The notes under the pieces were generated by a model that worked only from the letters and a program-made list of their open reading frames with translations, was not told the DNA's origin and made no database searches. Positions 1 to 64,000 of a DNA stretch of 64,000 nt are shown in pieces (position 1 is the stretch's first letter; each line of letters starts with the position of its first letter). The position numbers were made by a program, and so were the translations under genes. The stretch is from an uncultured Spirochaetaceae bacterium (GTDB lineage Bacteria; Spirochaetota; Spirochaetia; Sphaerochaetales; Sphaerochaetaceae), in the NCBI GenBank assembly GCA_944388955.1, contig CALXKJ010000008.1, positions 1-64,000 of the forward strand. The letters run 5' to 3'.

Positions 1-73
1 TAAAACGAGCGGTAAAACGAGCGGTAAAACGAGCGGTAAAACGAGCGGTAAAACGAGCGGTAAAACGAGCGGT
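1..73 (+). repeat. 12-bp tandem repeat array (coding, KTSG)
   Basis: Six perfect head-to-tail copies of TAAAACGAGCGG fill positions 1-72 and the array is cut by the left edge of the window. Because 12 is a multiple of 3, the array stays open in the frame starting at base 2 and reads as repeated Lys-Thr-Ser-Gly. It runs directly into the helix-turn-helix coding sequence that ends at 295. Copy-number change would lengthen or shorten the protein without shifting frame. Confidence 0.95.
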
Positions 74-295
74 AAAAAACGTTTGACTACAAAGAATTAT
101 GCCTCACGTGAAGATAGATTCAGAATGATAATCGATTATCTTTCTGAAAATGGAGATTCTCAGACAAGTGACATTGCCAGAAGTATCGGACTCAGTCCGC
201 AGCGGACAAGAAATCTGCTGAATATTATGTGCTCTGAAAGGTTGATCACTTCGTATGGTACGGATAAGACAAAGCGGTACCATGTTGATAAATAG
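2..295 (+). CDS. C-terminal part of a KTSG-repeat winged-helix protein (5' end outside window)
   Basis: The frame is open from the first complete codon of the window to TAG at 293-295. It reads as six KTSG repeats, a basic KKR junction, then about 70 residues that look like a winged helix: helices around DRFRMIIDYLSENG, a recognition-type segment SDIARSIGLSPQRTRNLL, and a C-terminal wing. A TTG at 83 could start a 70-residue protein, but there is no ribosome-binding site and the upstream frame is open, so I read this as the tail of a longer protein. Short polar repeats followed by a C-terminal winged helix are typical of AlbA_2/Schlafen-type ATP-binding regulators; that family assignment is inference, since the catalytic part is not in the window. 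Confidence 0.6.
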   Translation, partial: KTSGKTSGKTSGKTSGKTSGKTSGKKRLTTKNYASREDRFRMIIDYLSENGDSQTSDIARSIGLSPQRTRNLLNIMCSERLITSYGTDKTKRYHVDK

Positions 296-326
296 TTGTA
301 ACTACTCAGCCGTCTACAAAGAATTG

Positions 327-775
327 TTAGACAAGTACTGCCTTAAGTAAGCCTTCAGCAGTGCCGGCATAGACAGCTTCAATCATTTCATCTTGGGCGA
401 TGCCGTTCTTTATGTCGGTATCCAAGATGAATAAGATGTTAGCAAACAGATTCGACAGTTCTGAAACATTTGGATTCGCTCTGGCGCACCTTGCTGCCCC
501 TGACAGATTGCTCAGCACGGTTGTTCGTGTAATCAATTTCAAAATCCTCAAGAAACACAAAGGCATAATCTTCAAAATCCTTCAGCCTGAGGAGCAAGGA
601 CCTCGTCTTACCCTGTGGAATCTTGCCAAGTCCAAGCAGTGATTTCCGTCTGGTGAGGGAACATCACAAGGCCTCTGGCTATCAGCAGCCGCCATCGTAA
701 CCTGAGGCATTCAAGCACTCCATCATCAAAGTAGCCCAGACCTGCTTCTATCGCGTCAAGCTTCAGCTTTCTCAT
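327..775 (-). pseudogene. Decayed IS66-family transposase (C-terminal remnant)
   Basis: No intact gene covers this stretch, but the minus strand gives IS66-like protein in successive frames. Positions from about 655 down to 439 encode a segment with KTRSLLLRLKDFEDY followed by DYTNNRAEQSVRG and a Lys-Val-Arg-Gln...Cys-Phe-Arg stretch. This matches the conserved IS66 (D/T)NN-x-AE-x-x-(L/V)R region near the transposase C-terminus. That frame stops at 439-441. The remaining tail (KNGIAQDEMIEAVYAG) continues in another frame to 327, and a short upstream piece (LLIARGLVMFP) lies in yet another. At least two frameshifts make it non-functional. The upstream boundary near 775 is uncertain because it meets a recombinase fragment on the other strand. 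Confidence 0.7.
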
Positions 776-780
776 TCCTT

Positions 781-930
781 CTGTTTTCCGGGGTAACGAT
801 TGCGAGTGTTGCCAGACGGTTAGGGCATGCAAGTATGACTACAACTCAGAAGACGTATCTACACATAATACAGGAATTGGAAAACAAAGATGTTGATCTG
901 ATTATGAGATCTATATCCTCCTTGTGTTAA
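781..930 (+). pseudogene. C-terminal fragment of a tyrosine recombinase/phage-type integrase
   Basis: Reading from 781 to the TAA at 928-930 gives GVTIASVARRLGHASMTTTQ, then KTYLHIIQELENKD and a short tail. This is the classic C-terminal box of tyrosine recombinases: the LGH histidine and, about 11 residues on, the nucleophilic tyrosine in the TYLH context. The rest of the catalytic domain, including the first Arg box, is missing, and the upstream sequence turns into the IS66 remnant. It is therefore a broken relic of an integrated element. The frame stays open to 721 but shows no homology I recognise there. Confidence 0.7.
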
Positions 931-1052
931 GTTAAAATTCGCAGAATGGCTTTTATATTAATCCGAATTTACATTAATATTTTTGATTTAATATTATATA
1001 CTTTTTAATCCTTCTCTCATTCCAGCACGTGGGAAATTATCATTTCATCTGA

Positions 1053-1070
1053 TATAATCCTCCCAGAGGT
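1053..1070 (+). promoter_or_regulatory. adk -10 box and ribosome-binding site
   Basis: A perfect TATAAT (1053-1058) is followed by AGAGGT (1065-1070) and ATG at 1078. With normal spacing, transcription would begin at about 1065, so the leader would be only about 13 nt and the Shine-Dalgarno would sit at its 5' end. No good -35 hexamer is visible 16-18 bp upstream. The AT-rich stretch 931-1050 offers other possible promoters, so the assignment is tentative. Confidence 0.5.
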
Positions 1071-1077
1071 AAAGATT

Positions 1078-1707
1078 ATGAATATTGTTCTTCTTGGCCC
1101 TCCGGGAGCGGGAAAGGGTACTGTAGCAGCTCTTCTGAAAGGAGCTCTTGAGGTTCCTCATATCTCTACAGGAGATATCTTCAGAGAGAATATAAAGAAC
1201 GGCACTGAACTCGGAAAACGTGTTCAGGGAATCATGGCATCCGGTGGTCTTGTTCCAGATGAAATCACAATCGAGATGGTTAAGGACAGACTGTCAAAGG
1301 ATGATACGGCATCGGGCTATATACTTGATGGCTTTCCACGCACTATAGGGCAGGCTGAAGCTCTGTCTGGTATTGATGATATCGATGCTGTGCTTAATTT
1401 CGTCCTTGATGAGGAAGAGATCGTAAGACGTCTTTCCGGAAGAAGACTTTGCAAGTCCACAGGCAGAATCTATCACATTGTTTCCAATCCGCCTAAGGTT
1501 GAAGGAATCGATGATGAGACAGGTGAGCCTCTTATCCAGCGCGATGATGACAAACCAGAGGCGATAAGACACCGTCTTGAAGTTTACAAGAAGGATACCG
1601 AGCCTCTTATCGTTTATTATCGTGAGAAAGGCAATCTTGTGGACATCGATGCATCCCCATCTCCGGAGGATGTTCTTAAGTCGATTCTTTCTGCACTGAA
1701 GAAATAA
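1078..1707 (+). CDS. adk: Adenylate kinase
   Basis: Cytoplasmic nucleotide kinase that catalyses ATP + AMP to 2 ADP. The 209-residue length is normal for long-type bacterial enzymes with a LID domain. Visible landmarks are the P-loop GPPGAGKGT (residues 7-15), the AMP-binding segment ISTGDIFRE, DGFPRT at about residue 85 and the LID beginning GRRLCKSTGRIYH. The LID has a single Cys, so it is not the zinc-binding four-Cys version. The start is supported by AGAGGT seven bases upstream. A 12-bp-stem hairpin just after the stop may end the transcript before the downstream glucanase gene. The assignment is secure. Confidence 0.97.
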   Translation: MNIVLLGPPGAGKGTVAALLKGALEVPHISTGDIFRENIKNGTELGKRVQGIMASGGLVPDEITIEMVKDRLSKDDTASGYILDGFPRTIGQAEALSGIDDIDAVLNFVLDEEEIVRRLSGRRLCKSTGRIYHIVSNPPKVEGIDDETGEPLIQRDDDKPEAIRHRLEVYKKDTEPLIVYYREKGNLVDIDASPSPEDVLKSILSALKK

Positions 1708-1719
1708 AAGTATCCAGTT

Positions 1720-1757
1720 ATGCCTTATAGGGTGTATTATCCTATAGGGCATATTTT
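1720..1757 (+). promoter_or_regulatory. 12-bp-stem hairpin overlapping the GH13 ribosome-binding site
   Basis: ATGCCTTATAGG (1720-1731) pairs with CCTATAGGGCAT (1741-1752) with one G-T wobble and a 9-nt loop, followed by ATTTT and then the ATG at 1758. It could be the adk terminator. The only Shine-Dalgarno-like bases for the next gene (AGGG, 1746-1749) lie inside the 3' arm, so the same hairpin could also block translation initiation. The loop contains TATTAT, a possible -10. Confidence 0.6.
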
Positions 1758-3626
1758 ATGAGCATTGAAGTATATTCATCTGTATCCGCAGATTTTGTTT
1801 CGCCTCTTTTCCCTAAGAAAGGCGATGAGATAAGGATTTCAATCATATTTTCCAGGAAGCCTGATTCCGTGCTTCTCTTCTCCGATTGCGATAGCGGCAC
1901 TTTAAGTTCATCAGTGATGAAGTGGAAGGGCACATACAATGGAGCTTTTATCTATGAGTCTTCATGCATGATGACTTCATCAGATGATATCTTCCACTAT
2001 TACTTCGCATTCATCCATCAGGGAAAGAGCTGGTATTACGGAAAAAGCGGTATGACACGTTTTGTGCCATCTCTTAATGACAGGTTCTCGTTGATCCCAT
2101 CGCTTGAGGCGCCAGAATGGGTTGAAGGAGCTGTGTGCTATCAGATATTCCCAGATAGATTCTACTCCGGTGATCCATCTGTTGGCGCAAGAGAAGGTGA
2201 GTATGAGTTTGACGGTGGCCGTGTTACAACCCCGTCATTTGATAGCATTCCCCGTCCATTCTCCGAATCCCGCTGCCTTGATTTCTACAATGGCGACCTG
2301 AAGGGCATTGAGGAGAAGCTTCCATATCTGAAATCACTTGGCGTCAATGTTATTTACCTTAACCCGATAAATGCCTCTAGGACTGTCCATCGCTATGATG
2401 CTGTTGATTTCTTCCATGTCGATGAAAAGCTCGGTGGTGATGAAGCCTTCAGAAGCCTCATGGAAAAAGCACATGAATGCGGTATACGTGTCATTGTGGA
2501 TATCTCAATCAACCATACAGGTACAGAGGCTGAGTGGTTCAGGAAAGCAGTTGAGGATCCTTCTTCTGCCGAGCATGGATTCTATTCCTTTGATGAGAAT
2601 GGCAATCCACGCTTCTGGCAAGGCGTGAAGACTCTTGCCCAGCTCAATTACACATCAGATATTTTAAGAGATCGTGTTTACAGAGCACCAGATTCAGCTA
2701 TGCAGAAATTCCTTCGTCCCCCGTTTATGCAGGATGGGTGGCGGCTTGATGTGGCGCCGGAGGTTGGGCGCTATGGCTCCGTGCAGCTTACAAAGGAAGT
2801 ATGGAGGGAAGTGCGTAAAGCGCTGAAGAACGTGAAAAAGGATCTATATCTAGTCGGCGAGGACTGGGACGATTCTGCTGAGTATCTTCAGGGCGATATG
2901 TGGGATGGAGTCATGAATTATTACGGAGTATCCCGTCCTGTAAGGTCATGGATGGGTGAAAGGGATAGATTCCTCTCCGCAGGCTGGGGACATGACCCGG
3001 ATCATGAAGAAGCCTTCAGCGGCTATGATATGGCAAACGCGCTATCAAGCGCTCTTCGCTCTATTCCTGACCAGAGCGTTTATTTCCAGATGAATCTCTT
3101 CGATAGCCATGACACCCCGCGTCTTCATAACAATAAGGCTATCTTCAGGAAAAAAGTCTATATAGGCTGTATCATAACTGAATTCATGCTTCCTGGAATG
3201 CCTAGTATTTATTATGGCGATGAGAATCTGCTTGATGGTGAAATGGGCTCTGTGGAAGCTGCAAGATATCCAATGTGCTGGGATGAGGATAAGTGGGATA
3301 AGGATATACATGAGGTTTATGTGAGGATGGGGAAAATCAGGGCTCTTCCATTCTTTGCTTATTCATCATTCATTCTCAAGGCTGTTGATAACGATTGTTA
3401 CATGCTTGCCCGCTTTGTCCGCGATAAAGCGGTGGTCGTTGTTATCAACAGGCTGCCAAGAGAAAGAAGAGTGTCCCTCGATCTTTTTGCTTTGCCTAGC
3501 GAGGAAGTTTCTGTTCTTTATGGTAATGGCAATGCTTCAATAGAGAATGGTTATCTTGAGGTTGATCTTCCAGGAGAGGAGAGCGTTGTTCTCTCCCTTT
3601 CAGGTGGTATGCTTCAGAGAAGCTGA
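1758..3626 (+). CDS. GH13 alpha-glucanase (neopullulanase/cyclomaltodextrinase-like)
   Basis: A 622-residue glycoside hydrolase family 13 enzyme expected to hydrolyse alpha-1,4 (and possibly alpha-1,6) links in maltodextrins. The first ~115 residues resemble the N-terminal beta domain of neopullulanases. The barrel starts at GAVCYQIFPDRFY. Catalytic residues are visible: nucleophile Asp331 in DGWRLDVA, acid/base Glu368 in LVGEDWD and the transition-state Asp452 in FDSHDTPR. Conserved region I (DISINHTG) and a C-terminal beta domain are also present. There is no signal peptide, so it should act in the cytoplasm on imported dextrins. No sugar transporter is adjacent. The exact substrate and subfamily cannot be fixed from sequence reading alone. 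Confidence 0.9.
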   Translation: MSIEVYSSVSADFVSPLFPKKGDEIRISIIFSRKPDSVLLFSDCDSGTLSSSVMKWKGTYNGAFIYESSCMMTSSDDIFHYYFAFIHQGKSWYYGKSGMTRFVPSLNDRFSLIPSLEAPEWVEGAVCYQIFPDRFYSGDPSVGAREGEYEFDGGRVTTPSFDSIPRPFSESRCLDFYNGDLKGIEEKLPYLKSLGVNVIYLNPINASRTVHRYDAVDFFHVDEKLGGDEAFRSLMEKAHECGIRVIVDISINHTGTEAEWFRKAVEDPSSAEHGFYSFDENGNPRFWQGVKTLAQLNYTSDILRDRVYRAPDSAMQKFLRPPFMQDGWRLDVAPEVGRYGSVQLTKEVWREVRKALKNVKKDLYLVGEDWDDSAEYLQGDMWDGVMNYYGVSRPVRSWMGERDRFLSAGWGHDPDHEEAFSGYDMANALSSALRSIPDQSVYFQMNLFDSHDTPRLHNNKAIFRKKVYIGCIITEFMLPGMPSIYYGDENLLDGEMGSVEAARYPMCWDEDKWDKDIHEVYVRMGKIRALPFFAYSSFILKAVDNDCYMLARFVRDKAVVVVINRLPRERRVSLDLFALPSEEVSVLYGNGNASIENGYLEVDLPGEESVVLSLSGGMLQRS

Positions 3627-3657
3627 CGAAAGATTCAGTATGCAATAGGCACACAGC

Positions 3658-4164
3658 TTATTGCATGCTGTGTACTATCCTGTAATCCTTCTCGTATGAA
3701 TCCAGAACCTCCCACAGCTCCAGATTCAGGGCCTGACACATCTGTATAAGCGTCGACGTGCAGATTGTCGTGGATTTTGAAGTGAACTTGGTTGTTACGG
3801 CAGTGCTGTCTATCCCCATTCTCTTTCTCAGTTCAGCTCTGCAATTATAGCTTCCTGTCTTGTTTCTCCAGACATCAACCATGGTATCGAGCACTTCGCG
3901 CCTTGAGTAGCGGACATCGGCGAAATCCGGATCATTGATTTCCATCGTCTGCATGAGGTCATCGCCGGAGGCTATTACCTTGAAGAATTTCGACATTGGC
4001 ACCTTGATTTCCCTGAGAATCATTTCCAGTGTCTCAAGTGTAGTCTGCCATTCATCCTTGCCTGCGACCATCGAGACATAGCTCGATGACAAAGGCCATT
4101 TCAGGCCTTTGATATCAAAGATAATCATCAGTGTGAATAGTGAGCATGGCTTCAAATTCTTCAT
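3658..4164 (-). CDS. Hypothetical protein, possible C-terminal helix-turn-helix
   Basis: Unrecognised 168-residue protein. An in-frame ATG at 4209 would give 183 residues, but a strong AGGGAGG (complement of 4172-4178) lies seven bases before the ATG at 4164, so I chose that start. The N-terminal third is hydrophobic/mixed. The C-terminal half, roughly residues 115-160, reads like an XRE-style helical DNA-binding unit: AELRKRMGIDSTAVTTKF, then TSTLIQMCQALNLELWEVL. If so, it may bind the CAACAA-N6-TTGTTG inverted repeat upstream of its own start. The gene ends within a small hairpin (3640-3666) shared with the converging glucanase gene. Confidence 0.6.
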   Translation of the reverse strand: MKNLKPCSLFTLMIIFDIKGLKWPLSSSYVSMVAGKDEWQTTLETLEMILREIKVPMSKFFKVIASGDDLMQTMEINDPDFADVRYSRREVLDTMVDVWRNKTGSYNCRAELRKRMGIDSTAVTTKFTSKSTTICTSTLIQMCQALNLELWEVLDSYEKDYRIVHSMQ

Positions 4165-4216
4165 TGCTATACCTCCCTTTTTGAAACCTTTTTTGTTCTG
4201 CAATTCCATTCTAATC

Positions 4217-4234
4217 CAACAAAGTGCATTGTTG
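4217..4234. promoter_or_regulatory. Inverted repeat CAACAA-N6-TTGTTG, candidate operator
   Basis: A perfect 6-bp inverted repeat with a 6-nt centre lies 53 bp upstream of the start of the possible helix-turn-helix gene (start 4164). No clear -35/-10 pair accompanies it. The operator role is inferred from position and symmetry only. Confidence 0.35.
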
Positions 4235-4469
4235 AATCAAAATGACCTCAGAATACTTAAAATCAGATGAAAAATACTCAGTTTGTCTTCTTCTTTTTAT
4301 GAGGTATAGAAGAGGAAAGATATATGGCAGGATAGAATGATTCTACTGAATAATCCTTGATTTCAATCTGATTATCATCTTTCTGATAAGCGTGGGGGAG
4401 ATATATTCTTCTATATTACTTGATAGCTCCCTTATAGTTTTGACGGCATTCACCATGGCTACGAAGATC
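4235..4469 (-). other. Gene-free interval with possible degraded coding sequence
   Basis: No intact gene is visible. On the minus strand a 37-codon frame starts with ATG at about 4457 (reading VNAVKTIRELSSNIEEYIS). A second open frame without a start ends at the TGA near 4280 (ending SSSIPHKKKKTN). Together they could be one frameshifted remnant, but I recognise no family and would not call a gene. Confidence 0.3.
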
Positions 4470-4497
4470 AAAAAAGGGACCGGAAGCATCCAGTCCC
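4470..4497 (-). terminator. Rho-independent terminator of the DMT transporter gene
   Basis: On the minus strand GGGACTGG pairs with CCGGTCCC (8 bp, one G-T wobble, 6-nt loop) and is followed by six T residues (complement of 4470-4475). It lies 21 bp after the stop of the transporter gene. Confidence 0.9.
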
Positions 4498-4518
4498 ATG
4501 CAATGACGCGTTTGTGGA

Positions 4519-5457
4519 TCAGTCTTTGCTGTATTTTCTATTGACGATATAGATACCGCCGCAGACCAGTATAAGCGCTAGGAGCTTATTCAGCTGCAGC
4601 GCCTGCTCAACTTCACCAAGGAAAATCGCTGAGAGGAGCACACCGAAAAGCGGTGTCATGAAGTTGAAGATAGAGACACGGCTTACAGGATTGTATTTCA
4701 TGAGGATTCCCCATAACGTGTACGCTACAGCAGAAATCATAGCCATATAGAGAAGAAGGATGTATGCTGAGAACTTCGGGACAAGCGCGATTCTTCCACC
4801 AAGCGCGAAGCCGACGATGATCATCACGAGTCCGCCCAATATGAACTGATAACCGCTTAGCATAACGACGTTGAAACGTACTGAGTATTTTTTGACGAGG
4901 ATTCCTGATACAGCAAGTGATACAGCAGACATAAGCACGAGGAATTCTCCGTTGAGAGCGAAATGGAATGATGTACCGCCTTTCAGTGTCAGATTCATTA
5001 CGACGACTCCCATCAGTCCCATGACGCATCCGATGATTTTCGGCGCTGTAAGCTTCTCGTATCTGAAAAGAAGGCTTGCAAGGAGTATGGAGAAGAAACC
5101 TGAAGTGCCAGAGAGGATTGTCCCTGTCACGCCGCTTGTATGGGCAAGTCCCACATAGAAGCAGAAGTACTGGAGCATGGTCTGCGCAAGCGAAAGCTTC
5201 AGGATTGAAGGAAATGCGCCTTTCTCCGGCTTGATGAAATGACCAGCCATTATTGACTGGAAAAGGATAATGAGAATACCGGCAAGAAAAAATCTTATTC
5301 CAGCGAATAGAATTATAGAGAGCGTGTCTGTGTTATCGATACCGAATATCTGATAACCCACCTTGATTGCGGGAGTTGCACTTCCCCAGAGGAAGCAGCA
5401 GACCATAGCAAGAAAGAATACCACAGAAAGATCGGTGATACTTGCTTTTCTGTTCAT
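4519..5457 (-). CDS. EamA/DMT-family transporter
   Basis: A 312-residue inner-membrane protein with about ten hydrophobic segments arranged as two repeated five-helix halves, the layout of EamA (drug/metabolite transporter) permeases. Typical signatures are the first-helix motif FLWGSATPAIKVGYQ, AGIRFFLAGILI in helix 2 and a second half beginning near GEFLVLMSAVSLAVSGILVKK. The substrate cannot be inferred. The start is supported by AGGTGG six bases upstream. A terminated tRNA-Val gene lies just upstream on the same strand and a strong terminator follows the stop, so this is probably a single-gene unit. A second, different DMT protein is encoded at 14439-15314. Confidence 0.88.
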   Translation of the reverse strand: MNRKASITDLSVVFFLAMVCCFLWGSATPAIKVGYQIFGIDNTDTLSIILFAGIRFFLAGILIILFQSIMAGHFIKPEKGAFPSILKLSLAQTMLQYFCFYVGLAHTSGVTGTILSGTSGFFSILLASLLFRYEKLTAPKIIGCVMGLMGVVVMNLTLKGGTSFHFALNGEFLVLMSAVSLAVSGILVKKYSVRFNVVMLSGYQFILGGLVMIIVGFALGGRIALVPKFSAYILLLYMAMISAVAYTLWGILMKYNPVSRVSIFNFMTPLFGVLLSAIFLGEVEQALQLNKLLALILVCGGIYIVNRKYSKD

Positions 5458-5473
5458 TGACTAACCACCTGAC

Positions 5474-5501
5474 AAAAATAATAGCCGGCACAAGACCGGC
5501 T
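5474..5501 (-). terminator. Terminator after tRNA-Val
   Basis: On the minus strand AGCCGG and CCGGCT pair around a 7-nt loop, then a T-rich run ending in TTTTT (complement of 5474-5482). It sits immediately after the tRNA and before the DMT transporter gene, so the transporter must use read-through or its own promoter. Confidence 0.8.
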
Positions 5502-5504
5502 TAA

Positions 5505-5576
5505 TGGAGGATACAAGGATTGAACTTGTGACATCTTGCTTGTAAGGCAAGCGCTCTCCCGCTGAGCTAATCCTCC
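5505..5576 (-). tRNA. tRNA-Val (anticodon TAC)
   Basis: A full cloverleaf can be folded on the minus strand: acceptor GGAGGAT/ATCCTCC with discriminator A, a D-arm with GCTC/GAGC, an anticodon stem CTTGC/GCAAG with loop CTTACAA (anticodon TAC, complement of 5542-5544), a 5-nt variable loop, and a T-arm ACAAG/CTTGT with loop TTCAATC. The 3' CCA is not encoded. Length is 72 nt. Confidence 0.95.
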
Positions 5577-5592
5577 GTAATCAACGCTGACG

Positions 5593-5621
5593 ATTATGCA
5601 TGTTTATCAATGTTGTGTAAA
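5593..5621 (-). promoter_or_regulatory. tRNA-Val promoter
   Basis: On the minus strand TTTACA (-35, complement of 5616-5621) is separated by exactly 17 bp from CATAAT (-10, complement of 5593-5598). Both match the sigma70 consensus at five of six positions. The expected start is about 10 nt before the tRNA. Confidence 0.8.
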
Positions 5622-5710
5622 GTACTTTGCTCATCTTCAGAGAAGATTTCATTCAGCCATGCATCTTCCGTATTATAAAGCTTTGGGGTAATCTCTGTAT
5701 GGAGGCTTCC

Positions 5711-6547
5711 ATGATTGATAGGTATATCATCTCATTCATGATTTATTCTTTCCTTGGCTATCTATCTGAAGTTACTTACTGCTCCATTCCCGCAAAGAGA
5801 TTTGTAAACAGAGGATTTCTATATGGACCGTATCTGCCAATATATGGTTTTGGCGGACTTATCGTTGTGATAATCCTCTCGCCGCTGCATGCTCACCCTA
5901 TAGCGGTTTTTGCGCTGGCAATGATCCTTACCTCAATTCTGGAGTATTTCACTTCATGGCTTCTTGAAAAGCTTTTCTCCATCAAACTCTGGGATTATTC
6001 GAGATATAAACTGAATATCAACGGGCGTGTCTGCCTTCTCAATTCGACGCTGTTCGGCATTATGGGAATTGTCCTGGAGTATATGGTAAATCCGTTTGTT
6101 TCACGTCTGATAGATAGGATTCCTCTTGATTTGCTCCATAGCGTTGCTCTTATTGCTGTCAGCATAATAAGCGTTGATACCGCCGTTTCTACACTGAAGA
6201 TGATTTCCTTCCGTGAGGGTCTCAAGCGCATAAGAGCTATGAGAAATGAGCTTGATGAGAAGATAAAGGCGATACATGGAGAAGGGAAAGCAGAGCTTGC
6301 GCTTGAGCTGAAGGCAAGAATGGAGGAGAACATCGAGCACTTCAGATCATATTTCCATGAGAAGTATAGCCATATCGTTAAAGCCAATCCGACACTCACA
6401 GCGAGGAATAATGAAATCAGGAATCAGCTTGCGCTATATAAGGAATGGATTGATGAGAGACGTAAGCTGAAGAGAAAATACAAAGAAGAGCTGAGCCACG
6501 TTGATTCCAGGCATATTGAGGAAATAAGGGAACACAAGCATGACTGA
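5711..6547 (+). CDS. Putative ABC-transporter type IV family membrane protein
   Basis: A 278-residue membrane protein. The first ~160 residues contain about five hydrophobic segments with the motif YSFLGYLSEVTYCSI...FVNRGFLYGPYLPIYGFGG, typical of the CmpB-like 'putative ABC-transporter type IV' family (PF06541). The last ~100 residues are charged and helical (KRIRAMRNELDEKIKAIHGE and following), a probable cytoplasmic coiled coil. The frame is open from 5627, but GGAGG (5701-5705) five bases before the ATG at 5711 fixes that start. It overlaps the YggS gene by 8 nt, starting a tightly packed group up to 8433. The molecular function of the family is not established. Confidence 0.8.
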   Translation: MIDRYIISFMIYSFLGYLSEVTYCSIPAKRFVNRGFLYGPYLPIYGFGGLIVVIILSPLHAHPIAVFALAMILTSILEYFTSWLLEKLFSIKLWDYSRYKLNINGRVCLLNSTLFGIMGIVLEYMVNPFVSRLIDRIPLDLLHSVALIAVSIISVDTAVSTLKMISFREGLKRIRAMRNELDEKIKAIHGEGKAELALELKARMEENIEHFRSYFHEKYSHIVKANPTLTARNNEIRNQLALYKEWIDERRKLKRKYKEELSHVDSRHIEEIREHKHD

Positions 6548-7208
6548 TTATAAAAGCGTTAATGAGAAAGTAGGTGGGCGTGCATCGATAGTTGCTGTCT
6601 CGAAATTCCATCCCTATGAGGCTGTTGTCGAGGCATATAACGAAGGCGCGATGATCTTCGGCGAGAACAGGGTTCAGGAGATGAGAGATAAATTCCCGCC
6701 GAAGAATGAACGTCCGGAAGGCATGAAAGTCTATCTCATAGGACAGCTTCAGCGCAATAAAGTCAGAAAGGCGCTTGAGTGGTGCGATAGAATCGAGAGC
6801 GTGGATTCAATCCCGCTTATCGATAAAATTGAAAAGGAATGCGAGGCGATGGATATTTTCATTGATATCCTTCTTGAATTCAATTCCTCCGGAGAGGAGC
6901 AGAAGTCTGGATTCAGGACAGAAGCAGAACTGCTATCAGGGGTGAAGCATATTCTCGAAGACTGTCCTCGTGTTATAATCAGAGGTGTGATGACTGTCGG
7001 TCCGCTTGGCCATGATGATGAGAAGAATAGGGAAGCTTTCCAGAAAACCGCTTCACTGTATGAACAGGTGCGGAAAGCTGTACCAAGTGCGGACACCCTT
7101 TCCATGGGGATGTCTGGTGATTGGGAGACAGCTCTTCTTTATGGCTCGACAGAAGTGCGTATCGGGACTGCCATATTCGGAGAAAGGGATTATCCAGCAA
7201 AACCATGA
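6540..7208 (+). CDS. YggS/PROSC-family pyridoxal-phosphate homeostasis protein
   Basis: A 222-residue PLP-binding protein of the YggS family, a fold-type III barrel that buffers pyridoxal 5'-phosphate and has no known catalytic reaction. The PLP-binding lysine is Lys22 in IVAVSKFHP. Other family signatures are FGENRVQEM, HLIGQLQ-like VYLIGQLQRNKV, and SMGMSGDWETAL near the C-terminus. In many bacteria it sits beside cell-division genes, which are not seen here. It overlaps the upstream membrane-protein gene by 8 nt and shares an ATGA with the next gene, indicating translational coupling. Confidence 0.93.
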   Translation: MTDYKSVNEKVGGRASIVAVSKFHPYEAVVEAYNEGAMIFGENRVQEMRDKFPPKNERPEGMKVYLIGQLQRNKVRKALEWCDRIESVDSIPLIDKIEKECEAMDIFIDILLEFNSSGEEQKSGFRTEAELLSGVKHILEDCPRVIIRGVMTVGPLGHDDEKNREAFQKTASLYEQVRKAVPSADTLSMGMSGDWETALLYGSTEVRIGTAIFGERDYPAKP

Positions 7209-7531
7209 AGAAGTTTACAGCGTTTCTACTGATTATCCTCATGATTGTCGCCCCGCTTTCCGCAGATAGGATAGAGTATGAATATGAGCCATACGAAGAG
7301 GATGAGTTTCCTATATGGTCTCATGAGCTGAGAAGGGCAGAGTCCATATTCTTTGGCTCGCTTGTCATTACTTTCCCTGTTGCGATGGGAGTGTACTCAC
7401 TTGCATCGTCACTTGGAATGCCAACTCCGTCACAGGCTTCCACGCAGGTTCTGCATCAGGCTCTGATAGCGGGAGGCCTGTCTCTTGTGATAGCCGGTAC
7501 TGACTGGATTCTGGGAAAGATATCGCAATGA
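7205..7531 (+). CDS. Hypothetical exported/membrane protein
   Basis: A 108-residue protein of unknown function. The N-terminus is a signal peptide or membrane anchor (MKKFTAFLLIILMIVAPLSA), followed by an acidic stretch, then two hydrophobic segments around FFGSLVITFPVAMGVYSLA and ALIAGGLSLVIAG. It probably lies in the cell envelope. The ATG at 7205 overlaps the stop of the YggS gene (ATGA), and the last bases overlap the start of the pseudouridine synthase gene. I recognise no family. Confidence 0.75.
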   Translation: MKKFTAFLLIILMIVAPLSADRIEYEYEPYEEDEFPIWSHELRRAESIFFGSLVITFPVAMGVYSLASSLGMPTPSQASTQVLHQALIAGGLSLVIAGTDWILGKISQ

Positions 7532-8433
7532 TACGTCACCACTCTGAGGATTATATCGCTCCTTCTGAAGGCCGGATTGATGCCGTGATTGCCTCACTTG
7601 GCGTCCAGAGATCTTTCTTCTCATCTCCATCCATGGTCATAACAATCAATGGCAAGATGGTGAGGAAAAGCGCGAAAGTAAGAGCTGACGATAAAGTTCA
7701 TCTTGAATACGATGAAGAGATTTTTTCCGGCCTTGAAGCTGAGGATATACCGCTTGATGTCATATATGAGGATGATGACATCCTTGTCATTGACAAGAAA
7801 GCAGGAATAGCTGTTCATCCAGGCGCGGGACTTCACGGTGGAACAATAGCAAATGCGCTGTTATCGCGCTACGGAGAGGATTTCGCTTCTACTGACGATG
7901 AGCGTCCGGGAATCGTTCATCGCCTTGATAAAGATACCTCTGGGGTTATGGTTATCGCTAAGAATGCAGAGGCTCTCAGCGCGCTGCAATCACAGTTTGC
8001 CGCGCATTCGACTGAGAAGCACTATCTTGCTATAGTCAAAGGCCGTCTTCCTTCACTTCATGCCGTGATAGAAAGCGGCATAGAGCGCGATTCCCGTGAT
8101 AGGAAGCGTTTCCGCGCTGTCGACGATATATCTAAAGGCCGTTATGCGAAAACGGAGTACAGAGTCGAGAGAGAGCTTAATGGCTACACGCTATCTGATA
8201 TAAGGATATACACAGGACGGACGCATCAGATCAGGGTTCATATGAAATATATTGGTCATCCAATCCTTGGAGATCCAATCTATGGCCAGCATGATCCAAG
8301 ATATCCAGACGCAGCCTTGATGCTTCATGCCCATACGCTTGACTTCACCCATCCTTCCTCTGGTGAGAGAATGCATTTCGAGGCACCTCTTCCCGTGCAT
8401 TTTATCAGTGCACTCGATAGGCTTTCCCTGTAG
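7528..8433 (+). CDS. RluA-family 23S rRNA pseudouridine synthase (RluD-like)
   Basis: A 301-residue enzyme that isomerises uridine to pseudouridine in rRNA. An S4 RNA-binding domain spans about residues 15-62. The catalytic domain carries the RluA signature HRLDKDTSG with catalytic Asp134, and further blocks at GRTHQIRVHMKYIGHPILGD and near ALMLHAHTL. The domain order and length match RluD/RluC rather than the shorter RluB/RsuA group. The exact target uridines cannot be read from the sequence. The start overlaps the preceding gene by 4 nt. The 3' end overlaps the converging MBL-fold gene by 29 nt, with no terminator between them. Confidence 0.93.
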   Translation: MIRHHSEDYIAPSEGRIDAVIASLGVQRSFFSSPSMVITINGKMVRKSAKVRADDKVHLEYDEEIFSGLEAEDIPLDVIYEDDDILVIDKKAGIAVHPGAGLHGGTIANALLSRYGEDFASTDDERPGIVHRLDKDTSGVMVIAKNAEALSALQSQFAAHSTEKHYLAIVKGRLPSLHAVIESGIERDSRDRKRFRAVDDISKGRYAKTEYRVERELNGYTLSDIRIYTGRTHQIRVHMKYIGHPILGDPIYGQHDPRYPDAALMLHAHTLDFTHPSSGERMHFEAPLPVHFISALDRLSL

Positions 8434-9004
8434 TCGATGCCTCTGATTCAAGCATATCCTGATTGAGCATCTTCTCGATTCTGATTTTCGATGGCGCTCC
8501 ATGACCGGGGAAGATAAGCGTGTTGTCATCTAAAGTCATCACTTTCTCCTCCAGTGATTTTATCAGGAGCTCTTTCTCAACGAAGCTGTCTGTCATGGCA
8601 ACGCTGCCCGATGAGATTGTGTCACCTGTGAATATAGCGCCATCAATTGAATATACAAGTGAATCCATTGAGTGCCCAGGGACAAGCAAGGCTTTTACAT
8701 CTATGTTCCCGATTCTCTTTGTCTCCCCATCTGAAAACTGTATGGTTTCAATGGAGCCGATACTCTTCCCATAGGCATACACGTCGACATCGTAGATCTT
8801 AAGCAGCGTACCGAGTCCTGCTGTATGCGATTCATGCCTGTGGGTTATTAGAACAGCAGCAAGCCTTGTGCAGAAATGCTCGATGAATTCAAGAATTTCC
8901 CTGTCGACCTGTCCAGGATCGATAATGATACCATTCCCATCGTCATCGACGATAAGATAGACATTGGAAAGACCTTCTGCGGAGAAGTGCGGTATGATTC
9001 TCAT
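8405..9004 (-). CDS. Metallo-beta-lactamase-fold hydrolase with altered metal motif
   Basis: A 199-residue protein of the glyoxalase II-like MBL superfamily. Motifs in order are the HxHxxH block as His55-Arg-His57-Glu-Ser59-His60, His111 in VPGHS, Asp128 in TGDTI and a final His in FPGHG. The canonical Asp of HxHxDH, a ligand of the second metal, is Ser59 here, so the enzyme may bind one metal or have altered activity. The substrate is unknown. It follows the pentapeptide-repeat gene with a 4-nt ATGA overlap, so the two are co-translated, and its 3' end runs 29 nt into the converging pseudouridine synthase gene. Confidence 0.85.
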   Translation of the reverse strand: MRIIPHFSAEGLSNVYLIVDDDGNGIIIDPGQVDREILEFIEHFCTRLAAVLITHRHESHTAGLGTLLKIYDVDVYAYGKSIGSIETIQFSDGETKRIGNIDVKALLVPGHSMDSLVYSIDGAIFTGDTISSGSVAMTDSFVEKELLIKSLEEKVMTLDDNTLIFPGHGAPSKIRIEKMLNQDMLESEASTTGKAYRVH

Positions 9005-9612
9005 TACATTATCCTATAAGGCTCCTCTTTCCTGAAGAATGCTTCCTCAGGATTTGAAAAACGGAAGCTTACCGATTTCGTGATGCATGATCTGAAGCTT
9101 GTGCGCTTGAGGTTGCAATCATCCATGGACACATCCGAAAGCTTTGAAAGCGAGAAGTTCGAATAGTAGAAATCATTTGAGGAAAAGTCACAATTCTCTG
9201 CGTTGATTCCCATGAAATTGGAGTAGATCGCAGCTGTATCGGTGATGATAGTGTCTGTGAATGTCGAGCCGGAGAAGATTGCGTATCGGATATCACAGGA
9301 ATGGAAGACGCATGAGCGGAAGACACAGAAATCAAAGAAGACAGAGTAGACTGATACATCCTCAAATGTGCAGTTCTCAAAAACACAGAATGAGAAATTC
9401 GAGCCTATTATCTTTCCGCCTTTATGTACCTCCAGATTCCTGAAAGAGGCCGCAGGCATTGAGATATTCCTGAATTCATTTCCTTTTTCAAGCATTCTCA
9501 CCGCATTCTGGAAAAGCTCTTTCTTATTTTCAGAATGATGAAAACAATAATCACCGCCGTTATATGTGAAGGCGTGACAACCTGGCATTGAGCATTTCTT
9601 CAGTGAGAACAT
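9004..9612 (-). CDS. Pentapeptide-repeat protein with N-terminal Cys/His motif
   Basis: A 202-residue protein. From about residue 50 it shows degenerate pentapeptide repeats with Phe or Leu/Ile at every fifth position and small residues between (SNFSFCVFENCTFED, YSNFMGINAENCDFSS, YSNFSLSKLSDVS), predicting a right-handed quadrilateral beta helix. Residues 1-30 contain Cys-x4-Cys-His and Cys-x-x-His, a possible small zinc site. No enzymatic function is implied; such helices usually act as scaffolds or DNA mimics. It is translationally coupled to the downstream MBL-fold gene. The start has no clear Shine-Dalgarno sequence. Confidence 0.8.
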   Translation of the reverse strand: MFSLKKCSMPGCHAFTYNGGDYCFHHSENKKELFQNAVRMLEKGNEFRNISMPAASFRNLEVHKGGKIIGSNFSFCVFENCTFEDVSVYSVFFDFCVFRSCVFHSCDIRYAIFSGSTFTDTIITDTAAIYSNFMGINAENCDFSSNDFYYSNFSLSKLSDVSMDDCNLKRTSFRSCITKSVSFRFSNPEEAFFRKEEPYRIM

Positions 9613-9714
9613 ACCAAGATGCTCTCAAAGCATATGAGGAATGTCAATTGATGAAAAGAAAGAGGCCAGGAGAATCCCAGCCTTCAATTGAATAATGAAT
9701 GCGTCGTATTATTA

Positions 9715-9885
9715 TCATGCCATGACAGAAACGTCGCATACTGCTTTTATTGCGCTTTCAATCGATGATACAGCAGATTGATCTTCAACAGAGTAGACTT
9801 TGTCATTAATCTGGCATCTGAGAATTTCTTTACTGGTTTCTTGTCCATTGTCTGTATATTCAGGTAATAGTTGGTAGATTGTCAT
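9715..9885 (-). CDS. Small ORF of unknown function (56 residues), possibly a fragment
   Basis: In the 361-bp gap between the pentapeptide gene and the TnpB fragment, the minus strand has an ATG at 9885 and stop at 9715-9717. It encodes MTIYQLLPEYTDNGQETSKE, continuing to an end at AVCDVSVMA. The frame is also open upstream of the ATG, reading into the TnpB fragment on the other strand, so it may be a gene cut by the transposon insertion. No ribosome-binding site is evident and I recognise no family. The rest of the gap (9613-9714) holds nothing I can identify. Confidence 0.3.
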   Translation of the reverse strand: MTIYQLLPEYTDNGQETSKEILRCQINDKVYSVEDQSAVSSIESAIKAVCDVSVMA

Positions 9886-9973
9886 TGATTCAATATTCTT
9901 TACAGGATTACCTATCGAGATAGTCCATAAGAGTGATAGAGAGAACTATATAAAACTGCCGAAACTCGGAAGA

Positions 9974-10798
9974 GTGCGCATCATACTCCACCGTAGCATA
10001 CCAGATGAGTGGAGGATGAAGCATGCGACAATAAAGGAGACGGCAGGCGGGAAGTTCTTCATATCGCTGACGTTCGATGCGGAAACAAGGCCGACAGAGA
10101 TGAAGAGGGAATCCGAGAAGGTCGAGACCTTTGATTACTCGATGCCCTCTCTCATTCTCTCAGCATCCGGGGAGAATGACATCACTGCAGAGGACATCCG
10201 CTGGTACCGCAATCTTGAGAAGAGGATTGCGAAGGAACAGAGGAAGCTCTCGAGGATGCAGTATGGCTCAAAGAATCACTGGGAGCAGAAACACAAAATC
10301 GGAAAGCTGCATGAGAAAGCAAGGAACAGGAGGAAGGACTTCCTCCATAAGCTCTCCAGAAAAGTCTCCGATTCCTTCGATGCCGTCGTAGTGGAGGACA
10401 TAAACCTCCAGCATATGTCGCAGGCTCTGAATTTCGGCAAGGCCATATATGACAACGGCTATGGGATGCTCAGGGGCATGCTTGCCTACAAGCTTAATGA
10501 GCAAGGGAAGATACTCGTGAAGGTCGATAAGTTCTTCCCCTCATCAAAGCGATGTTCTGCATGCCATGCGATTAACCATGATTTGCAGCTGTCAGATAGA
10601 GAGTGGACATGCAAGAGCTGCGGTACACATCATGACAGAGACAAGAACAGTTGTAAGAACCTGCTGGATGAGGGAAAAGACATCCTTAACCGCTGGGCTA
10701 GCGGGGATAGCTCACTGATACTGGCACCATCAGGTGTCTTGAGTGAGAAGAAGCCCCATCCTCAGGCTCGCTACAATGTGAGACAGGATGGAGAGTAG
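9974..10798 (+). CDS. 5'-truncated TnpB (IS200/IS605 OrfB-like) nuclease
   Basis: A 274-residue C-terminal portion of a TnpB protein, the RNA-guided nuclease of IS200/IS605 elements. The RuvC-like catalytic residues are present: Asp54 in ETFDYSMPS, Glu in VVVEDINLQHM and the final Asp in HHDRDKNSCKNL. The zinc ribbon is also there (CSACHAIN...CKSCGTHH). The GTG at 9974 is only nominal. The frame is open from 9878, and homology (YIKLPKLGRVRI) begins before the GTG, but about 100 or more N-terminal residues normally present are missing. No TnpA transposase or complete element ends are visible. It is best read as a relic that cannot load guide RNA normally. Confidence 0.8.
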   Translation: MRIILHRSIPDEWRMKHATIKETAGGKFFISLTFDAETRPTEMKRESEKVETFDYSMPSLILSASGENDITAEDIRWYRNLEKRIAKEQRKLSRMQYGSKNHWEQKHKIGKLHEKARNRRKDFLHKLSRKVSDSFDAVVVEDINLQHMSQALNFGKAIYDNGYGMLRGMLAYKLNEQGKILVKVDKFFPSSKRCSACHAINHDLQLSDREWTCKSCGTHHDRDKNSCKNLLDEGKDILNRWASGDSSLILAPSGVLSEKKPHPQARYNVRQDGE

Positions 10799-10858
10799 GT
10801 CACTATCGGGGTGCCACGGTTCCAGAAAATATGAAGAAAATGAATTGATAATTCCATA

Positions 10859-10904
10859 TGCAAAGTGTGAGATGTTTGCATGAAAAGATATGGTGTTGTA
10901 TTCT
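10859..10904 (+). promoter_or_regulatory. Promoter with overlapping inverted repeat
   Basis: TTGCAT (-35, 10876-10881) and TATTCT (-10, 10899-10904) are separated by 17 bp and lie upstream of the small membrane-protein gene at 10940. An inverted repeat TGCAAA (10859-10864)/TTTGCA (10875-10880) overlaps the -35, a position suited to repressor binding. The regulator is unknown. Confidence 0.6.
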
Positions 10905-10939
10905 TTCATAAGAATTTCTGGGTTTTTAAAGGGGATCAG

Positions 10940-11221
10940 ATGAAAAAGCTCTTTACTCTTATTCTTATTATTGTAGTCGTAGTCGCTGCTCTTTATTTCG
11001 GCAAGGATTATATTAAGGATATACCATACCTTTCAGATGCTGCTGAGTTTGTGGATGAGAAGATCAATGGATTGCTTTCCAGGAAGGAAAATAAAGCAGA
11101 AGCTGTTGTAAAGGAAGACGACGTGGAGAATCCACAGGCAGAGGAGAGGAAATCTGTTGTGGATTATTCGCGCTCCGATGTGGAGGCATTCTTCAACGCA
11201 CCGTCTGTAACTGGCTTATAA
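10940..11221 (+). CDS. Hypothetical single-pass membrane protein
   Basis: A 93-residue protein beginning MKKLFTLILIIVVVVAALYF, a single N-terminal membrane anchor or uncleaved signal, followed by a charged, Glu/Lys-rich tail expected outside the membrane. The start is chosen for AAAGGGG seven bases before the ATG; an upstream in-frame ATG at 10880 has no ribosome-binding site and lies upstream of the -10 box. A sigma70-like promoter precedes it, and rsgA follows 36 bp after the stop. I recognise no family. Confidence 0.7.
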   Translation: MKKLFTLILIIVVVVAALYFGKDYIKDIPYLSDAAEFVDEKINGLLSRKENKAEAVVKEDDVENPQAEERKSVVDYSRSDVEAFFNAPSVTGL

Positions 11222-11257
11222 GATGCAGAAAAAGGCAAAAGATAATATATTTGTCTT

Positions 11258-12175
11258 ATGCGCTTTCAGATACGACGTGCAATAAATAATATCTATCAGG
11301 CATATTCCCTCGATAACGGCAGGATGTATACTGCCCGTATCAAGGGAAAAGTGATGAAGAAGGATGAGGCTGAGTACAGTCCTGTCGCTGTTGGTGATAT
11401 CGCAATAGGGGAGCCTTATTCGGATAGTGAAGCCCTGATAGTCTCGATAGAAGTGAGGAGAAGCTCGTTCCGGCGCTGGAATCTCAAAAAGGAGATGAAT
11501 CAGACCATAAGCGCTAATCAGGATATGACCGCGATAGTCGTTTCGCCTTCTTCTCCGCCATTCCGTCCACGCTTTCTCGATAGAGCGATTGCCTGCTCTT
11601 CTGGCGCTGAAATACTCATTATCATGAATAAAGCAGATGATGGACTTGAGCAATCCGTCAAGGATAGCCTCGAGCTTTACAGGAGTCTTGGATTTGCTGT
11701 TATCTCCGTCTCATCTGTCACTGGTGAGGGTATAGAGGAGCTGAAGAAGCTCCTTGAAGGCAGGATTACTGCGTTCGTCGGTCAGAGCGGGGTTGGAAAG
11801 TCAACATTGATAAACACTATCTTAGGCTCTCAGCAGCGTACAGGGGAAGTCTCATGGAAATACAATCGCGGAAAGCATACGACTAACCATGCATTGTATA
11901 TAGAAAAAGGATTGATTTCTGTAATCGATACTCCCGGCGTAAGGGAGATTGAAGTTCCTTTTGAGAATCCAGAGCTTCTTATTTCCGCGTTCCCTGAGCT
12001 TATAGGCGCTCCTTGCCTTTATAGCGGCTGCCTTCATCATGGTGAGGATGGCTGTGCTGTCCCTGACAAGGTAATGTGCGGTGATATTTCAGAAGAGAGG
12101 TATGATAGCTATCTGAGGATGCTCAGTGCTATCGAAGCGCGGACTCCTGTATACCAGAGGAGCAGAAGACGATGA
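11258..12175 (+). CDS. rsgA: Ribosome small-subunit-dependent GTPase A
   Basis: Circularly permuted GTPase of 305 residues that helps mature the 30S subunit. An N-terminal OB-fold region precedes the G domain, whose motifs occur in permuted order: G4 NKAD, then G1 GQSGVGKS (residues 175-182), switch-region HTT, and G3 DTPG (Asp224). A C-terminal zinc site is formed by Cys/His in CLYSGCLHHGEDGC. No Shine-Dalgarno sequence is near the ATG, but a TATATT lies six bases upstream (11246-11251), so the mRNA may be leaderless, although no -35 is convincing. The stop overlaps the start of mutS2 (ATGA). Confidence 0.95.
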   Translation: MRFQIRRAINNIYQAYSLDNGRMYTARIKGKVMKKDEAEYSPVAVGDIAIGEPYSDSEALIVSIEVRRSSFRRWNLKKEMNQTISANQDMTAIVVSPSSPPFRPRFLDRAIACSSGAEILIIMNKADDGLEQSVKDSLELYRSLGFAVISVSSVTGEGIEELKKLLEGRITAFVGQSGVGKSTLINTILGSQQRTGEVSWKYNRGKHTTNHALYIEKGLISVIDTPGVREIEVPFENPELLISAFPELIGAPCLYSGCLHHGEDGCAVPDKVMCGDISEERYDSYLRMLSAIEARTPVYQRSRRR

Positions 12176-14457
12176 TTATCACAGAGCGTACTGCTTCCGA
12201 TGCTGAGCTTGATAAAGTCCTTGATATCATAAGAAAAGGAGCGCTCTCCCCTGAAGGGCGGGAGGCTATCTCAATCGATAAGCTCAGCAAGGACAAGGAT
12301 ATTATCGATAAACGCGCAGAGCGTATAGCTTTGTATATAAGCCTTCTCGGCGGCGAAGCACCGGATGTCTTTCCTCCTGTAGAGGATCTCTTTGAATATG
12401 CTGATGAGACACATGCCGATTTCTCCGGTGAGGATATCCACAGAGCGGGTGAATTCCTTCATTCATATATCTCGATGCTTCATTTTCTCAGGAAAGATGA
12501 GGATATCCATGAAGAGGATAGAATTCTTTCTGAAGATATACTTTCATCCCTTGATAGCGAAGGGAATGTCAGGGAGGATCATCCCCGACTTCTTCCACTT
12601 ATAAAGAAACGCGATGAGATAAGGAATGAGCGCATGAGATTCTCCGCATCCTTCATATCCTCTCATCGTGCAAGTGTTCAGCAGTCAGAGCCACTTTATA
12701 GGAATGAGCGCGTTGTCATTCCTATCAGAAGTGATCAGAAAAGCACTATAGACTGCTTTGTATCAGGTTCATCATCGTCTGGAAATACGCTGTTCGCTGA
12801 GCCCTTTGAGCTTGTCGCGCTCAATAATGAGGCTGTAATCGCAGAAGAGTGCATAAGGCTTGAGAAGCTGAGAATCATTCATGATTTATCGGAGCGTATA
12901 CGGTTTCTGATGCCTGTGATGAGGAAGATGCTGGAAGAAGTCATCGATTTCGACTTCCATTATGCATTTGCTCTCTGGGCAAAGAGGGAGAAAGCGGTTC
13001 ATCCCGAGATAGGGAAAAACCTCAGACTATGCAGGGCCCGTCATCCACTCCTTGGCGCCAATGCCGTACCTATAGATATATCCATTCCGGAGAATGTGAA
13101 TGCAATAGTCCTGTCCGGTGCCAATGCGGGAGGAAAGACTGTCACGATGAAGACTGTGATGCTGCTCTCGCTTCTCAACCAGCTATGTGGATATATAACA
13201 GCCAGCGATGGCTCTGTGCTTCCTCTATTCTCCACATTCTTCTCTGATATCGGGGATAACCAATCGATACTGGATGCGGCGTCGACATTCTCGTCCCATA
13301 TGAAGAATATCGCCTCGATAGCGAGGAAGGCAGATAAATCATCGCTTGTAATCCTCGATGAGCTTGGCTCTGGTACGGATCCTGGGGAAGGTGCGGCGCT
13401 TTCAAGGGCAATTCTGTCTTATTTTTCGGATCATACTGCGCTCACGCTTGTCACATCTCATTATCCTGAAGTGAAGAGCTATGCGTATTCTGATGAGAGG
13501 ATGATGAATGCCTCTATGGAATTCGATGAGAAATCCGGGCTTCCGACATATCGCGTGCTTGAAGGTATCCCTGGAGACAGCCATGCGATCATAACAGCAA
13601 AGCGCTCGGGAATGCCTCGTGAGATAACAGATATGGCAGCAGCAGCACTGCAGGGTGGAGAGGAGAGCGCAGGACGGATCATCAGGGCCTTGATTTCCAA
13701 AGAAAGGACGCTCGACAGGAAAATCACAGAGTCTCAGATTCTGAAGAGAAAACTTGAGAAGCTTGAGAAAGACATAAGCGAGAGAGAGTCGAAGCTCAAC
13801 GCGCTGGAGAATGAGCTCAGAAAGGATGGAATCAGGGAAATCAATGAGTATCTCAGGGAGAGCCGCAGGAATCTTGAGAAACTCGTGATGGAAGTGAAGA
13901 CAGGGACGCTCACGAAAGAGAAGACGAGGAAAGTAAAGGCCTTTGCCGATTCTATAGAGAAGAAAATAGAGGAAGAGGAGGATCTCCTTGACGAAGAAGA
14001 GGCGATTCCTGATGACTCTCCGCTTTCATCCGGCGATGAAGTCGAGTGCGGCAAGGCAAAGACTCCAGGCAAAGTGATATCAGTGAATAAGGACAGGATT
14101 CTGGTTCTTCTCGATAACGGTCTCAAGCTTACGCTTCCGCGTGCGATGGTGTGGAAACGCCAGACGAAGAAGAATGATAAAGGCACCTTCCAGTTCTCAT
14201 CTTCTGCAAAGAAGGCTCAGTATACTATGGACGTCAGAGGTCTAACGCTTCAGGAGACGATTGAGAGACTTGATGACCAGATGGAGGCGGCTCTTCTTGA
14301 TGGGCTTTCATCGTTCTCCATCATCCATGGTTACGGTGATGGAATACTTTCGAAAGGTGTCCATGATTATCTCAGGAAGAGGAGGGAAGTGAAGGATTAC
14401 CGATTCGCTCTTCCTGAGGATGGCGGTATGGGGAAGACCTATGTTGAGCTCTTCTGA
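12172..14457 (+). CDS. mutS2: MutS2 family protein (Smr-domain endonuclease/ribosome-rescue ATPase)
   Basis: A 761-residue MutS2. The core and clamp helices lead to the ATPase with Walker A GANAGGKT (residues 316-323) and Walker B followed by LDELGSGTDPGEG. A long coiled-coil region (about 500-620) is followed by the C-terminal Smr domain (from about 686) with DVRG and HGYGDG (719-724). MutS2 lacks the mismatch-recognition domain I of MutS; it has been linked to suppression of recombination and to splitting collided ribosomes. It is translationally coupled to rsgA by a 4-nt overlap, which fits a ribosome-related role. The 3' end overlaps the converging DMT gene by 19 nt. Confidence 0.95.
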   Translation: MIITERTASDAELDKVLDIIRKGALSPEGREAISIDKLSKDKDIIDKRAERIALYISLLGGEAPDVFPPVEDLFEYADETHADFSGEDIHRAGEFLHSYISMLHFLRKDEDIHEEDRILSEDILSSLDSEGNVREDHPRLLPLIKKRDEIRNERMRFSASFISSHRASVQQSEPLYRNERVVIPIRSDQKSTIDCFVSGSSSSGNTLFAEPFELVALNNEAVIAEECIRLEKLRIIHDLSERIRFLMPVMRKMLEEVIDFDFHYAFALWAKREKAVHPEIGKNLRLCRARHPLLGANAVPIDISIPENVNAIVLSGANAGGKTVTMKTVMLLSLLNQLCGYITASDGSVLPLFSTFFSDIGDNQSILDAASTFSSHMKNIASIARKADKSSLVILDELGSGTDPGEGAALSRAILSYFSDHTALTLVTSHYPEVKSYAYSDERMMNASMEFDEKSGLPTYRVLEGIPGDSHAIITAKRSGMPREITDMAAAALQGGEESAGRIIRALISKERTLDRKITESQILKRKLEKLEKDISERESKLNALENELRKDGIREINEYLRESRRNLEKLVMEVKTGTLTKEKTRKVKAFADSIEKKIEEEEDLLDEEEAIPDDSPLSSGDEVECGKAKTPGKVISVNKDRILVLLDNGLKLTLPRAMVWKRQTKKNDKGTFQFSSSAKKAQYTMDVRGLTLQETIERLDDQMEAALLDGLSSFSIIHGYGDGILSKGVHDYLRKRREVKDYRFALPEDGGMGKTYVELF

Positions 14458-15314
14458 GAAGGAATGAGCTGAGCTATTAGGACAGCAAGGAAGACGAGGA
14501 TGCAGCCTGCGCACTCTCTCCCTGTAAGTCTCTCTCCAAGCATCAACGCACCTCCTACTGCCGCCCATACGCTTTCAAGAGAGAGCGCGAAAACAGCATG
14601 TGACGCCTTTACATATTTCTGAGCGACGACCTGCAATGTGTAGGCTATGCCACATGAGAAAGCGCCGGCGTAGAAAATAGGAAGCCATGCATTGAGTACC
14701 GCGTCCCCTGATGGCTGTTCAATAATCATTCCGGGAATGCAGATTATTCCAGCTGTCAGGAACTGAAGCATCGACATTGGTATTCCGTCCACATTCTTTC
14801 CTGTCCTGTCTATTGCCATTATGTGGAAAGCGAAAAGGAGTGCGCACGCGATAAGATAGATGTCTCCGCGTGTGATTGTGAAGCCTTCCCCGATAGATAG
14901 CAGATACATGCCTATGATGGCCACGATAGCGGAAATCCAGATACTCTTCCCGATTTTCTCACCGAAGAAAATGGAAATAATCGGTACGAAGATAATATAG
15001 AGCGATGTGATGAATCCGCCTTTGCCAGCTCCCGAAAGCTCAATGCCGAATTGCTGTGTCACCGCGGCGGATGCGATGCATATTCCGCATATGACACCGC
15101 CTCTGATGAGATTGTTTCTGTATTTTCTGTCACTTTTATGCTTTCTGATGATTGGGATTGAGAAGGGAATAAGGACAACCGCCCCTATCAGGAAGCGAAT
15201 AGCGTTGAACGTGAATGCTCCGACGCTCTCGGATGATACGGACTGGGCAACGAATGCCATTCCCCAGATGAATGATGTCATAAGAAGTAAGATGATTGCG
15301 TTCTTTTCTTTCAT
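14439..15314 (-). CDS. EamA/DMT-family transporter
   Basis: A 291-residue inner-membrane protein with ten predicted helices in two EamA halves. Signatures are LLMTSFIWGMAFVAQSVS in helix 1, FNAIRFLIGAVVLIPFS in helix 2 and a second half with FAGAFSCGIAYTLQVVAQKY and SLESVWAAVGG. The last resembles RhaT/YdcZ-like DMT members that keep an EamA pair. The substrate is unknown. The region before the ATG (CGCCTCCGT) has no Shine-Dalgarno. It is divergent from uridine phosphorylase, with a 110-bp intergenic region, and converges on mutS2 with a 19-nt overlap. Confidence 0.87.
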   Translation of the reverse strand: MKEKNAIILLLMTSFIWGMAFVAQSVSSESVGAFTFNAIRFLIGAVVLIPFSIPIIRKHKSDRKYRNNLIRGGVICGICIASAAVTQQFGIELSGAGKGGFITSLYIIFVPIISIFFGEKIGKSIWISAIVAIIGMYLLSIGEGFTITRGDIYLIACALLFAFHIMAIDRTGKNVDGIPMSMLQFLTAGIICIPGMIIEQPSGDAVLNAWLPIFYAGAFSCGIAYTLQVVAQKYVKASHAVFALSLESVWAAVGGALMLGERLTGRECAGCILVFLAVLIAQLIPSQKSST

Positions 15315-15401
15315 ACGGAGGCGATTCTACATATTTTCACTGAGCTTGTTTATAGGAAATTGTGCTTTAATGTCTGTTTTTCCGCATTTTCTGAAATAAG
15401 A

Positions 15402-15419
15402 TATAATATGAATAAGGAG
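15402..15419 (+). promoter_or_regulatory. udp -10 box and ribosome-binding site
   Basis: A perfect TATAAT (15402-15407) is followed seven bases later by AAGGAG (15414-15419) and ATG at 15425. The predicted leader is only about 11 nt. The -35 region (TTTTCC-like) is weak. Confidence 0.6.
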
Positions 15420-15424
15420 AATTT

Positions 15425-16207
15425 ATGACGGATTATACAGATGGAACAGGGATGCAATACCACCTCCACATAAAGAAAGGCGATGTCGGGCGTTATGTGC
15501 TCCTTCCGGGAGATCCTAAACGTGTCAGGCTCATAGCCGAAAGACTTGATGATGCCGCTATGATTGCAGATAACCGAGAATTCGTTACATATACGGGATA
15601 CATTGATGGTGAGAAGGTATCAGTAACCTCAACAGGCATAGGTGGGCCGAGTGCCTCGATAGCAATGGAGGAGCTTGCCTTGTGCGGCGCTGATACTTTC
15701 ATCAGAGTCGGTACATGCGGTGGCATAGCCTTAAGTGTCACAAGCGGTGATGTGGTCATCGCAACAGGTGCTGTAAGAGCTGAAGGCACAAGCCGGGAGT
15801 ATGCGCCGATTGAATTTCCTGCTGTCGCTGATTTCGATGTTGTCTATGCACTGAAGAAAGCTGCCTCAGAGCTTTCATTCCCATGCCATCTTGGAGTCGT
15901 ACAATGCAAGGATTCATTCTATGGTCAGCATGATCCTGAGAAGATGCCTGTGAGCTATGATTTATTGAACAAGTGGGAAGCTTGGAAGAGGCTTGGTGTT
16001 CTTGCATCGGAAATGGAAAGCGCAGCTCTTTTTACAGTTGCCGCGAGACTTGGGGCAAGGTGCGGAGCAGTCTTCTTCACAGTCGCGAATCAGGAGCGTG
16101 AGAAGCTAGGGCTTGAGAATCCAAAGCTTCACGACACTTCCCGCGCTATAGATACAGCTATCAAGGCTATACGTATTCTCATCTCAGAGGATCGGAATAG
16201 AGCGTGA
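15425..16207 (+). CDS. udp: Uridine phosphorylase
   Basis: A 260-residue NP-I family nucleoside phosphorylase that converts uridine and phosphate to uracil and ribose-1-phosphate for pyrimidine salvage. Family motifs are [15 protein letters not shown] near the N-terminus (phosphate loop), [24 protein letters not shown], the uracil-binding segment around [10 protein letters not shown] and the ribose-binding EMESAALF. These fit uridine phosphorylase better than purine nucleoside phosphorylase DeoD. It has its own -10 and a short leader. Its 3' end overlaps the converging GIY-YIG-like gene by 29 nt. Confidence 0.92.
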
Positions 16208-16499
16208 CACCGTTATTCCTGTATTCGTTTTCTCTCTTCTCCAGAAGAGTCTGAAGATCATCATCTGGGCCAGCTTCGGTATCGAGCTCGATTGTGAACA
16301 GCTCAAGGCCCAGAGCTGTGTATTCCTCTTGCAGTTCTTTGCATTCATGCATTGAGAGATCCAGATGGAAGCGCTCATCGCTGAATGATTTCACAGCATC
16401 TTCTGTGGTCTTGAGATATGCTTTGCCGCTTTTGAGGTTGCGTATGATAATAACACCTCTTATCTTATCTGGCCTTGAGAATACATCGTTGATGTCCAT
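16179..16499 (-). CDS. GIY-YIG-like domain protein, degenerate active site
   Basis: A 106-residue protein resembling the bacterial GIY-YIG family with the layout RG-x-IRNL-x-GK...[22 protein letters not shown]...LEKRENEY. The signature is decayed: GIY is GVI and YIG is YLK, so nuclease activity is doubtful. The frame is open to 16625 on the far side of the V-ATPase start. I chose the ATG at 16499 because homology begins just after it and a TATATT (complement of 16507-16512) lies seven bases upstream. With no Shine-Dalgarno this could be leaderless. It converges on udp with a 29-nt overlap. Confidence 0.6.
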
Positions 16500-16629
16500 G
16501 TGAGCGAATATATCACAAATCTTCAAAGAGATAACATCCGGATTCCATCTTTCTTGCAAATTATTGTTTAGTTTTTCACTTGGCGGGGTTATCATAATCA
16601 TTAGTTTCTTCCAGAAGGATGGCAAAATT

Positions 16630-17208
16630 ATGGAACAGCAGATTCAGAGTCTCATCGATTCAATCAGGAAAGAGGGTATCGACAAAGCCCGAAGCGAGAG
16701 CGATAAGATCATAGAGGACGCGAAGAAGAGCGCGGAGAAGATAATCAGCGATGCTAAAGCTGAGGCTGAGAAAATCATAAGCGATGCAGATGCAAGCGCA
16801 GCGCGTCTTCAGGCATCAGCTGAGGAAGCAATCAGGCAGAGCGCGAGGAATGCATCCCTTGCACTGAAGAAGGATATTGAGGATAAAATCACAGCACTCC
16901 TCCGCTCTGATTGCAGAAAGGCTTTATCCCTTCCAGATTTATGTACCATCATCAGAGCCGCTATATCCGAAGATGTCTCGGGAACTGCTATAGAGGTTCC
17001 GAAGGAAGTCTTCGACGAGCTTGGGGATTCGCTCAGAAGCGAGTTCGCGTCGGAGATAGAGAAGGGCATGGAGATAAGAGCAGCTTCTATAACCGGTGGT
17101 TTCAGAATCGCCGCGAAAGATGGCTCTGGATATGTTGACTATTCCGATGATGAGTGCACACGCCTTATCCTTCCGTATCTCTCGGATAAGCTTAAGGAGA
17201 TTCTCTGA
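16630..17208 (+). CDS. V-type ATPase subunit E (peripheral stalk)
   Basis: A 192-residue protein, first gene of the V-type ATPase operon. Residues ~1-95 are a charged heptad-rich helix (SDKIIEDAKKSAEKIISDAK, EAEKIISDADASAA), then a globular C-terminal half, as in the subunit E that forms the peripheral stalk clamping the catalytic head. The ATG at 16630 is preceded by AAGGAT at 16615-16620; the frame is open further upstream without a better start. Three bases separate it from the next gene. The heptad helix normally pairs with subunit G, but no G gene is visible in this operon. Confidence 0.85.
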   Translation: MEQQIQSLIDSIRKEGIDKARSESDKIIEDAKKSAEKIISDAKAEAEKIISDADASAARLQASAEEAIRQSARNASLALKKDIEDKITALLRSDCRKALSLPDLCTIIRAAISEDVSGTAIEVPKEVFDELGDSLRSEFASEIEKGMEIRAASITGGFRIAAKDGSGYVDYSDDECTRLILPYLSDKLKEIL

Positions 17209-17210
17209 TA

Positions 17211-17741
17211 ATGGCAGAGTACTACTACTTCGGAGCTTCATTGCCGATGCTCAGAATGAATCAGGCGCCTCAGCTTTCATATGAAGCTTTCATAGAAGCG
17301 TGCCGTGAGAATCTCTCGAAGCGCGATATGAAGGATATGGAGCTTGCTGTCCTCTCAGGCGGAGAGGGCGAGGCTTCTATTCCTGTCGTCAAGGCATTCA
17401 GGCGCTTTTCATCTGAGCTCGGGAAGGCAATCAATCACCAGAGAGCTTTATCCCTTGGCTTTTCAGGTTATGAGGAAGACTCTACGGATAAGGAGATACG
17501 GGATATAGCGAAGAATATCGTGAATGAGAAGGATCCTCTGAAAGCAGAGAATGAGATTCTCGCAAGTTATTTCGACTTTCTCTCATCATACGAAAGCTCC
17601 TCTCCATTCTCTACGGAGAGCCTGATGATTTATTCCCTGAAGCTGCAGATTTTAGGTATTTCATCATCATTCAGCATGGAGAAGGGCAGAGCTGAGTTCG
17701 ATAAGCTCTACAGGAACATTGAAGAAGATATTTTCAGATAA
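17211..17741 (+). CDS. DUF2764 protein of the V-type ATPase operon
   Basis: A 176-residue protein lying between subunits E and A, the position taken by DUF2764 proteins in spirochaete, Bacteroidetes and chlamydial V-type ATPase operons. The N-terminus AEYYYFGASLPMLRM matches the family pattern of an opening YY(F/L)xASLP. No transmembrane segment is seen. Its conserved operon position suggests a structural role such as the central-rotor socket normally filled by subunit C, which has no separate gene here; that role is inference. Confidence 0.8.
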   Translation: MAEYYYFGASLPMLRMNQAPQLSYEAFIEACRENLSKRDMKDMELAVLSGGEGEASIPVVKAFRRFSSELGKAINHQRALSLGFSGYEEDSTDKEIRDIAKNIVNEKDPLKAENEILASYFDFLSSYESSSPFSTESLMIYSLKLQILGISSSFSMEKGRAEFDKLYRNIEEDIFR

Positions 17742-17750
17742 GGAGTCTAT

Positions 17751-19475
17751 ATGTCAGTCAGTAAAGGACGCGTGACCGGTGTCAACGGTAACATGGTAAA
17801 TGTCGAGTTCACCGGAAATGTAATAAAGAATGAGGTCGGATTCATACATGTAGGGGAATCTCGCCTTAAAGGCGAAATCATCAGGATTACCGGCTCCATT
17901 GCCTCTCTTCAGGTCTATGAGATGACGGGAGGCATAAAAGTCGGGGATGAAGTTGAGTTCACAGGCGAGCTTCTCTCCGTTGAGCTTGGACCGGGACTTC
18001 TTTCGCAGGTGTTCGATGGACTTCAGAATCCTCTTCCAGAGCTGGCAGATAAGTGTGGCTTCTTCCTTGAGCGTGGCGTTTATCTCAATCCGCTTCCGGA
18101 CAAGAAGTGGCAGTTCACGGCCTCAAGGAAAGCTGGTGACAAACTCAGGGGCGGTGATTCATTCGGCTCTGTTCCTGAAGGTCTTTTCACACACCTTATC
18201 TTCGCGCCGTTCTCTCTTCAGGGAGAATGGACAATCGCATCAATTGTGCCTGATGGCCTTTATGGTGTGCATGAGACTATATGTACTATAGAGAATGCTG
18301 AGGGCGAGAAGAAAGAGCTCTCGATGGCTATAACACAGCCGGTGAAGGTCGCTATCGAAGGATATGATGAGCGAGTACGTCCTACTGAGCCTATGGTCAC
18401 TAGAATAAGAATCATTGACACATTCCTGCCTGTGGCGAAAGGCGGAACATATTGTATTCCAGGTCCTTTCGGGGCCGGAAAGACAGTCCTGCAGCATCTG
18501 ACTTCCAAAAACGCTGATGTCGATATAGTCATCATCGCAGCCTGCGGTGAAAGAGCTGGAGAGGTTGTAGAGGTTCTCAAGGAATTCCCTGAGCTTACCG
18601 ATCCAAAGACAGGCAGAAGCCTTATGGAAAGGACTATCATCATCTGCAACACATCCTCGATGCCTGTCGCGGCAAGAGAAGCCTCTGTATATACAGCTGT
18701 GACAATGGCTGAGTATTACAGGAACATGGGACTTGATGTGCTTCTTCTCGCAGACTCAACTTCAAGATGGGCACAGGCTATGAGGGAAATGTCGGGACGC
18801 CTTGAGGAAATCCCTGGAGATGAGGCATTCCCTGCATACCTTGAGTCCCGTATCGCAGGCTTCTATGAGAGAGCAGGAAAGGTCAGGCTGCGTGACGGAC
18901 GATATGGCTCTGTTACTATCGGAGGCACAGTATCCCCGGCTGGCGGAAACTTCGAGGAGCCTGTAACTCAGGCGACTCTCAAAGTCGTCGGCGCATTCCA
19001 TGGACTGTCGAGAGAGCGCTCCGATGCGCGTAAGTATCCTGCAATCGATCCTCTTGATTCATGGTCGAAATATAGCGGAATCATCGATAAGAAACTTGTC
19101 GATGAGGCTTATGGCTATCTTCGACGTGGTCATGAAGTAGGTGAGATGATGAAAGTCGTAGGAGAGGAAGGCACTAGCCTAGAGGATTATATAATCTATC
19201 AGAAGGGTGAATTCCTTGATTCTGTCTACCTTCAGCAGAATTCTTTTGACCCTGTCGATTCAGTCGTTCCTGTCGAGCGTCAGCAGGAGTCATTCTCCAT
19301 ACTTCATTCAATCCTTGAATCCTCGTTCAGCCTCTCTGATAAGAAAGAGGCGAGGACGTTCTTCAATGAACTCAGACAGCGCTTCCTTGACTGGAATGGC
19401 ACGCCTTCCGACAGCCCTGATTTCCTGAAGAGGAAAGATGAGCTCGTTTCATTCTATGAAGGGAGGAGAAAGTAA
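17751..19475 (+). CDS. V-type ATPase catalytic subunit A
   Basis: A 574-residue catalytic subunit that hydrolyses or makes ATP at the A/B interface. The N-terminal beta barrel is followed by the A-specific insertion and the nucleotide-binding domain with Walker A GPFGAGKT (residues 238-245); most relatives have Ser at the Ala position. Also visible are [20 protein letters not shown] with the catalytic Glu of the GER motif and [15 protein letters not shown]. Length is normal for bacterial V/A-type A subunits. A good GGAG lies before the ATG, and the last base of the stop overlaps the start of subunit B. Confidence 0.97.
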
Positions 19476-20767
19476 TGCAGAAGGTATATACGAAGATAGA
19501 GAGCATAATCGGAAATATCATCACAGTACGCGCTGAAGGCGTACGGAATCAGGATCTTGCTGAGATAACCACAAGCCAGGGCAAGAGCTACGCTAATGTC
19601 ATAAAGCTCGACGGCGATCTGGTGTCTCTTCAGGTCTTCCAGGGTGGTCAGGGCGTTTCCACGGGAGACAGCGTGCGCTTTCTAGGCGTGCCTATGAGAG
19701 TAAGCTACTCCGAGGATCTTTTAGGGCGGGTGTTTGATGGCGCTGGAAAGCCACGTGATAACGGACCAGAGCTTACCGCTAATATGGTTGAGATCGCAGG
19801 ACCTTCAGTAAACCCGGCACGGCGTGTCCTTCCTGATAAGATGATCCGCACCGGTATCCCGATGATAGATGTGTTCAACACGCTTGTGGAATCGCAGAAG
19901 CTGCCAATCTTCTCCGTCTCCGGTGAGCCTTACAATGAGCTTCTCGCGCGCATAGCGATGCAGGCTGAGGTCGATATCATCGTTCTCGGTGGAATGGGAC
20001 TCAAGTATGATGATTATCTTTTCTTCCGTGACACGCTTGAAGCATCGGGCGCGTCCTCAAGGACAATCATGTTCATACATACAGCGTCCGATCCGACAGT
20101 AGAATGCACGCTTGTTCCGGATCTTGCACTGTCTGTTGCTGAGCATTTCGCGCTTGATGGCAAGCGTGTGCTCGTGCTTCTTACAGATATGACGAACTTC
20201 TGCGATGCGCTCAAGGAAATGGCGATTACGATGGATCAGGTTCCATCAAACAGAGGATATCCTGGAGATCTCTATTCGTCACTTGCATCGCGTTATGAGA
20301 AAGCTGTTGATTTCGAGGGCGCCGGCTCGCTGACGATTCTTGGCGTAACGACAATGCCAGGTGATGATGTAACGCATCCTATCCCTGACAACACCGGTTA
20401 CATAACAGAAGGACAGTATTATCTCAGAAATGGGCATATCGAGCCATTTGGATCTCTTTCACGTCTTAAGCAGAACGTGAATAAGGATACTCGTGATGAT
20501 CATCGCTCTCTTATGGATGGCATGATCAAGCTGTATTCTGCATATAAGGATTCGATGGAGAAGCGCTCCATGGGCTTCATGATGTCAGATTGGGATGAGA
20601 AACTTCTCAAATACGGTGCGCTGTTTGAGGAGAAGCTGATGGATCTCTCAGTCAACATTCCTTTAGAGGAAGCACTGGATCTCGGATGGAAAATACTTTC
20701 TGAGTGCTTTGAGCCCAATGAGACAGGACTTCGCTCCGATCTTATTTCCCGTTACTGGCCAAAGTGA
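19475..20767 (+). CDS. V-type ATPase regulatory subunit B
   Basis: A 430-residue non-catalytic nucleotide-binding subunit that alternates with A in the V1 head. The phosphate-binding loop is [16 protein letters not shown] rather than a Walker A, as expected for B. Other matching blocks are [36 protein letters not shown] and the conserved [17 protein letters not shown]. The length is slightly shorter than typical 460-residue B subunits, with a brief C-terminal domain. Start and stop are tightly packed between A and D. Confidence 0.97.
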
Positions 20768-20774
20768 GGATGAT

Positions 20775-21386
20775 ATGGGAATAAAGCTGACGAAGAATGA
20801 GCAGAAGAAGCAGAAGGACGCATTGCGTCAGTTCATGCGTTATCTTCCGACTCTTCAGCTTAAGAAACAGCAGCTTCAGGTCGTTATCAGGGAAGCCGAG
20901 AGCGAGATCGAGGAACTCAGGAGAAAGCAGAAAGAGGCTATAGATGCGCTCTCTTCCTGGATTGCAATCTATGGAGGCAATGAAGCTTTTCCTCCTGAAA
21001 AGTCGATAGACAAGCTTGTTGTCATAGATAGAATCGAGAGAGATGAGGGCAATATAGCTGGAGTGAAGGTTCCTGTCTTCAAGGAGCTTCTCTTCAAACC
21101 TGTAGTCTATGACCTCACTTATTATCCTCTTTGGGTTGATAGAGCACTTGAGGAGCTGAAGAATATTGCGCAGTACGATGCGCTTGTTCTGACGCTTGAG
21201 GAGAGGATAAGACTTCTTTCCGAGGAGCTGAGAGTGACTACGCAGCGAGTCAATCTCTTTGAGAAAGTGAAGATTCCTGAAGCACAGGAGAACATTAGAG
21301 TGATAGGTATCTACCTTCAGGATCAGCAGACAGCTGCTGTCGTGAGAGGCAAGATAGCAAAGAAGAAACTGGTGAAGGTGAGCTGA
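20775..21386 (+). CDS. V-type ATPase subunit D (central rotor)
   Basis: A 203-residue coiled-coil protein forming the rotor shaft inside the A/B ring. The N-terminus MGIKLTKNEQKKQKDALRQF and the long antiparallel helices (residues ~1-65 and ~130-200, with ALVLTLEERIRLLSEELRVT and then TQRVNLFEKVKIP) fit subunit D. The ATG at 20775 is preceded by GAGGATG; an upstream in-frame start at 20709 lies inside subunit B and lacks a ribosome-binding site. The stop overlaps the start of subunit I by one base. Confidence 0.92.
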   Translation: MGIKLTKNEQKKQKDALRQFMRYLPTLQLKKQQLQVVIREAESEIEELRRKQKEAIDALSSWIAIYGGNEAFPPEKSIDKLVVIDRIERDEGNIAGVKVPVFKELLFKPVVYDLTYYPLWVDRALEELKNIAQYDALVLTLEERIRLLSEELRVTTQRVNLFEKVKIPEAQENIRVIGIYLQDQQTAAVVRGKIAKKKLVKVS

Positions 21387-23239
21387 TGATAGAGAAAATG
21401 AAGAAGGTTGTCCTCATTTCAAGAGGATCTGAAAAGAAAGAGCTTCTTCTTTCTCTCAGGGAAGAAGGGGTGATGCATGTCTCCGATCTCGTTCATAAGA
21501 CGCCTAAGCTGGATGAGATGGAGAAGGACAGGAGTGATTATGTCCGTATCAGGCAGGTTCTTGTCGAGCGTGCGGATAAGAAGGATAAGCGCAAACTCTC
21601 TTTGAGTGATAGCGATTTCGCTTCCGTCCATCAGGCAATCCTCAAAGACATTGAGGATGAAGGGAAAATCAACGAGCGTCTTGTACAGCTGCAAGCTGAG
21701 CGTGACCGCATAAAGCCATTCGGTGATTTCAATCCCGATGATGTGAAAGCATTATCTGATGATGGTATTCCCATTTTCATTTATGCGGGAGGAAAGAAGG
21801 AGATTGAGAAACTCAGAAGCGATGAGTCTGTTTCATTCATTCCTCTCAGGTATGATGGAAAGCTTGAGGCTGCGGCGGTTCTCTATGAAAAACTCCCTGA
21901 AAGCTCAGGACTGGCTGAAATTGATCTTCCATCTGAAAGCCTTTCCGAAATCGAGGCGGAGATTCTCATGGAGCGGAAACGCCTTGATGAAATAAGGAAG
22001 AGAATCAGTGAATGCGGGGTATACATCACCGCATATGATTCATACCTCAGAAAAGCCGATGAGCGGATCACATTCGAGAGAGTGAGCTCAACAATCTCAG
22101 GCGATGATATCATCTACCTCAAGGGATATATCCCCGAGAAAGATGAGAAGCGCTTTATGAAGAAAGCAGAGAAAGAAGGCTGGGCGTATATCATCGATGA
22201 TATTTCAGATGAGGATAACCCACCGACGCTTGTCAGGTACAAAGGCATAACCCGTATCGTCAAGCCTATCTTTGACATTCTTGGTACAGTGCCCGGATAC
22301 CGTGAGTATGATATATCATCATTCTTCCTGGTGTTCTTCTCGCTCTTCTTTGCCATGATACTCGGCGACGCAGGCTATGGCCTCATATTCCTTCTTATCG
22401 CGATTGGGATGCACGTCAAGTCAAAGAAGCCATCGGATGTGAATATACTCCTCTATGTGCTATCGGTCGTGACGATTATATGGGGTGCAATGACAGGTAC
22501 CTGGTTCGGCTCTGAGACGATTCTCAGGAAATTACCGTTCCTGCAGCTCTTTATCGTACCGGCTATAACAAACTTCCCAGGCGTTGTCGGTGTCGATTCC
22601 GTGTGGGCACAGAACATGCTCATGAAGTTCTGCTTCATATTGGGAGCTGTGCAGCTTGGTCTTGCTAGGGTAGTGAATATCATAACAAAGGCAAGAAATA
22701 AGGACATATCGCTTATTGCCGAAGCTGGCTGGTTCATTGACGTTGTGATGCTCTACCTGATGGCACTCTATCTTGTAATCGGCGAGGCTGTGCCATTCAC
22801 GTTGATTGTAGGCGGTATTGTTGTTGGCTTCGTGCTTGTCTGCCTCTTTTCCGGTCAGGGACCTGGAATCAGCTTTGTCGCTGGTCTGAAGGCAGGACTT
22901 GCGGGCTTCTTCACGACATTCCTCGATACAATCTCGTGCTTCTCGAATATAATGAGCTATATACGTCTCTTCGCAGTCGGCATGGCATCGCTTGCGATAG
23001 CCCAGTCATTCAACGGCATGGCTGGTGGTATGCTTCATGGTGCTCTGATACCAATCGGTGTCCTGATAATAGTGCTTGGGCATACACTAAATCTTGTTAT
23101 GGGAATGCTCTCTGTTGTTGTACATGGAGTAAGACTCAATCTATTGGAATTCTCCGGCGCTCTTGGTATGGAGTGGACCGGTTATAATTACGAACCATTC
23201 AGCAAAATGGCTGATGACAAAGCTGCAGAAAACAGCTAA
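21386..23239 (+). CDS. V-type ATPase subunit I (membrane stator, a-subunit)
   Basis: A 617-residue protein combining a cytoplasmic N-terminal half (~1-300, charged, coiled-coil rich) with a C-terminal membrane half of seven or eight helices. The membrane part includes FAMILGDAGYGLIFLLIA and SYIRLFAVGMASLAIAQ, whose Arg (in YIRLF) is the conserved ion-channel arginine facing the c-ring Glu. It anchors the stator and provides ion half-channels with subunit K. It abuts subunit D by one base and is followed 9 bp later by K. Confidence 0.95.
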   Translation: MIEKMKKVVLISRGSEKKELLLSLREEGVMHVSDLVHKTPKLDEMEKDRSDYVRIRQVLVERADKKDKRKLSLSDSDFASVHQAILKDIEDEGKINERLVQLQAERDRIKPFGDFNPDDVKALSDDGIPIFIYAGGKKEIEKLRSDESVSFIPLRYDGKLEAAAVLYEKLPESSGLAEIDLPSESLSEIEAEILMERKRLDEIRKRISECGVYITAYDSYLRKADERITFERVSSTISGDDIIYLKGYIPEKDEKRFMKKAEKEGWAYIIDDISDEDNPPTLVRYKGITRIVKPIFDILGTVPGYREYDISSFFLVFFSLFFAMILGDAGYGLIFLLIAIGMHVKSKKPSDVNILLYVLSVVTIIWGAMTGTWFGSETILRKLPFLQLFIVPAITNFPGVVGVDSVWAQNMLMKFCFILGAVQLGLARVVNIITKARNKDISLIAEAGWFIDVVMLYLMALYLVIGEAVPFTLIVGGIVVGFVLVCLFSGQGPGISFVAGLKAGLAGFFTTFLDTISCFSNIMSYIRLFAVGMASLAIAQSFNGMAGGMLHGALIPIGVLIIVLGHTLNLVMGMLSVVVHGVRLNLLEFSGALGMEWTGYNYEPFSKMADDKAAENS

Positions 23240-23248
23240 GGAGATGAT

Positions 23249-23683
23249 ATGGAAAATCTGGCTTATCTTGGAATGGCATGTGCACTCTGCCTTTCCGCAC
23301 TCGGATCCGGATTCGGCACAGGCTGCGCAGGACAGAGCGCTGTCGGTGGATGGAAGAAATGCTACGCTCAGGGAAAGCCTGCACCGTTTATCATGGTCGC
23401 GTTCGCAGGAGCGCCTCTTACGCAGACAATCTATGGCTTCTTGCTGATGACATTCATCCGCTCTGCATTCGAAACAGGTGCTTCCCCGATACTCTGTCTT
23501 TCTACAGGCGTTCTCGGTGGATTTGCAATCGGTCTTTCCGCATATTTCCAGGGAAGAATAGCAGCTGCGGCATCTGACGCGCTTTCCGAGACAGGAAAGG
23601 GTACAGCTAACTACTTCATAGTTATCGGTATTGCAGAGACAGTCGCGCTCTTCACGCTCGTTTTCTGTCTGCTTCTTCTCTAG
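23249..23683 (+). CDS. V-type ATPase subunit K (proteolipid, c-ring)
   Basis: A 144-residue proteolipid with four transmembrane helices, a duplicated hairpin. The ion-carrying glutamate is Glu130 in helix 4 (GIAETVALF). The first hairpin has no such acid and instead has Thr58-Gln59 and Tyr62 (PLTQTIYGF), with Gln101 in helix 3. Those positions correspond to the Na+ ligands described in Enterococcus hirae NtpK (Thr64, Gln65, Tyr68, Gln110, Glu139), so Na+ coupling is plausible; the ligand Leu61 position is Ala55 here. It is the last gene of the operon and is followed by a strong hairpin terminator. Confidence 0.95.
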   Translation: MENLAYLGMACALCLSALGSGFGTGCAGQSAVGGWKKCYAQGKPAPFIMVAFAGAPLTQTIYGFLLMTFIRSAFETGASPILCLSTGVLGGFAIGLSAYFQGRIAAAASDALSETGKGTANYFIVIGIAETVALFTLVFCLLLL

Positions 23684-23702
23684 AAGAGAATTTCTCTTCA
23701 GC

Positions 23703-23736
23703 AAAATCTCCTGTGTCTATCGATGCAGGAGATTTT
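23703..23736 (+). terminator. V-ATPase operon terminator
   Basis: AAAATCTCCTG (23703-23713) and CAGGAGATTTT (23726-23736) form a perfect 11-bp stem with a 12-nt loop. The A-rich and T-rich flanks make it potentially bidirectional. A smaller AAGAGA/TCTCTT hairpin lies just before it. Confidence 0.85.
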
Positions 23737-23751
23737 ATATTAATCATAGCA

Positions 23752-23800
23752 TTGCTAATAAATCTCAAGGAATATATACTTTATGTGAGAAATTTTCTCA
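23752..23800 (+). promoter_or_regulatory. Promoter and palindrome upstream of the methyltransferase fusion
   Basis: TTGCTA (-35, 23752-23757) and TATACT (-10, 23775-23780) are 17 bp apart. A palindrome TGAGAA-ATT-TTCTCA (23786-23800) lies at the expected transcription start, just before the GGAG ribosome-binding site and the ATG at 23813. It could be an operator or a small 5' hairpin. Confidence 0.7.
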
Positions 23801-23812
23801 TGTGGAGCTTGT

Positions 23813-26800
23813 ATGCTTTTAGATTTCAGACTTTCTTCGTATAGATCTTATGATAAGACAATGAGAATTTCCTTCCGAGGTGGAGATCTCAGCGAGAATC
23901 AGGAGACACTTCATGATGGCGTGCTTCCTGTGATAGGCATATTCGGCTCAGATGGAAGCGGAAGAGGGAGTGTGCTTAGGGCGCTTGAAGCTGTTGTATC
24001 GCTTGTTTCGCTTCCTCTTCTTTTCCCCCGTGCAGAGCTTCTTTCCAAACTCTCGGAGAAGCATTTCGGATCTGAGTGGTGTCCGTCATTCGCTATCACA
24101 TACAGAGGAAGGGAAGCCTTCTTCCGTCTTTCACTGGAGATAGAAGACGGAGTGATAAAAAAAGATGTTCTTGAGCGCTCTGGGAATGCAGACGGGCATT
24201 ATCAGGTGCTATATGAGAGAGCCGGTGATGAGATAAGCTATCATGGAAAACTCCGCAATCTCGGTGTAATCGATGTTCCGCAGGGTGTGCCATTGCTGTC
24301 ACTTCTGTACTCGGAGCATCCGGATAACCCGATCATCGAGGATGCATATTCATTCTTTGCCGATGGTTTCATGCTTCCGTCATCCAATATCGCTTTTGAA
24401 AGCCTCGATAAAGAGCGTGCTTTTACTGTGCTTCTTATGCTCAATGAGATGTCATTTGATGTGAGGAGAATCATCACGAAAGATGGGCATTCATATTTCT
24501 CATACAGCGATGACGACTCATTCCTTGTCAAGCTTGAAGAAGAGAGCGAGAGTCTGCAGATCCTTTTCCGTATCCTTCCATCGGTTCTTGAGGCTCTCAT
24601 TTCAGGAAAAGTCCTTGTTCTTCCTTCATTGCTTCCATCTCTCCATCCATCGGTTGAGGAGTATATTATAAATCTTTTCACAGACAAGGAGTCGAACAGG
24701 AAGAATGCGCAGCTTCTCTTTACATCATCCTCATTCAATCTCATGGATGTAAGGCTGATGAGACGGGATGAGATATACCTTGCTGAGAAGAAGGGAGGCA
24801 TGACAGAGCTATACCCGATACAGAATGTAAAGAATGCAGATGGCACATTGCTTCGTAAAGATGCCAGATTCCAGAAGAAATACTGGGAAGGCGATCTTGG
24901 TGCTCTTCCATCTTTCAGACATATAATCTCATGGAAGGATGTCATCAGGAAGGAGAGCGCAGCAAAGAAAAACCTCTTCAGTATCAATAACAGACGATAT
25001 CTCGGCAACAAGTTCAGGATAACAGGGTTTATACGCGAGATTGCAGATAAATACTGCGTCGGCGCTTCATCGTTTGCTGATATCTTCTCTGGAACAGGTG
25101 CAGTCTCCTATGCCTTCCGAGACAAGAAGCTTGTTCTCAATGATATACTCTATTCGAATTATCTTTCGAATCTTGCATGGTTCTCACCTGAAGTCTTTGA
25201 TTATGATAAGCTTTCCGGAATCATTGATGACTATAACAGTGTCCAGCCTTCTGAGGATAACTATTTCTCGGATAATTTCTCTGATACGTATTTCTCAAGA
25301 GGCAATGCAAGGAAGATCGGCTGGATAAGGGATGATATAGAGAAGCGATTCAGAAAAGGCGAGATAAACCTCCGGGAGAAGGCGATTCTTGTCACATCGC
25401 TTATGTATGCGATGGATAAAATCGCAGCGACATGCGGCCACTATGATGCGTGGCGGGCAAACGCAGATCTCTCGGAGCCGCTTGTTCTCAGGATGCTTGA
25501 TGTGGAAAATGGCAATGAAGGCAATGAGATATACACTGAAGATGCCAATATGCTTGTCCGCCGCATCAAGAGTGATATCGTATACATCGATCCCCCATAT
25601 AACTCCAGGCAGTATTCTGATTCCTATCATCTTCTTGAGAATGTTGCGAGATGGGAAAAGCCTGAAGTCTCCGGAAAAGCCAGGAAGATGGACAGGAAGG
25701 AAATCAAAAGCCTTTATTCGACGAATAAAGCCGCTCAGGAAATGAAGGATCTGATAGCGAATATCGACGCTGAGTATATTCTTCTTTCATACAACAATAT
25801 GGCAAAGAAAGGCGATGGCAGGTCGAATGCCAAGATAAGCGATGACGAGATTCTCTCGATACTCCGTGCGAAGGGTGAAGTCTCTGTCTTTGCAGTCCCG
25901 CATAAGGCCTTCTCCGCAGGGAAAAGCCATATTGAAGGCAATGAGGAGCGTATCTTCCTATGCCGTGTAAGAGAGAGAAAAGCACTGAAGAATGGCTATG
26001 TCTCATCGCCGCTTAATTATGCGGGAGGCAAGGGAAGGATTCTTGACGAGCTTCTGGATGCTTTCCCTCCATACTCAGACACTTTTGTCGATCTCTTTGC
26101 CGGTGGCTGTACAGTGGGAGTGAATGCTTCTGCGCGTAAAGTCATATTCAATGACTCTGATTCCCGTCTTGTTTCTCTTCTTCGTGAGATGCGCTCATGT
26201 GACAAAGAGCGATTCATTGCCGATGTATTTGATGTCATTGATAAATACGGCTTATCCAGAAGTGATATTCATGGTTATGAATACTATCATGCGGATTCAT
26301 CATCCGGGCTTGGGGAAGTGAATAAGGAAGCTTATAGAAAGCTTCGCGATGATTTCAATCATGAAGCTTTCGACGGACACACCAGGGCTGTGATGCTCTA
26401 TGTTCTTGTCGTCTATGCATTCAATAATCAGATACGATTCAATGATGAGGGGTATTTCAATCTTCCCGTCGGCAAGCGTGATTTCAATAAGCGCATGCAG
26501 GAAAAGCTTTCAGCATTCATTGACAGACTGAAAGCCCTCGATGCCGTCATCCTCGATTCAGATTTCCGCATAGTCGAGATTCCCGATGGTGCGTTTGTCT
26601 ATGCAGATCCTCCATATCTCATCACGACAGCGACATATAACGAGAAGAATGGCTGGACTGAAAATGATGAGACATCGTTGCATCTTTTGCTTGAGAATCT
26701 CGATAAACGCGGTATAAAGTTTGCATTGTCGAACACTCTCAAAAGCAGGGGGAAAGAGAACACATCTCTCATTTCATGGCTTGAGCGGCATCCTGAATTC

Positions 26801-26896
26801 CGCGTTCTGCATATCGACAGGAGCTACTCGAATTCCAATTACCATCTGAAGGACAGGAATGCTGAATCAGATGAAGTCCTGATTCTCAACTACTGA
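23813..26896 (+). CDS. Pseudo-ATPase fused to two D12-class DNA adenine methyltransferase domains
   Basis: A 1027-residue three-part protein. Residues ~1-375 align with AAA_15/AAA_21-type ABC-like ATPases (opening LLDFRLSSYRSYDKTMRISF; late block AQLLFTSSSFNLMDVRLM then RRDEIYLAEKKG), but the active motifs are lost: GSDGSGRGS (45-53) replaces GxxxxGKS, VLVLPSL (267-273) replaces the Walker B Asp-Glu, and SSS (305-307) replaces the H-loop His. Methyltransferase 1 has NNRRYLGNK (392-400), SAM motif FADIFSGTG (421-429) and DPPY (593-596). Methyltransferase 2 has LNYAGGKG (734-741), FVDLFAGG (758-765) and DPPY (932-935). Two fused adenine methyltransferases of ~640 residues recall M.FokI, which modifies both strands of an asymmetric site. 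No endonuclease gene is adjacent. The gene has its own promoter and abuts the converging MATE gene. Confidence 0.85.
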   Translation: MLLDFRLSSYRSYDKTMRISFRGGDLSENQETLHDGVLPVIGIFGSDGSGRGSVLRALEAVVSLVSLPLLFPRAELLSKLSEKHFGSEWCPSFAITYRGREAFFRLSLEIEDGVIKKDVLERSGNADGHYQVLYERAGDEISYHGKLRNLGVIDVPQGVPLLSLLYSEHPDNPIIEDAYSFFADGFMLPSSNIAFESLDKERAFTVLLMLNEMSFDVRRIITKDGHSYFSYSDDDSFLVKLEEESESLQILFRILPSVLEALISGKVLVLPSLLPSLHPSVEEYIINLFTDKESNRKNAQLLFTSSSFNLMDVRLMRRDEIYLAEKKGGMTELYPIQNVKNADGTLLRKDARFQKKYWEGDLGALPSFRHIISWKDVIRKESAAKKNLFSINNRRYLGNKFRITGFIREIADKYCVGASSFADIFSGTGAVSYAFRDKKLVLNDILYSNYLSNLAWFSPEVFDYDKLSGIIDDYNSVQPSEDNYFSDNFSDTYFSRGNARKIGWIRDDIEKRFRKGEINLREKAILVTSLMYAMDKIAATCGHYDAWRANADLSEPLVLRMLDVENGNEGNEIYTEDANMLVRRIKSDIVYIDPPYNSRQYSDSYHLLENVARWEKPEVSGKARKMDRKEIKSLYSTNKAAQEMKDLIANIDAEYILLSYNNMAKKGDGRSNAKISDDEILSILRAKGEVSVFAVPHKAFSAGKSHIEGNEERIFLCRVRERKALKNGYVSSPLNYAGGKGRILDELLDAFPPYSDTFVDLFAGGCTVGVNASARKVIFNDSDSRLVSLLREMRSCDKERFIADVFDVIDKYGLSRSDIHGYEYYHADSSSGLGEVNKEAYRKLRDDFNHEAFDGHTRAVMLYVLVVYAFNNQIRFNDEGYFNLPVGKRDFNKRMQEKLSAFIDRLKALDAVILDSDFRIVEIPDGAFVYADPPYLITTATYNEKNGWTENDETSLHLLLENLDKRGIKFALSNTLKSRGKENTSLISWLERHPEFRVLHIDRSYSNSNYHLKDRNAESDEVLILNY

Positions 26897-28234
26897 TCAG
26901 ATGAGCTTTGCTTTTTTCCAGTGGCCTTTCCTGTAGAAAGCGATGGAGATGATGGTGCCCACGGCCCAGCCTATGGGCCATGAGAGCCAGATTCCTATCG
27001 CGCCGAGGAAATATGAGAGGATAAATGCAAGAAGAACGCGGAGGATGAGGTCCGAGAATGTGGAAATCATGAATGGAATCATGTCTCCTGAGCCTCTGAT
27101 TACCGCGTCTGTGATGATTTTCACTCCGATCATTATATAGAATGGCGAGACGATGCGCAGAAAACGCATGCCTTCACTCAATGCCGCTGCTGCATCCTCA
27201 TTCATGAAAAGAAGGAGAATGTAGCGGCCAAGGAAGAAGAATAGCAGAGCCGCTATCACAGAGAATGCTGATGATAGCAATAAGCCTTCTTTTCTGCCTT
27301 TTATTACCCTGTCTATCTTGCCAGCTCCGAAGTTCTGAGCCGAAAAGCCGGATATGCCATTCCCCATTGTCGTGATTGATGTGATGACCATGTTGTTGAG
27401 CTTGATTGCAGCTGCGTATCCAGCCATTACCGCAGTTCCGAAGCTGTTTATGACACTCTGTATAAGGATATTTCCAACAGAGACGAATGACTGCTGGAGA
27501 ATTGAAGGGACTGCGACTTTCGTTATCTGCGAGAGGATTGTCCATGAGAATAGGGGAGCTTTCTCCCTGTTCTCTCCGATTTTCCTCAGCCTTATGATGA
27601 GAGCTGCTACAGCAAGGATGCTGCTTACACCCTGGCAGATGAATGTCGCCCATGCAACTCCGTCAACTCCCATTCCGAACGCGGTGACGAAGAGTATGTC
27701 CGCTCCGATATTCGCTGTCGATGATATAGCGAGGAATATAAATGGCGTACGGCTGTCTCCCATAGCTGTGAATATTCCTGTGGCGATGTTGTAGAAAAAG
27801 AGGAATATGAGACCATAGATATAGATGTCGAGATAGAGCGCGCTCATCTCCAGAAGCTCGGGAGGCGTGTTTATCATCTCAAGAAGCGGATCGGTGAATA
27901 TAATGCCGATGATTATCAGCAAGACAGAGAGCACGAAAGCCGCGATGAATGTCGTAGATATCGCTGTCTTCATTTCCCTCTTTCTTCCTGCGCCGAAGTA
28001 CTGGGAAACTATGACGGATGAGCCCATATTCGAGCCGAATGCGAAAGCTATGAATATCAGTGTGATTTCATATGAGTTTCCTACAGCTGCAAGTGCGTCC
28101 GCTCCGAGGAATTTCCCTGCAACCAGGCTATCTGCGATGTTGTATAGCTGCTGGAATAGCATGGAGCCAAGAAGGGGAAGGGTGAAACGCCAAATCGCCG
28201 GTCTTATTTCACCGACAGTGAGATCTCTGTTCAT
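26897..28234 (-). CDS. MATE-family efflux transporter
   Basis: A 445-residue, twelve-helix inner-membrane exporter of the multidrug and toxin extrusion family. Typical opening is IWRFTLPLLGSMLFQQLYNIADSLVAG, with FGSNMGSSVIVSQYFGAG in the first half and a matching second half (GNGISGFSAQNFGAG). MATE proteins expel cationic drugs or metabolites using Na+ or H+; the substrate here is unknown. There is no Shine-Dalgarno before the ATG, but a consensus promoter puts the transcription start about 3 nt upstream, suggesting a near-leaderless mRNA. The stop codon directly abuts the converging methyltransferase-fusion stop. Confidence 0.93.
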   Translation of the reverse strand: MNRDLTVGEIRPAIWRFTLPLLGSMLFQQLYNIADSLVAGKFLGADALAAVGNSYEITLIFIAFAFGSNMGSSVIVSQYFGAGRKREMKTAISTTFIAAFVLSVLLIIIGIIFTDPLLEMINTPPELLEMSALYLDIYIYGLIFLFFYNIATGIFTAMGDSRTPFIFLAISSTANIGADILFVTAFGMGVDGVAWATFICQGVSSILAVAALIIRLRKIGENREKAPLFSWTILSQITKVAVPSILQQSFVSVGNILIQSVINSFGTAVMAGYAAAIKLNNMVITSITTMGNGISGFSAQNFGAGKIDRVIKGRKEGLLLSSAFSVIAALLFFFLGRYILLLFMNEDAAAALSEGMRFLRIVSPFYIMIGVKIITDAVIRGSGDMIPFMISTFSDLILRVLLAFILSYFLGAIGIWLSWPIGWAVGTIISIAFYRKGHWKKAKLI

Positions 28235-28243
28235 GACGACAAG

Positions 28244-28272
28244 ATAATGAACTTAATCGGAAGCTCTGTCAA
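28244..28272 (-). promoter_or_regulatory. MATE gene promoter
   Basis: On the minus strand TTGACA (perfect -35, complement of 28267-28272) and CATTAT (-10, complement of 28244-28249) are spaced 17 bp apart. The -10 ends 9 nt before the ATG, leaving a leader of about 3 nt. Confidence 0.8.
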
Positions 28273-28277
28273 AGAAG

Positions 28278-28300
28278 GGGGGCTCTGCTGGAGAGCCCCC
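28278..28300 (-). terminator. Hairpin after the P-type ATPase gene
   Basis: GGGGGCTCT and AGAGCCCCC form a 9-bp perfect GC-rich stem with a 5-nt loop. It lies just after the P-type ATPase stop (28307) and before the MATE promoter. The following minus-strand sequence (CCTTCTTTG) is only moderately T-rich, so termination may be incomplete. Confidence 0.7.
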
Positions 28301-28306
28301 GCATTG

Positions 28307-30967
28307 TCAGTTGCTCTTTCTCTGGATTCTTTTCAGTATTGCTTTCTGTATCTCCACGATAGGGATTATAAGAACAGCGATGAGAAGAGCGATAACGAAC
28401 TCTGTGAACGAGATATGGGCAAATCCGAATGCGTCATTCAGGAATGGGATGTAAAGGACGGCAAGCGTGAGCACGAATGCTCCAATAAGAGTCCAGTAAA
28501 GAATCTTATTGTGCCCTTTGATTCTGAAAAGGGATTTGTCGAGTGAGCGCATGTTGAATGAATGGAAGAGCTCCGCCATGGAAAGCGTGAGGAATGCCAT
28601 TGTCATGCCGTCTTCGCTTGTAACGAGATGGAATGCGCCGTTCTCGAAAATCTCTCCGATGATGTATGAAGCGATTGTGATGATAGCGAGAGCAATGCCC
28701 TGGATAAGGCAGTTGACACCAAGTCCGCCTGCGAAGATTCCTTCCTTTGATGAGCGTGGCGGGCGATTCATGATATCAGGATCTCCCTGCTCCATACCAA
28801 GTCCTACTGCCGGGAAGCAGTCTGTGATGAGGTTTATCCAAAGCAGGTGCGCAGGCTTGAGCAGCGTGATTCCCATCATCGATGCGACGAAGACAGAAAT
28901 GACTTCCGCGAGATTCGATGAAAGGAGGAACTGGATTGCCTTTCTGATGTTGTCATAGATCTTTCTGCCTTCCTCGACAGCTACGACAATCGTCGCGAAG
29001 TTGTCATCAGCGAGGACCATGTCAGCGACATTCTTCGTGACATCCGTTCCCGTGATTCCCATCCCGACTCCGATATCCGCATTCTTTATGGATGGCGCGT
29101 CGTTGACACCGTCACCTGTCATTGCTGTTATCATCCCGGCCTGCTGCCAGCCCTTGACGATTCTTACCTTGTGCTCAGGCTGGACACGCGCGTATATGGA
29201 GTATTTCCTGATGTTCTTCTGGAATTCATCGTCAGAGAGCTTATCGAGCTCAGCTCCTGTTATTGCTTCGCTCCTGTCCTTGACGATTCCGAGCTCCTTG
29301 CCGATAGCTACAGCCGTGTCGATATGGTCTCCAGTGATCATTATCGGTCTGATTCCTGCGCTTCTGCATTCCTTTATAGCTGCCTTGACTTCAGGACGCA
29401 CGGGATCGATCATACCGGAAAGCCCGAGGAATACGAGATCCTTCTCGATAGCTGATGGGGAAGTATCTGATGGAATTTCATCGAGCTTCTTCATCGCGCC
29501 TGCAAGAACACGGAGCGCCTTGTCGGCGAATTCCTTGTTCATGCCCATGATGGCTTTCCTGTCATCATCAGTCATCTCCCTGATTTTCCCATTGTCGAGA
29601 ATCATTGTGCATCTTGAGAGAAGCACATCGGGAGCGCCCTTGGTGAACTGCACATAGCCGCCATCGGGATCTGTATGGATTGTCGACATCATCTTCCTCT
29701 CAGAGTCGAATGGAGCCTCCGCGACTCTCCTGTATGGCCCTTCCTCGAGGAAGTTCTTGTTTATATCCATCGTCATTGCCCAGTTGACAAGCGCGGCCTC
29801 AGTCGGCTCTCCTTCAGCGCTCAGCTCATCGTTGAGATGGGCATCGGATGCGAGCGCCATAGCCTCAGCAAGTTTTGTCTTGTCGCTTCCGTAGGAGTCG
29901 ACGACAGTCATCTTGTTCTGTGTAAGTGTTCCAGTCTTGTCAGAGCATATGACCTCGGTACATCCAAGAGTCTCTACCGCGGTGAGACGGCGGATGATAG
30001 CGTTGCGCCGGCTCATCTTCGTCACTCCGATCGAGAGCACGATTGTGACTACAGCGGCCAGCCCTTCAGGAATAGCCGCGACTGCAAGCGAGACAGCTAT
30101 CATGAATGTATCGAGAACACCTGCAAGCTGGATATCACCCTGGACGGCCATCCTTATGAGGTTGACAGCGAACATGAATACACAGATCCCGAGGACAAGC
30201 CATGTGAGGACTTTTGAAAGCTGGTTTAGCTTCCTCTGCAGCGGTGTCGTGTTGTCAGCTGCATCGGAGAGGGCGGAGGCAATCTTGCCCATCTCAGTCT
30301 TCATGCCTGTTGCCGTGACGACAGCCTCACCGCGACCGTAGACGATTGTGGAGCCCATGTAGACCATGTTCTTCCTATCGCCAAGGGGAATCTCATTTCC
30401 TTCCAGCGTGTCGCTTATCTTGTCAACCGGAACGGACTCTCCAGTCAGTGCGGCTTCTTCTGCCTTGATCGAAGCAGAGAGGAGCAGGCGAGCATCCGCG
30501 GGTACGCTGTCACCGGCTTCAAGCTCGATGATGTCTCCGGGAACGAGCTCTTCGCTCTCGACTGTTATGAGCTTTCCGCCTCGTCTGACTTTTGACTTTG
30601 CTTTCGACATGTTCTGCAGGGCTTCGATGGCTTTCTCCGCTTTCGATTCCTGCACGACGCCGAGCACCGCGTTGATGAGAACGACGATGAGGATGATTAT
30701 CGCATCCGACCATTCTGTCTCGCCAGACGCTGTGGATGTAACGACTGAAAGAACTGCAGCTATCATCAGTATGATAAGCATCGGATCCGCGAGCTTTGAC
30801 AGGAACTGCTTTACAAGCCCGTCTTTCTTTCTCTCCTCAAGTTTGTTTCTTCCATATTCTGAAAGACGTTTTGCAGCCTCTTCTGGGCTGAGGCCGGATT
30901 TTGATGATGAGAGCGATGAGATAACGTCCTCTGCGCTCTCAAGATATTCCTTTTTTTCCATATTCAA
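28307..30967 (-). CDS. P2-type cation-transporting ATPase (Ca2+-type)
   Basis: An 886-residue ion pump. The N-terminal cation_ATPase_N region is followed by the actuator loop (TGESVPVDK), helix M4 with AAIPEGLAAVVT, the phosphorylation site SDKTGTLTQNK (Asp343) and the nucleotide domain. The hinge MTGDGVNDAPSIKNADIGVG, M5 SSNLAEVISVFVASMMG and M6 LWINLITDCFPAVGLG complete the core. The PEGL of M4 with Asn/Asp in M6 fits P2A calcium pumps (SERCA/PMR1-like), though Na+/K+-type members share much of this. It probably exports Ca2+ or imports it against a gradient in the envelope. AAGGA precedes the ATG. It is divergent from the YhcH-like gene. Confidence 0.93.
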   Translation of the reverse strand: MNMEKKEYLESAEDVISSLSSSKSGLSPEEAAKRLSEYGRNKLEERKKDGLVKQFLSKLADPMLIILMIAAVLSVVTSTASGETEWSDAIIILIVVLINAVLGVVQESKAEKAIEALQNMSKAKSKVRRGGKLITVESEELVPGDIIELEAGDSVPADARLLLSASIKAEEAALTGESVPVDKISDTLEGNEIPLGDRKNMVYMGSTIVYGRGEAVVTATGMKTEMGKIASALSDAADNTTPLQRKLNQLSKVLTWLVLGICVFMFAVNLIRMAVQGDIQLAGVLDTFMIAVSLAVAAIPEGLAAVVTIVLSIGVTKMSRRNAIIRRLTAVETLGCTEVICSDKTGTLTQNKMTVVDSYGSDKTKLAEAMALASDAHLNDELSAEGEPTEAALVNWAMTMDINKNFLEEGPYRRVAEAPFDSERKMMSTIHTDPDGGYVQFTKGAPDVLLSRCTMILDNGKIREMTDDDRKAIMGMNKEFADKALRVLAGAMKKLDEIPSDTSPSAIEKDLVFLGLSGMIDPVRPEVKAAIKECRSAGIRPIMITGDHIDTAVAIGKELGIVKDRSEAITGAELDKLSDDEFQKNIRKYSIYARVQPEHKVRIVKGWQQAGMITAMTGDGVNDAPSIKNADIGVGMGITGTDVTKNVADMVLADDNFATIVVAVEEGRKIYDNIRKAIQFLLSSNLAEVISVFVASMMGITLLKPAHLLWINLITDCFPAVGLGMEQGDPDIMNRPPRSSKEGIFAGGLGVNCLIQGIALAIITIASYIIGEIFENGAFHLVTSEDGMTMAFLTLSMAELFHSFNMRSLDKSLFRIKGHNKILYWTLIGAFVLTLAVLYIPFLNDAFGFAHISFTEFVIALLIAVLIIPIVEIQKAILKRIQRKSN

Positions 30968-31062
30968 TCCTTTGGTGTGAAAACCTTCGTCAGAATAGCA
31001 TATTGCATACTAGGATTTGAATATTCAGAGCTCTTCCAGTTAACAAAAATCTGCTTTGGCAA

Positions 31063-31092
31063 TTCACCAACGAATGCTCTTTCCGCTATAAT
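31063..31092 (+). promoter_or_regulatory. Promoter of the YhcH-like/ispG transcript
   Basis: A perfect TATAAT (31087-31092) with TTCACC (31063-31068) 18 bp upstream. The -10 ends seven bases before the ATG at 31100 and no Shine-Dalgarno is present, so the mRNA would be leaderless. Confidence 0.6.
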
Positions 31093-31099
31093 CCTCAAT

Positions 31100-31432
31100 A
31101 TGGTCTCCGATAACCTTGAAAATCTTAATCGATACATTTCTCTGGATGAGGCGATAAGGGATGATGCTTTATCCAAGGAAGAGGAATTGCCCGCATTCCA
31201 TGGCTTTATGAAAGACAGTGAACACTCTGTTCTTTTCATCGCAAGGGAAGGCGGTGGTATCGCATCCACATCGTGGAGGGAAACCCCGCTTTCTCGGGAA
31301 GCTACAGCGGCTCTTCGTTTCAAGGAAGGGGATTTCGTGCTCTTCCTTCCCGGAGAGCCTTTTATCGTGAAAGCAGAGGATGAGATGTCCAGGATTACAA
31401 TGCGCGTCCTTGGAGGTCAGAATGCAAGCTAA
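31100..31432 (+). CDS. Short YhcH/YjgK/YiaL-like cupin-type protein
   Basis: A 110-residue protein. The opening DNLENLNRYISL and the C-terminal block KEGDFVLFLPGEPFIVKAED resemble the YhcH/YjgK/YiaL family (DUF386), small cupin-fold proteins linked to sugar metabolism, whose members end with a PGDFAIFFPGDAH-like strand pair. At 110 residues it is shorter than the usual ~150, the middle section is compressed and the usual metal His is not obvious. The frame is open from 30977, but the ATG at 31100 follows a good -10. Its last 11 bases overlap ispG, so the two are coupled. The family call is tentative. Confidence 0.5.
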   Translation: MVSDNLENLNRYISLDEAIRDDALSKEEELPAFHGFMKDSEHSVLFIAREGGGIASTSWRETPLSREATAALRFKEGDFVLFLPGEPFIVKAEDEMSRITMRVLGGQNAS

Positions 31433-32450
31433 AGCCGGTAATCTCCTGATTGGAGGTGGTGCGCCGGTGAGCGTGCAGACAATGTATGACTCATCTCTTG
31501 CATCTTCAGATGCCGGGAGTGTAGTGGAAAGAATCACGAAGCTTTCTCTTATGGGATGCGATGCAATACGCTTCAGCTATATCTCCGATGATGACAGCAA
31601 GGCTTTCTCATATATCGCGTCACACTCGCCGATACCAGTCATCGCAGATATTCACTTCGATTATAAAATGGCAATCTCCGCAATTGAGAATGGTGCGGCT
31701 AAGATCAGGATAAACCCGGGGAATATCGGGGCACAGTGGAAGACAAGGGAAGTCGTAAAAGCCGCCAGTGACTACGGCTCTGCCATACGGATTGGTTTGA
31801 ACTCAGGCTCGCTTCCGCATTCTGACTTGAATAAATCAAAGCCCCAGCTGATGGTCGACACAGCGCTTGAATATATCTCATGGTTCGAATCGTGGGGCTT
31901 TACCAATACAGTCGTCTCCCTGAAATCCACTGATATAGATGAGACAATGGAGGCCTGCCGTCTTTTCGCATCGCTTTCTGGCTATCCTCAGCATATAGGG
32001 ATAACGGAGGCAGGTGGACCAGTTATATCAGCAGTACGCTCTACATGGGCGCTTGGGAATCTCCTTCGCGAGGGAATAGGCAGCACCCTCCGTATCTCAA
32101 TGTCAGGCTCGATGGAGGATGAGGTCGTTGCCGGGGTAGAGCTCCTGCGTACTCTGGGCCTCAGAAAGAAAGGTGTGCGCATCATCTCATGTCCACGCTG
32201 TGGACGGCATGCTTTTGATACAATAGGCTTTGAGAACAGAGTACGTGACAGGCTTCTTTCTGTTGATAAGGATATAACGGTTGCTATAATGGGCTGTCTC
32301 GTGAATGGGCCGGGAGAGGCTAGGGATGCCGATTTCGCCATTACAGGCATGAAGGATAAAGTCTATCTTTTCAGGCATGGCGAGCTTGTTTCCGAGATAA
32401 ACCCAGCGGATGCGGAAAGAATACTTTTTGAGGCGATTGAGAATGAATGA
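31422..32450 (+). CDS. ispG: 4-hydroxy-3-methylbut-2-enyl diphosphate synthase (IspG/GcpE)
   Basis: A 342-residue iron-sulfur enzyme of the methylerythritol-phosphate isoprenoid pathway, converting MEcPP to HMBPP. The TIM barrel ([40 protein letters not shown]) is followed by the reductase-like domain. The [4Fe-4S] ligands are visible: Cys257 and Cys260 ([10 protein letters not shown]), Cys292 and Glu299 ([11 protein letters not shown]). This is the compact form without the central insertion. The start is fixed by GGAGG five bases upstream; it overlaps the preceding gene by 11 nt and uvrA by 8 nt. Confidence 0.95.
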
Positions 32451-35244
32451 CAAAATCATAATACATGGAGCCAGAGAACATAACCTGAAGAATATAGATC
32501 TGGAGCTCCCGAAGAACTCTCTTGTTGTCATATCCGGGTTATCAGGTTCCGGCAAAAGCTCATTGGCCTTTGACACGATTTTCGCAGAAGGCCAGAGACG
32601 GTATATCGAGTCACTCTCAAGCTATGCGAGGATGTTTCTGGGACGGATGGACAAACCCGATGTTGATTCCATTGAGGGACTTTCACCTGCTATAGCGATA
32701 GAGCAGAAATCAACGAACAGGAATCCCCGCTCTACTGTTGGCACTGTCACTGAGATTTATGATTATTACCGTCTGCTCTGGGCGCGCATAGGCCATAAGC
32801 ATTGCCCGAAATGCGGCAGGGAAATCACAGAGATGTCTGTCGATCAGATCATCGATGTCATCTTCTCCCATCCTGAAGATGAGAGGCTGATGATTCTTGC
32901 GCCTGTCGCCAGAGGCAAGAAAGGCGAATTCCGAACAGTTCTCGAGGACGCTCTCAAGCTTGGATACATCAGAGCTGAAATCGATGGGAAGATTTATCAG
33001 CTGGATGAAGGTATTCCTTCACTTGAGAAGAAGGTGAAGCACAATATCTCGATACTTGTCGACAGGGTGAAGAACAATAAACGCGATAGAACGAGGATAT
33101 CTGATGCGGTTGAGCACTGCTTTGATCTCGCTGGCGGCCTTGTCGAGGTTGAGTATTATGACGAGAAGAAGAAGGAAATCTACAGCGAGAAGAACAGCTG
33201 CCCGGATTGCGGTATAACGATTCCTGAGATTGAGCCTAGATTCTTCTCATTCAACTCCCCATTCGGCGCATGTCCTGAATGCAATGGACTTGGCTTCAGA
33301 AAGGAGTTTGACCCCGACAAAATCATTCCTGACAGATCCCTTTCGTATAATCAGGGGGCTATAAGAACGCATCGCCCCGATGCGAATTACTACAGATCCG
33401 GCATTGAGGCGCTTTATAAGCACTATGGAATGTCGATGGACACGCCTATAGAGAAACTTCCAGAGGATTTCGTGAATATCCTTCTCTATGGCGGTGGCGA
33501 TAGATTCTCCTATAAATACCAAGGGACATCCGCAGAGCGTGTCACTGAATACAGAGGTATCATCACAGAGCTTGAACGCCGTTATTATGAAACGCAGTCG
33601 ATGAATATAAGAATGTGGCTTGATTCTTTCCGTGAGGATGTTGTCTGTCCAGCATGCCATGGAGACAGGCTCAGGAAAGAAGCGCTCTCTGTATATGTCG
33701 GGGGAAAGAATATCATTGAGGCGACAAGGCTTTCTGTCAATGAAACGATAAGATTCTTTGATTCGCTTCAGCTTACGGAAACAGAGAGGGAGATTGCCAG
33801 CGATATCCTCAAGGAGATAAACTCCCGGCTCCGTTTCCTGAAGGATGTCGGTCTTGGTTATCTTACGCTTAGCCGCTCAGCTGCATCGCTTTCAGGAGGA
33901 GAGGCACAGCGTATCAGGCTTGCAACCCAGATCGGCTCTGCTCTCACAGGTGTTCTGTATGTGCTCGATGAGCCTTCAATCGGATTGCATCAGAGGGATA
34001 ACCAGAAGCTGATTGATACACTCAAGAAACTGAGGGATCTCGGAAACACTGTCATCGTTGTCGAGCATGATGAAGATACAATCAGGGAAGCTGATTACGT
34101 TGTCGATCTAGGTCCTGGAGCCGGTGAGCTAGGTGGTATGATTACAGCCAAAGGCACTCCGGATGATGTTGCGGCAACGCCAGGAAGCGTTACTGGTGCA
34201 TTCCTCTCAGGTGCATTGACAATCCCTGTCCCGAAAAGGAGAAAAGGCAACGGCAAGCATATTCTTATAAAAGGATGCAGGAAGAATAATCTCAAATCGA
34301 TAGATGTTGATATCCCGCTAGGGGAGCTTGTTGTCATCACTGGCGTTTCCGGCTCCGGAAAATCCACACTGCTCAATGAAATCATACTTCCCGCCATCAC
34401 GAGAAGACTGCAGAAAAAGAGCGATAACCATGATGGGTATGAGTCACTGGATGGTATCGATAATATCGATAAGATCATATCTATAGACCAATCGCCGATT
34501 GGACGCACTCCTCGCTCAAATCCCGCGACATATGTTGATCTATTCACACCCATCAGGGAGCTCTTCGCTATGACTCCTGAGGCAAAGGCCCGTGGTTACG
34601 CGGCAGGCCGTTTCTCATTCAATGTGCCAGGCGGCAGATGCGAGAACTGCTCAGGTGATGGACAGCTCAAGATTGAGATGCACTTCCTTCCTGATGTCTA
34701 TGTGCGCTGTGATGTGTGCGATGGCAAGCGTTATAACAAGGAGACTCTCGCAGTGACATATAAAGGCAAGAATATCTCTGATGTTCTTGACATGACCGTC
34801 AGTGAGGCGCATGAGTTCTTCTCCTCACACCCTAAAATCATGAGGAAACTCGACACGCTCATGGCTGTCGGCCTTGATTATGTACGCCTCGGGCAGAGCG
34901 CCCTCACTCTCTCCGGAGGGGAGGCTCAGCGCGTGAAGCTTGCTCTCGAGCTATCGAAAGTGCAGACCGGAAAGACTCTCTACATCCTTGATGAGCCGAC
35001 TACAGGTCTTCATTTCGCTGATGTGAAAAAGCTTCTTGAAGTACTGCAGAAACTCGTTGACCAGGGCAACAGCGTCATACTCATCGAGCATAATCTTGAT
35101 GTTATAAAATCTGCAGACTGGATTATCGACCTCGGACCGGAGGGCGGTGATGAAGGTGGCACTGTAGTTGCTGTAGGGACACCTGAGAAGGTCGCAGAGG
35201 CAGATGGAAGCTACACAGGAAAGTTCCTGAGGAGATATCTATAG
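32443..35244 (+). CDS. uvrA: UvrABC excinuclease subunit A
   Basis: A 933-residue DNA damage sensor of nucleotide excision repair, with two ABC ATPase modules. Module 1 has Walker [10 protein letters not shown] (32-40) and signature [16 protein letters not shown]; module 2 has GVSGSGKST and [15 protein letters not shown]. Zinc-binding Cys pairs occur at CPKCG, CPDCG...CPECNG and CENCSG...CDVCDG. Length is standard. The ATG at 32443 lies inside the end of ispG (ATGAATGA), so translation is coupled. The LptD-like gene starts directly after the uvrA stop. Confidence 0.98.
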
Positions 35245-38200
35245 TTGAAACGTCTTCTCCTCTTCCTCTTCAGCATCACCATGACAGCAATGCTTTACGC
35301 ACTGAGCGCGCCTCAGATTTATTTTGCATCAGATGACGCTCTCAGAAGCATGTGCTTACTAAGAGGTATTCCTGAAGGGACGAGAGAGGCAATGCAGAAT
35401 GCTCTGTATGAGTATTCCGGCATAGAGTCTTATGATATTACGGAAAATACTGATAGCTCTTCCGGTTATATCCTCACAATAGATGCGGCGGAGAACCTCA
35501 GAAGGGAGGGGAACCGCGGAGTGCTCTCAGGAGGCTCTTCTGTCTCCTTCACTGAAGATGGCGTAGCCGCTGTGCTTTCAGCGGATACAATCATCATCGA
35601 TACCGACAACAGTCTTCTCACAGCGCTGGGAAATGTCACATATCATACGGATGACGAGAATGCGGCGATACAGGATATCAATGCGGATATCGTTACGCTC
35701 TCATGGGAAAGGGGCGGCCTTACAGTAACAGATGCGACAACATCAACAGAGAAAGAGGGAGAAGACAGCACATCTGAAGCTGTCACGGTCTACACGTCGG
35801 GTGAAACACTCCGTTTCTCCCAGAACGGAGGCATGATATACCAGGATGGATTCATCACATCCAATCCCGAGGAGGCGTATTCCTCGATAACAGCAGGCGA
35901 GATTGCGATGCTTCCCGGCTCTGATATGTTCGTCACGAATGCATATCTCTCTATCGGACGTGTGCCTATTCTATGGCTGCCATTCTTCTATTTCCCTGGC
36001 TCCGAGCTCACAGGCAATCCTTCTATAGGTTTCTCGTCAGAGAAAGGCGCATTCATCAATACGACATTCGAGCTTCTTGGAAGAGCTGACAGCGTTTCCG
36101 AGCGCGACGGTGATGAAGATTCATTCATGTCGCTCTTCTCATCTGCCAGCGATAGCGAGAATATGCAGCCTGATGGTGCATACTATTCATCTTCAGAGCC
36201 TTTGTCTCAGAATGAGAAATGGGCGCGCGATACAGATTCCTATATTGCCATAATGGCTGATGCGTATGCCGCTGCCGGACTTCACCTTGGTCTTGATAGC
36301 CGTCTTAACTTTCTGAACAACACACTCCGCATTTCAGTGCTGGATGGAGTGGGAGTCTCGAAGGAAAGCAATTATTACGATGGCAGGCTGCGGTATTATG
36401 GAGTCAATGAGATAGAATACAAGAACTATGGTCTGGATCTGACTCTGAGCATTCCTTACTATTCCGACAGCCGTGTGATGCGTGATTTCGGCAATCGCCT
36501 TACAGGTTTTTCCCTCTTTTCGGTCTTTGAGAATTCATCATTTCCTGATACATACAGCTCAACCATATCCTCATTCACGCAGGAAGCTGTCCTCGATTAC
36601 ACGCTTCCATCAGCATACCGCTCAGATCTCGTCTCATCGTTCTCCATCTCCGATCTCCGTGCTGGCGCAGATTACAGATGGAATACATCCAGCCATAGAT
36701 TCTATGTGGACAAAGTCTCAGCCCCATCGTTCACAGCCTCAGTTTCGGGAACGCTTTTCGAGCTTGCAGCTTCAAAAACACCTGTGGTTGAGGCTGAGAA
36801 GGAGGAATATGACACGACCGAGATCCATCTTCTCTCAGATCCTCTTCTGTATTCCATCTACAAAAGCGAGGAAAGACGGCAGGAGACGAAAGGCACTGAG
36901 AATTACAACCTCTCGCTCTCTTACTCCATATCCGAAAGCCTTGAGAATGAATACTCTTACGACAGGAATGGAGACGATGATGGCTCATCGTTCTCCACCT
37001 CCACATCAATGCGCCTGACACTTGAGGCTGAAGCCGCTGAGTACGCCGCGCTGAAGGCGGTGTTCACTCCATCCTATTCATATCTTACAGAAGATGATGA
37101 GACAGTAACTGCCTACACTCACAAAGGCTCTGTGAATTCTGATGTCACATTCTCCATTCCTTTTGTTGGTGTTGAGTATAGAATCGCATCCCGTCTTTTC
37201 AGCTATAACGGGAATTTTGAGGATGGGATTCTCGTCTCAGATCCTGACAGTGTAATGCATGTTCCTGGCTGGAATGATGATACGATAACAGCCCATTCAA
37301 TCGCTTTGACCAAATCGTTTGTCACTGAGTATGGAGTATTCACTCCATCGCTGTCCTATGTTCTGCCGCCTCTTCAGGCGGAGCTGAAGCCCCGCTTGTC
37401 ATATGCCTATGGTCCATTTGCACTCTCTCTCAGCTGGAATTTCATGCAGGAAGATGAAGATGCCCCATTCCTGAGCGATCTGGCGGAGCTTTCAATCGGT
37501 TACAATGGTACGTATCTCACATCATCATTATCGCTGCATTACCAGACCGCGGATTATACTAAGGACGATTTCTGGCTTCCTTTCTATGGCGAGGCTTCGC
37601 TTTCACTGAGAACCGAGAACAGGAAATGGGCTATCACGCAGTATGTGGAATATGCTTATTATGATACAGGTCGGCAGAATTATTTCGATTCAATCAGGAC
37701 TACCATCACGATCCCTTATTTTGATCTGTCGCTGGAATGGTATGGGGAGGCAGGGACTATTGAGTTCAGAAGCATAGAAGCCCATCTTGATATCGACTCG
37801 GCATTTTTCCAGCTATGGAAGGGCAGGCTTTATTTCGCATTCGGAATCGATTCGGATTTCGAGATGGATATGCAGAATCCATATGCGGCAATGTTCACGA
37901 TAACGCCTTCTATAACATTCAGCATTGCGGAATTCCTGGATTTCAGATTCTCTTTCTCGTCGTCCAACAACGCATTCTACCAATACATGCAAGGCGGCAA
38001 TTTCTTCGGTGATCTCTTTTCCGACCTTGCTGCATCTTTCGATTTCTTCGGCAATGGACGTTACGAGACGAACTTCGTCATGAGCGGTGCCACGCTTGAA
38101 GTCATACATTATATGGATGATTGGGACCTCCATTGCTCATACTCCGCTAAGGTCGTATTATCTGATGATGTATATGAGTTCGTGCCTGAATTCAGCATAT

Positions 38201-38283
38201 ATCTCAGCTGGAAGACAATCCCTGATCTCAAAATCGATCAGAACTGGGAATACAACACATATACAAGGAATTGGGAGCGCTGA
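35245..38283 (+). CDS. LptD/OstA-like outer-membrane assembly protein
   Basis: A 1012-residue exported protein. The signal peptide (KRLLLFLFSITMTAMLYA) is followed by an OstA-type region with repeated beta-jellyroll-like strands (SADTIIIDTDNSLLTALGNV and following). The LptD-like hallmark VTNAYLSIGRVPILWLPFFYFPGSEL comes next, then a long C-terminal half of alternating aromatic strands that should form an outer-membrane barrel. Spirochaetes carry such proteins even where classical LPS is absent, so the transported lipid is uncertain. The TTG start directly follows the uvrA stop, with GGAG ten bases upstream. It is coupled to phoH by a one-base overlap. Confidence 0.8.
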   Translation: MKRLLLFLFSITMTAMLYALSAPQIYFASDDALRSMCLLRGIPEGTREAMQNALYEYSGIESYDITENTDSSSGYILTIDAAENLRREGNRGVLSGGSSVSFTEDGVAAVLSADTIIIDTDNSLLTALGNVTYHTDDENAAIQDINADIVTLSWERGGLTVTDATTSTEKEGEDSTSEAVTVYTSGETLRFSQNGGMIYQDGFITSNPEEAYSSITAGEIAMLPGSDMFVTNAYLSIGRVPILWLPFFYFPGSELTGNPSIGFSSEKGAFINTTFELLGRADSVSERDGDEDSFMSLFSSASDSENMQPDGAYYSSSEPLSQNEKWARDTDSYIAIMADAYAAAGLHLGLDSRLNFLNNTLRISVLDGVGVSKESNYYDGRLRYYGVNEIEYKNYGLDLTLSIPYYSDSRVMRDFGNRLTGFSLFSVFENSSFPDTYSSTISSFTQEAVLDYTLPSAYRSDLVSSFSISDLRAGADYRWNTSSHRFYVDKVSAPSFTASVSGTLFELAASKTPVVEAEKEEYDTTEIHLLSDPLLYSIYKSEERRQETKGTENYNLSLSYSISESLENEYSYDRNGDDDGSSFSTSTSMRLTLEAEAAEYAALKAVFTPSYSYLTEDDETVTAYTHKGSVNSDVTFSIPFVGVEYRIASRLFSYNGNFEDGILVSDPDSVMHVPGWNDDTITAHSIALTKSFVTEYGVFTPSLSYVLPPLQAELKPRLSYAYGPFALSLSWNFMQEDEDAPFLSDLAELSIGYNGTYLTSSLSLHYQTADYTKDDFWLPFYGEASLSLRTENRKWAITQYVEYAYYDTGRQNYFDSIRTTITIPYFDLSLEWYGEAGTIEFRSIEAHLDIDSAFFQLWKGRLYFAFGIDSDFEMDMQNPYAAMFTITPSITFSIAEFLDFRFSFSSSNNAFYQYMQGGNFFGDLFSDLAASFDFFGNGRYETNFVMSGATLEVIHYMDDWDLHCSYSAKVVLSDDVYEFVPEFSIYLSWKTIPDLKIDQNWEYNTYTRNWER

Positions 38284-39236
38284 TGTCTGTTAGCTATTCA
38301 TTCACACCTGAGACTGTACAGCTCGTGCTTGGAGCAAATGACGCGAATCTTCCGTATCTCGAGATGCTCTTATCTGCAGATCTTTCACTCAGAGGGACTG
38401 CTGTATCCTCAGACAAGGATATACCATTCTTCATTCCTTTCATGAGAAGGCTTGAGAAGGCTGCAAAAGAACGCGGGGCATTGAAGGAAGCCGAGATATT
38501 CATGGAATTCCAGTATCTTTCTGAGCCATCGGCACTCCCTGATGAAAGCGGCAGGGAGCAGATAGCCGCTGCTGGTAAGGCAATATATCCGAAATCACAG
38601 GCTGAAAAACGTCTTTTCTCAGCTCTCCGCTCCTCCGAAGTCGTCTTTGCAGCAGGTCCTGCAGGAACTGGCAAGACTTTCGTTTCAGTCATCTGGGCGC
38701 TTTCAGAAGTCCTCTCAGGACATAAATCCAAGCTTCTTCTCACTCGTCCGGTTGTTGAGGCTGGAGAGTCACTAGGTTTTCTTCCCGGTGACCTTCAGCA
38801 GAAGCTCAATCCATATCTGAGACCGCTTTACGATGCGATGGAATATGTGCTTACACCATCTCAGATAAAAAGACTTGAGGAGAACGGGACGCTTGAGATA
38901 GCTCCTCTCGCGTACATGAGAGGGCGCTCGGTAAACAACGCAGTCATGATACTCGACGAAGCCCAGAATGCAACCCGGAGCCAGATGCGTATGTTCCTTA
39001 CAAGGCTGGGGGAGAACAGTCAGGCGATTGCCGCTGGGGATCCTTCCCAGATAGATCTTCCATACAAGTCTGATTCCGGACTTGTCGAAGCTATAAGCAC
39101 ATTGGATGGTATCAAAGGGATTTCGGTGGTAAGATTCTCCCATAACGATACAGTCCGCTCAAGGATTGTGAGGGAAATCGTCAGGGCTTACACTGAGAAG
39201 GGGAGAAAGGATGATAACGAACAAGCTGGTTTCTGA
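38283..39236 (+). CDS. PhoH-family ATPase
   Basis: A 317-residue cytoplasmic P-loop ATPase of the PhoH (PhoL/YbeZ) type. The N-terminal ~100 residues are helical; the ATPase shows Walker A GPAGTGKTF, then LTRPVVEAGESLGFLPGDL, Walker B VMILDEAQNATRSQMRMFL and sensor AGDPSQIDL. The neighbours 7TM-HD phosphodiesterase and ybeY form the phoH-pgpH-ybeY order seen in many bacteria, linking it to RNA processing with YbeY. It overlaps the following gene by 26 nt. The start ATG overlaps the stop of the LptD-like gene. Confidence 0.93.
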   Translation: MSVSYSFTPETVQLVLGANDANLPYLEMLLSADLSLRGTAVSSDKDIPFFIPFMRRLEKAAKERGALKEAEIFMEFQYLSEPSALPDESGREQIAAAGKAIYPKSQAEKRLFSALRSSEVVFAAGPAGTGKTFVSVIWALSEVLSGHKSKLLLTRPVVEAGESLGFLPGDLQQKLNPYLRPLYDAMEYVLTPSQIKRLEENGTLEIAPLAYMRGRSVNNAVMILDEAQNATRSQMRMFLTRLGENSQAIAAGDPSQIDLPYKSDSGLVEAISTLDGIKGISVVRFSHNDTVRSRIVREIVRAYTEKGRKDDNEQAGF

Positions 39237-41409
39237 TTGCCTGAAGTCTTTCACGAAAAGACAGAAGATGCTTTTGTTTTTCCTCATGCTCCTCACAGCT
39301 ACGCTGGGACTTGTCTATCCATTGCTTCTTTCATCCGACCCGCGTACCATCCTCGATATCTCACGGGAATACAAGCCAGGAGAGCTCGCGGATGAGGATG
39401 TCGTAGCTCCCGCTGATTTCTCATACATAGATGACGCCGCGACAGAGGATGATGTCACGCTCGCTGCAAGAAGCGTGCTTCCTCATTTCTATTACTCGAT
39501 AGCGGAATCAATCAGCATCAGAAATGACGCATCTGCTTTCGCGAAAGCTGCAGAGAGCGGAGAGCTTCAGGATTTCATTGCAAAACGTGGGCTTGTGGAC
39601 AAGGAGAGTGTTGCAGCACGCTTTTCCTCCGTGCCTGATGATATGCTTCCCGCCCTCTCTGCTCTCCTTGAGGAAGGCATAAGATATATTGTGAATGAAG
39701 GTGTGTATTCACCCGATGAGATAAACCGTGTTCTCGAAGAAGGCTACACTAATATCGAGATAGAGAAATCCGAGCTTCCTTTCAGGAATGAAGGCAAGCG
39801 TCTTTCTGTGAATAATCTTCTCAATCATGAGAATATCTATCATGAGATTCTCACAGAAGGAAGCATGATTTATCCAGATCTTGAGGCGGAGTATATCGAT
39901 CTTGTAACAGATGCCATACTCCTTCTTTCACGCCCTAATGTCTTCTATGATCCTGTTTACACGACATCCCTCAGGGAAGAAGCAGCTGCAAAAGTCCCTC
40001 CTGTCCTAGTCGAGATTCATCGCGGTGACTATATTATCCAGCGCGATACTGTCGTCACCGAGCAGCAGCTGAGGACAATCAGCCGCATATATGAGCTTTC
40101 GCTTGTGTCCATGCCACCGCTGAAAGTGGTTGGTTACATTGTCTATATCTTTCTTTTCACCTGTATGCTTGTATACCTTCTCTTCTTTTACATCAAATAC
40201 AGATACAGGCTCTCGCTTTACACTTCGATATTCCTCATAGGCATAGATCTATCCCTTACCGGCGCATATTTCATATCGCGGTATCTGCCGCAGTATGGTG
40301 TTGACTACATAGATCCATTCCTTCCCTTTGTGATAATGCCGGCTCTGGCTACTATGATAACAAGGCGCAGAAGGGTAGGTTTCTCTGTCGCTTTGACGCT
40401 TGCGGGCTTTGCAGTCCTTTATCCGCAGAGCCACCTTTTCACATTCTTCTATCTGATAGGCTCTATTGAAATCTGTCTGATGTTCACCAGATTCGGCAAT
40501 GAGAGAATGGAGATTATCTATCAGACTGTGTTTTCCGCTATAGCGGTGGCTTTTGTGAGTGCTTTGGTTTCGTTTATCTACAATCAGAGCTTCCATCTGA
40601 TATTCTCCAGCGCGATTGCCGCCGCTCTGAACGTGGTCTTCAGCTTCATCATCATCTCCATTGTCCTTCCTGTGATAGAGAAGATATTCAACATCCCGAC
40701 AGCATTCAGGCTCCATGAGCTTTCGTTTACTGACACTCCTACGCTGAACCGGCTCATGCAGGTTGCCCCCGGTACATTCAACCACGCCAAGAATGTCTCG
40801 GAGATGGCATATGAGGCATGCAAGGCCATCAACGCGAACGCGGATCTTGCCCGTGTCGGCGGCTTATATCATGATATAGGGAAATCCGAGCATCCTGAGT
40901 ATTTCATTGAGAACCAGAACGGGAAGAACGCTCATGACGAGATCAACAAGACCCTTTCCGCGGCTATTATCAAATCACATGTTAAGCTAGGTGTGGAAAA
41001 AGCCAAGGAGATAGCTCTTCCGCAGGAAGTCATTGATATCATCTCCGAGCATCATGGCAATGATTTGATAAGATATTTCTATAATGAGGCTGTAAGGGAG
41101 GCAAAGGAATCCAGGGGCGTCATGGTCAGCGAGGAGGATTTCCGTTATAACGGCAGGATTCCTTCCACAGAGGAAAGCGCAGTTGTCATGCTTGCCGACT
41201 GCACTGAGGCCGCGACAAGGACAATGAAGAATCCTAACCATCAGAAATATGATAAATTCATCTCATCGATCATCATTGACAAGATGAACCACAAGCAGCT
41301 TAACAACTCTGAGCTGACAATCAATGATCTCGATAAGATAAAAGAGTCATTCATACATTATCTTCTCGGCCGCGATCATCAGCGTATCGAGTATGGAAAG
41401 GGGGAATGA
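39211..41409 (+). CDS. 7TM-HD family phosphodiesterase (PgpH-like)
   Basis: A 732-residue membrane phosphodiesterase. An N-terminal helix anchors a ~250-residue extracytoplasmic 7TMR-HDED domain, followed by seven transmembrane helices (about residues 300-485) and a cytoplasmic HD domain. The HD motifs are HAKNVSEMAYEA, LYHDIGKSEHPEYF, HDEINKTLSAAIIKSHVKLG and EHHGNDLIRYFY. PgpH proteins hydrolyse cyclic di-AMP, linking osmotic or potassium homeostasis to envelope signals; substrate specificity here is inferred from the family. It overlaps both phoH and ybeY, so the three are co-translated. Confidence 0.9.
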   Translation: MITNKLVSDCLKSFTKRQKMLLFFLMLLTATLGLVYPLLLSSDPRTILDISREYKPGELADEDVVAPADFSYIDDAATEDDVTLAARSVLPHFYYSIAESISIRNDASAFAKAAESGELQDFIAKRGLVDKESVAARFSSVPDDMLPALSALLEEGIRYIVNEGVYSPDEINRVLEEGYTNIEIEKSELPFRNEGKRLSVNNLLNHENIYHEILTEGSMIYPDLEAEYIDLVTDAILLLSRPNVFYDPVYTTSLREEAAAKVPPVLVEIHRGDYIIQRDTVVTEQQLRTISRIYELSLVSMPPLKVVGYIVYIFLFTCMLVYLLFFYIKYRYRLSLYTSIFLIGIDLSLTGAYFISRYLPQYGVDYIDPFLPFVIMPALATMITRRRRVGFSVALTLAGFAVLYPQSHLFTFFYLIGSIEICLMFTRFGNERMEIIYQTVFSAIAVAFVSALVSFIYNQSFHLIFSSAIAAALNVVFSFIIISIVLPVIEKIFNIPTAFRLHELSFTDTPTLNRLMQVAPGTFNHAKNVSEMAYEACKAINANADLARVGGLYHDIGKSEHPEYFIENQNGKNAHDEINKTLSAAIIKSHVKLGVEKAKEIALPQEVIDIISEHHGNDLIRYFYNEAVREAKESRGVMVSEEDFRYNGRIPSTEESAVVMLADCTEAATRTMKNPNHQKYDKFISSIIIDKMNHKQLNNSELTINDLDKIKESFIHYLLGRDHQRIEYGKGE

Positions 41410-41846
41410 TGTATTACATTGAGAATGAAGAGGGTGCTGTCGATACATCGGAAGTCGAGAAGGATCTTGATGCGCTTCTTGCTTATCTGAATGAGGATGG
41501 TGATTTCTCCATCCATTTCATCACGGATGAGGAGATGCGGAATCTCAACAATTCATTCCGGGGAAAAGATGAGCCTACGGATATCCTCTCATTTGCTATA
41601 AACGACGGGGATGAATTCCCATCGATGGAAGGCGAGGAGAGGGAGATTGGCGATATCTTCATCTCTGTTGAGTCAATGAAGCGAAATGCAGAGTCTTTCT
41701 CTGTAAGTGCCGGAGAGGAATTGAGAAGACTTCTTGTTCATGGGCTTCTCCATCTCAGGGGAATGGATCATTCAAGCAATGATTTCTCATCCGAGCCGAT
41801 GCTTATAGAGCAGGAAAGGATAATGAAAGCGCTGGAATGGGCTTAG
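41406..41846 (+). CDS. ybeY: Endoribonuclease YbeY
   Basis: A 146-residue metalloendoribonuclease required for 16S rRNA maturation and ribosome quality control. The zinc site HGLLHLRGMDH, matching the H-x3-H-x5-H pattern, is near residue 115-125, preceded by the conserved FRGKDEPTDILSFA. Two adjacent ATGs (41406 and 41409) follow the same GGGGG; I list the first. The start overlaps the stop of the phosphodiesterase gene. It closes the run of co-directional genes begun at 31100; a fresh promoter for gap lies downstream. Confidence 0.95.
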   Translation: MMYYIENEEGAVDTSEVEKDLDALLAYLNEDGDFSIHFITDEEMRNLNNSFRGKDEPTDILSFAINDGDEFPSMEGEEREIGDIFISVESMKRNAESFSVSAGEELRRLLVHGLLHLRGMDHSSNDFSSEPMLIEQERIMKALEWA

Positions 41847-41899
41847 TTCTCTTTTCTTTTGCCCTGATAGTGATTATAGTTATAGAGAACATCTTTAAT

Positions 41900-42990
<1,091 letters not shown>

Positions 42991-43000
42991 TGACTTCTTC

Positions 43001-43050
43001 CCGGCATGCCCGGGCAAAAGGGCCTGCAATCTAAGCAGGCCCATTCTTTT
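43001..43050 (+). terminator. Tandem hairpins between gap and pgk
   Basis: A small CCCGG/CCGGG hairpin (about 43001-43015) precedes a strong GGGCCTGC/GCAGGCCC 8-bp stem (43020-43042) followed by ATTCTTTT. The second has the form of a rho-independent terminator only 15 bp before the pgk ribosome-binding site. It probably reduces rather than abolishes read-through. Confidence 0.75.
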
Positions 43051-43064
43051 AAAAGGAGACTATC

Positions 43065-44243
43065 ATGGTACTCAATACAATCAATGAAGCTGATCTCAAA
43101 GGAAAGAGAGTTCTTATCAGAGTTGATTTCAATGTTCCACTCAAAGACGGTGTCGTAACAGACAACACACGTATCAAGGCTGCTCTCCCTACAATCAAGT
43201 ATATTCTTGACAATGGTGCATCCCTTGTCGTGATGACACACCTTGGACGCCCTAAGGGACAGAAGAATCCTGCATACTCACTCGCTCCTGTTGCGAAGGA
43301 ATTCGAGAAGCTTCTCGGAAGCAAGGTGACTCTTGCATCTGACGTCATCGGTCCAGAGGTGAAGAAGGAAGTCGAGGCTCTCAAGCCTGGCGAGGTCCTT
43401 CTTCTTGAGAATGTCAGATTCTATGCGGAAGAAGAGAAGAATGATGAGGCATTTGCAAAAGAGCTTGCTTCCTATGGTGACATCTATTGCAACGACGCTT
43501 TCGGAACAGCACATCGCGCACATGCATCGACAGAGGGTGTATCACACTATCTTCCTTCCTATGCTGGATTTCTTATCGAGAAGGAAGTCAAGTTCATGGC
43601 TCCGATTCTCGAGAATCCTGAGAAGCCGCTTGTCGCAATCATCGGAGGCAGCAAGGTTTCTTCGAAGATCACAGTTCTCGAGTCACTTGTACGCACATGC
43701 GACACAATCGTAATCGGTGGAGGAATGGCTTATACATTCCTTAAGGTACAGGGACATGAGATCGGTAAGTCTCTTGTTGAGGATGATTATCTTGAAACAG
43801 CAAAGAACTTCCTCGCAAAAGCTGCGGAGAAGGGCGTAAAGGTCATTCTTCCTGTTGACCATGTTGCGGCAGCTGAATTCAAGGAAGATGCTGCACCTGT
43901 CGCAGTCGATGCTGTTGATATCCCTGCAGATCTCATGGGTATGGATATCGGACCGAAGACAGTTGAGCTTATCAAGGAAGCTGTGAAGAACGCAAAGACT
44001 GTTGTCTGGAATGGTCCTATGGGCGTATTCGAGTTCGCTGCATTCAGCAAAGGAACTGAGGAAGTCGCTAAGGCTCTTGCCGCATCTGACGCGACATCTG
44101 TTGTCGGTGGCGGTGATAGCGTAGCTGCAATCAACAAGTTCGGTCTTGCAGATAAGATCAGCCACGTTTCCACAGGCGGTGGCGCTTCTCTCGAATTCCT
44201 TGAGGGCAAGGTTCTTCCTGGAATCAAGGCACTGGAGAAATAA
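43065..44243 (+). CDS. pgk: Phosphoglycerate kinase
   Basis: A 392-residue two-domain kinase making ATP from 1,3-bisphosphoglycerate. Signatures are [16 protein letters not shown] (substrate-binding N-terminal motif), [42 protein letters not shown] and the nucleotide-binding [15 protein letters not shown] followed by [15 protein letters not shown]. Length is typical. AAAAGGAGA precedes the ATG directly after the terminator-like hairpin. One base separates its stop from the start of tpiA. Confidence 0.98.
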
Positions 44244-44244
44244 G

Positions 44245-45003
44245 ATGAGAAGAGCTTATATCGCAGGAAACTGGAAAATGAATCTCACACCTTCTGAAGG
44301 GAAGGCATATGCCTCAGCGCTCGCTGAGGCAGTGAAGAAAGCAGGAGCTGACTGCCGTGTCATGATTGCCCCTTCATTCGTTTCCCTTCCTGGTGTTGTT
44401 GAAGCTGTAAAGGGCTCTGATATCACGGTAAGCGCACAGAATATGGCAGATCACCTTTCTGGCGCATATACAGGAGAGGTGTCTCCTGAGATGCTTCTTG
44501 ATATCGGTGTTAAGAGTGTCATTCTCGGCCACAGCGAGAGACGCCAGTATTATGGTGAGACAGATGAGATTATCAATGGCAAGGTTCTTCTTGCGCTTTC
44601 ATTGAAGATGGAAGTCATCCTCTGTGTCGGAGAGACGCTTGAGGAGAGAGAGAATGGACAGCTTGAGGATGTTCTCACAAGGCAGATCAAAGTCGGACTC
44701 AAGGATGTTCTTCCTGAAGAGATGGCAAGGATCACCATCGCTTATGAGCCTGTCTGGGCAATCGGAACAGGAAGGACTGCAACTCCTGAGGATGCGGACG
44801 CGGCACATGCTTTCATAAGGAAGACAGTGGCTGCGCTCTACAGCGACGATATTGCAAATAATCTCATAATACAGTATGGTGGTTCCGTTAAGCCCGGCAA
44901 TGTCAGGGCGCTGATGGCAAAGGAGAATATCGACGGAGCTCTGGTTGGCGGTGCCTCCCTTAAGCTCGAGGATTTCCTCCCCATCATTACGTATAACAAA
45001 TAA
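44245..45003 (+). CDS. tpiA: Triosephosphate isomerase
   Basis: A 252-residue TIM-barrel enzyme interconverting dihydroxyacetone phosphate and glyceraldehyde-3-phosphate. Catalytic residues are Lys11 (GNWKMN), His96 (LGHSERRQYYGE) and Glu168 (AYEPVWAIGTG); the phosphate loop is YGGSVKPGNV. The frame is open further upstream within pgk, but ATG 44245 with GGAG upstream is the family-consistent start. It is co-transcribed with pgk. Confidence 0.98.
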   Translation: MRRAYIAGNWKMNLTPSEGKAYASALAEAVKKAGADCRVMIAPSFVSLPGVVEAVKGSDITVSAQNMADHLSGAYTGEVSPEMLLDIGVKSVILGHSERRQYYGETDEIINGKVLLALSLKMEVILCVGETLEERENGQLEDVLTRQIKVGLKDVLPEEMARITIAYEPVWAIGTGRTATPEDADAAHAFIRKTVAALYSDDIANNLIIQYGGSVKPGNVRALMAKENIDGALVGGASLKLEDFLPIITYNK

Positions 45004-45018
45004 CGGAGTCTGTGGAAA

Positions 45019-45405
45019 ATGGGTATTTTAGGTATCATACTTCTCGTGCTTTTCTGCATTATCGCACTGCTTCTTATCTTCCTTGTAGCTGTACAGGATG
45101 AGAACAGTGTTGGTCTTGGTGGTATTTTCGGTGGCAGTTCGGATTCAGCTTTCGGATCCAACACATCATCTTTCATTACCAAGGCCACAACGATATTGGC
45201 GATTGTCTTTATGGTTCTTTCGCTTGTTGTAGCTATTGTCAACAAGTCCAGCGATGCTGAGATAGAGAGAGCTATTGCAGCTGAAGCAGAAGCTGAAGCC
45301 GCTTCCGATTGGGCCGCTGAAGACGCCAATAGCGGAAGCTGGGTTGATGAAGCTGCGGGAAGTGCAAGCGGGGAAAGCGCAGAGACTGCAGTTATTGCAG
45401 AATGA
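45019..45405 (+). CDS. secG: Preprotein translocase subunit SecG
   Basis: A 128-residue protein. Two transmembrane helices (residues ~3-24 and ~58-78) flank the conserved loop QDENSVGLGGIFGGSSDSAFGS, the SecG signature. It is an accessory subunit of the SecYEG protein-export channel. A Glu/Ala/Ser-rich tail of ~45 residues extends beyond the usual end. secG following tpiA is a common bacterial arrangement. A GGAG ribosome-binding site precedes the ATG, and a strong terminator follows the stop. Confidence 0.93.
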   Translation: MGILGIILLVLFCIIALLLIFLVAVQDENSVGLGGIFGGSSDSAFGSNTSSFITKATTILAIVFMVLSLVVAIVNKSSDAEIERAIAAEAEAEAASDWAAEDANSGSWVDEAAGSASGESAETAVIAE

Positions 45406-45419
45406 TTCTTTCTCCACTG

Positions 45420-45459
45420 AGCCGGCTTGGATTTTTCCTTAAGCCGGCTTATTCTTTGT
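45420..45459 (+). terminator. Terminator of the gap-pgk-tpiA-secG transcript
   Basis: AGCCGGCTT (45420-45428) pairs perfectly with AAGCCGGCT (45441-45449) around a 12-nt loop, followed by TATTCTTTGTTT. Confidence 0.85.
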
Positions 45460-45474
45460 TTATAGGAAGAATTT

Positions 45475-45894
45475 ATGCTGGTTTGTGTTCTTTATGCTGG
45501 AAGGACAAGGGAAGGCGGAAAGCTTAAGGCTATTGCCGATTCTCTTGCACATGGTATAGCTTCACAGGGACATCAGGTTGATGTCGTGAATATTTATGAT
45601 GGTGAAACCAGACTCACGCCTTATGATTATGTAGTCATTGGCTCAGAGCCTGTTTCTTTTTTCTCTGCCGCTGTCCCAGCAAATATACAGAAATTCCTTG
45701 CTCAGGCAGGAACAGTGTCAGGAAAGAGAAGCCTCGCTTTCATTTCCGGGGGGCTCAGAAAGAACAAGACACTTCTCAACCTCATGAAAACAATGGAAGG
45801 TGAGGGGATGATTCTCAAGCTATCTGAAGTCATCACGAAGCCTGAGGTTGCTCAGGCTATTGGCAAACGCCTTAATGTAGAAAGGAATCTATAA
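45475..45894 (+). CDS. Flavodoxin-like domain protein
   Basis: A 139-residue protein with a flavodoxin-like alpha/beta fold: a first strand and loop LVCVLYAGRTREGGKLKAIA, a middle strand with YDYVVIGSEPV and a later strand KRSLAFISGG. The FMN phosphate loop is not the canonical (T/S)xTGxT, so flavin binding is uncertain. The ATG is preceded by AGGAAG and its stop overlaps the first base of the next gene. It may contribute to redox chemistry, but no partner is indicated. Confidence 0.6.
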   Translation: MLVCVLYAGRTREGGKLKAIADSLAHGIASQGHQVDVVNIYDGETRLTPYDYVVIGSEPVSFFSAAVPANIQKFLAQAGTVSGKRSLAFISGGLRKNKTLLNLMKTMEGEGMILKLSEVITKPEVAQAIGKRLNVERNL

Positions 45895-46925
45895 TGAAGA
45901 AAAGAATCGCTTTAACAACTATCTTGCTGCTTCTCGCGGCTGTTCTCTCTGCCGCTTCGATTATATCTGCCCCTGCCGCTACAGTTAATCTTATTCATAA
46001 TACCGCTATCACAACGGATGAGCTCGATAAGGAAGCGGCACGTTATGAGGCAATGGGTGTGCAGGGAATTTCAAAACTCGATATCCTTCAGTCCCTTATA
46101 AACAATGAAGTTCTCATGCAGGGCGCTGAAAGAGATGGCATTGTCATCTCAGATCGTCAGCTCGATAGTCTCTATGCAACCGCAAAGGCGAATGTTGAGG
46201 CACAGGCTGGAATGGCTATCAGCGATGCGGATTTTGAGGCTGAGGTCATCAACCAGTTCGGCTCTGTTGATGAGTACAAGGAGATGCTGAGAATGCAGGT
46301 TGTTGCTCAGCAGTATCTCATGCAGGAGAAAGGCGCAGAGCTTCAGAATGTCCCGACACCGGACGAGAGTGCGATCCAGTCTTTCTATAGACAGAATCAG
46401 CAGGGATTCTTCCAGCCAGAGAATGTGAAACTCGCTCATATCTACATTCCGAAGACAGAAGATGCGGAGAAGAATGCTGAAGCGAAAGCTCTTCTTGAGA
46501 AAGCAGCGGCTGAGATTTCATCAGGCGCGATGACTTTCGAGAAAGCTGTTAGCGAATACAGCGAGGATACAGGCTCAAATAGCCGTGGCGGTGACATCGG
46601 CTGGCTCACTGCTGATAACGCCGTTGCTCGTCAGGGTTGGGGTGATAGCTTCTGCAACACTGTCCTTTCGATGGAGCCTGGAGAGGTCTCAGGTGTTCTT
46701 GAGTCAAATACCGGTTATCATATCGTGAAGGTCTCTGTGCATAACGATGCTAAGATTCTTTCGATTAACGATCCTGTATCTCCTGAAGATACTGCGACAG
46801 TTCATGACTATATTGCAAATCTTCTGTATATGCAGAATCAGCAGGAAGTGATGAACCGTGCATTGCAGTCGCTTGTTTCAGAGCTGAGAAGCGAGGCACA
46901 GATCAATATTCTCTATAAGGGCTGA
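45894..46925 (+). CDS. Exported peptidyl-prolyl isomerase (SurA/PrsA-like parvulin)
   Basis: A 343-residue periplasmic or envelope folding factor. A signal peptide (KKRIALTTILLLLAAVLSAA) is followed by a SurA_N-like chaperone region (~residues 35-150) and a parvulin rotamase domain (~175-285) with VKLAHIYIPK, SEYSEDTGSNSRGGDIGWL and GEVSGVLESNTGYHIVKV. It likely assists outer-membrane protein folding, consistent with the many outer-membrane proteins in this window. It sits at the head of the nusB-map block, overlapping the flavodoxin-like gene by one base. Confidence 0.9.
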   Translation: MKKRIALTTILLLLAAVLSAASIISAPAATVNLIHNTAITTDELDKEAARYEAMGVQGISKLDILQSLINNEVLMQGAERDGIVISDRQLDSLYATAKANVEAQAGMAISDADFEAEVINQFGSVDEYKEMLRMQVVAQQYLMQEKGAELQNVPTPDESAIQSFYRQNQQGFFQPENVKLAHIYIPKTEDAEKNAEAKALLEKAAAEISSGAMTFEKAVSEYSEDTGSNSRGGDIGWLTADNAVARQGWGDSFCNTVLSMEPGEVSGVLESNTGYHIVKVSVHNDAKILSINDPVSPEDTATVHDYIANLLYMQNQQEVMNRALQSLVSELRSEAQINILYKG

Positions 46926-46928
46926 TAA

Positions 46929-47363
46929 ATGCAGAACAAAGCACGTCATCATGACAGAAGCATAGCAGTTTCCACGCTCTATTCACTGGATTTCAAAAAT
47001 GCGCTCGATACAGAGCCATCTCTTATCGATCCATTCCAGGGAATGAATGAAGAGGAGGTGTCATCACTCGAGGAAGAGGACAGGATATTCATCCGCTTCC
47101 TCGTCTACGGCACATTGCAGCATAGAGCAGAGATTGATGAGCTTATCTCAAAGTACTCCATCAATCGTCCAATCGAGAAAATCGATCTTGTTGACAGGAA
47201 TATCCTGAGAGTCGCTTTCTATCAGATGGTGTTCTCTAAGGATGTTCATCCAGCGATTGTCATTGATGAAGCTGTAAAGCTTTCTCAGGAGCTTTCAAAT
47301 GATGTCTCATTCCGTTTCATCAATGGTATTCTGGATGCAGCCAGAAAGGACATCGCGAAATGA
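46929..47363 (+). CDS. nusB: Transcription antitermination factor NusB
   Basis: A 144-residue all-helical RNA-binding protein that, with NusE (S10), binds boxA in rRNA operon antitermination. The N-terminal HHDRSIAVSTLYSLDF corresponds to the Arg-rich boxA-binding helix, and the C-terminal signature is VDRNILRVAFYQMVF followed by PAIVIDEAVKLSQEL and FINGILDA. Length is normal. It overlaps map by 4 nt (ATGA). Confidence 0.93.
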   Translation: MQNKARHHDRSIAVSTLYSLDFKNALDTEPSLIDPFQGMNEEEVSSLEEEDRIFIRFLVYGTLQHRAEIDELISKYSINRPIEKIDLVDRNILRVAFYQMVFSKDVHPAIVIDEAVKLSQELSNDVSFRFINGILDAARKDIAK

Positions 47364-48115
47364 TAGAGCTGAAATCAAAAGAGGATATCGATGGAATCAG
47401 GACAAGCGGACATCTTCTTGCTGAGCTTTTCAATGAGCTTGGAGAGAAGATTGAAGCTGGCATGAGCACTTGGGACGTTGATAAAATCTGCGCAGATTTC
47501 ATGAAGCGTCATCATTCAACTGGCCCATGCAAAGGATATATGGGATATCCTTCAGTGTCATGCGTGTCTGTAAATGACATGGTCATACATGGAATCCCTT
47601 CGAAGCATGAAATCCTCAAAGATGGTGATATCGTCTCTGTTGATATATGTCTTGAGAAGAATGGCTACGTCAGCGATTCAACCCATACATATGAAATAGG
47701 GAAGGTGTCCGATGAGGTACATCAGCTCAATATAGTGACCCGCAAGTGCCTTTATCTTGGCATCGAGGCCGCTTCAGCACCTAATGCTAGAATCCAGGAT
47801 ATAGCTAAAGCTGTATTCACACATGCTACAAAACATGGCTATGGCGTTGTCCGTGATTATTGCGGACATGGCGTAGGATATTCAATTCATGAAGAGCCTG
47901 AAGTTGCTAACTATGTTTCGCTCATGAATCCCAATCCACGTCTCAGACCGGGTCTTGTTATCGCTATTGAGCCGATGATCAATATGGGATCATATAAAGT
48001 GAAGACTCTCCCTGATGGATGGGGAGTGAAGACTATTGATGGTAAGCCCGCGTGCCATTGGGAGCATACAGTCGCTATCACGGATAGCGGGCTTGAGATA
48101 ATGACAGAGCTATAA
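47360..48115 (+). CDS. map: Type I methionine aminopeptidase
   Basis: A 251-residue metalloprotease that removes N-terminal Met from new proteins. Metal ligands of the pita-bread fold are in VSVDICLEKNGYVSDSTHTY (two Asp), GHGVGYSIHEEPEV (His), AIEPMIN (Glu) and WEHTVAIT (Glu). Type I is indicated by the absence of the ~60-residue insertion. Translation is coupled to nusB. Confidence 0.97.
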   Translation: MIELKSKEDIDGIRTSGHLLAELFNELGEKIEAGMSTWDVDKICADFMKRHHSTGPCKGYMGYPSVSCVSVNDMVIHGIPSKHEILKDGDIVSVDICLEKNGYVSDSTHTYEIGKVSDEVHQLNIVTRKCLYLGIEAASAPNARIQDIAKAVFTHATKHGYGVVRDYCGHGVGYSIHEEPEVANYVSLMNPNPRLRPGLVIAIEPMINMGSYKVKTLPDGWGVKTIDGKPACHWEHTVAITDSGLEIMTEL

Positions 48116-48124
48116 GGAGAAGAA

Positions 48125-48739
48125 ATGAGCAAGGAATTCATCACATGTGACATGATACGCGATGCGGCTTTGAAACTTGTATACCGCATGCACACCGTTG
48201 ATGGCTTTGTGCCAGATGTCATATATGACTCACTCCGCGGAGGTGCGTATATGGCTAATGTGATGAGTGAATACTATAAGCTCGTTGCAATGAAGGAAGG
48301 TAAGCAGCCTGTATTCTACGCGGCTGTAGTCGCAAGATCCTATGGTGCTGTCAAGGAGCATTCCTCCCATGTCGATATCGATGGATGGACATGGTCGCCT
48401 AAGAATCTCACTAAAGGTCAGAAAATCCTCATTGTCGATGATATCTTCGATACAGGTATGACAGTCAACGCGCTAGTCGGCACTGTGATGAAGGCTGGAA
48501 TTCCTAGAGAAGATATAAAAGTGGCTGTCTATGACTATAAAGTACCTCTGTATAAGAATGAGGAGCCACTTCCCGTACAGCCGGATTACTGGTGCAGAAA
48601 GCATGTCCTGAACAAGCCAGAGGATTCAAGATGGATTCACTACACATGCCATGAGTTCATTGGCCTTGAGCATGATGAAATTGATGAAGTCTACACAGAC
48701 CCAGAAGTAAGGGAAATTCTTCATAAGATTCTAAAGTAA
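48125..48739 (+). CDS. Phosphoribosyltransferase-family protein
   Basis: A 204-residue protein with the type I phosphoribosyltransferase PRPP motif ILIVDDIFDTGMTVNAL and an N-terminal strand VPDVIYDSLRGGAYMA, which contains the flexible-loop Arg-Gly. It resembles bacterial/archaeal xanthine/hypoxanthine-type enzymes that make purine nucleotides from free bases, but the base-specific hood (DYWCRKHVLN region) does not let me name the substrate. AAGGAG precedes the ATG and a hairpin terminator follows. Confidence 0.8.
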   Translation: MSKEFITCDMIRDAALKLVYRMHTVDGFVPDVIYDSLRGGAYMANVMSEYYKLVAMKEGKQPVFYAAVVARSYGAVKEHSSHVDIDGWTWSPKNLTKGQKILIVDDIFDTGMTVNALVGTVMKAGIPREDIKVAVYDYKVPLYKNEEPLPVQPDYWCRKHVLNKPEDSRWIHYTCHEFIGLEHDEIDEVYTDPEVREILHKILK

Positions 48740-48761
48740 ACTGATATCCAGTTTTTCATGA

Positions 48762-48795
48762 AGCCTGATGCATTATGTGTCAGGCTATTTCTATA
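48762..48795 (+). terminator. Terminator after the phosphoribosyltransferase gene
   Basis: AGCCTGA (48762-48768) and TCAGGCT (48780-48786) form a perfect 7-bp stem with an 11-nt loop, followed by ATTTCTATA. Confidence 0.75.
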
Positions 48796-48826
48796 TCGTA
48801 ATTATACAAATTCTGCTTCAAAAATT

Positions 48827-48904
48827 GCGTACTATGTTATTTTTGCTATATTCAAGACCTGCGTACTATGTGGAAAATAACCATCTTCAAACTTGCGTAC
48901 TATG
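48827..48904. repeat. Three GCGTACTATG repeats at exact 34-bp spacing
   Basis: GCGTACTATG occurs at 48827-48836, 48861-48870 and 48895-48904, each 34 bp after the last. Each is preceded by TTCAA 4-5 bases upstream, making a repeat unit of about 20-21 bp with ~13-bp variable spacers. A weaker version (GCGAATTATA) follows at 48924. It lies in the 267-bp gene-free gap between two terminators. The spacing (about three helical turns) suits repeated protein-binding sites; it is too short for CRISPR. Confidence 0.85.
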
Positions 48905-48952
48905 TAATGAATAAGAGAAAATCGCGAATTATATTCCTCATATAATTTGCAT

Positions 48953-48979
48953 AAGAAAAGCTCCCTGTTGTCAGAGAGC
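48953..48979 (-). terminator. Terminator after the lipoprotein gene
   Basis: On the minus strand GCTCTC pairs with GGGAGC (6 bp with one G-T) around an 8-nt loop and is followed by TTTTCTT (complement of 48953-48959). Confidence 0.65.
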
Positions 48980-49006
48980 CTTAATTATCTGGAGATGAGA
49001 TTGGAA

Positions 49007-50230
49007 TCAGGTTGATGAGGGAAAATAATCACTCAGTTGGCCATCATTTTCAGCATTATACTGATGAATAGAGCCCGTGTATTTTCCATTACTTTCCTTT
49101 GTATCACTTAATTCAATAATTCTGAATCCATTTTCCTGAGTTGCAAAAAGATACTTGTTCCCATTCTTTCCAATCCAACACGCTGTCTGAAGATCATTTT
49201 CAATAGAGATATCAAGCACATATGGTTCATGAATATTGTTGCTATTCTTGTAACTTTCGTCATTGATATAAATACCATCTTCGTACAGGTAACCAATCTT
49301 GAGCTTTTTATCAGTGTCATCAAAAACAAGAAGCTTGTTGTTTTTACGAGGAATCAAATCATTAGAATCCAGATCAATACGTCCTAACTCTCCTTCCTCT
49401 TCTATATTGTAAAAGTGCCCCTGCATATCAACAAGGAATTCGCCATCATAACCTGCGATAATCTTATCAGCATCGACTTTATTACCAGTTGCAACCGTAA
49501 TCTTGTTGAAATTCTGATCTGAGAAATTTTCTTTGTAAAAGAAAGCAATTTCATTTGTGAGATATTCAGAGCCATCAGCCATCTCTGAATCTTCCTGATA
49601 TACAGCAAGAGCACTATTCCCAACTATACCGAATGTCGATTGAACATCAGCAACGTTGCTTATAGTAAAGGATTTCCCATCGGTAGCAATTAATGTTCTA
49701 TCAACAACACCATAATGCCTGATTTTATCGTTTGGATCAGTAACAGCAGAATTATCACCGACTAGAGAGAAATTAACTTGAATGGTATCAAGGTTCTGGA
49801 TGACAAAAGTAATCTGCTTGATCTGTGCAGTATCATGTCCGTCAATAATTGCAGTTACTTCGTGTTCTTTGATGAAATCTGAAGTAATAGGTTTTGTAGG
49901 ATCTAGTTCATTAAGTTTTGCCGAAAAGAAAGCAACATTACCATCATTTGTCGTGTATTGGAAGTAAATAGAATCTTTTTCTGCAAAAATGGGACTATAG
50001 TGTTGCCCAACTAAAATGGCTTCCTTAGTCATTGCAGAGCCGTCAAAGGAGTATAATGCGTTATCAGCCGTTAAGATAATTTTATTATCTATCACACCAT
50101 GGACATACTGGATTGCCCGATAATCTTTTTTTGAATCATTATAAATCTGCTGGAATATGCCCTGACTTGAATCAAGGTTGCAAGAGAGGAGCATAAGTGC
50201 AGAAAGAATAATCAGTATCGCTTTTTTCAT
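49007..50230 (-). CDS. Putative lipoprotein of unknown function
   Basis: A 407-residue predicted lipoprotein: signal MKKAILIILSALMLLSC with lipobox LLSC (Cys17) followed by Asn-Leu-Asp. The mature part shows repeated beta-strand segments (DNKIILTADNALYSFDG, GEFLVDMQGHFYNIEEEGE, NNKLLVFDDTDKKLKIGYLY), suggesting a beta-propeller-like fold. AGGAGG precedes the ATG. Base composition is visibly more AT-rich than the neighbours, and codon use differs. It lies 11 bp downstream of an outer-membrane barrel gene, with which it forms an operon. Surface exposure and recent acquisition are possible but unproven. Confidence 0.75.
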   Translation of the reverse strand: MKKAILIILSALMLLSCNLDSSQGIFQQIYNDSKKDYRAIQYVHGVIDNKIILTADNALYSFDGSAMTKEAILVGQHYSPIFAEKDSIYFQYTTNDGNVAFFSAKLNELDPTKPITSDFIKEHEVTAIIDGHDTAQIKQITFVIQNLDTIQVNFSLVGDNSAVTDPNDKIRHYGVVDRTLIATDGKSFTISNVADVQSTFGIVGNSALAVYQEDSEMADGSEYLTNEIAFFYKENFSDQNFNKITVATGNKVDADKIIAGYDGEFLVDMQGHFYNIEEEGELGRIDLDSNDLIPRKNNKLLVFDDTDKKLKIGYLYEDGIYINDESYKNSNNIHEPYVLDISIENDLQTACWIGKNGNKYLFATQENGFRIIELSDTKESNGKYTGSIHQYNAENDGQLSDYFPSST

Positions 50231-50241
50231 ATCACTCCTCC

Positions 50242-50844
50242 TTAATGCCTATATGAAACGGTTAATGTTATAGGCATGAACATCATTGTAGAAATTTTAG
50301 TTTTTTCCGAAGAGTAAATCTCTGGAATTACATGAAATGAGGCATTGAGTCCAAGACCCCATTCATCGGTTATGAAATATCTTGCCCCAACTTCAAGTTC
50401 GCAGCCGAAAGTCAATTTAGAAAAATCATTAAAGCTCGTATATAGAAGACCAGCCCCAAGAGAGATAGGAATCTCGAATCTCCCCTGAAGAGGAACATAA
50501 GTTGCCTTTACATAGATTGGTACATATGTAGCAACGGTTCCTGAAACAGAAAAGTCAAATTGAAAGCCAAGATGACCGCCGATTGCGAAATATGGATTGA
50601 GGAATACCTGATAGGAAATTGCACCGATTCCACCTACAGTATGACGTGTCGTGTTTTCATCAGAACCTGGAAAAAAAGTTAAATCAGGTGCTTCTTCTTC
50701 ATACGGATTATAATACATCATCGGTACTGTAACGCCTGCTGTGATGCTGAAAATCTGAGAGCCTTTGTCATAATAAGGCTCAGCTGCGAAGAGCATGCCA
50801 GGCAGGAATATGAGTATCAGTAAGAAACGAAGTGCTTTTTTCAT
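50242..50844 (-). CDS. Predicted outer-membrane beta-barrel protein
   Basis: A 200-residue exported protein with signal peptide KKALRFLLILIFLPGMLFAA. The rest alternates hydrophobic/aromatic residues and glycine (FAIGGHLGFQFDFSVSGTV, EIPISLGAGLLYTSF, LEVGARYFITDEWGLGLNA) and ends in a beta strand, MPITLTVSYRH, with aromatic Tyr near the terminus. This is the pattern of a small eight-strand outer-membrane barrel (OmpW/Opa-like size). Ligand or function is unknown. It has its own promoter and precedes the lipoprotein gene; both are AT-rich. Confidence 0.75.
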   Translation of the reverse strand: MKKALRFLLILIFLPGMLFAAEPYYDKGSQIFSITAGVTVPMMYYNPYEEEAPDLTFFPGSDENTTRHTVGGIGAISYQVFLNPYFAIGGHLGFQFDFSVSGTVATYVPIYVKATYVPLQGRFEIPISLGAGLLYTSFNDFSKLTFGCELEVGARYFITDEWGLGLNASFHVIPEIYSSEKTKISTMMFMPITLTVSYRH

Positions 50845-50860
50845 AAAAACTCCGGTGATG

Positions 50861-50890
50861 ATTATACCTGAGAACGTGCTTCTGATTCAA
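50861..50890 (-). promoter_or_regulatory. Promoter of the outer-membrane barrel/lipoprotein operon
   Basis: On the minus strand TTGAAT (-35, complement of 50885-50890) and a perfect TATAAT (-10, complement of 50861-50866) are 18 bp apart. GGAG lies six bases before the ATG at 50844. Confidence 0.75.
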
Positions 50891-50934
50891 ACCCATTGTT
50901 GCGTTTGATTAATCTTTCATTTATCTTTTGCGAT

Positions 50935-51807
50935 ATGATAAGAATGGGTTGCAGAAATGTCGCTGATAGCGTCATTGAAAGAATCAGGAAAGAAACTGAA
51001 GTTTTCGTAGCAAAAGGAAATAGGGCTCCATCGCTTGCAGTTGTCCTTGTAGGTAATGATAGCGCGAGCGAGACATATGTCCGAAAGAAGAAGGAAGCTT
51101 GCGAGAGTCTTGGCTTTTTGCATTTTCAGTATACTTTTGATGAAGATGTCAAAGAAGAGAGGATTCTTTCCCTTATTGATGAGCTTAACTGCAATGATGA
51201 TGTGGACGCGATTCTTGTCCAGCTCCCGCTTCCGAAGCACATCGACGAGAAGAAAATCATAGAGCGTATTTCACCAGAAAAAGATGCTGATGGCTTTTCT
51301 CCTGTGAATATGGGACGGCTGCTTATAGGTGAGGATGCATTCGTGCCTTGTACGCCAAATGGAATCATGGAGATATTGCGCTATTATTCAATACCGACAG
51401 CTGGAAAAAAAGCTGTTGTTATAGGCAGAAGCAATATAGTGGGAAAGCCGATGGCTGCGATTCTGATGCAGCGTGGTGTTGACGCAACTGTAACTGTATG
51501 CAACACAAAGACACCTGATTTAAAGAAAGAGACGATAGATGCTGATATCGTGATAGTCGCGACGGGACATCCCGGAACTATTGATTCGTCATATATAAAA
51601 GACGGAGCTGCTGTTATTGATGTTGGTGTGAATCGTGTCGAGGATTCTTCACGCCCTAAGGGCTTCAGACTTACCGGCGATGTGGATTATCATTCTTTCG
51701 AGAATCGAGATGTCATGATTACTCCAGTACCTGGAGGTGTCGGGCTGATGACTGTCGCCATGCTCATGGCAAATACGCTGAAGGCAGCTGAAAGGAGAAG
51801 AGGATGA
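50935..51807 (+). CDS. folD: Bifunctional methylenetetrahydrofolate dehydrogenase/cyclohydrolase
   Basis: A 290-residue folate enzyme that oxidises 5,10-methylene-THF and hydrolyses the methenyl product to 10-formyl-THF. Signatures are APSLAVVLVGNDSASETYVRKK with the catalytic Lys in the YVRKK block, ILVQLPLPKHID, PEKDADGFSPVNMGRL, VVIGRSNIVGKPMA and the C-terminal PVPGGVGLMTVAMLM. The frame is open to a TTG at 50896, but alignment to family N-termini favours ATG 50935. No Shine-Dalgarno is visible there. It overlaps miaB by 4 nt. Confidence 0.93.
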   Translation: MIRMGCRNVADSVIERIRKETEVFVAKGNRAPSLAVVLVGNDSASETYVRKKKEACESLGFLHFQYTFDEDVKEERILSLIDELNCNDDVDAILVQLPLPKHIDEKKIIERISPEKDADGFSPVNMGRLLIGEDAFVPCTPNGIMEILRYYSIPTAGKKAVVIGRSNIVGKPMAAILMQRGVDATVTVCNTKTPDLKKETIDADIVIVATGHPGTIDSSYIKDGAAVIDVGVNRVEDSSRPKGFRLTGDVDYHSFENRDVMITPVPGGVGLMTVAMLMANTLKAAERRRG

Positions 51808-53093
51808 GGTTTCTCATTGAATCATATGGATGCCAGCTCAATATGGCAGAAAGCACAGCTATCGAGACAATGCTCATTGGTCGCGGAATGGAGAAGACTG
51901 ATGACCCTGATAAAGCTGATGCTGTAATCATAAACACGTGTTCTGTGAGAAAGACTGCGGAGAACAGGATCTGGGGCAGGCTTGGCTTCTATCATAGCGA
52001 GAAGAAGAAACATCCTCTGACGCTCATTGTCACGGGCTGTATGGCAGAGAGAATGAAGGAAGAACTCAAGAAGGAAGCACCTTTCGTCGATGCCGTCATC
52101 GGTACGAATGAGAAAGCAGAAATCCCGGATTTCCTTTCCAGCGAGAAGCTTGACGAGTTTGAGACATATCATTTCCTTCCTTCGTATTACAGGGAAGGTG
52201 AGTTCTCAAGCTATGTGCCTATCATGAATGGGTGCAATAACTTCTGCTCATATTGCATAGTGCCTTATGTACGCGGAAGGGAGATTTCAAGGCCCGTTGA
52301 GGATATCCTTTCGGAAATCTCATATCTTGAAGGGAAGGGCGTGAAGGAGATAACCCTCCTTGGCCAGAATGTGAATTCTTATTCATCTGTCTACAATGGT
52401 GAGCCTGTTGATTTCCCTCGTCTGCTTGAAATCATCATGCCGTATCTCAGGAATATCTCATTCGTGCGTTTTGATTCACCTCATCCGAAGGATTTCTCAG
52501 ACAGGCTCATCGCTGTCATCCGCGATAACGACAGGATTGCAAAGCATATTCATCTGCCTGTTCAGTCCGGCTCGACAAGGATATTGCAGCTGATGAACAG
52601 GAAGACAACGAGAGAGAAAACGCTTGCTCTCATAAGAAATATGAAGGAGATGATTCCTTCTCTGACGCTATCTACGGATGTCATGGTAGGTTTTCCGACA
52701 GAAACGGAAGAAGAGTATGAAGAGACGCTTTCGCTTATGGAGGAAATGGGCTGCACGGAAGCCTTCATGTATTACTTCAACCCCCGTGAGGGCACTAGGG
52801 CAGCTTCAATGGATGGGCAACTTGAGGAGAGCGTGAAAATCAGGAGGCTTGAACACCTTATCGACATGCAGATAAAGCGGCAAGCTGAAATCAAGAGCGC
52901 CATGCTTCCATTCACGGCTCTCGCTATAGTGACAGGAACAAGCCGTGATGATGAGAATAGGTATCTTGCCAGAGGTGAGCATAATGATTATTTCTCATTC
53001 TCATCAGAGATTGAGCATAATGTCGGGGATTCTGTGATAATCGATGCGACAGAGCTGAAAGGCAATACTTTCCGAGGGTGCGAACGTGTCTGA
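51804..53093 (+). CDS. miaB: tRNA-2-methylthio-N6-dimethylallyladenosine synthase
   Basis: A 429-residue radical-SAM methylthiotransferase that adds a methylthio group to i6A37 of tRNAs. The N-terminal UPF0004 domain supplies three cluster cysteines (SYGCQLN, NTCSVR, TGCMAER). The radical-SAM motif is CNNFCSYCIVPYVRG, and a TRAM domain occupies the last ~65 residues. Sequence features such as GREISRP and LGQNVNSY fit MiaB rather than MtaB or RimO. Start and stop overlap folD and the sirtuin gene, giving a three-gene coupled set. Confidence 0.95.
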   Translation: MRFLIESYGCQLNMAESTAIETMLIGRGMEKTDDPDKADAVIINTCSVRKTAENRIWGRLGFYHSEKKKHPLTLIVTGCMAERMKEELKKEAPFVDAVIGTNEKAEIPDFLSSEKLDEFETYHFLPSYYREGEFSSYVPIMNGCNNFCSYCIVPYVRGREISRPVEDILSEISYLEGKGVKEITLLGQNVNSYSSVYNGEPVDFPRLLEIIMPYLRNISFVRFDSPHPKDFSDRLIAVIRDNDRIAKHIHLPVQSGSTRILQLMNRKTTREKTLALIRNMKEMIPSLTLSTDVMVGFPTETEEEYEETLSLMEEMGCTEAFMYYFNPREGTRAASMDGQLEESVKIRRLEHLIDMQIKRQAEIKSAMLPFTALAIVTGTSRDDENRYLARGEHNDYFSFSSEIEHNVGDSVIIDATELKGNTFRGCERV

Positions 53094-53853
53094 TTTCTCA
53101 TCTTTTGTTGAGCTTTACAAAAAAAGCGGAAGGGTTGTGGTTCTTACAGGCGCTGGGGTATCTACACTTTCAGGTATCCCGGATTTCCGTTCTTCAGATG
53201 GACTGTACAGCAAGGATTTCGGCAAAATGAGAGTGGAGGAGATCCTCGATATAGATTTCTTCACGTCACATCCCGATGTCTTCTATAAATGGGCTGAGGA
53301 ATACTGGTTCCAGATGGAGAAGTTCGAGCCGAATATAATCCACAGAACATTGGCGAGAATGGAGATGCGCGGGAAGCTGAGTGAGGGAATCTTCACGCAG
53401 AATATCGATGCGCTTCATCAGAGGGCTGGCTCGAAGAAAGTCTACGAGCTTCATGGAAGCATTGCCAATGGATATTGCATGTCCTGCCATCGCCATTATG
53501 ACTACAGGTATATGGCCGATTCCGTTCACAGCGGGATGATTCCAATCTGCCAGTCATGCGGAGGGATTGTTAAGCCTGATATCGTTTTCTATGGTGAGAA
53601 TCTCAATCAGAGTGTGCTGATGAGGGCAGAGAATGCATTCTCCTATGCTGACCTTGTGCTTGTGCTTGGCTCTTCGCTTGTCGTGAATCCGGCAGCTTCG
53701 CTTCCATACATTTCAGCAAGAAGCGGTAAGGATATCGTGATAGTCAATCGCGACAGAACATATATCGATGAGTACGCCTCTCTTCGTTTCGATGATCTTG
53801 AATCATTCTTCAATGAGTTTTCTTTGTTTCTGGATGAGAATGAAGTATCTTGA
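53086..53853 (+). CDS. SIR2-family NAD-dependent protein deacylase
   Basis: A 255-residue sirtuin. The NAD-binding motif GAGVSTLSGIPDFRS opens the Rossmann domain; TQNIDALHQRAG and catalytic His123 (YELHGSI) follow. Four zinc cysteines are present as CMSC and CQSC, and the co-factor loop VLGSSLVVNPAA is intact. It removes acyl groups from lysines using NAD+; no acetyltransferase partner is adjacent. It overlaps miaB by 8 nt. The ssrA promoter overlaps its stop codon. Confidence 0.94.
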   Translation: MSDFSSFVELYKKSGRVVVLTGAGVSTLSGIPDFRSSDGLYSKDFGKMRVEEILDIDFFTSHPDVFYKWAEEYWFQMEKFEPNIIHRTLARMEMRGKLSEGIFTQNIDALHQRAGSKKVYELHGSIANGYCMSCHRHYDYRYMADSVHSGMIPICQSCGGIVKPDIVFYGENLNQSVLMRAENAFSYADLVLVLGSSLVVNPAASLPYISARSGKDIVIVNRDRTYIDEYASLRFDDLESFFNEFSLFLDENEVS

Positions 53854-53878
53854 TGATTGCAATATCTTCTGCTATTTT
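53850..53878 (+). promoter_or_regulatory. Candidate ssrA promoter
   Basis: TTGATG (-35, 53850-53855) and TATTTT (-10, 53873-53878) are spaced 17 bp, with transcription expected about 9 nt before the mature tmRNA 5' end. The -35 overlaps the sirtuin stop codon. Confidence 0.55.
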
Positions 53879-53893
53879 TATGGGGAACACTTT

Positions 53894-54260
53894 GGGGGTG
53901 TTCCGGTTTCGACTGGCTTTGCTATGCCATAGACTGCGGATCAAGAGCTGACTTGTAAAACCGGCACAGAAAATTAAATGCAAAGAAAGAAGACGAGTAC
54001 GTCTCTGACGAAGCATTTGCTCTTGCTGCTTGATTGTAGTTTTGAGCGGGAAGCCTCAGGTTAAGTTCCTGGCCTGATTCTTCCTTTACCGAAGGGAACT
54101 TGCTTCTCTCTCTTTCGCCGGGGAGGGCGGGACTTTCAGGCGATGCACTATCTGGACGCTTGTCCTGCTGCCGAAGGATAGCCAAGACTGAAACAGGACT
54201 ACATCCGTAGACGTTTATGGGTGGACTGTCAGGACGGGAGTTCGAATCTCCCCACCTCCA
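53894..54260 (+). ncRNA. ssrA: Transfer-messenger RNA (tmRNA)
   Basis: One-piece tmRNA of about 367 nt. The 5' end GGGGGTG pairs with CACCTCC (54253-54259, discriminator A at 54260) to form the tRNA-like acceptor. The 5' D-loop region has GGTTTCGACTGG, and the T-arm reads ACGGGAGTTCGAATCTCC. CCA is not encoded. The tag frame resumes at GCA 53980 and reads AKKEDEYVSDEAFALAA with TGA at 54031. The degron ends ALAA as in most bacteria. It frees stalled ribosomes with SmpB, whose gene is only ~570 bp downstream on the other strand. Confidence 0.95.
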
Positions 54261-54273
54261 GTAGGATTTGAGA

Positions 54274-54846
54274 ATGGATTCAAAAGTCGATGTGAGAATT
54301 CAGAAAACGAAAGAGAGGCTATCTGCCTCTCTTCTGTCATTGCTTAAGGAAAAAAGCATCGACAGTATTTCAATCTGCGAAATCTGCAAGAAAGCTGGAG
54401 TCAACCGCAATACATTCTATTCTCACTATTCAGATATCCACGCACTGCTTGATGAGATTGAATCAGGATTCATGCAGGAGATAATCTCGACGCTTGCTGT
54501 CTCTGATAATGTTATCCAGTCCGTAGAGGATCTTCTTCTCCCGATTTTGGATATCATTGAGTCTAATCAGGATATGTGCTGTCTGCTTTTCTCTGATAAC
54601 GGTGACAAGAAATTCCTCAATAATCTTCTCATGTTCGCGCAGCCATCAGCGGTGGAGAACTGGATGAGCGAGCTTGGTGTAAGCGAGGATGATGCGCATC
54701 TTCTCTATTACTTCATCATGGGAGGCGCGGTCCATACTCTTGAAGCATATGTGAAAGGAAATCTCAGAATCTCCAGAGAAGAGCTTGCTCACAAGATGAA
54801 TGAGCTTGTGATCAGCGCGCAGAAGGCGCTTATCAGTAGGAATTGA
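54274..54846 (+). CDS. TetR/AcrR-family transcriptional regulator
   Basis: A 190-residue regulator. Residues ~5-55 form the TetR helix-turn-helix (RLSASLLSLLKEKSIDSISI, then CEICKKAGVNRNTFYSHYSD); the rest is a helical ligand or dimer domain with the last two helices around LLYYFIMGGAVHTLEAYVKG. AGGA is seven bases before ATG 54274; a TTG at 54268 is less likely. It lies between ssrA (14 bp upstream) and smpB, overlapping the end of smpB by 14 nt. What it controls is not shown by the sequence. Confidence 0.85.
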   Translation: MDSKVDVRIQKTKERLSASLLSLLKEKSIDSISICEICKKAGVNRNTFYSHYSDIHALLDEIESGFMQEIISTLAVSDNVIQSVEDLLLPILDIIESNQDMCCLLFSDNGDKKFLNNLLMFAQPSAVENWMSELGVSEDDAHLLYYFIMGGAVHTLEAYVKGNLRISREELAHKMNELVISAQKALISRN

Positions 54847-55294
54847 TCTCCCTGAGCTGCCTTCTTGTATCACGCTGCATATCACGCTCTTTGATAGCTT
54901 CCTTCTTGTCCCTTACATTCTTTCCTCTCGCAAGCGCTATCTTCATTTTCACGAGATTGTCTTTGATGTAGATCTCAAGTGGTACGATAGTGAAGCCTCG
55001 CTCATTCACTTTCCTTGTGAATTTCTTTATTTCCATGCGATGGGCAAGAAGCCTTCTTGTCCTATCGCTCTTATGATTGAAGATGTTGCCATGTGTATAT
55101 GGCTGGATGATGAAGCCTATGAGCATAAGCTCGCCATTCTTTGGGATGATGTAGCTGTCGGAGAAAGAGCATTTGCCTTCGCGTACAGACTTCACTTCCG
55201 TACCGACAAGCTCAATCCCGACCTCAAGCTCTTCTATCATCTCATAGTTGAAATATGCTTTCTTGTTTTTCTGTATCAGCTTTATAGAACTCAT
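54833..55294 (-). CDS. smpB: SsrA-binding protein SmpB
   Basis: A 153-residue partner of tmRNA. The OB-fold core has the family pattern NKKAYFNYEMIEELEVGIEL, VGTEVKSVREGKCSFSDSY and GNIFNHKSDRTRRLLAHR; the C-terminal tail (GKNVRDKKEAIKERDMQRD and on) is basic and helical for the mRNA channel. Length is normal. Its ATG overlaps the stop of the upstream PEGA/FGE-like gene by 4 nt, so the two are co-translated. It converges on the TetR gene with a 14-nt overlap. Confidence 0.96.
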   Translation of the reverse strand: MSSIKLIQKNKKAYFNYEMIEELEVGIELVGTEVKSVREGKCSFSDSYIIPKNGELMLIGFIIQPYTHGNIFNHKSDRTRRLLAHRMEIKKFTRKVNERGFTIVPLEIYIKDNLVKMKIALARGKNVRDKKEAIKERDMQRDTRRQLREINSY

Positions 55295-56721
55295 TTTTCA
55301 GTAATCCTGAAGCCAACATACTCAGAGCACATGTCACGGCTTAAAGCGCCGACTGTGTCTATCGTGATATCTGAAGGCTGATTGATGTAGCTTCCGCCTT
55401 TGACGATTATATCATCAAAAGGGTAGAGCTTTCCAAGCTCTGTTGCATAGGTGTAATCAGAGACGCGGGAGAGAGGAAGGTATGGAGTGCTTGTCATTTC
55501 CCAGAGTCCTCCCATCATTGAAGATGGTGATGAGAAATTGTTGTCTAATGTAAGCAAGGAAGCTGAATATGGCTTATCGTAAGCGGAGAGAGCCGCAACA
55601 TACCACTCAGCTTCACTTGGAAGCGCGTATTCTTTTCCATTCTTTTCAGAGAGCCATGCGCAGTATGCTTCTGCCGCGTGATAAGAGATATTCCTGATAG
55701 GTCTTGTGGAAATGACGGAGCTTGAAAGCGGTATGCCTTTCAGGTAATTCTCATCGACCATGCCATCTTCAATCAGCGCATTCAGATTCGCTCTGCTCCA
55801 GTATGGATTTTCTTCGACAAAGAGTGCGTATTCATATTCCGTGACCATTGATGATGATATCGAGAATGAGTCCACTGTGATATCAACACTCGCTTCATTG
55901 ACTTCCGGATACGAAAGCGCTGTGCTTCTTCCCATTGTGACAGTCTGGCTATCATAAGAGAAGAATCCTGAATCATAGATGCCTTTGATGCTTTCTGCCG
56001 TATTATCCTTTCCAGTCTCATTCATATCCTCTGATGAGAACATGAGAGAAAGTGTTTCATCGAGCTTGATGCTCTCATCGCTTTCATGGACAACCGACGA
56101 CGATGAGAGTATATCCTTTCCCTTCAGGTAATCCTCATACATTGTCTTGGATGTTATATGAAGCATGCAATAAAGCCAGAGCGAAGAGATATCGTCAAAA
56201 CAAAGGGACGTGGCATTCTTGGCAAGCGAGCTGAAGAGCGGAGGGAAGCTGACTCGCTCTGAGTAATCGAGGACACGGGATCTGGATGCGACTTCAGATG
56301 CGAAATCCGTACAGATAGCCTTCTCGATTTCCTCGCTGTTTTCTATGCTGAATGAAATCGTGTGCGTCTTATGTGAGAAGAGCGTGAAGAATATGCTTTT
56401 AGGTATATCCACGCTTGTGCTACCGGCAGCTCTGCCAAGTATATAGAAGGAGAATTCATGTTCACCTTCGGGTATTCTGTACACGCTTCCTTCGGATGAG
56501 CCGAGATATACGCCATCCATATATATTGCTGTGTTGTCTGTCGGCAGATCAAAACGGACATATACCGAATCCGATACAATGCCAGGAAGGATGCACAGCA
56601 TGAAGAATATGATGATTATGGCTAGGACGATTCCTCCAAGAATCCACCAGCCTGGCCTGATTCCCTTTATAGACTTGAGATGCACTTCCTCGACTTCAGG
56701 AAGCTTCTTTTTCGCAATCAT
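55291..56721 (-). CDS. Membrane-anchored PEGA plus formylglycine-generating-enzyme-like domain protein
   Basis: A 476-residue protein. One transmembrane helix (about residues 29-51) leads to a PEGA-like beta domain (TDNTAIYMDGVYLGSS, then IPEGEHEFSF), a helical middle part, and a C-terminal FGE-sulfatase/SUMF1-like domain (~265-476). The latter shows ISSSMVTEYEYALFVEENP, RPIRNISYHAAEAYCAWLSE, YALPSEAEWYVAALSAYDKP, GGLWEMTST and YVGFRITEK. The paired catalytic Cys of true formylglycine enzymes are not present, so it is probably a binding or structural protein in the periplasm. No Shine-Dalgarno precedes the ATG; a TTGACA promoter ends six bases upstream. Confidence 0.8.
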   Translation of the reverse strand: MIAKKKLPEVEEVHLKSIKGIRPGWWILGGIVLAIIIIFFMLCILPGIVSDSVYVRFDLPTDNTAIYMDGVYLGSSEGSVYRIPEGEHEFSFYILGRAAGSTSVDIPKSIFFTLFSHKTHTISFSIENSEEIEKAICTDFASEVASRSRVLDYSERVSFPPLFSSLAKNATSLCFDDISSLWLYCMLHITSKTMYEDYLKGKDILSSSSVVHESDESIKLDETLSLMFSSEDMNETGKDNTAESIKGIYDSGFFSYDSQTVTMGRSTALSYPEVNEASVDITVDSFSISSSMVTEYEYALFVEENPYWSRANLNALIEDGMVDENYLKGIPLSSSVISTRPIRNISYHAAEAYCAWLSEKNGKEYALPSEAEWYVAALSAYDKPYSASLLTLDNNFSSPSSMMGGLWEMTSTPYLPLSRVSDYTYATELGKLYPFDDIIVKGGSYINQPSDITIDTVGALSRDMCSEYVGFRITEK

Positions 56722-56727
56722 GGCTTA

Positions 56728-56778
56728 ATAGTCAGAAAAAGAATATCTCTTGTCAACAAACGCCATGCGGTGTACTTT
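56728..56778. promoter_or_regulatory. Overlapping divergent promoters for the PEGA/FGE-like gene and lepB
   Basis: Leftward: TTGACA (complement of 56751-56756), 17 bp, GACTAT (complement of 56728-56733), ending 6 nt before the ATG at 56721. Rightward: TTGTCA (56750-56755), 17 bp, TACTTT (56773-56778), ending 6 nt before the ATG at 56785. The two -35 hexamers overlap by five bases in a 63-bp intergenic region, and neither gene has a Shine-Dalgarno sequence. Confidence 0.65.
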
Positions 56779-56784
56779 GTCCAT

Positions 56785-57792
56785 ATGAATCGTTTTCTGG
56801 CATTTCTTGAGAGACGTACAGAGCGTTATCTGACGAAAAGAAAGAGTATCAAGGCATATGAAAAGGAAAGAAAGCATACTGTCCTTTCTGAAATCTGGAG
56901 CTGGATTGACGCCCTTATCTTCGCGATATTCTGGGTGATAATCATAAATCAATATCTCTTCCAGCTTTTCGTCATCCCGTCTCCTTCGATGGTTGGCACG
57001 CTCGATGTCGGTGACAGGGTCATTGTCAACAAGGACGCATATGGCGTTGAGCTTTATCCTGCCGGAAAGAAAGTGCTGACAGATACAAGGCGTGTACAGC
57101 GTGATGAGATCATCACTTTCTACAATCCTGAATATGATTCAAAAGGGCCATTCTTTGACGTGCTTTCCCAAGTGATATACATGGGAACGCTCACGCTTGT
57201 GAATATCGATAAGAATGATGACGGCACTCCCGCTGAAAGGCTTTACGTAAAACGCGCTATCGGCATGGGCGGGGATGAGATTGATTTCCGCAATGGCAAT
57301 GTCTATATAAAACCGGCGGGTACGGATAGCTTTATTGAGGAGAACGAATTCAGAAACGGCCTTTCTCTTGCAGAAGGTCCTCATAGAAGCGTCGATTCAG
57401 ATGCCTATGCAGGGCTCAAGGCCGCTGGCGCGCTGACAGCATATGAGGAAAATTCCCTCCAGCGTTATGCCCCCGATAGCCTGATCAGGGATTATTCGTC
57501 GCTGCAGGGCTCCGGATACAACTACATCTTCGACAGATATGAATTCGAGCGCTCAAGGACGAAGACTGCTTATGCTTTTAATCCTTCGGATATGTCAAAG
57601 CGCTCCGATTACGCTGTCTACGATAATGCGATATATGTGCCAGAGGACCATATCCTTCCCCTTGGTGACAATCGTGATAACTCCAATGATGGAAGATATT
57701 TCGGGCCTGTTGATGAGAGCAGGGTAAACGGACGTGTCATCGGAAGATTCTGGCCGCTGACGAGGATTTCCTCGCTTATGGATAACCATTGA
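56785..57792 (+). CDS. lepB: Signal peptidase I
   Basis: A 335-residue membrane serine protease that cleaves signal peptides from exported proteins. An N-terminal cytoplasmic region is followed by one transmembrane helix (~41-63), then the catalytic serine Ser68 in IPSPSM and general-base Lys156 in YVKRAIGMGGD. The box near the C-terminus, PEDHILPLGDNRDNSNDGRYFG, is intact. An insertion of ~100 residues between the Lys box and that block makes it longer than minimal enzymes. ATG 56785 has no Shine-Dalgarno but lies at the predicted transcription start. Its stop overlaps the start of hemW. Confidence 0.92.
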   Translation: MNRFLAFLERRTERYLTKRKSIKAYEKERKHTVLSEIWSWIDALIFAIFWVIIINQYLFQLFVIPSPSMVGTLDVGDRVIVNKDAYGVELYPAGKKVLTDTRRVQRDEIITFYNPEYDSKGPFFDVLSQVIYMGTLTLVNIDKNDDGTPAERLYVKRAIGMGGDEIDFRNGNVYIKPAGTDSFIEENEFRNGLSLAEGPHRSVDSDAYAGLKAAGALTAYEENSLQRYAPDSLIRDYSSLQGSGYNYIFDRYEFERSRTKTAYAFNPSDMSKRSDYAVYDNAIYVPEDHILPLGDNRDNSNDGRYFGPVDESRVNGRVIGRFWPLTRISSLMDNH

Positions 57793-58910
57793 TGGAAGGT
57801 CTTGATAAATCACGGGATCTGTCTCTCTATATCCACGTTCCATTCTGTGCGAGAAAGTGCGATTATTGCGCATTCTATTCCGTTCCTGTCTCGGGTGATG
57901 ATGAGCGGATAGAGAAGTACATGTCATTCATTCTCGCTGAGCTAGATGCTCTATCCAGAGAATGGGGAAGGGCGTATAAAACGATTTTCATCGGGGGCGG
58001 TAATCCCGGGCTTCTTGGTTATGAGCGTATTCTCAGGATTCTCGATAAAGCCATGGAAAATGGCAGAAGCGAAGAAGTGACAGTGGAGATCAACCCGGAG
58101 AATGTGAGAGAGGATATTTCCATACTCAGTCCAGCTGTCACCAGGATTTCGCTGGGGATACAGAGCATGAGTGATAGTGCTCTTAAGACGCTGGGACGGA
58201 ATGCGAGCCGCAAAGAGAACCTCAAAGCACTCTCGATTCTCTCTTCATCTCCATTTGACTGGAATGCAGATATCATAACGGCAATTCCGGGAACAACTGA
58301 AAAGGACACTGTCAGTGATATAGAGGAAGTCGCCTCCTACAATCCTGATCACATCTCATTCTACTGTCTCACATTCGAGGAAGGAACACCTCTTATAAAG
58401 CGTGAAAAGCCGCTTGGTGAGGATAAGGAGGAATCTTTCCTTCTCTCCGGATGGAAAGCTCTTGAGCGTCTTGGCTATGAGCATTATGAGATTTCCGGAT
58501 TCGCGAAGAAAGGGAAGCGATGCCGCCATAATCTTGTCTATTGGAATCTCGGGCAGTACGTTGGTATCGGGCCAAGTGCCGAAAGCAGCGTAGGTTATAG
58601 CTCCATTGTCAGTATGCGTGATTCAGAGACGCTTGATGATTATCTTAAAAGACCTGAGATGACATGCTCGAAACTCAGGAAGGAAGAGACTGAGGAGGAA
58701 TTCCTTATTGTATCGCTCCGTATAAAGGATGGAATCGACAAGGAAGAATACAGAAGGAGATTCTCATCATCTTTCGATGAGCGCTATGGAAAAGCGATAA
58801 GCACGCTCGACAAATCGAGCTATATCGATACACCGGAGAGATTTGCATTGACTGAAGCCGGCTTTATGCAGCTTGACTGGATAATCCTGCGTCTTGCTTC
58901 CGTGATATGA
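57792..58910 (+). CDS. hemW: HemW-like radical SAM protein
   Basis: A 372-residue radical-SAM protein. The cluster motif is Cys19-x3-Cys23-x2-Cys26 (PFCARKCDYCAFYS). The HemW-specific HNxxYW appears as RHNLVYWNLGQYVGIGPSA. It has FIGGGNPGLL where HemN/HemW relatives show GGGTPS. HemW is a heme-binding chaperone rather than a coproporphyrinogen oxidase, although annotation often confuses the two. No other heme genes are in the window. The start overlaps the lepB stop by one base. Confidence 0.85.
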   Translation: MEGLDKSRDLSLYIHVPFCARKCDYCAFYSVPVSGDDERIEKYMSFILAELDALSREWGRAYKTIFIGGGNPGLLGYERILRILDKAMENGRSEEVTVEINPENVREDISILSPAVTRISLGIQSMSDSALKTLGRNASRKENLKALSILSSSPFDWNADIITAIPGTTEKDTVSDIEEVASYNPDHISFYCLTFEEGTPLIKREKPLGEDKEESFLLSGWKALERLGYEHYEISGFAKKGKRCRHNLVYWNLGQYVGIGPSAESSVGYSSIVSMRDSETLDDYLKRPEMTCSKLRKEETEEEFLIVSLRIKDGIDKEEYRRRFSSSFDERYGKAISTLDKSSYIDTPERFALTEAGFMQLDWIILRLASVI

Positions 58911-59003
58911 CGCAAAGGGATTATTGACAGTAAAGATGCCCTTGTGGTAATTTGAGTCGGTATCAATTGAAGTTATTCTTTAATATAGAATTGAGAGGTA
59001 TTT

Positions 59004-59744
59004 ATGTCTGGCCATAGCAAATGGGCAACAATCAAGCACAAGAAGGGAATTGCTGACGCAAAGCGCGGACAGAAATTCACAAAGCTTATCAAGGAAATCA
59101 CTGTAGCAGCTAAAAGCGGTGCTGACCCGGAAGGCAATGCACGCCTGAGAACTGCAATCCTCAAGGCAAAAGCAGAGAATATGCCTAAGGATAATATCGA
59201 CCGTGCTATCAAGAAGGGCAGTGGAGAGCTTGGAAACGCAACGTTCTATGAGCTTACATATGAAGGCTATGCTCCTGGTGGAGTCGCTATCATCATAGAT
59301 ACTCTTACAGATAATAAGAACAGAACAGCTGCAGATGTCAGATCTACACTCACGAAGCTTGGTGGCTCACTTGGAGCGACAGGCTGCGTAAGCTACATGT
59401 TCCAGACAAAGGGTGTCATCACATATGATGCCGAGAAATACACGGAAGACCAGATTTTCGAGGCAGCTCTCGAGAATGGTGCTGAGGACGTTAGCGCGGA
59501 GGATGGCGTGATTGAAGTCACGACAAGCGCTGCGGATTTCGCTCAGGTTCTTGAAGCTATGCAGGCTGCTGGTTTTGAGCAGGACAGTGCTGATATCACA
59601 CGCGTCGCTGATCAGATGGTCACGCTTGACAATGAAAAGGCAAACAAGGTTATGAATATCGTCAACAGGCTTGAGGAGCTTGATGATGTTCAGCAGGTTT
59701 CCACAAACCTTGAGCTGCCTGATGATTTCCAGGAAGCTGAGTGA
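59004..59744 (+). CDS. YebC/PmpR-family protein
   Basis: A 246-residue YebC-family protein with the conserved N-terminus SGHSKWATIKHKKGIADAKR, then FTKLIKEITVAAKSG, AENMPKDNIDRAIKKG and the block YEGYAPGGVAIIIDTLTDN. Members were called transcriptional regulators, while recent work links some to translation at proline-rich stretches. It precedes ruvC-ruvA-ruvB, a frequent arrangement, and overlaps ruvC by 4 nt. GAGAGGT precedes the ATG. A TTGACA at 58924 may mark an upstream promoter. Confidence 0.95.
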   Translation: MSGHSKWATIKHKKGIADAKRGQKFTKLIKEITVAAKSGADPEGNARLRTAILKAKAENMPKDNIDRAIKKGSGELGNATFYELTYEGYAPGGVAIIIDTLTDNKNRTAADVRSTLTKLGGSLGATGCVSYMFQTKGVITYDAEKYTEDQIFEAALENGAEDVSAEDGVIEVTTSAADFAQVLEAMQAAGFEQDSADITRVADQMVTLDNEKANKVMNIVNRLEELDDVQQVSTNLELPDDFQEAE

Positions 59745-60232
59745 TAGTTCTCGGTATCGATCCTGGATTGGCAGATACAGGCTGGGGTGTTGTCGAATTC
59801 GATGGGCAGCACTACCGGCCTATTTCTTTTGGTATTGTGACAACCCCGCCTTCCGATGATCTTCAGAAACGAGTCTATACAATCGGACAGGATCTTGGGG
59901 AGCTTGCAATCCGCTATGGTGCCTCCGTCGTTTCGATGGAAGATATATTCTTTACAAAGAATATTACATCCGCAATCCCAGTGGCTAAAGTCATCGGTGC
60001 GGCCTTGTTCCGCTTCTCGGAGCTTGGTATTCCAGTTCATCTTTTCTCACCGCTTCAGATAAAGACAGCTGTGACGGGAATGGGAAGAGCTGATAAATTC
60101 CAGGTGCAGGAGATGGTGAAAGTCATCCTGAAGCTCAAGACAATCCCCCGTCCTGATCATGCAGCTGATGCCCTGGCAGATTGCATTTGCTATTGCTCAT
60201 CGCTATCACTGAAAGATAAGATAAAAACATGA
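59741..60232 (+). CDS. ruvC: Holliday junction endonuclease RuvC
   Basis: A 163-residue junction resolvase that nicks symmetric strands at Holliday junctions. The RNase H-fold acids are visible: Asp7 (LGIDPGLADTGWG), Glu in VVSMEDIFFTKN and Asp in DHAADALADCI. Length is typical. Translation is coupled to yebC and to ruvA through 4-nt overlaps. Confidence 0.96.
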   Translation: MIVLGIDPGLADTGWGVVEFDGQHYRPISFGIVTTPPSDDLQKRVYTIGQDLGELAIRYGASVVSMEDIFFTKNITSAIPVAKVIGAALFRFSELGIPVHLFSPLQIKTAVTGMGRADKFQVQEMVKVILKLKTIPRPDHAADALADCICYCSSLSLKDKIKT

Positions 60233-60864
60233 TAAACGCGATACATGGTTCCCCTGTTGAGATCCGCCCTGATTACATTACGGTGCTGACTCCAGGGGGA
60301 GTTGAATACAGGCTTGAAGTCACAAGGATAACATCGGAGAAAATCGCAGCAATACCCGCTCCCGATAGAAGTGATCTGAGGATATTCGCGTATCTTCAGC
60401 ATAGAGAGGATGCGATGACACTCTTCGGCTTTTACTCAGAAGAGGAGAGATTCTGCTTCGAGCAGCTTCAGACTGTACCGGGAATCGGGGCTCGTCAGGC
60501 ATTGCGTATTCTTTCTGGAATAACAGTCCAGAATCTCATCAAGGCACTTGATTCGCAGGATGTGAAGACTCTGGCAAAGGTGCCGGGTGTTGGGCCTAAG
60601 ACAGCCCAGAAGCTTATATTGCAGCTCAGGAATGTGCTTGTACTTGAAGAAGATGATGAAGGGGATGCTGAAAAAGATCCGATGGTCCCTACGCAGGAAT
60701 ACAGAGATATGATCGAGTCATTCGCTGCTATGGGACATGACAGGCGCCTTGTCGTGAGGACGCTTTCGGAAGTCATCAAGGAAAACGAGGAGAAGCTTAA
60801 GTCATCTGACTACAGAACGCTTGAGCCTGTAATCTTCTCGATAATGCTTAAGAGGCTATCATAA
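60229..60864 (+). CDS. ruvA: Holliday junction branch-migration protein RuvA
   Basis: A 211-residue junction-binding subunit. The N-terminal OB domain opens [20 protein letters not shown]; tandem helix-hairpin-helix motifs follow ([16 protein letters not shown] and [16 protein letters not shown]), and a C-terminal domain III contacts RuvB. It holds the junction square for RuvB-driven branch migration. It overlaps ruvC by 4 nt and ruvB by one base. Confidence 0.96.
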
Positions 60865-61925
60865 TGATCCAGGATAAAAGCGGAGACATGATAATAGAGG
60901 AGAGCGCTGTATCGAGACCAGTTGATGCGGCGTATCAGGAGGAAGATAAGCAGGAGAACATACTCCGTCCGCGCTATCTTGCTGATTTCCAGGGCCAGCA
61001 GTCAATAAAGGACAATCTCTCTGTCTTCATCAAAGCTGCTAAAGCGAGAGGCGACGCGCTTGATCATACATTCATTGTCGGTCCTCCCGGACTGGGAAAG
61101 ACGACGCTGGCATCGATTATCGCAAATGAGATGCATAGTGAGATACGCATGACATCGGCTCCAGCTCTCGACAAACCAAAGGATCTTGCGGGAATCCTTA
61201 CCAATGTCTCAGAGAATTCCGTATTCTTCATTGATGAGATCCACAGGCTGAAGCCGGCGCTGGAGGAGATGCTTTATATCGCTATGGAGGATTTCGAGAT
61301 TGACTGGGTCATCGGACAGGGGCCGGCTGCAAGAACGATGAGAGTGCCTCTTCCACGTTTTACCCTAATTGGCGCAACTACGAAGGCAGGCTCTGTCTCA
61401 TCTCCTCTCGCATCCCGTTTCGGTATCAACATCCATATTGATCTCTATAACCCTGATGAGCTTAAGAATATCATCGTGCGCTCAAGCCGTATTCTCGAGA
61501 CAGCTATCACAGATGATGCCGTGGAGATTCTTGCCAGATGTTCCCGCGGTACCCCACGTATAGCCAACAGACTTTTAAGGCGTCTTCGTGATTTCGCCTT
61601 CGTGCTTGGCGATGGCACCATCACCGGCGAGATAGTAAAGGAAGGCCTTGGCAGGCTTGGTATAGATGGAAACGGCCTTGAGAAGATGGACAGGCAGATA
61701 CTCAGGACCATCATAGATTACTATAATGGCGGACCGGTGGGCGCTGACACGCTTTCCATTTCCGTAGGTGAGGCTGTTGAGAGCCTTGAGGACTATTACG
61801 AGCCATACCTTATTCAGCAAGGTTATCTCAAGAGAACTCAGAGAGGACGCTGCGTTACTGATAAGGCATATGAGCTTCTTGGAGCTCAGAGGAGGGGAGA
61901 TGCTGACCAAGGATTACTATTTTGA
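60864..61925 (+). CDS. ruvB: Holliday junction branch-migration helicase RuvB
   Basis: A 353-residue AAA+ motor. Opening [19 protein letters not shown], Walker [10 protein letters not shown], Walker [13 protein letters not shown], sensor [22 protein letters not shown] and a C-terminal winged helix with [12 protein letters not shown] are all present. It pumps DNA through the RuvA-bound junction. It has a short N-terminal extension of ~30 residues before the conserved core. Its last 26 bases overlap queA, whose strong AGGAGGGGAG ribosome-binding site lies inside the ruvB frame. Confidence 0.97.
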
Positions 61926-62943
61926 TCTTCCGGAAGAGCTTATAGCCCAGGAGCCGGCAGAAAAGCGTGGTGAGGACAGACTCCTTTTTATCGATAAGTA
62001 TACAGGAGATTTCTCTGATTTCCTCATCTCTGATTTCCCTTCACTTCTCAGAAAGGACTCTGTAATTGTCGTCAATAACTCAAAGGTTAGGAAAGCCAGA
62101 GTCTATGGTGTTTCAGAAACCGGAGGAACTGTAGAATTCCTGTTTCTGGGGAAAGAAGATGACGGCGCCTGGCGATGCATGGTCACAAAGACAAAGAAGC
62201 AAAGAAAAGGCAAGCGTTACGCATTCCTTCTCAAGGATGGCGGCATAAGCGGTGTGAATGGAATGGTCGAGAGAGAGAACAGCGATGGCACCAGATCCAT
62301 TTCACTGGATCACGATATAGATGAGGCATTTTTCGCTCAATGCGGACATGTCCCTCTGCCTCCATATATAAAGAGGGAGGATAACTGGAATGATGAATCC
62401 AGATACCAGACTGTCTACGCGAAGAATCTTGGCTCTGTCGCATCTCCTACAGCTGGTCTTCATTTCACGCTTCCGTTGATGGAAAAAGTCCGCTCGATGG
62501 GAATTCCTATCTACGAAGTCACTCTCCATGTAGGGGCTGGAACTTTCCTTCCTGTAAGGACAGAGAATATTGAGGATCATCATATGCATACAGAGCATTA
62601 TGAGATTGATGCGGAAACAGCAGATGCGCTCAATAAAGCCAAGAGCGATGGAAAGCGCATAGTCGCAATCGGGACGACATCAGTGAGGACGCTTGAGAGC
62701 GCAGCAGATGAGAGCGGAAAGCTTTGCAATCTCAGTGGCAATACGGATATCTTCATTCATCCGGGATATACTTTCCGCTTTGTAGATGATCTCCTGACGA
62801 ATTTCCATACTCCTGAGTCGACTCTCCTGATGCTGGTCTCCGCTTTAGCAGGACGCGAGAATATCCTCAGGGCTTATAGACACGCAGTTGATGAGCGCTA
62901 CAGATTCTTCAGCTATGGTGACGCGTGCTTCATCAGAGGCTGA
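61900..62943 (+). CDS. queA: tRNA preQ1(34) S-adenosylmethionine ribosyltransferase-isomerase
   Basis: A 347-residue enzyme of queuosine synthesis that transfers and isomerises the ribosyl group of SAM onto preQ1 in the tRNA anticodon. Family motifs are [43 protein letters not shown]-like [40 protein letters not shown] and [22 protein letters not shown] 61900 with AGGAGG upstream is chosen over an open upstream frame inside ruvB. It converges on tmk with an 11-nt overlap. Confidence 0.96.
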
Positions 62944-63550
62944 AAGAGGCGAGATACTTCCTTATCTCCTTCTCGACTGTGTCAATGGATTCAGAGCCAT
63001 CGATTATCATGAGATTTACACCTGAAGGCAGGTTCTCGAACTCCTTCAGGTAATTCTTTCTTACAGATGACAGGAATTCCGCTCTGTCGAATAATTCCTT
63101 CACACCGCCTCTTTTCTCGATGCGTGACATGCATTCCTCAACAGGGGTGTCGATGAAGATGATGAATTCCGGAGACGGGAATGCTGAATTGATTGTCCTG
63201 ACGAAATCAGGATTGCACTGAACGCTCTGATAGGCGATTGAGGAATAGAAATAACGGTCCGTCATGACAACCCGGCCTTCTTCAGTCATCCTCTCAATAC
63301 CATAAGCGGGATTATATAGATGATCGTGTCTGTCAGCGGCGTAGAGAAGAGCAAGAGCTTCTGGTGTAGTCGAGACTTTTTTCTGCAGAACATCCCTTAT
63401 GAGAGTGCCGATTGGATTTGATGTCGGTTCATTCGTGATGTAATATGGACGCTTGTTGAACTCATAGTATCTAGCGAGGTTTTTGATCTGAGTTGTCGTT
63501 CCAGCTCCATCGAGACCTTCAAAGACTATGAATGACTTGAGTATGCTCAT
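62933..63550 (-). CDS. tmk: Thymidylate kinase with Lys-less P-loop
   Basis: A 205-residue dTMP kinase needed for dTTP synthesis. The fold markers are FIVFEGLDGAGTTTQ at the N-terminus, the TMP-binding TNEPTSNPIGTLIRD, the DR(Y/H) motif in VVMTDRYFYSSIAYQ and a LID around RIEKRGG. The P-loop lysine expected in GxDGxGKTT is Thr18 here, giving GLDGAGTTTQ; everything else looks functional. GGAGAG precedes the ATG. It is divergent from the TamB/AsmA-like gene and converges on queA. Confidence 0.9.
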   Translation of the reverse strand: MSILKSFIVFEGLDGAGTTTQIKNLARYYEFNKRPYYITNEPTSNPIGTLIRDVLQKKVSTTPEALALLYAADRHDHLYNPAYGIERMTEEGRVVMTDRYFYSSIAYQSVQCNPDFVRTINSAFPSPEFIIFIDTPVEECMSRIEKRGGVKELFDRAEFLSSVRKNYLKEFENLPSGVNLMIIDGSESIDTVEKEIRKYLASFSL

Positions 63551-63621
63551 TTATCTCTCCATTTTCCAGCATTGCTGAATGTGCTATCCTGAAAAAGGAG
63601 TATAGTACAGGACCAGAATAG

Positions 63622-64000
63622 ATGAAATACCATTCCCCGATATCTGTTATCATTATCTCTATATCGGTGCTGCTCATCTTCTCTGCAGTGGCGCTGGTTG
63701 CTGTATTCTCTATCGGAATGACATCGCCGACATTGATTGCGGCTGACATGATTATGGATGAGCTTTCCTCTGCGCCAGGACCTGTCTCATTCTCTTTTGG
63801 CTCAATCAACAGGAATTTCCGTGATGGGGTTTTCATCAATGACCTTGATATCTCTTACGATGGTGAGAGTGTCCTCTCCCTTGAGCGTGTCGATATCCAC
63901 ATGGGATTATTCAGTCTCATACGCTTTGCTGTAACTGGAAATGGGCGTCTCAGCATAGAAGGTGTTGGAGGGAAGATATCGATACCTGAAATAGAATCAG
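63622..64000 (+). CDS. N-terminus of a TamB/AsmA-like envelope protein (cut by window edge)
   Basis: The frame is open from ATG 63622 to the end of the window (126 codons). It opens with a single membrane anchor (about residues 7-30, SVIIISISVLLIFSAVALVA), followed by FSFGSINRNFRDGVFINDLD and LSLERVDIHMGLFSLIRF. This is the start-of-chain pattern of TamB/AsmA-type proteins, where a helix is followed by repeated beta strands carrying lipids or assembling outer-membrane proteins. The bulk of the protein is not visible, so the family name is inference. Confidence 0.65.
   Translation, partial: MKYHSPISVIIISISVLLIFSAVALVAVFSIGMTSPTLIAADMIMDELSSAPGPVSFSFGSINRNFRDGVFINDLDISYDGESVLSLERVDIHMGLFSLIRFAVTGNGRLSIEGVGGKISIPEIES

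Follow-up and report, generated by a model that had tools for sequence, protein, structure and literature searches.

The single chain of M.FokI holds two adenine methyltransferases, each of which acts on one strand of an asymmetric site. A similar arrangement has been reported for MhoVII, which acts on GATG/CATC with one domain per strand of the asymmetric site, and among the systems compared a fused DNA-adenine/Dam pair always came with AlwI-family nucleases (PMC12898733). AlwI-family systems recognize GGATC, GASTC or GAGTC, and a related system recognizes GCATC (PMC9799307). AAA domains of the AbiLi group have been described as toxin-neutralizing partners in toxin-antitoxin and phage-defense pairs (PMC10440598). 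In the window analyzed here, a stretch of 64,000 nucleotides from an uncultured Spirochaetaceae bacterium, a single gene joins an AbiLi-derived domain to a methyltransferase pair of the AlwI type (Table 1). We hold with moderate confidence that its product is a solitary, restriction-free adenine methyltransferase acting on two strands, in which a non-hydrolyzing AbiLi domain would have a regulatory or dimerization role.

Table 1. Sequence features of the fusion gene and its upstream region (positions in the window).
Feature	Position	Strand	Basis or distribution
Fusion gene: AbiLi-like pseudo-ATPase + M1 + M2, 1027 aa	23813..26896	+	Single open frame; full-length homologues in 13 other species plus one contig-end-truncated
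Shine-Dalgarno GGAG	23804..23807	+	Read directly
Predicted N-terminal AbiLi-derived ABC-type pseudo-ATPase domain, residues 1-385	23813..24967	+	PDLC02335 AbiLi match; AF2 model; Rad50/PtuA fold
Methyltransferase domain M1, residues 389-722, DPPY 593-596	24977..25978	+	PDLC03373 E=1e-108; no variation in SAM and catalytic motifs
Methyltransferase domain M2, residues 730-1027, Dam-like, DPPY 932-935	26000..26893	+	PF02086, TIGR00571; T4Dam; Foldseek
Degenerate Walker A GSDGSGRGS, residues 45-53	23945..23971	+	GxxxxGK[ST] in 12/14 fusions, not in window copy
Destroyed Walker B VLVLPSL, residues 267-273	24611..24631	+	DE in 18/18 stand-alone relatives, 0/15 fusions
Destroyed H-loop TSSSF, residues 304-308	24722..24736	+	His in 18/18 stand-alone relatives, 1/15 fusions
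Retained RRDEI, residues 317-321	24761..24775	+	14/15 fusions (one RRDGI), all close-subfamily AbiLi
Retained RKDAR, residues 348-352	24854..24868	+	RKD in 15/15 fusions; RKDAR invariant in 14 full-length fusions
Putative operator palindrome TGAGAAATTTTCTCA, located downstream of the promoter and ahead of the ribosome-binding site	23786..23800	.	Exact match

Behind a ribosome-binding site, the gene runs unbroken from its ATG to the stop, one continuous frame as the original prediction had proposed, and the two D12 domains that it had assigned, each with a SAM motif and with DPPY at exactly the positions tabulated, were recovered: profile PF02086 scored 211 bits across two stretches of the protein. 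The same profile was found at two places in the host genome (107 and 116 bits), the fusion being its sole locus with a D12 domain. By NCBIfam, the flanking proteins were MutS2, uridine phosphorylase, V-ATPase, MATE, P-type ATPase and IspG, and no PADLOC match was obtained among the ten flanking proteins scanned; the predicted lack of a restriction gene within 10 kb thus holds for the neighbors examined. A hairpin (AAAATCTCCTG...CAGGAGATTTT, window positions 23703-23736) that separates the fusion from the gene for V-ATPase subunit K is, by eye, likely to be a terminator, which suggests that the fusion probably has its own promoter. The predicted full-length model was not reliable as to how the three domains are placed with respect to one another (pTM 0.44).

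The fusion was found in 15 of 48 genomes of one genus of gut spirochaetes related to Ca. Ornithospirochaeta, its host genomes being MAGs; related contigs were labelled uncultured Spirochaetaceae/Spirochaetales and Candidatus Ornithospirochaeta. The 14 copies other than that of the window, from species-level genomes, were 60-75% identical to it. Fourteen of the 15, window copy included, formed one full-length frame and the last was cut at a contig end. Since the junction was thus found again in 14 other genomes, 13 times complete, an assembly or frameshift artifact was ruled out. In a tree based on ntpA and ntpB, the fusion genomes formed one group together with an incomplete MAG (G006, 87% complete and broken at the locus) in which no fusion was seen; in the trees, the deepest node of the fusions had support that was not high or not given. 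Most fusion loci had common flanks: on one side the V-ATPase operon, patatin and ZIP, on the other MATE and a P-type ATPase; patatin and ZIP were missing at this place in the window. A sister clade was devoid of the fusion and, where its contigs reached, showed ZIP followed by ispG/uvrA without the fusion in between. Additionally, trees of the N-terminal domain and of the methyltransferases had 6 of 11 splits in common, versus 0.33 in shuffles. The ntpAB grouping, the fixed flanks and the agreement between these trees suggest that the fusion most likely arose in a single event and was then transmitted vertically, as a unit, at one chromosomal site. Beyond the genus, genome-wide and viral scans retrieved unfused methyltransferases only, although scans of this kind need exact conserved peptides and could miss distant fusions, and no record covering 80% of the fusion protein was present in the plasmid and phage collections. 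The original statement that no described system was known with this three-part order agrees with our scans, which revealed no other lineage with it.

Residues 389-1027 correspond to both halves of an AlwI-type IIS methyltransferase, and were 45-48% identical to plasmid enzymes of Staphylococcus, Lactococcus and Enterococcus. The best full plasmid matches were Dam-family genes directly followed by an AlwI-family endonuclease gene, the plasmid records annotating them as AlwI-family systems; one spirochaete harbored an AlwI-type system as split genes (54% and 46% identity). With an HMM built from four AlwI-family endonucleases, a nuclease of this family was found to adjoin nearly every unfused full-pair relative of the genome and viral scans, mostly downstream, and was absent from every fusion locus. 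The resemblance to M.FokI noted originally was correct in that a paired enzyme is expected on an asymmetric site, but plasmid annotations and HMM matches elsewhere placed the pair nearer to the AlwI family. Profile searches of the host genome, whose assembly is 95.6% complete so that absence is not absolute, retrieved neither RE_AlwI (PF09491), which was also absent from the genus, nor the FokI nuclease domain (PF09254). A FokI-type restriction-modification system was rejected on this ground, and LlaI, a lead taken from the literature, was dropped once the AlwI partner had become clear. By sequence, the pair derives from the modification enzyme of an AlwI-type IIS system that has lost its endonuclease.

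By sequence, both methyltransferase domains are intact and under strong constraint. Their SAM and catalytic motifs were invariant across full-length fusions, pairwise identity among fusions was 0.79-0.80 for M1/M2 versus 0.45 for the N-terminal domain, and dN/dS amounted to about 0.04-0.11 versus about 0.09-0.20 where dS was computable, these values being approximate only because of saturated dS. M2 was related to T4Dam (E=2e-44; Foldseek TMt 0.86-0.89). The T4Dam residues F111, S112, M114, R116, P126 and R130 read the ATC half of GATC; by residue count, F111, R116, P126 and R130 are identical in M2, and S112 and M114 differ. Genome composition for GGATC, GATC, GGATG and GASTC showed no contrast pointing to a motif, and since GGATC was neither depleted nor enriched, composition gives this motif no support; no methylation data for these gut spirochaetes were found. 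Several unfused AlwI-type enzymes are extended at the N terminus by a helix-turn-helix-like stretch, which in one of them, from Enterococcus, exceeded the Pfam cut-off (HTH_17, E=1.3e-8). A regulator may therefore have given way to the AbiLi domain.

The N-terminal domain matched the AbiLi profile of PADLOC (PDLC02335, E=1.7e-45), and its AF2 model (pLDDT 83.5, pTM 0.85) resembled Rad50 heads (Z 18.5; 267 residues at 3.5 A) as well as the PtuA proteins found in Septu and retrons (Z about 17.5). Of the AAA_15/AAA_21-like assignment first given to it, the ABC-type ATPase-like nature was retained, but AAA_21 remained below threshold (24.4 bits versus a cut-off of 27) and catalytic residues are lost. 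Compared with 18 stand-alone AbiLi-like proteins of these genomes, the Walker B glutamate was lost in 15/15 fusions and the switch histidine in 14/15; the window copy additionally lacks the Walker A Lys/Ser and the Walker B Asp, all three ATP motifs being gone. The intact set of Walker A, Walker B and H-loop by which AbiL is recognized was not found in the fusions. The 14 full-length copies showed neither frameshift nor deletion of the domain, and its central segment was shorter in several species. RloB, searched by HMM, was absent from every fusion locus and adjoined 7 of 8 stand-alone AbiLi genes of the close subfamily; no viral relative of stand-alone AbiLi was confirmed. As judged from its sequence, the domain is a full-length AbiLi that has lost its ATP-hydrolysis residues. 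It is a pseudo-ATPase under continued constraint that evolves faster than M1 and M2, and, given this pace, it could be partly vestigial. Further AbiLi-like ATPase genes were observed in the host genome (L226, G000:C1:103500-108500; L227, G000:C1:181000-192000), with weak RloB-like frames adjoining or nearby; they are unlinked to the window.

A palindrome, TGAGAAA-N-TTTCTCA, precedes the fusion in each of the 14 testable genomes and ends 13-36 bp upstream of its start, with one mismatch at most in 12 of the 14 and within poorly conserved surrounding flanks. The most diverged copies, with 3 mismatches, were those of L042 and L047, from two species placed as sisters by the N-domain tree. The palindrome was also found about 90-105 bp upstream of AbiLi at 7 of 8 close stand-alone loci, and a second, weaker copy about 30 bp upstream at 5 of the 8, while loci of the sister clade devoid of the fusion had no good copy. 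In the AbiLi operons L056, L058, L059, L213, L215 and L222, where a weaker copy often accompanies the upstream palindrome, the two were 63-73 bp apart, a spacing that might permit looping. Different upstream motifs seemed by eye to be shared among distant AbiLi-like genes (L214, L218 and L221 on the one hand, L217 and L220 on the other), as if each subfamily possessed an operator of its own. In G012:C16, an exact copy of the palindrome falls within a coding frame and was taken as chance.

The palindrome was probably inherited along with the AbiLi gene, as its putative operator. It could however be recognized by an unlinked transcription factor common to AbiL operons and the fusion instead of by the AbiLi domain, an explanation to which we grant somewhat less than an even chance. 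Sequence-specific DNA binding by AbiLi was not found in the literature searched, in line with such a factor, but the 2.1-Mb host genome holds one exact copy of the palindrome, at the fusion itself (about 0.01 expected by simple base probability), which would be unexpected for a separate regulator. Moreover, the fusion has no RloB beside it, which leaves the AbiLi domain as the factor common to the fusion and to AbiL operons. Autoregulation through binding of the palindrome by the AbiLi domain, a suggestion drawn from the shared cis elements only, is in our view just as possible as the unlinked factor. A shade more tentative is the broader scenario in which AbiLi-type ATPases are operator-binding autorepressors: in this clade, one of them would have been taken over, deprived of ATP hydrolysis and joined to an AlwI-type modification enzyme in place of the helix-turn-helix regulator of that enzyme, yielding a self-regulating solitary methyltransferase that uses a dead defense ATPase as DNA-binding and dimerization domain.

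In the preferred reading, that of a resident two-strand methyltransferase, M1 and M2 would methylate the two strands of one short asymmetric site and so mark the host genome. An ATC-type half-site would fall to M2 and the complement of this half-site to M1; candidate sites are GGATC, GCATC and similar ones. The AbiLi domain may pair two molecules in the way of ABC heads, limit expression by binding the inherited operator, and thereby substitute for the helix-turn-helix extension of several unfused enzymes. The mark would serve a resident function, such as gene regulation or protection against AlwI-like restriction, and not phage killing. Intact and constrained methyltransferases, the lack of a nuclease and long vertical retention argue for a resident modification enzyme rather than a defense effector, and the fusion probably serves to mark the DNA of its own cell and not to attack phages. 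Between the two roles first envisaged, that of a solitary epigenetic regulator is the better fit, considering the single origin, the fixed locus, the retention throughout the clade and the constraint on both methyltransferase domains.

Protection could also be the sole function, the enzyme shielding the cell from AlwI-like restriction borne by plasmids and phages of competitors and the AbiLi part acting as a passive tag for expression and dimerization. Several gut and rumen phyla do have AlwI-type systems, found on plasmids and contigs, but long clade-wide retention would need constant pressure and the continued constraint on the N-terminal domain would be left unexplained, so we regard this as unlikely. 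Still less probable is the other role first envisaged, a self-contained phage defense with the AbiLi domain as sensor of infection and switch of the methyltransferases, for example for over-methylation or for self/non-self marking with an unlinked effector. AbiLi, AriA and PtuA-type ATPases are indeed defense sensors (PADLOC matches), and ABC heads of the same fold act in Septu and retron effectors; however, the losses of catalytic glutamate and switch histidine, the absence of any nuclease or RloB partner at the fusion loci, and a clade-wide retention at a fixed locus that is unlike the patchy occurrence typical of defense genes all speak against it. As for the toxin-neutralizing role described for AAA domains of this group, the fusion has neither the ATPase chemistry nor the toxin any longer. 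Equally improbable is a functionless, decaying N-terminal passenger with M1-M2 alone of importance, since its lower identity, lost ATP motifs and shrinking central segment would suit such decay but frame and domain are unbroken in all 14 full-length copies, RRDEI and RKDAR are near-invariant, dN/dS is about 0.1-0.2 where computable and the predicted fold is intact.

The resident methyltransferase would be a case in which an Abi ATPase and a type IIS modification enzyme, both of them mobile defense modules, were joined and domesticated as a clade-specific gene, with both effectors, RloB and the AlwI nuclease, lost on the way. On this view, gut spirochaetes are predicted to bear a non-palindromic m6A mark. 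The palindrome, for its part, offers a testable candidate operator of AbiLi proteins, a group for which regulation is poorly described.

Compared with known systems, the predicted fold of the N-terminal domain is like that of Rad50, SMC and PtuA ABC heads (Z 15-18), but the fusion has neither their coiled coil arm nor an intact ATPase site. M2 is Dam-like, as in the T4 Dam/Dam family, but would be half of a two-strand enzyme and not an enzyme for a palindrome. M.FokI and MhoVII, like the fusion, have two adenine methyltransferases per chain, in these two enzymes one for each strand; MhoVII differs in that its M1 belongs to another class (YhdJ), and to our knowledge neither enzyme has been described with an ATPase-like domain. 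As to AbiL (AbiLi ATPase and AbiLii/RloB), the N-terminal domain can be aligned with AbiLi over its entire length, the C-terminal region of RRDEI/RKD included, and the upstream palindrome is common to AbiL operons and the fusion; the fusion differs by the lack of RloB, of the Walker B Glu and, with one exception, of the H-loop His, and by its link to methyltransferases. Likewise, AlwI-type IIS systems (PF09491 nuclease, fused or split M1-M2) are homologous to M1 and M2 over residues 389-1027, but they have an adjoining nuclease, whereas the fusion has none and carries an AbiLi domain where several unfused enzymes have a helix-turn-helix extension.
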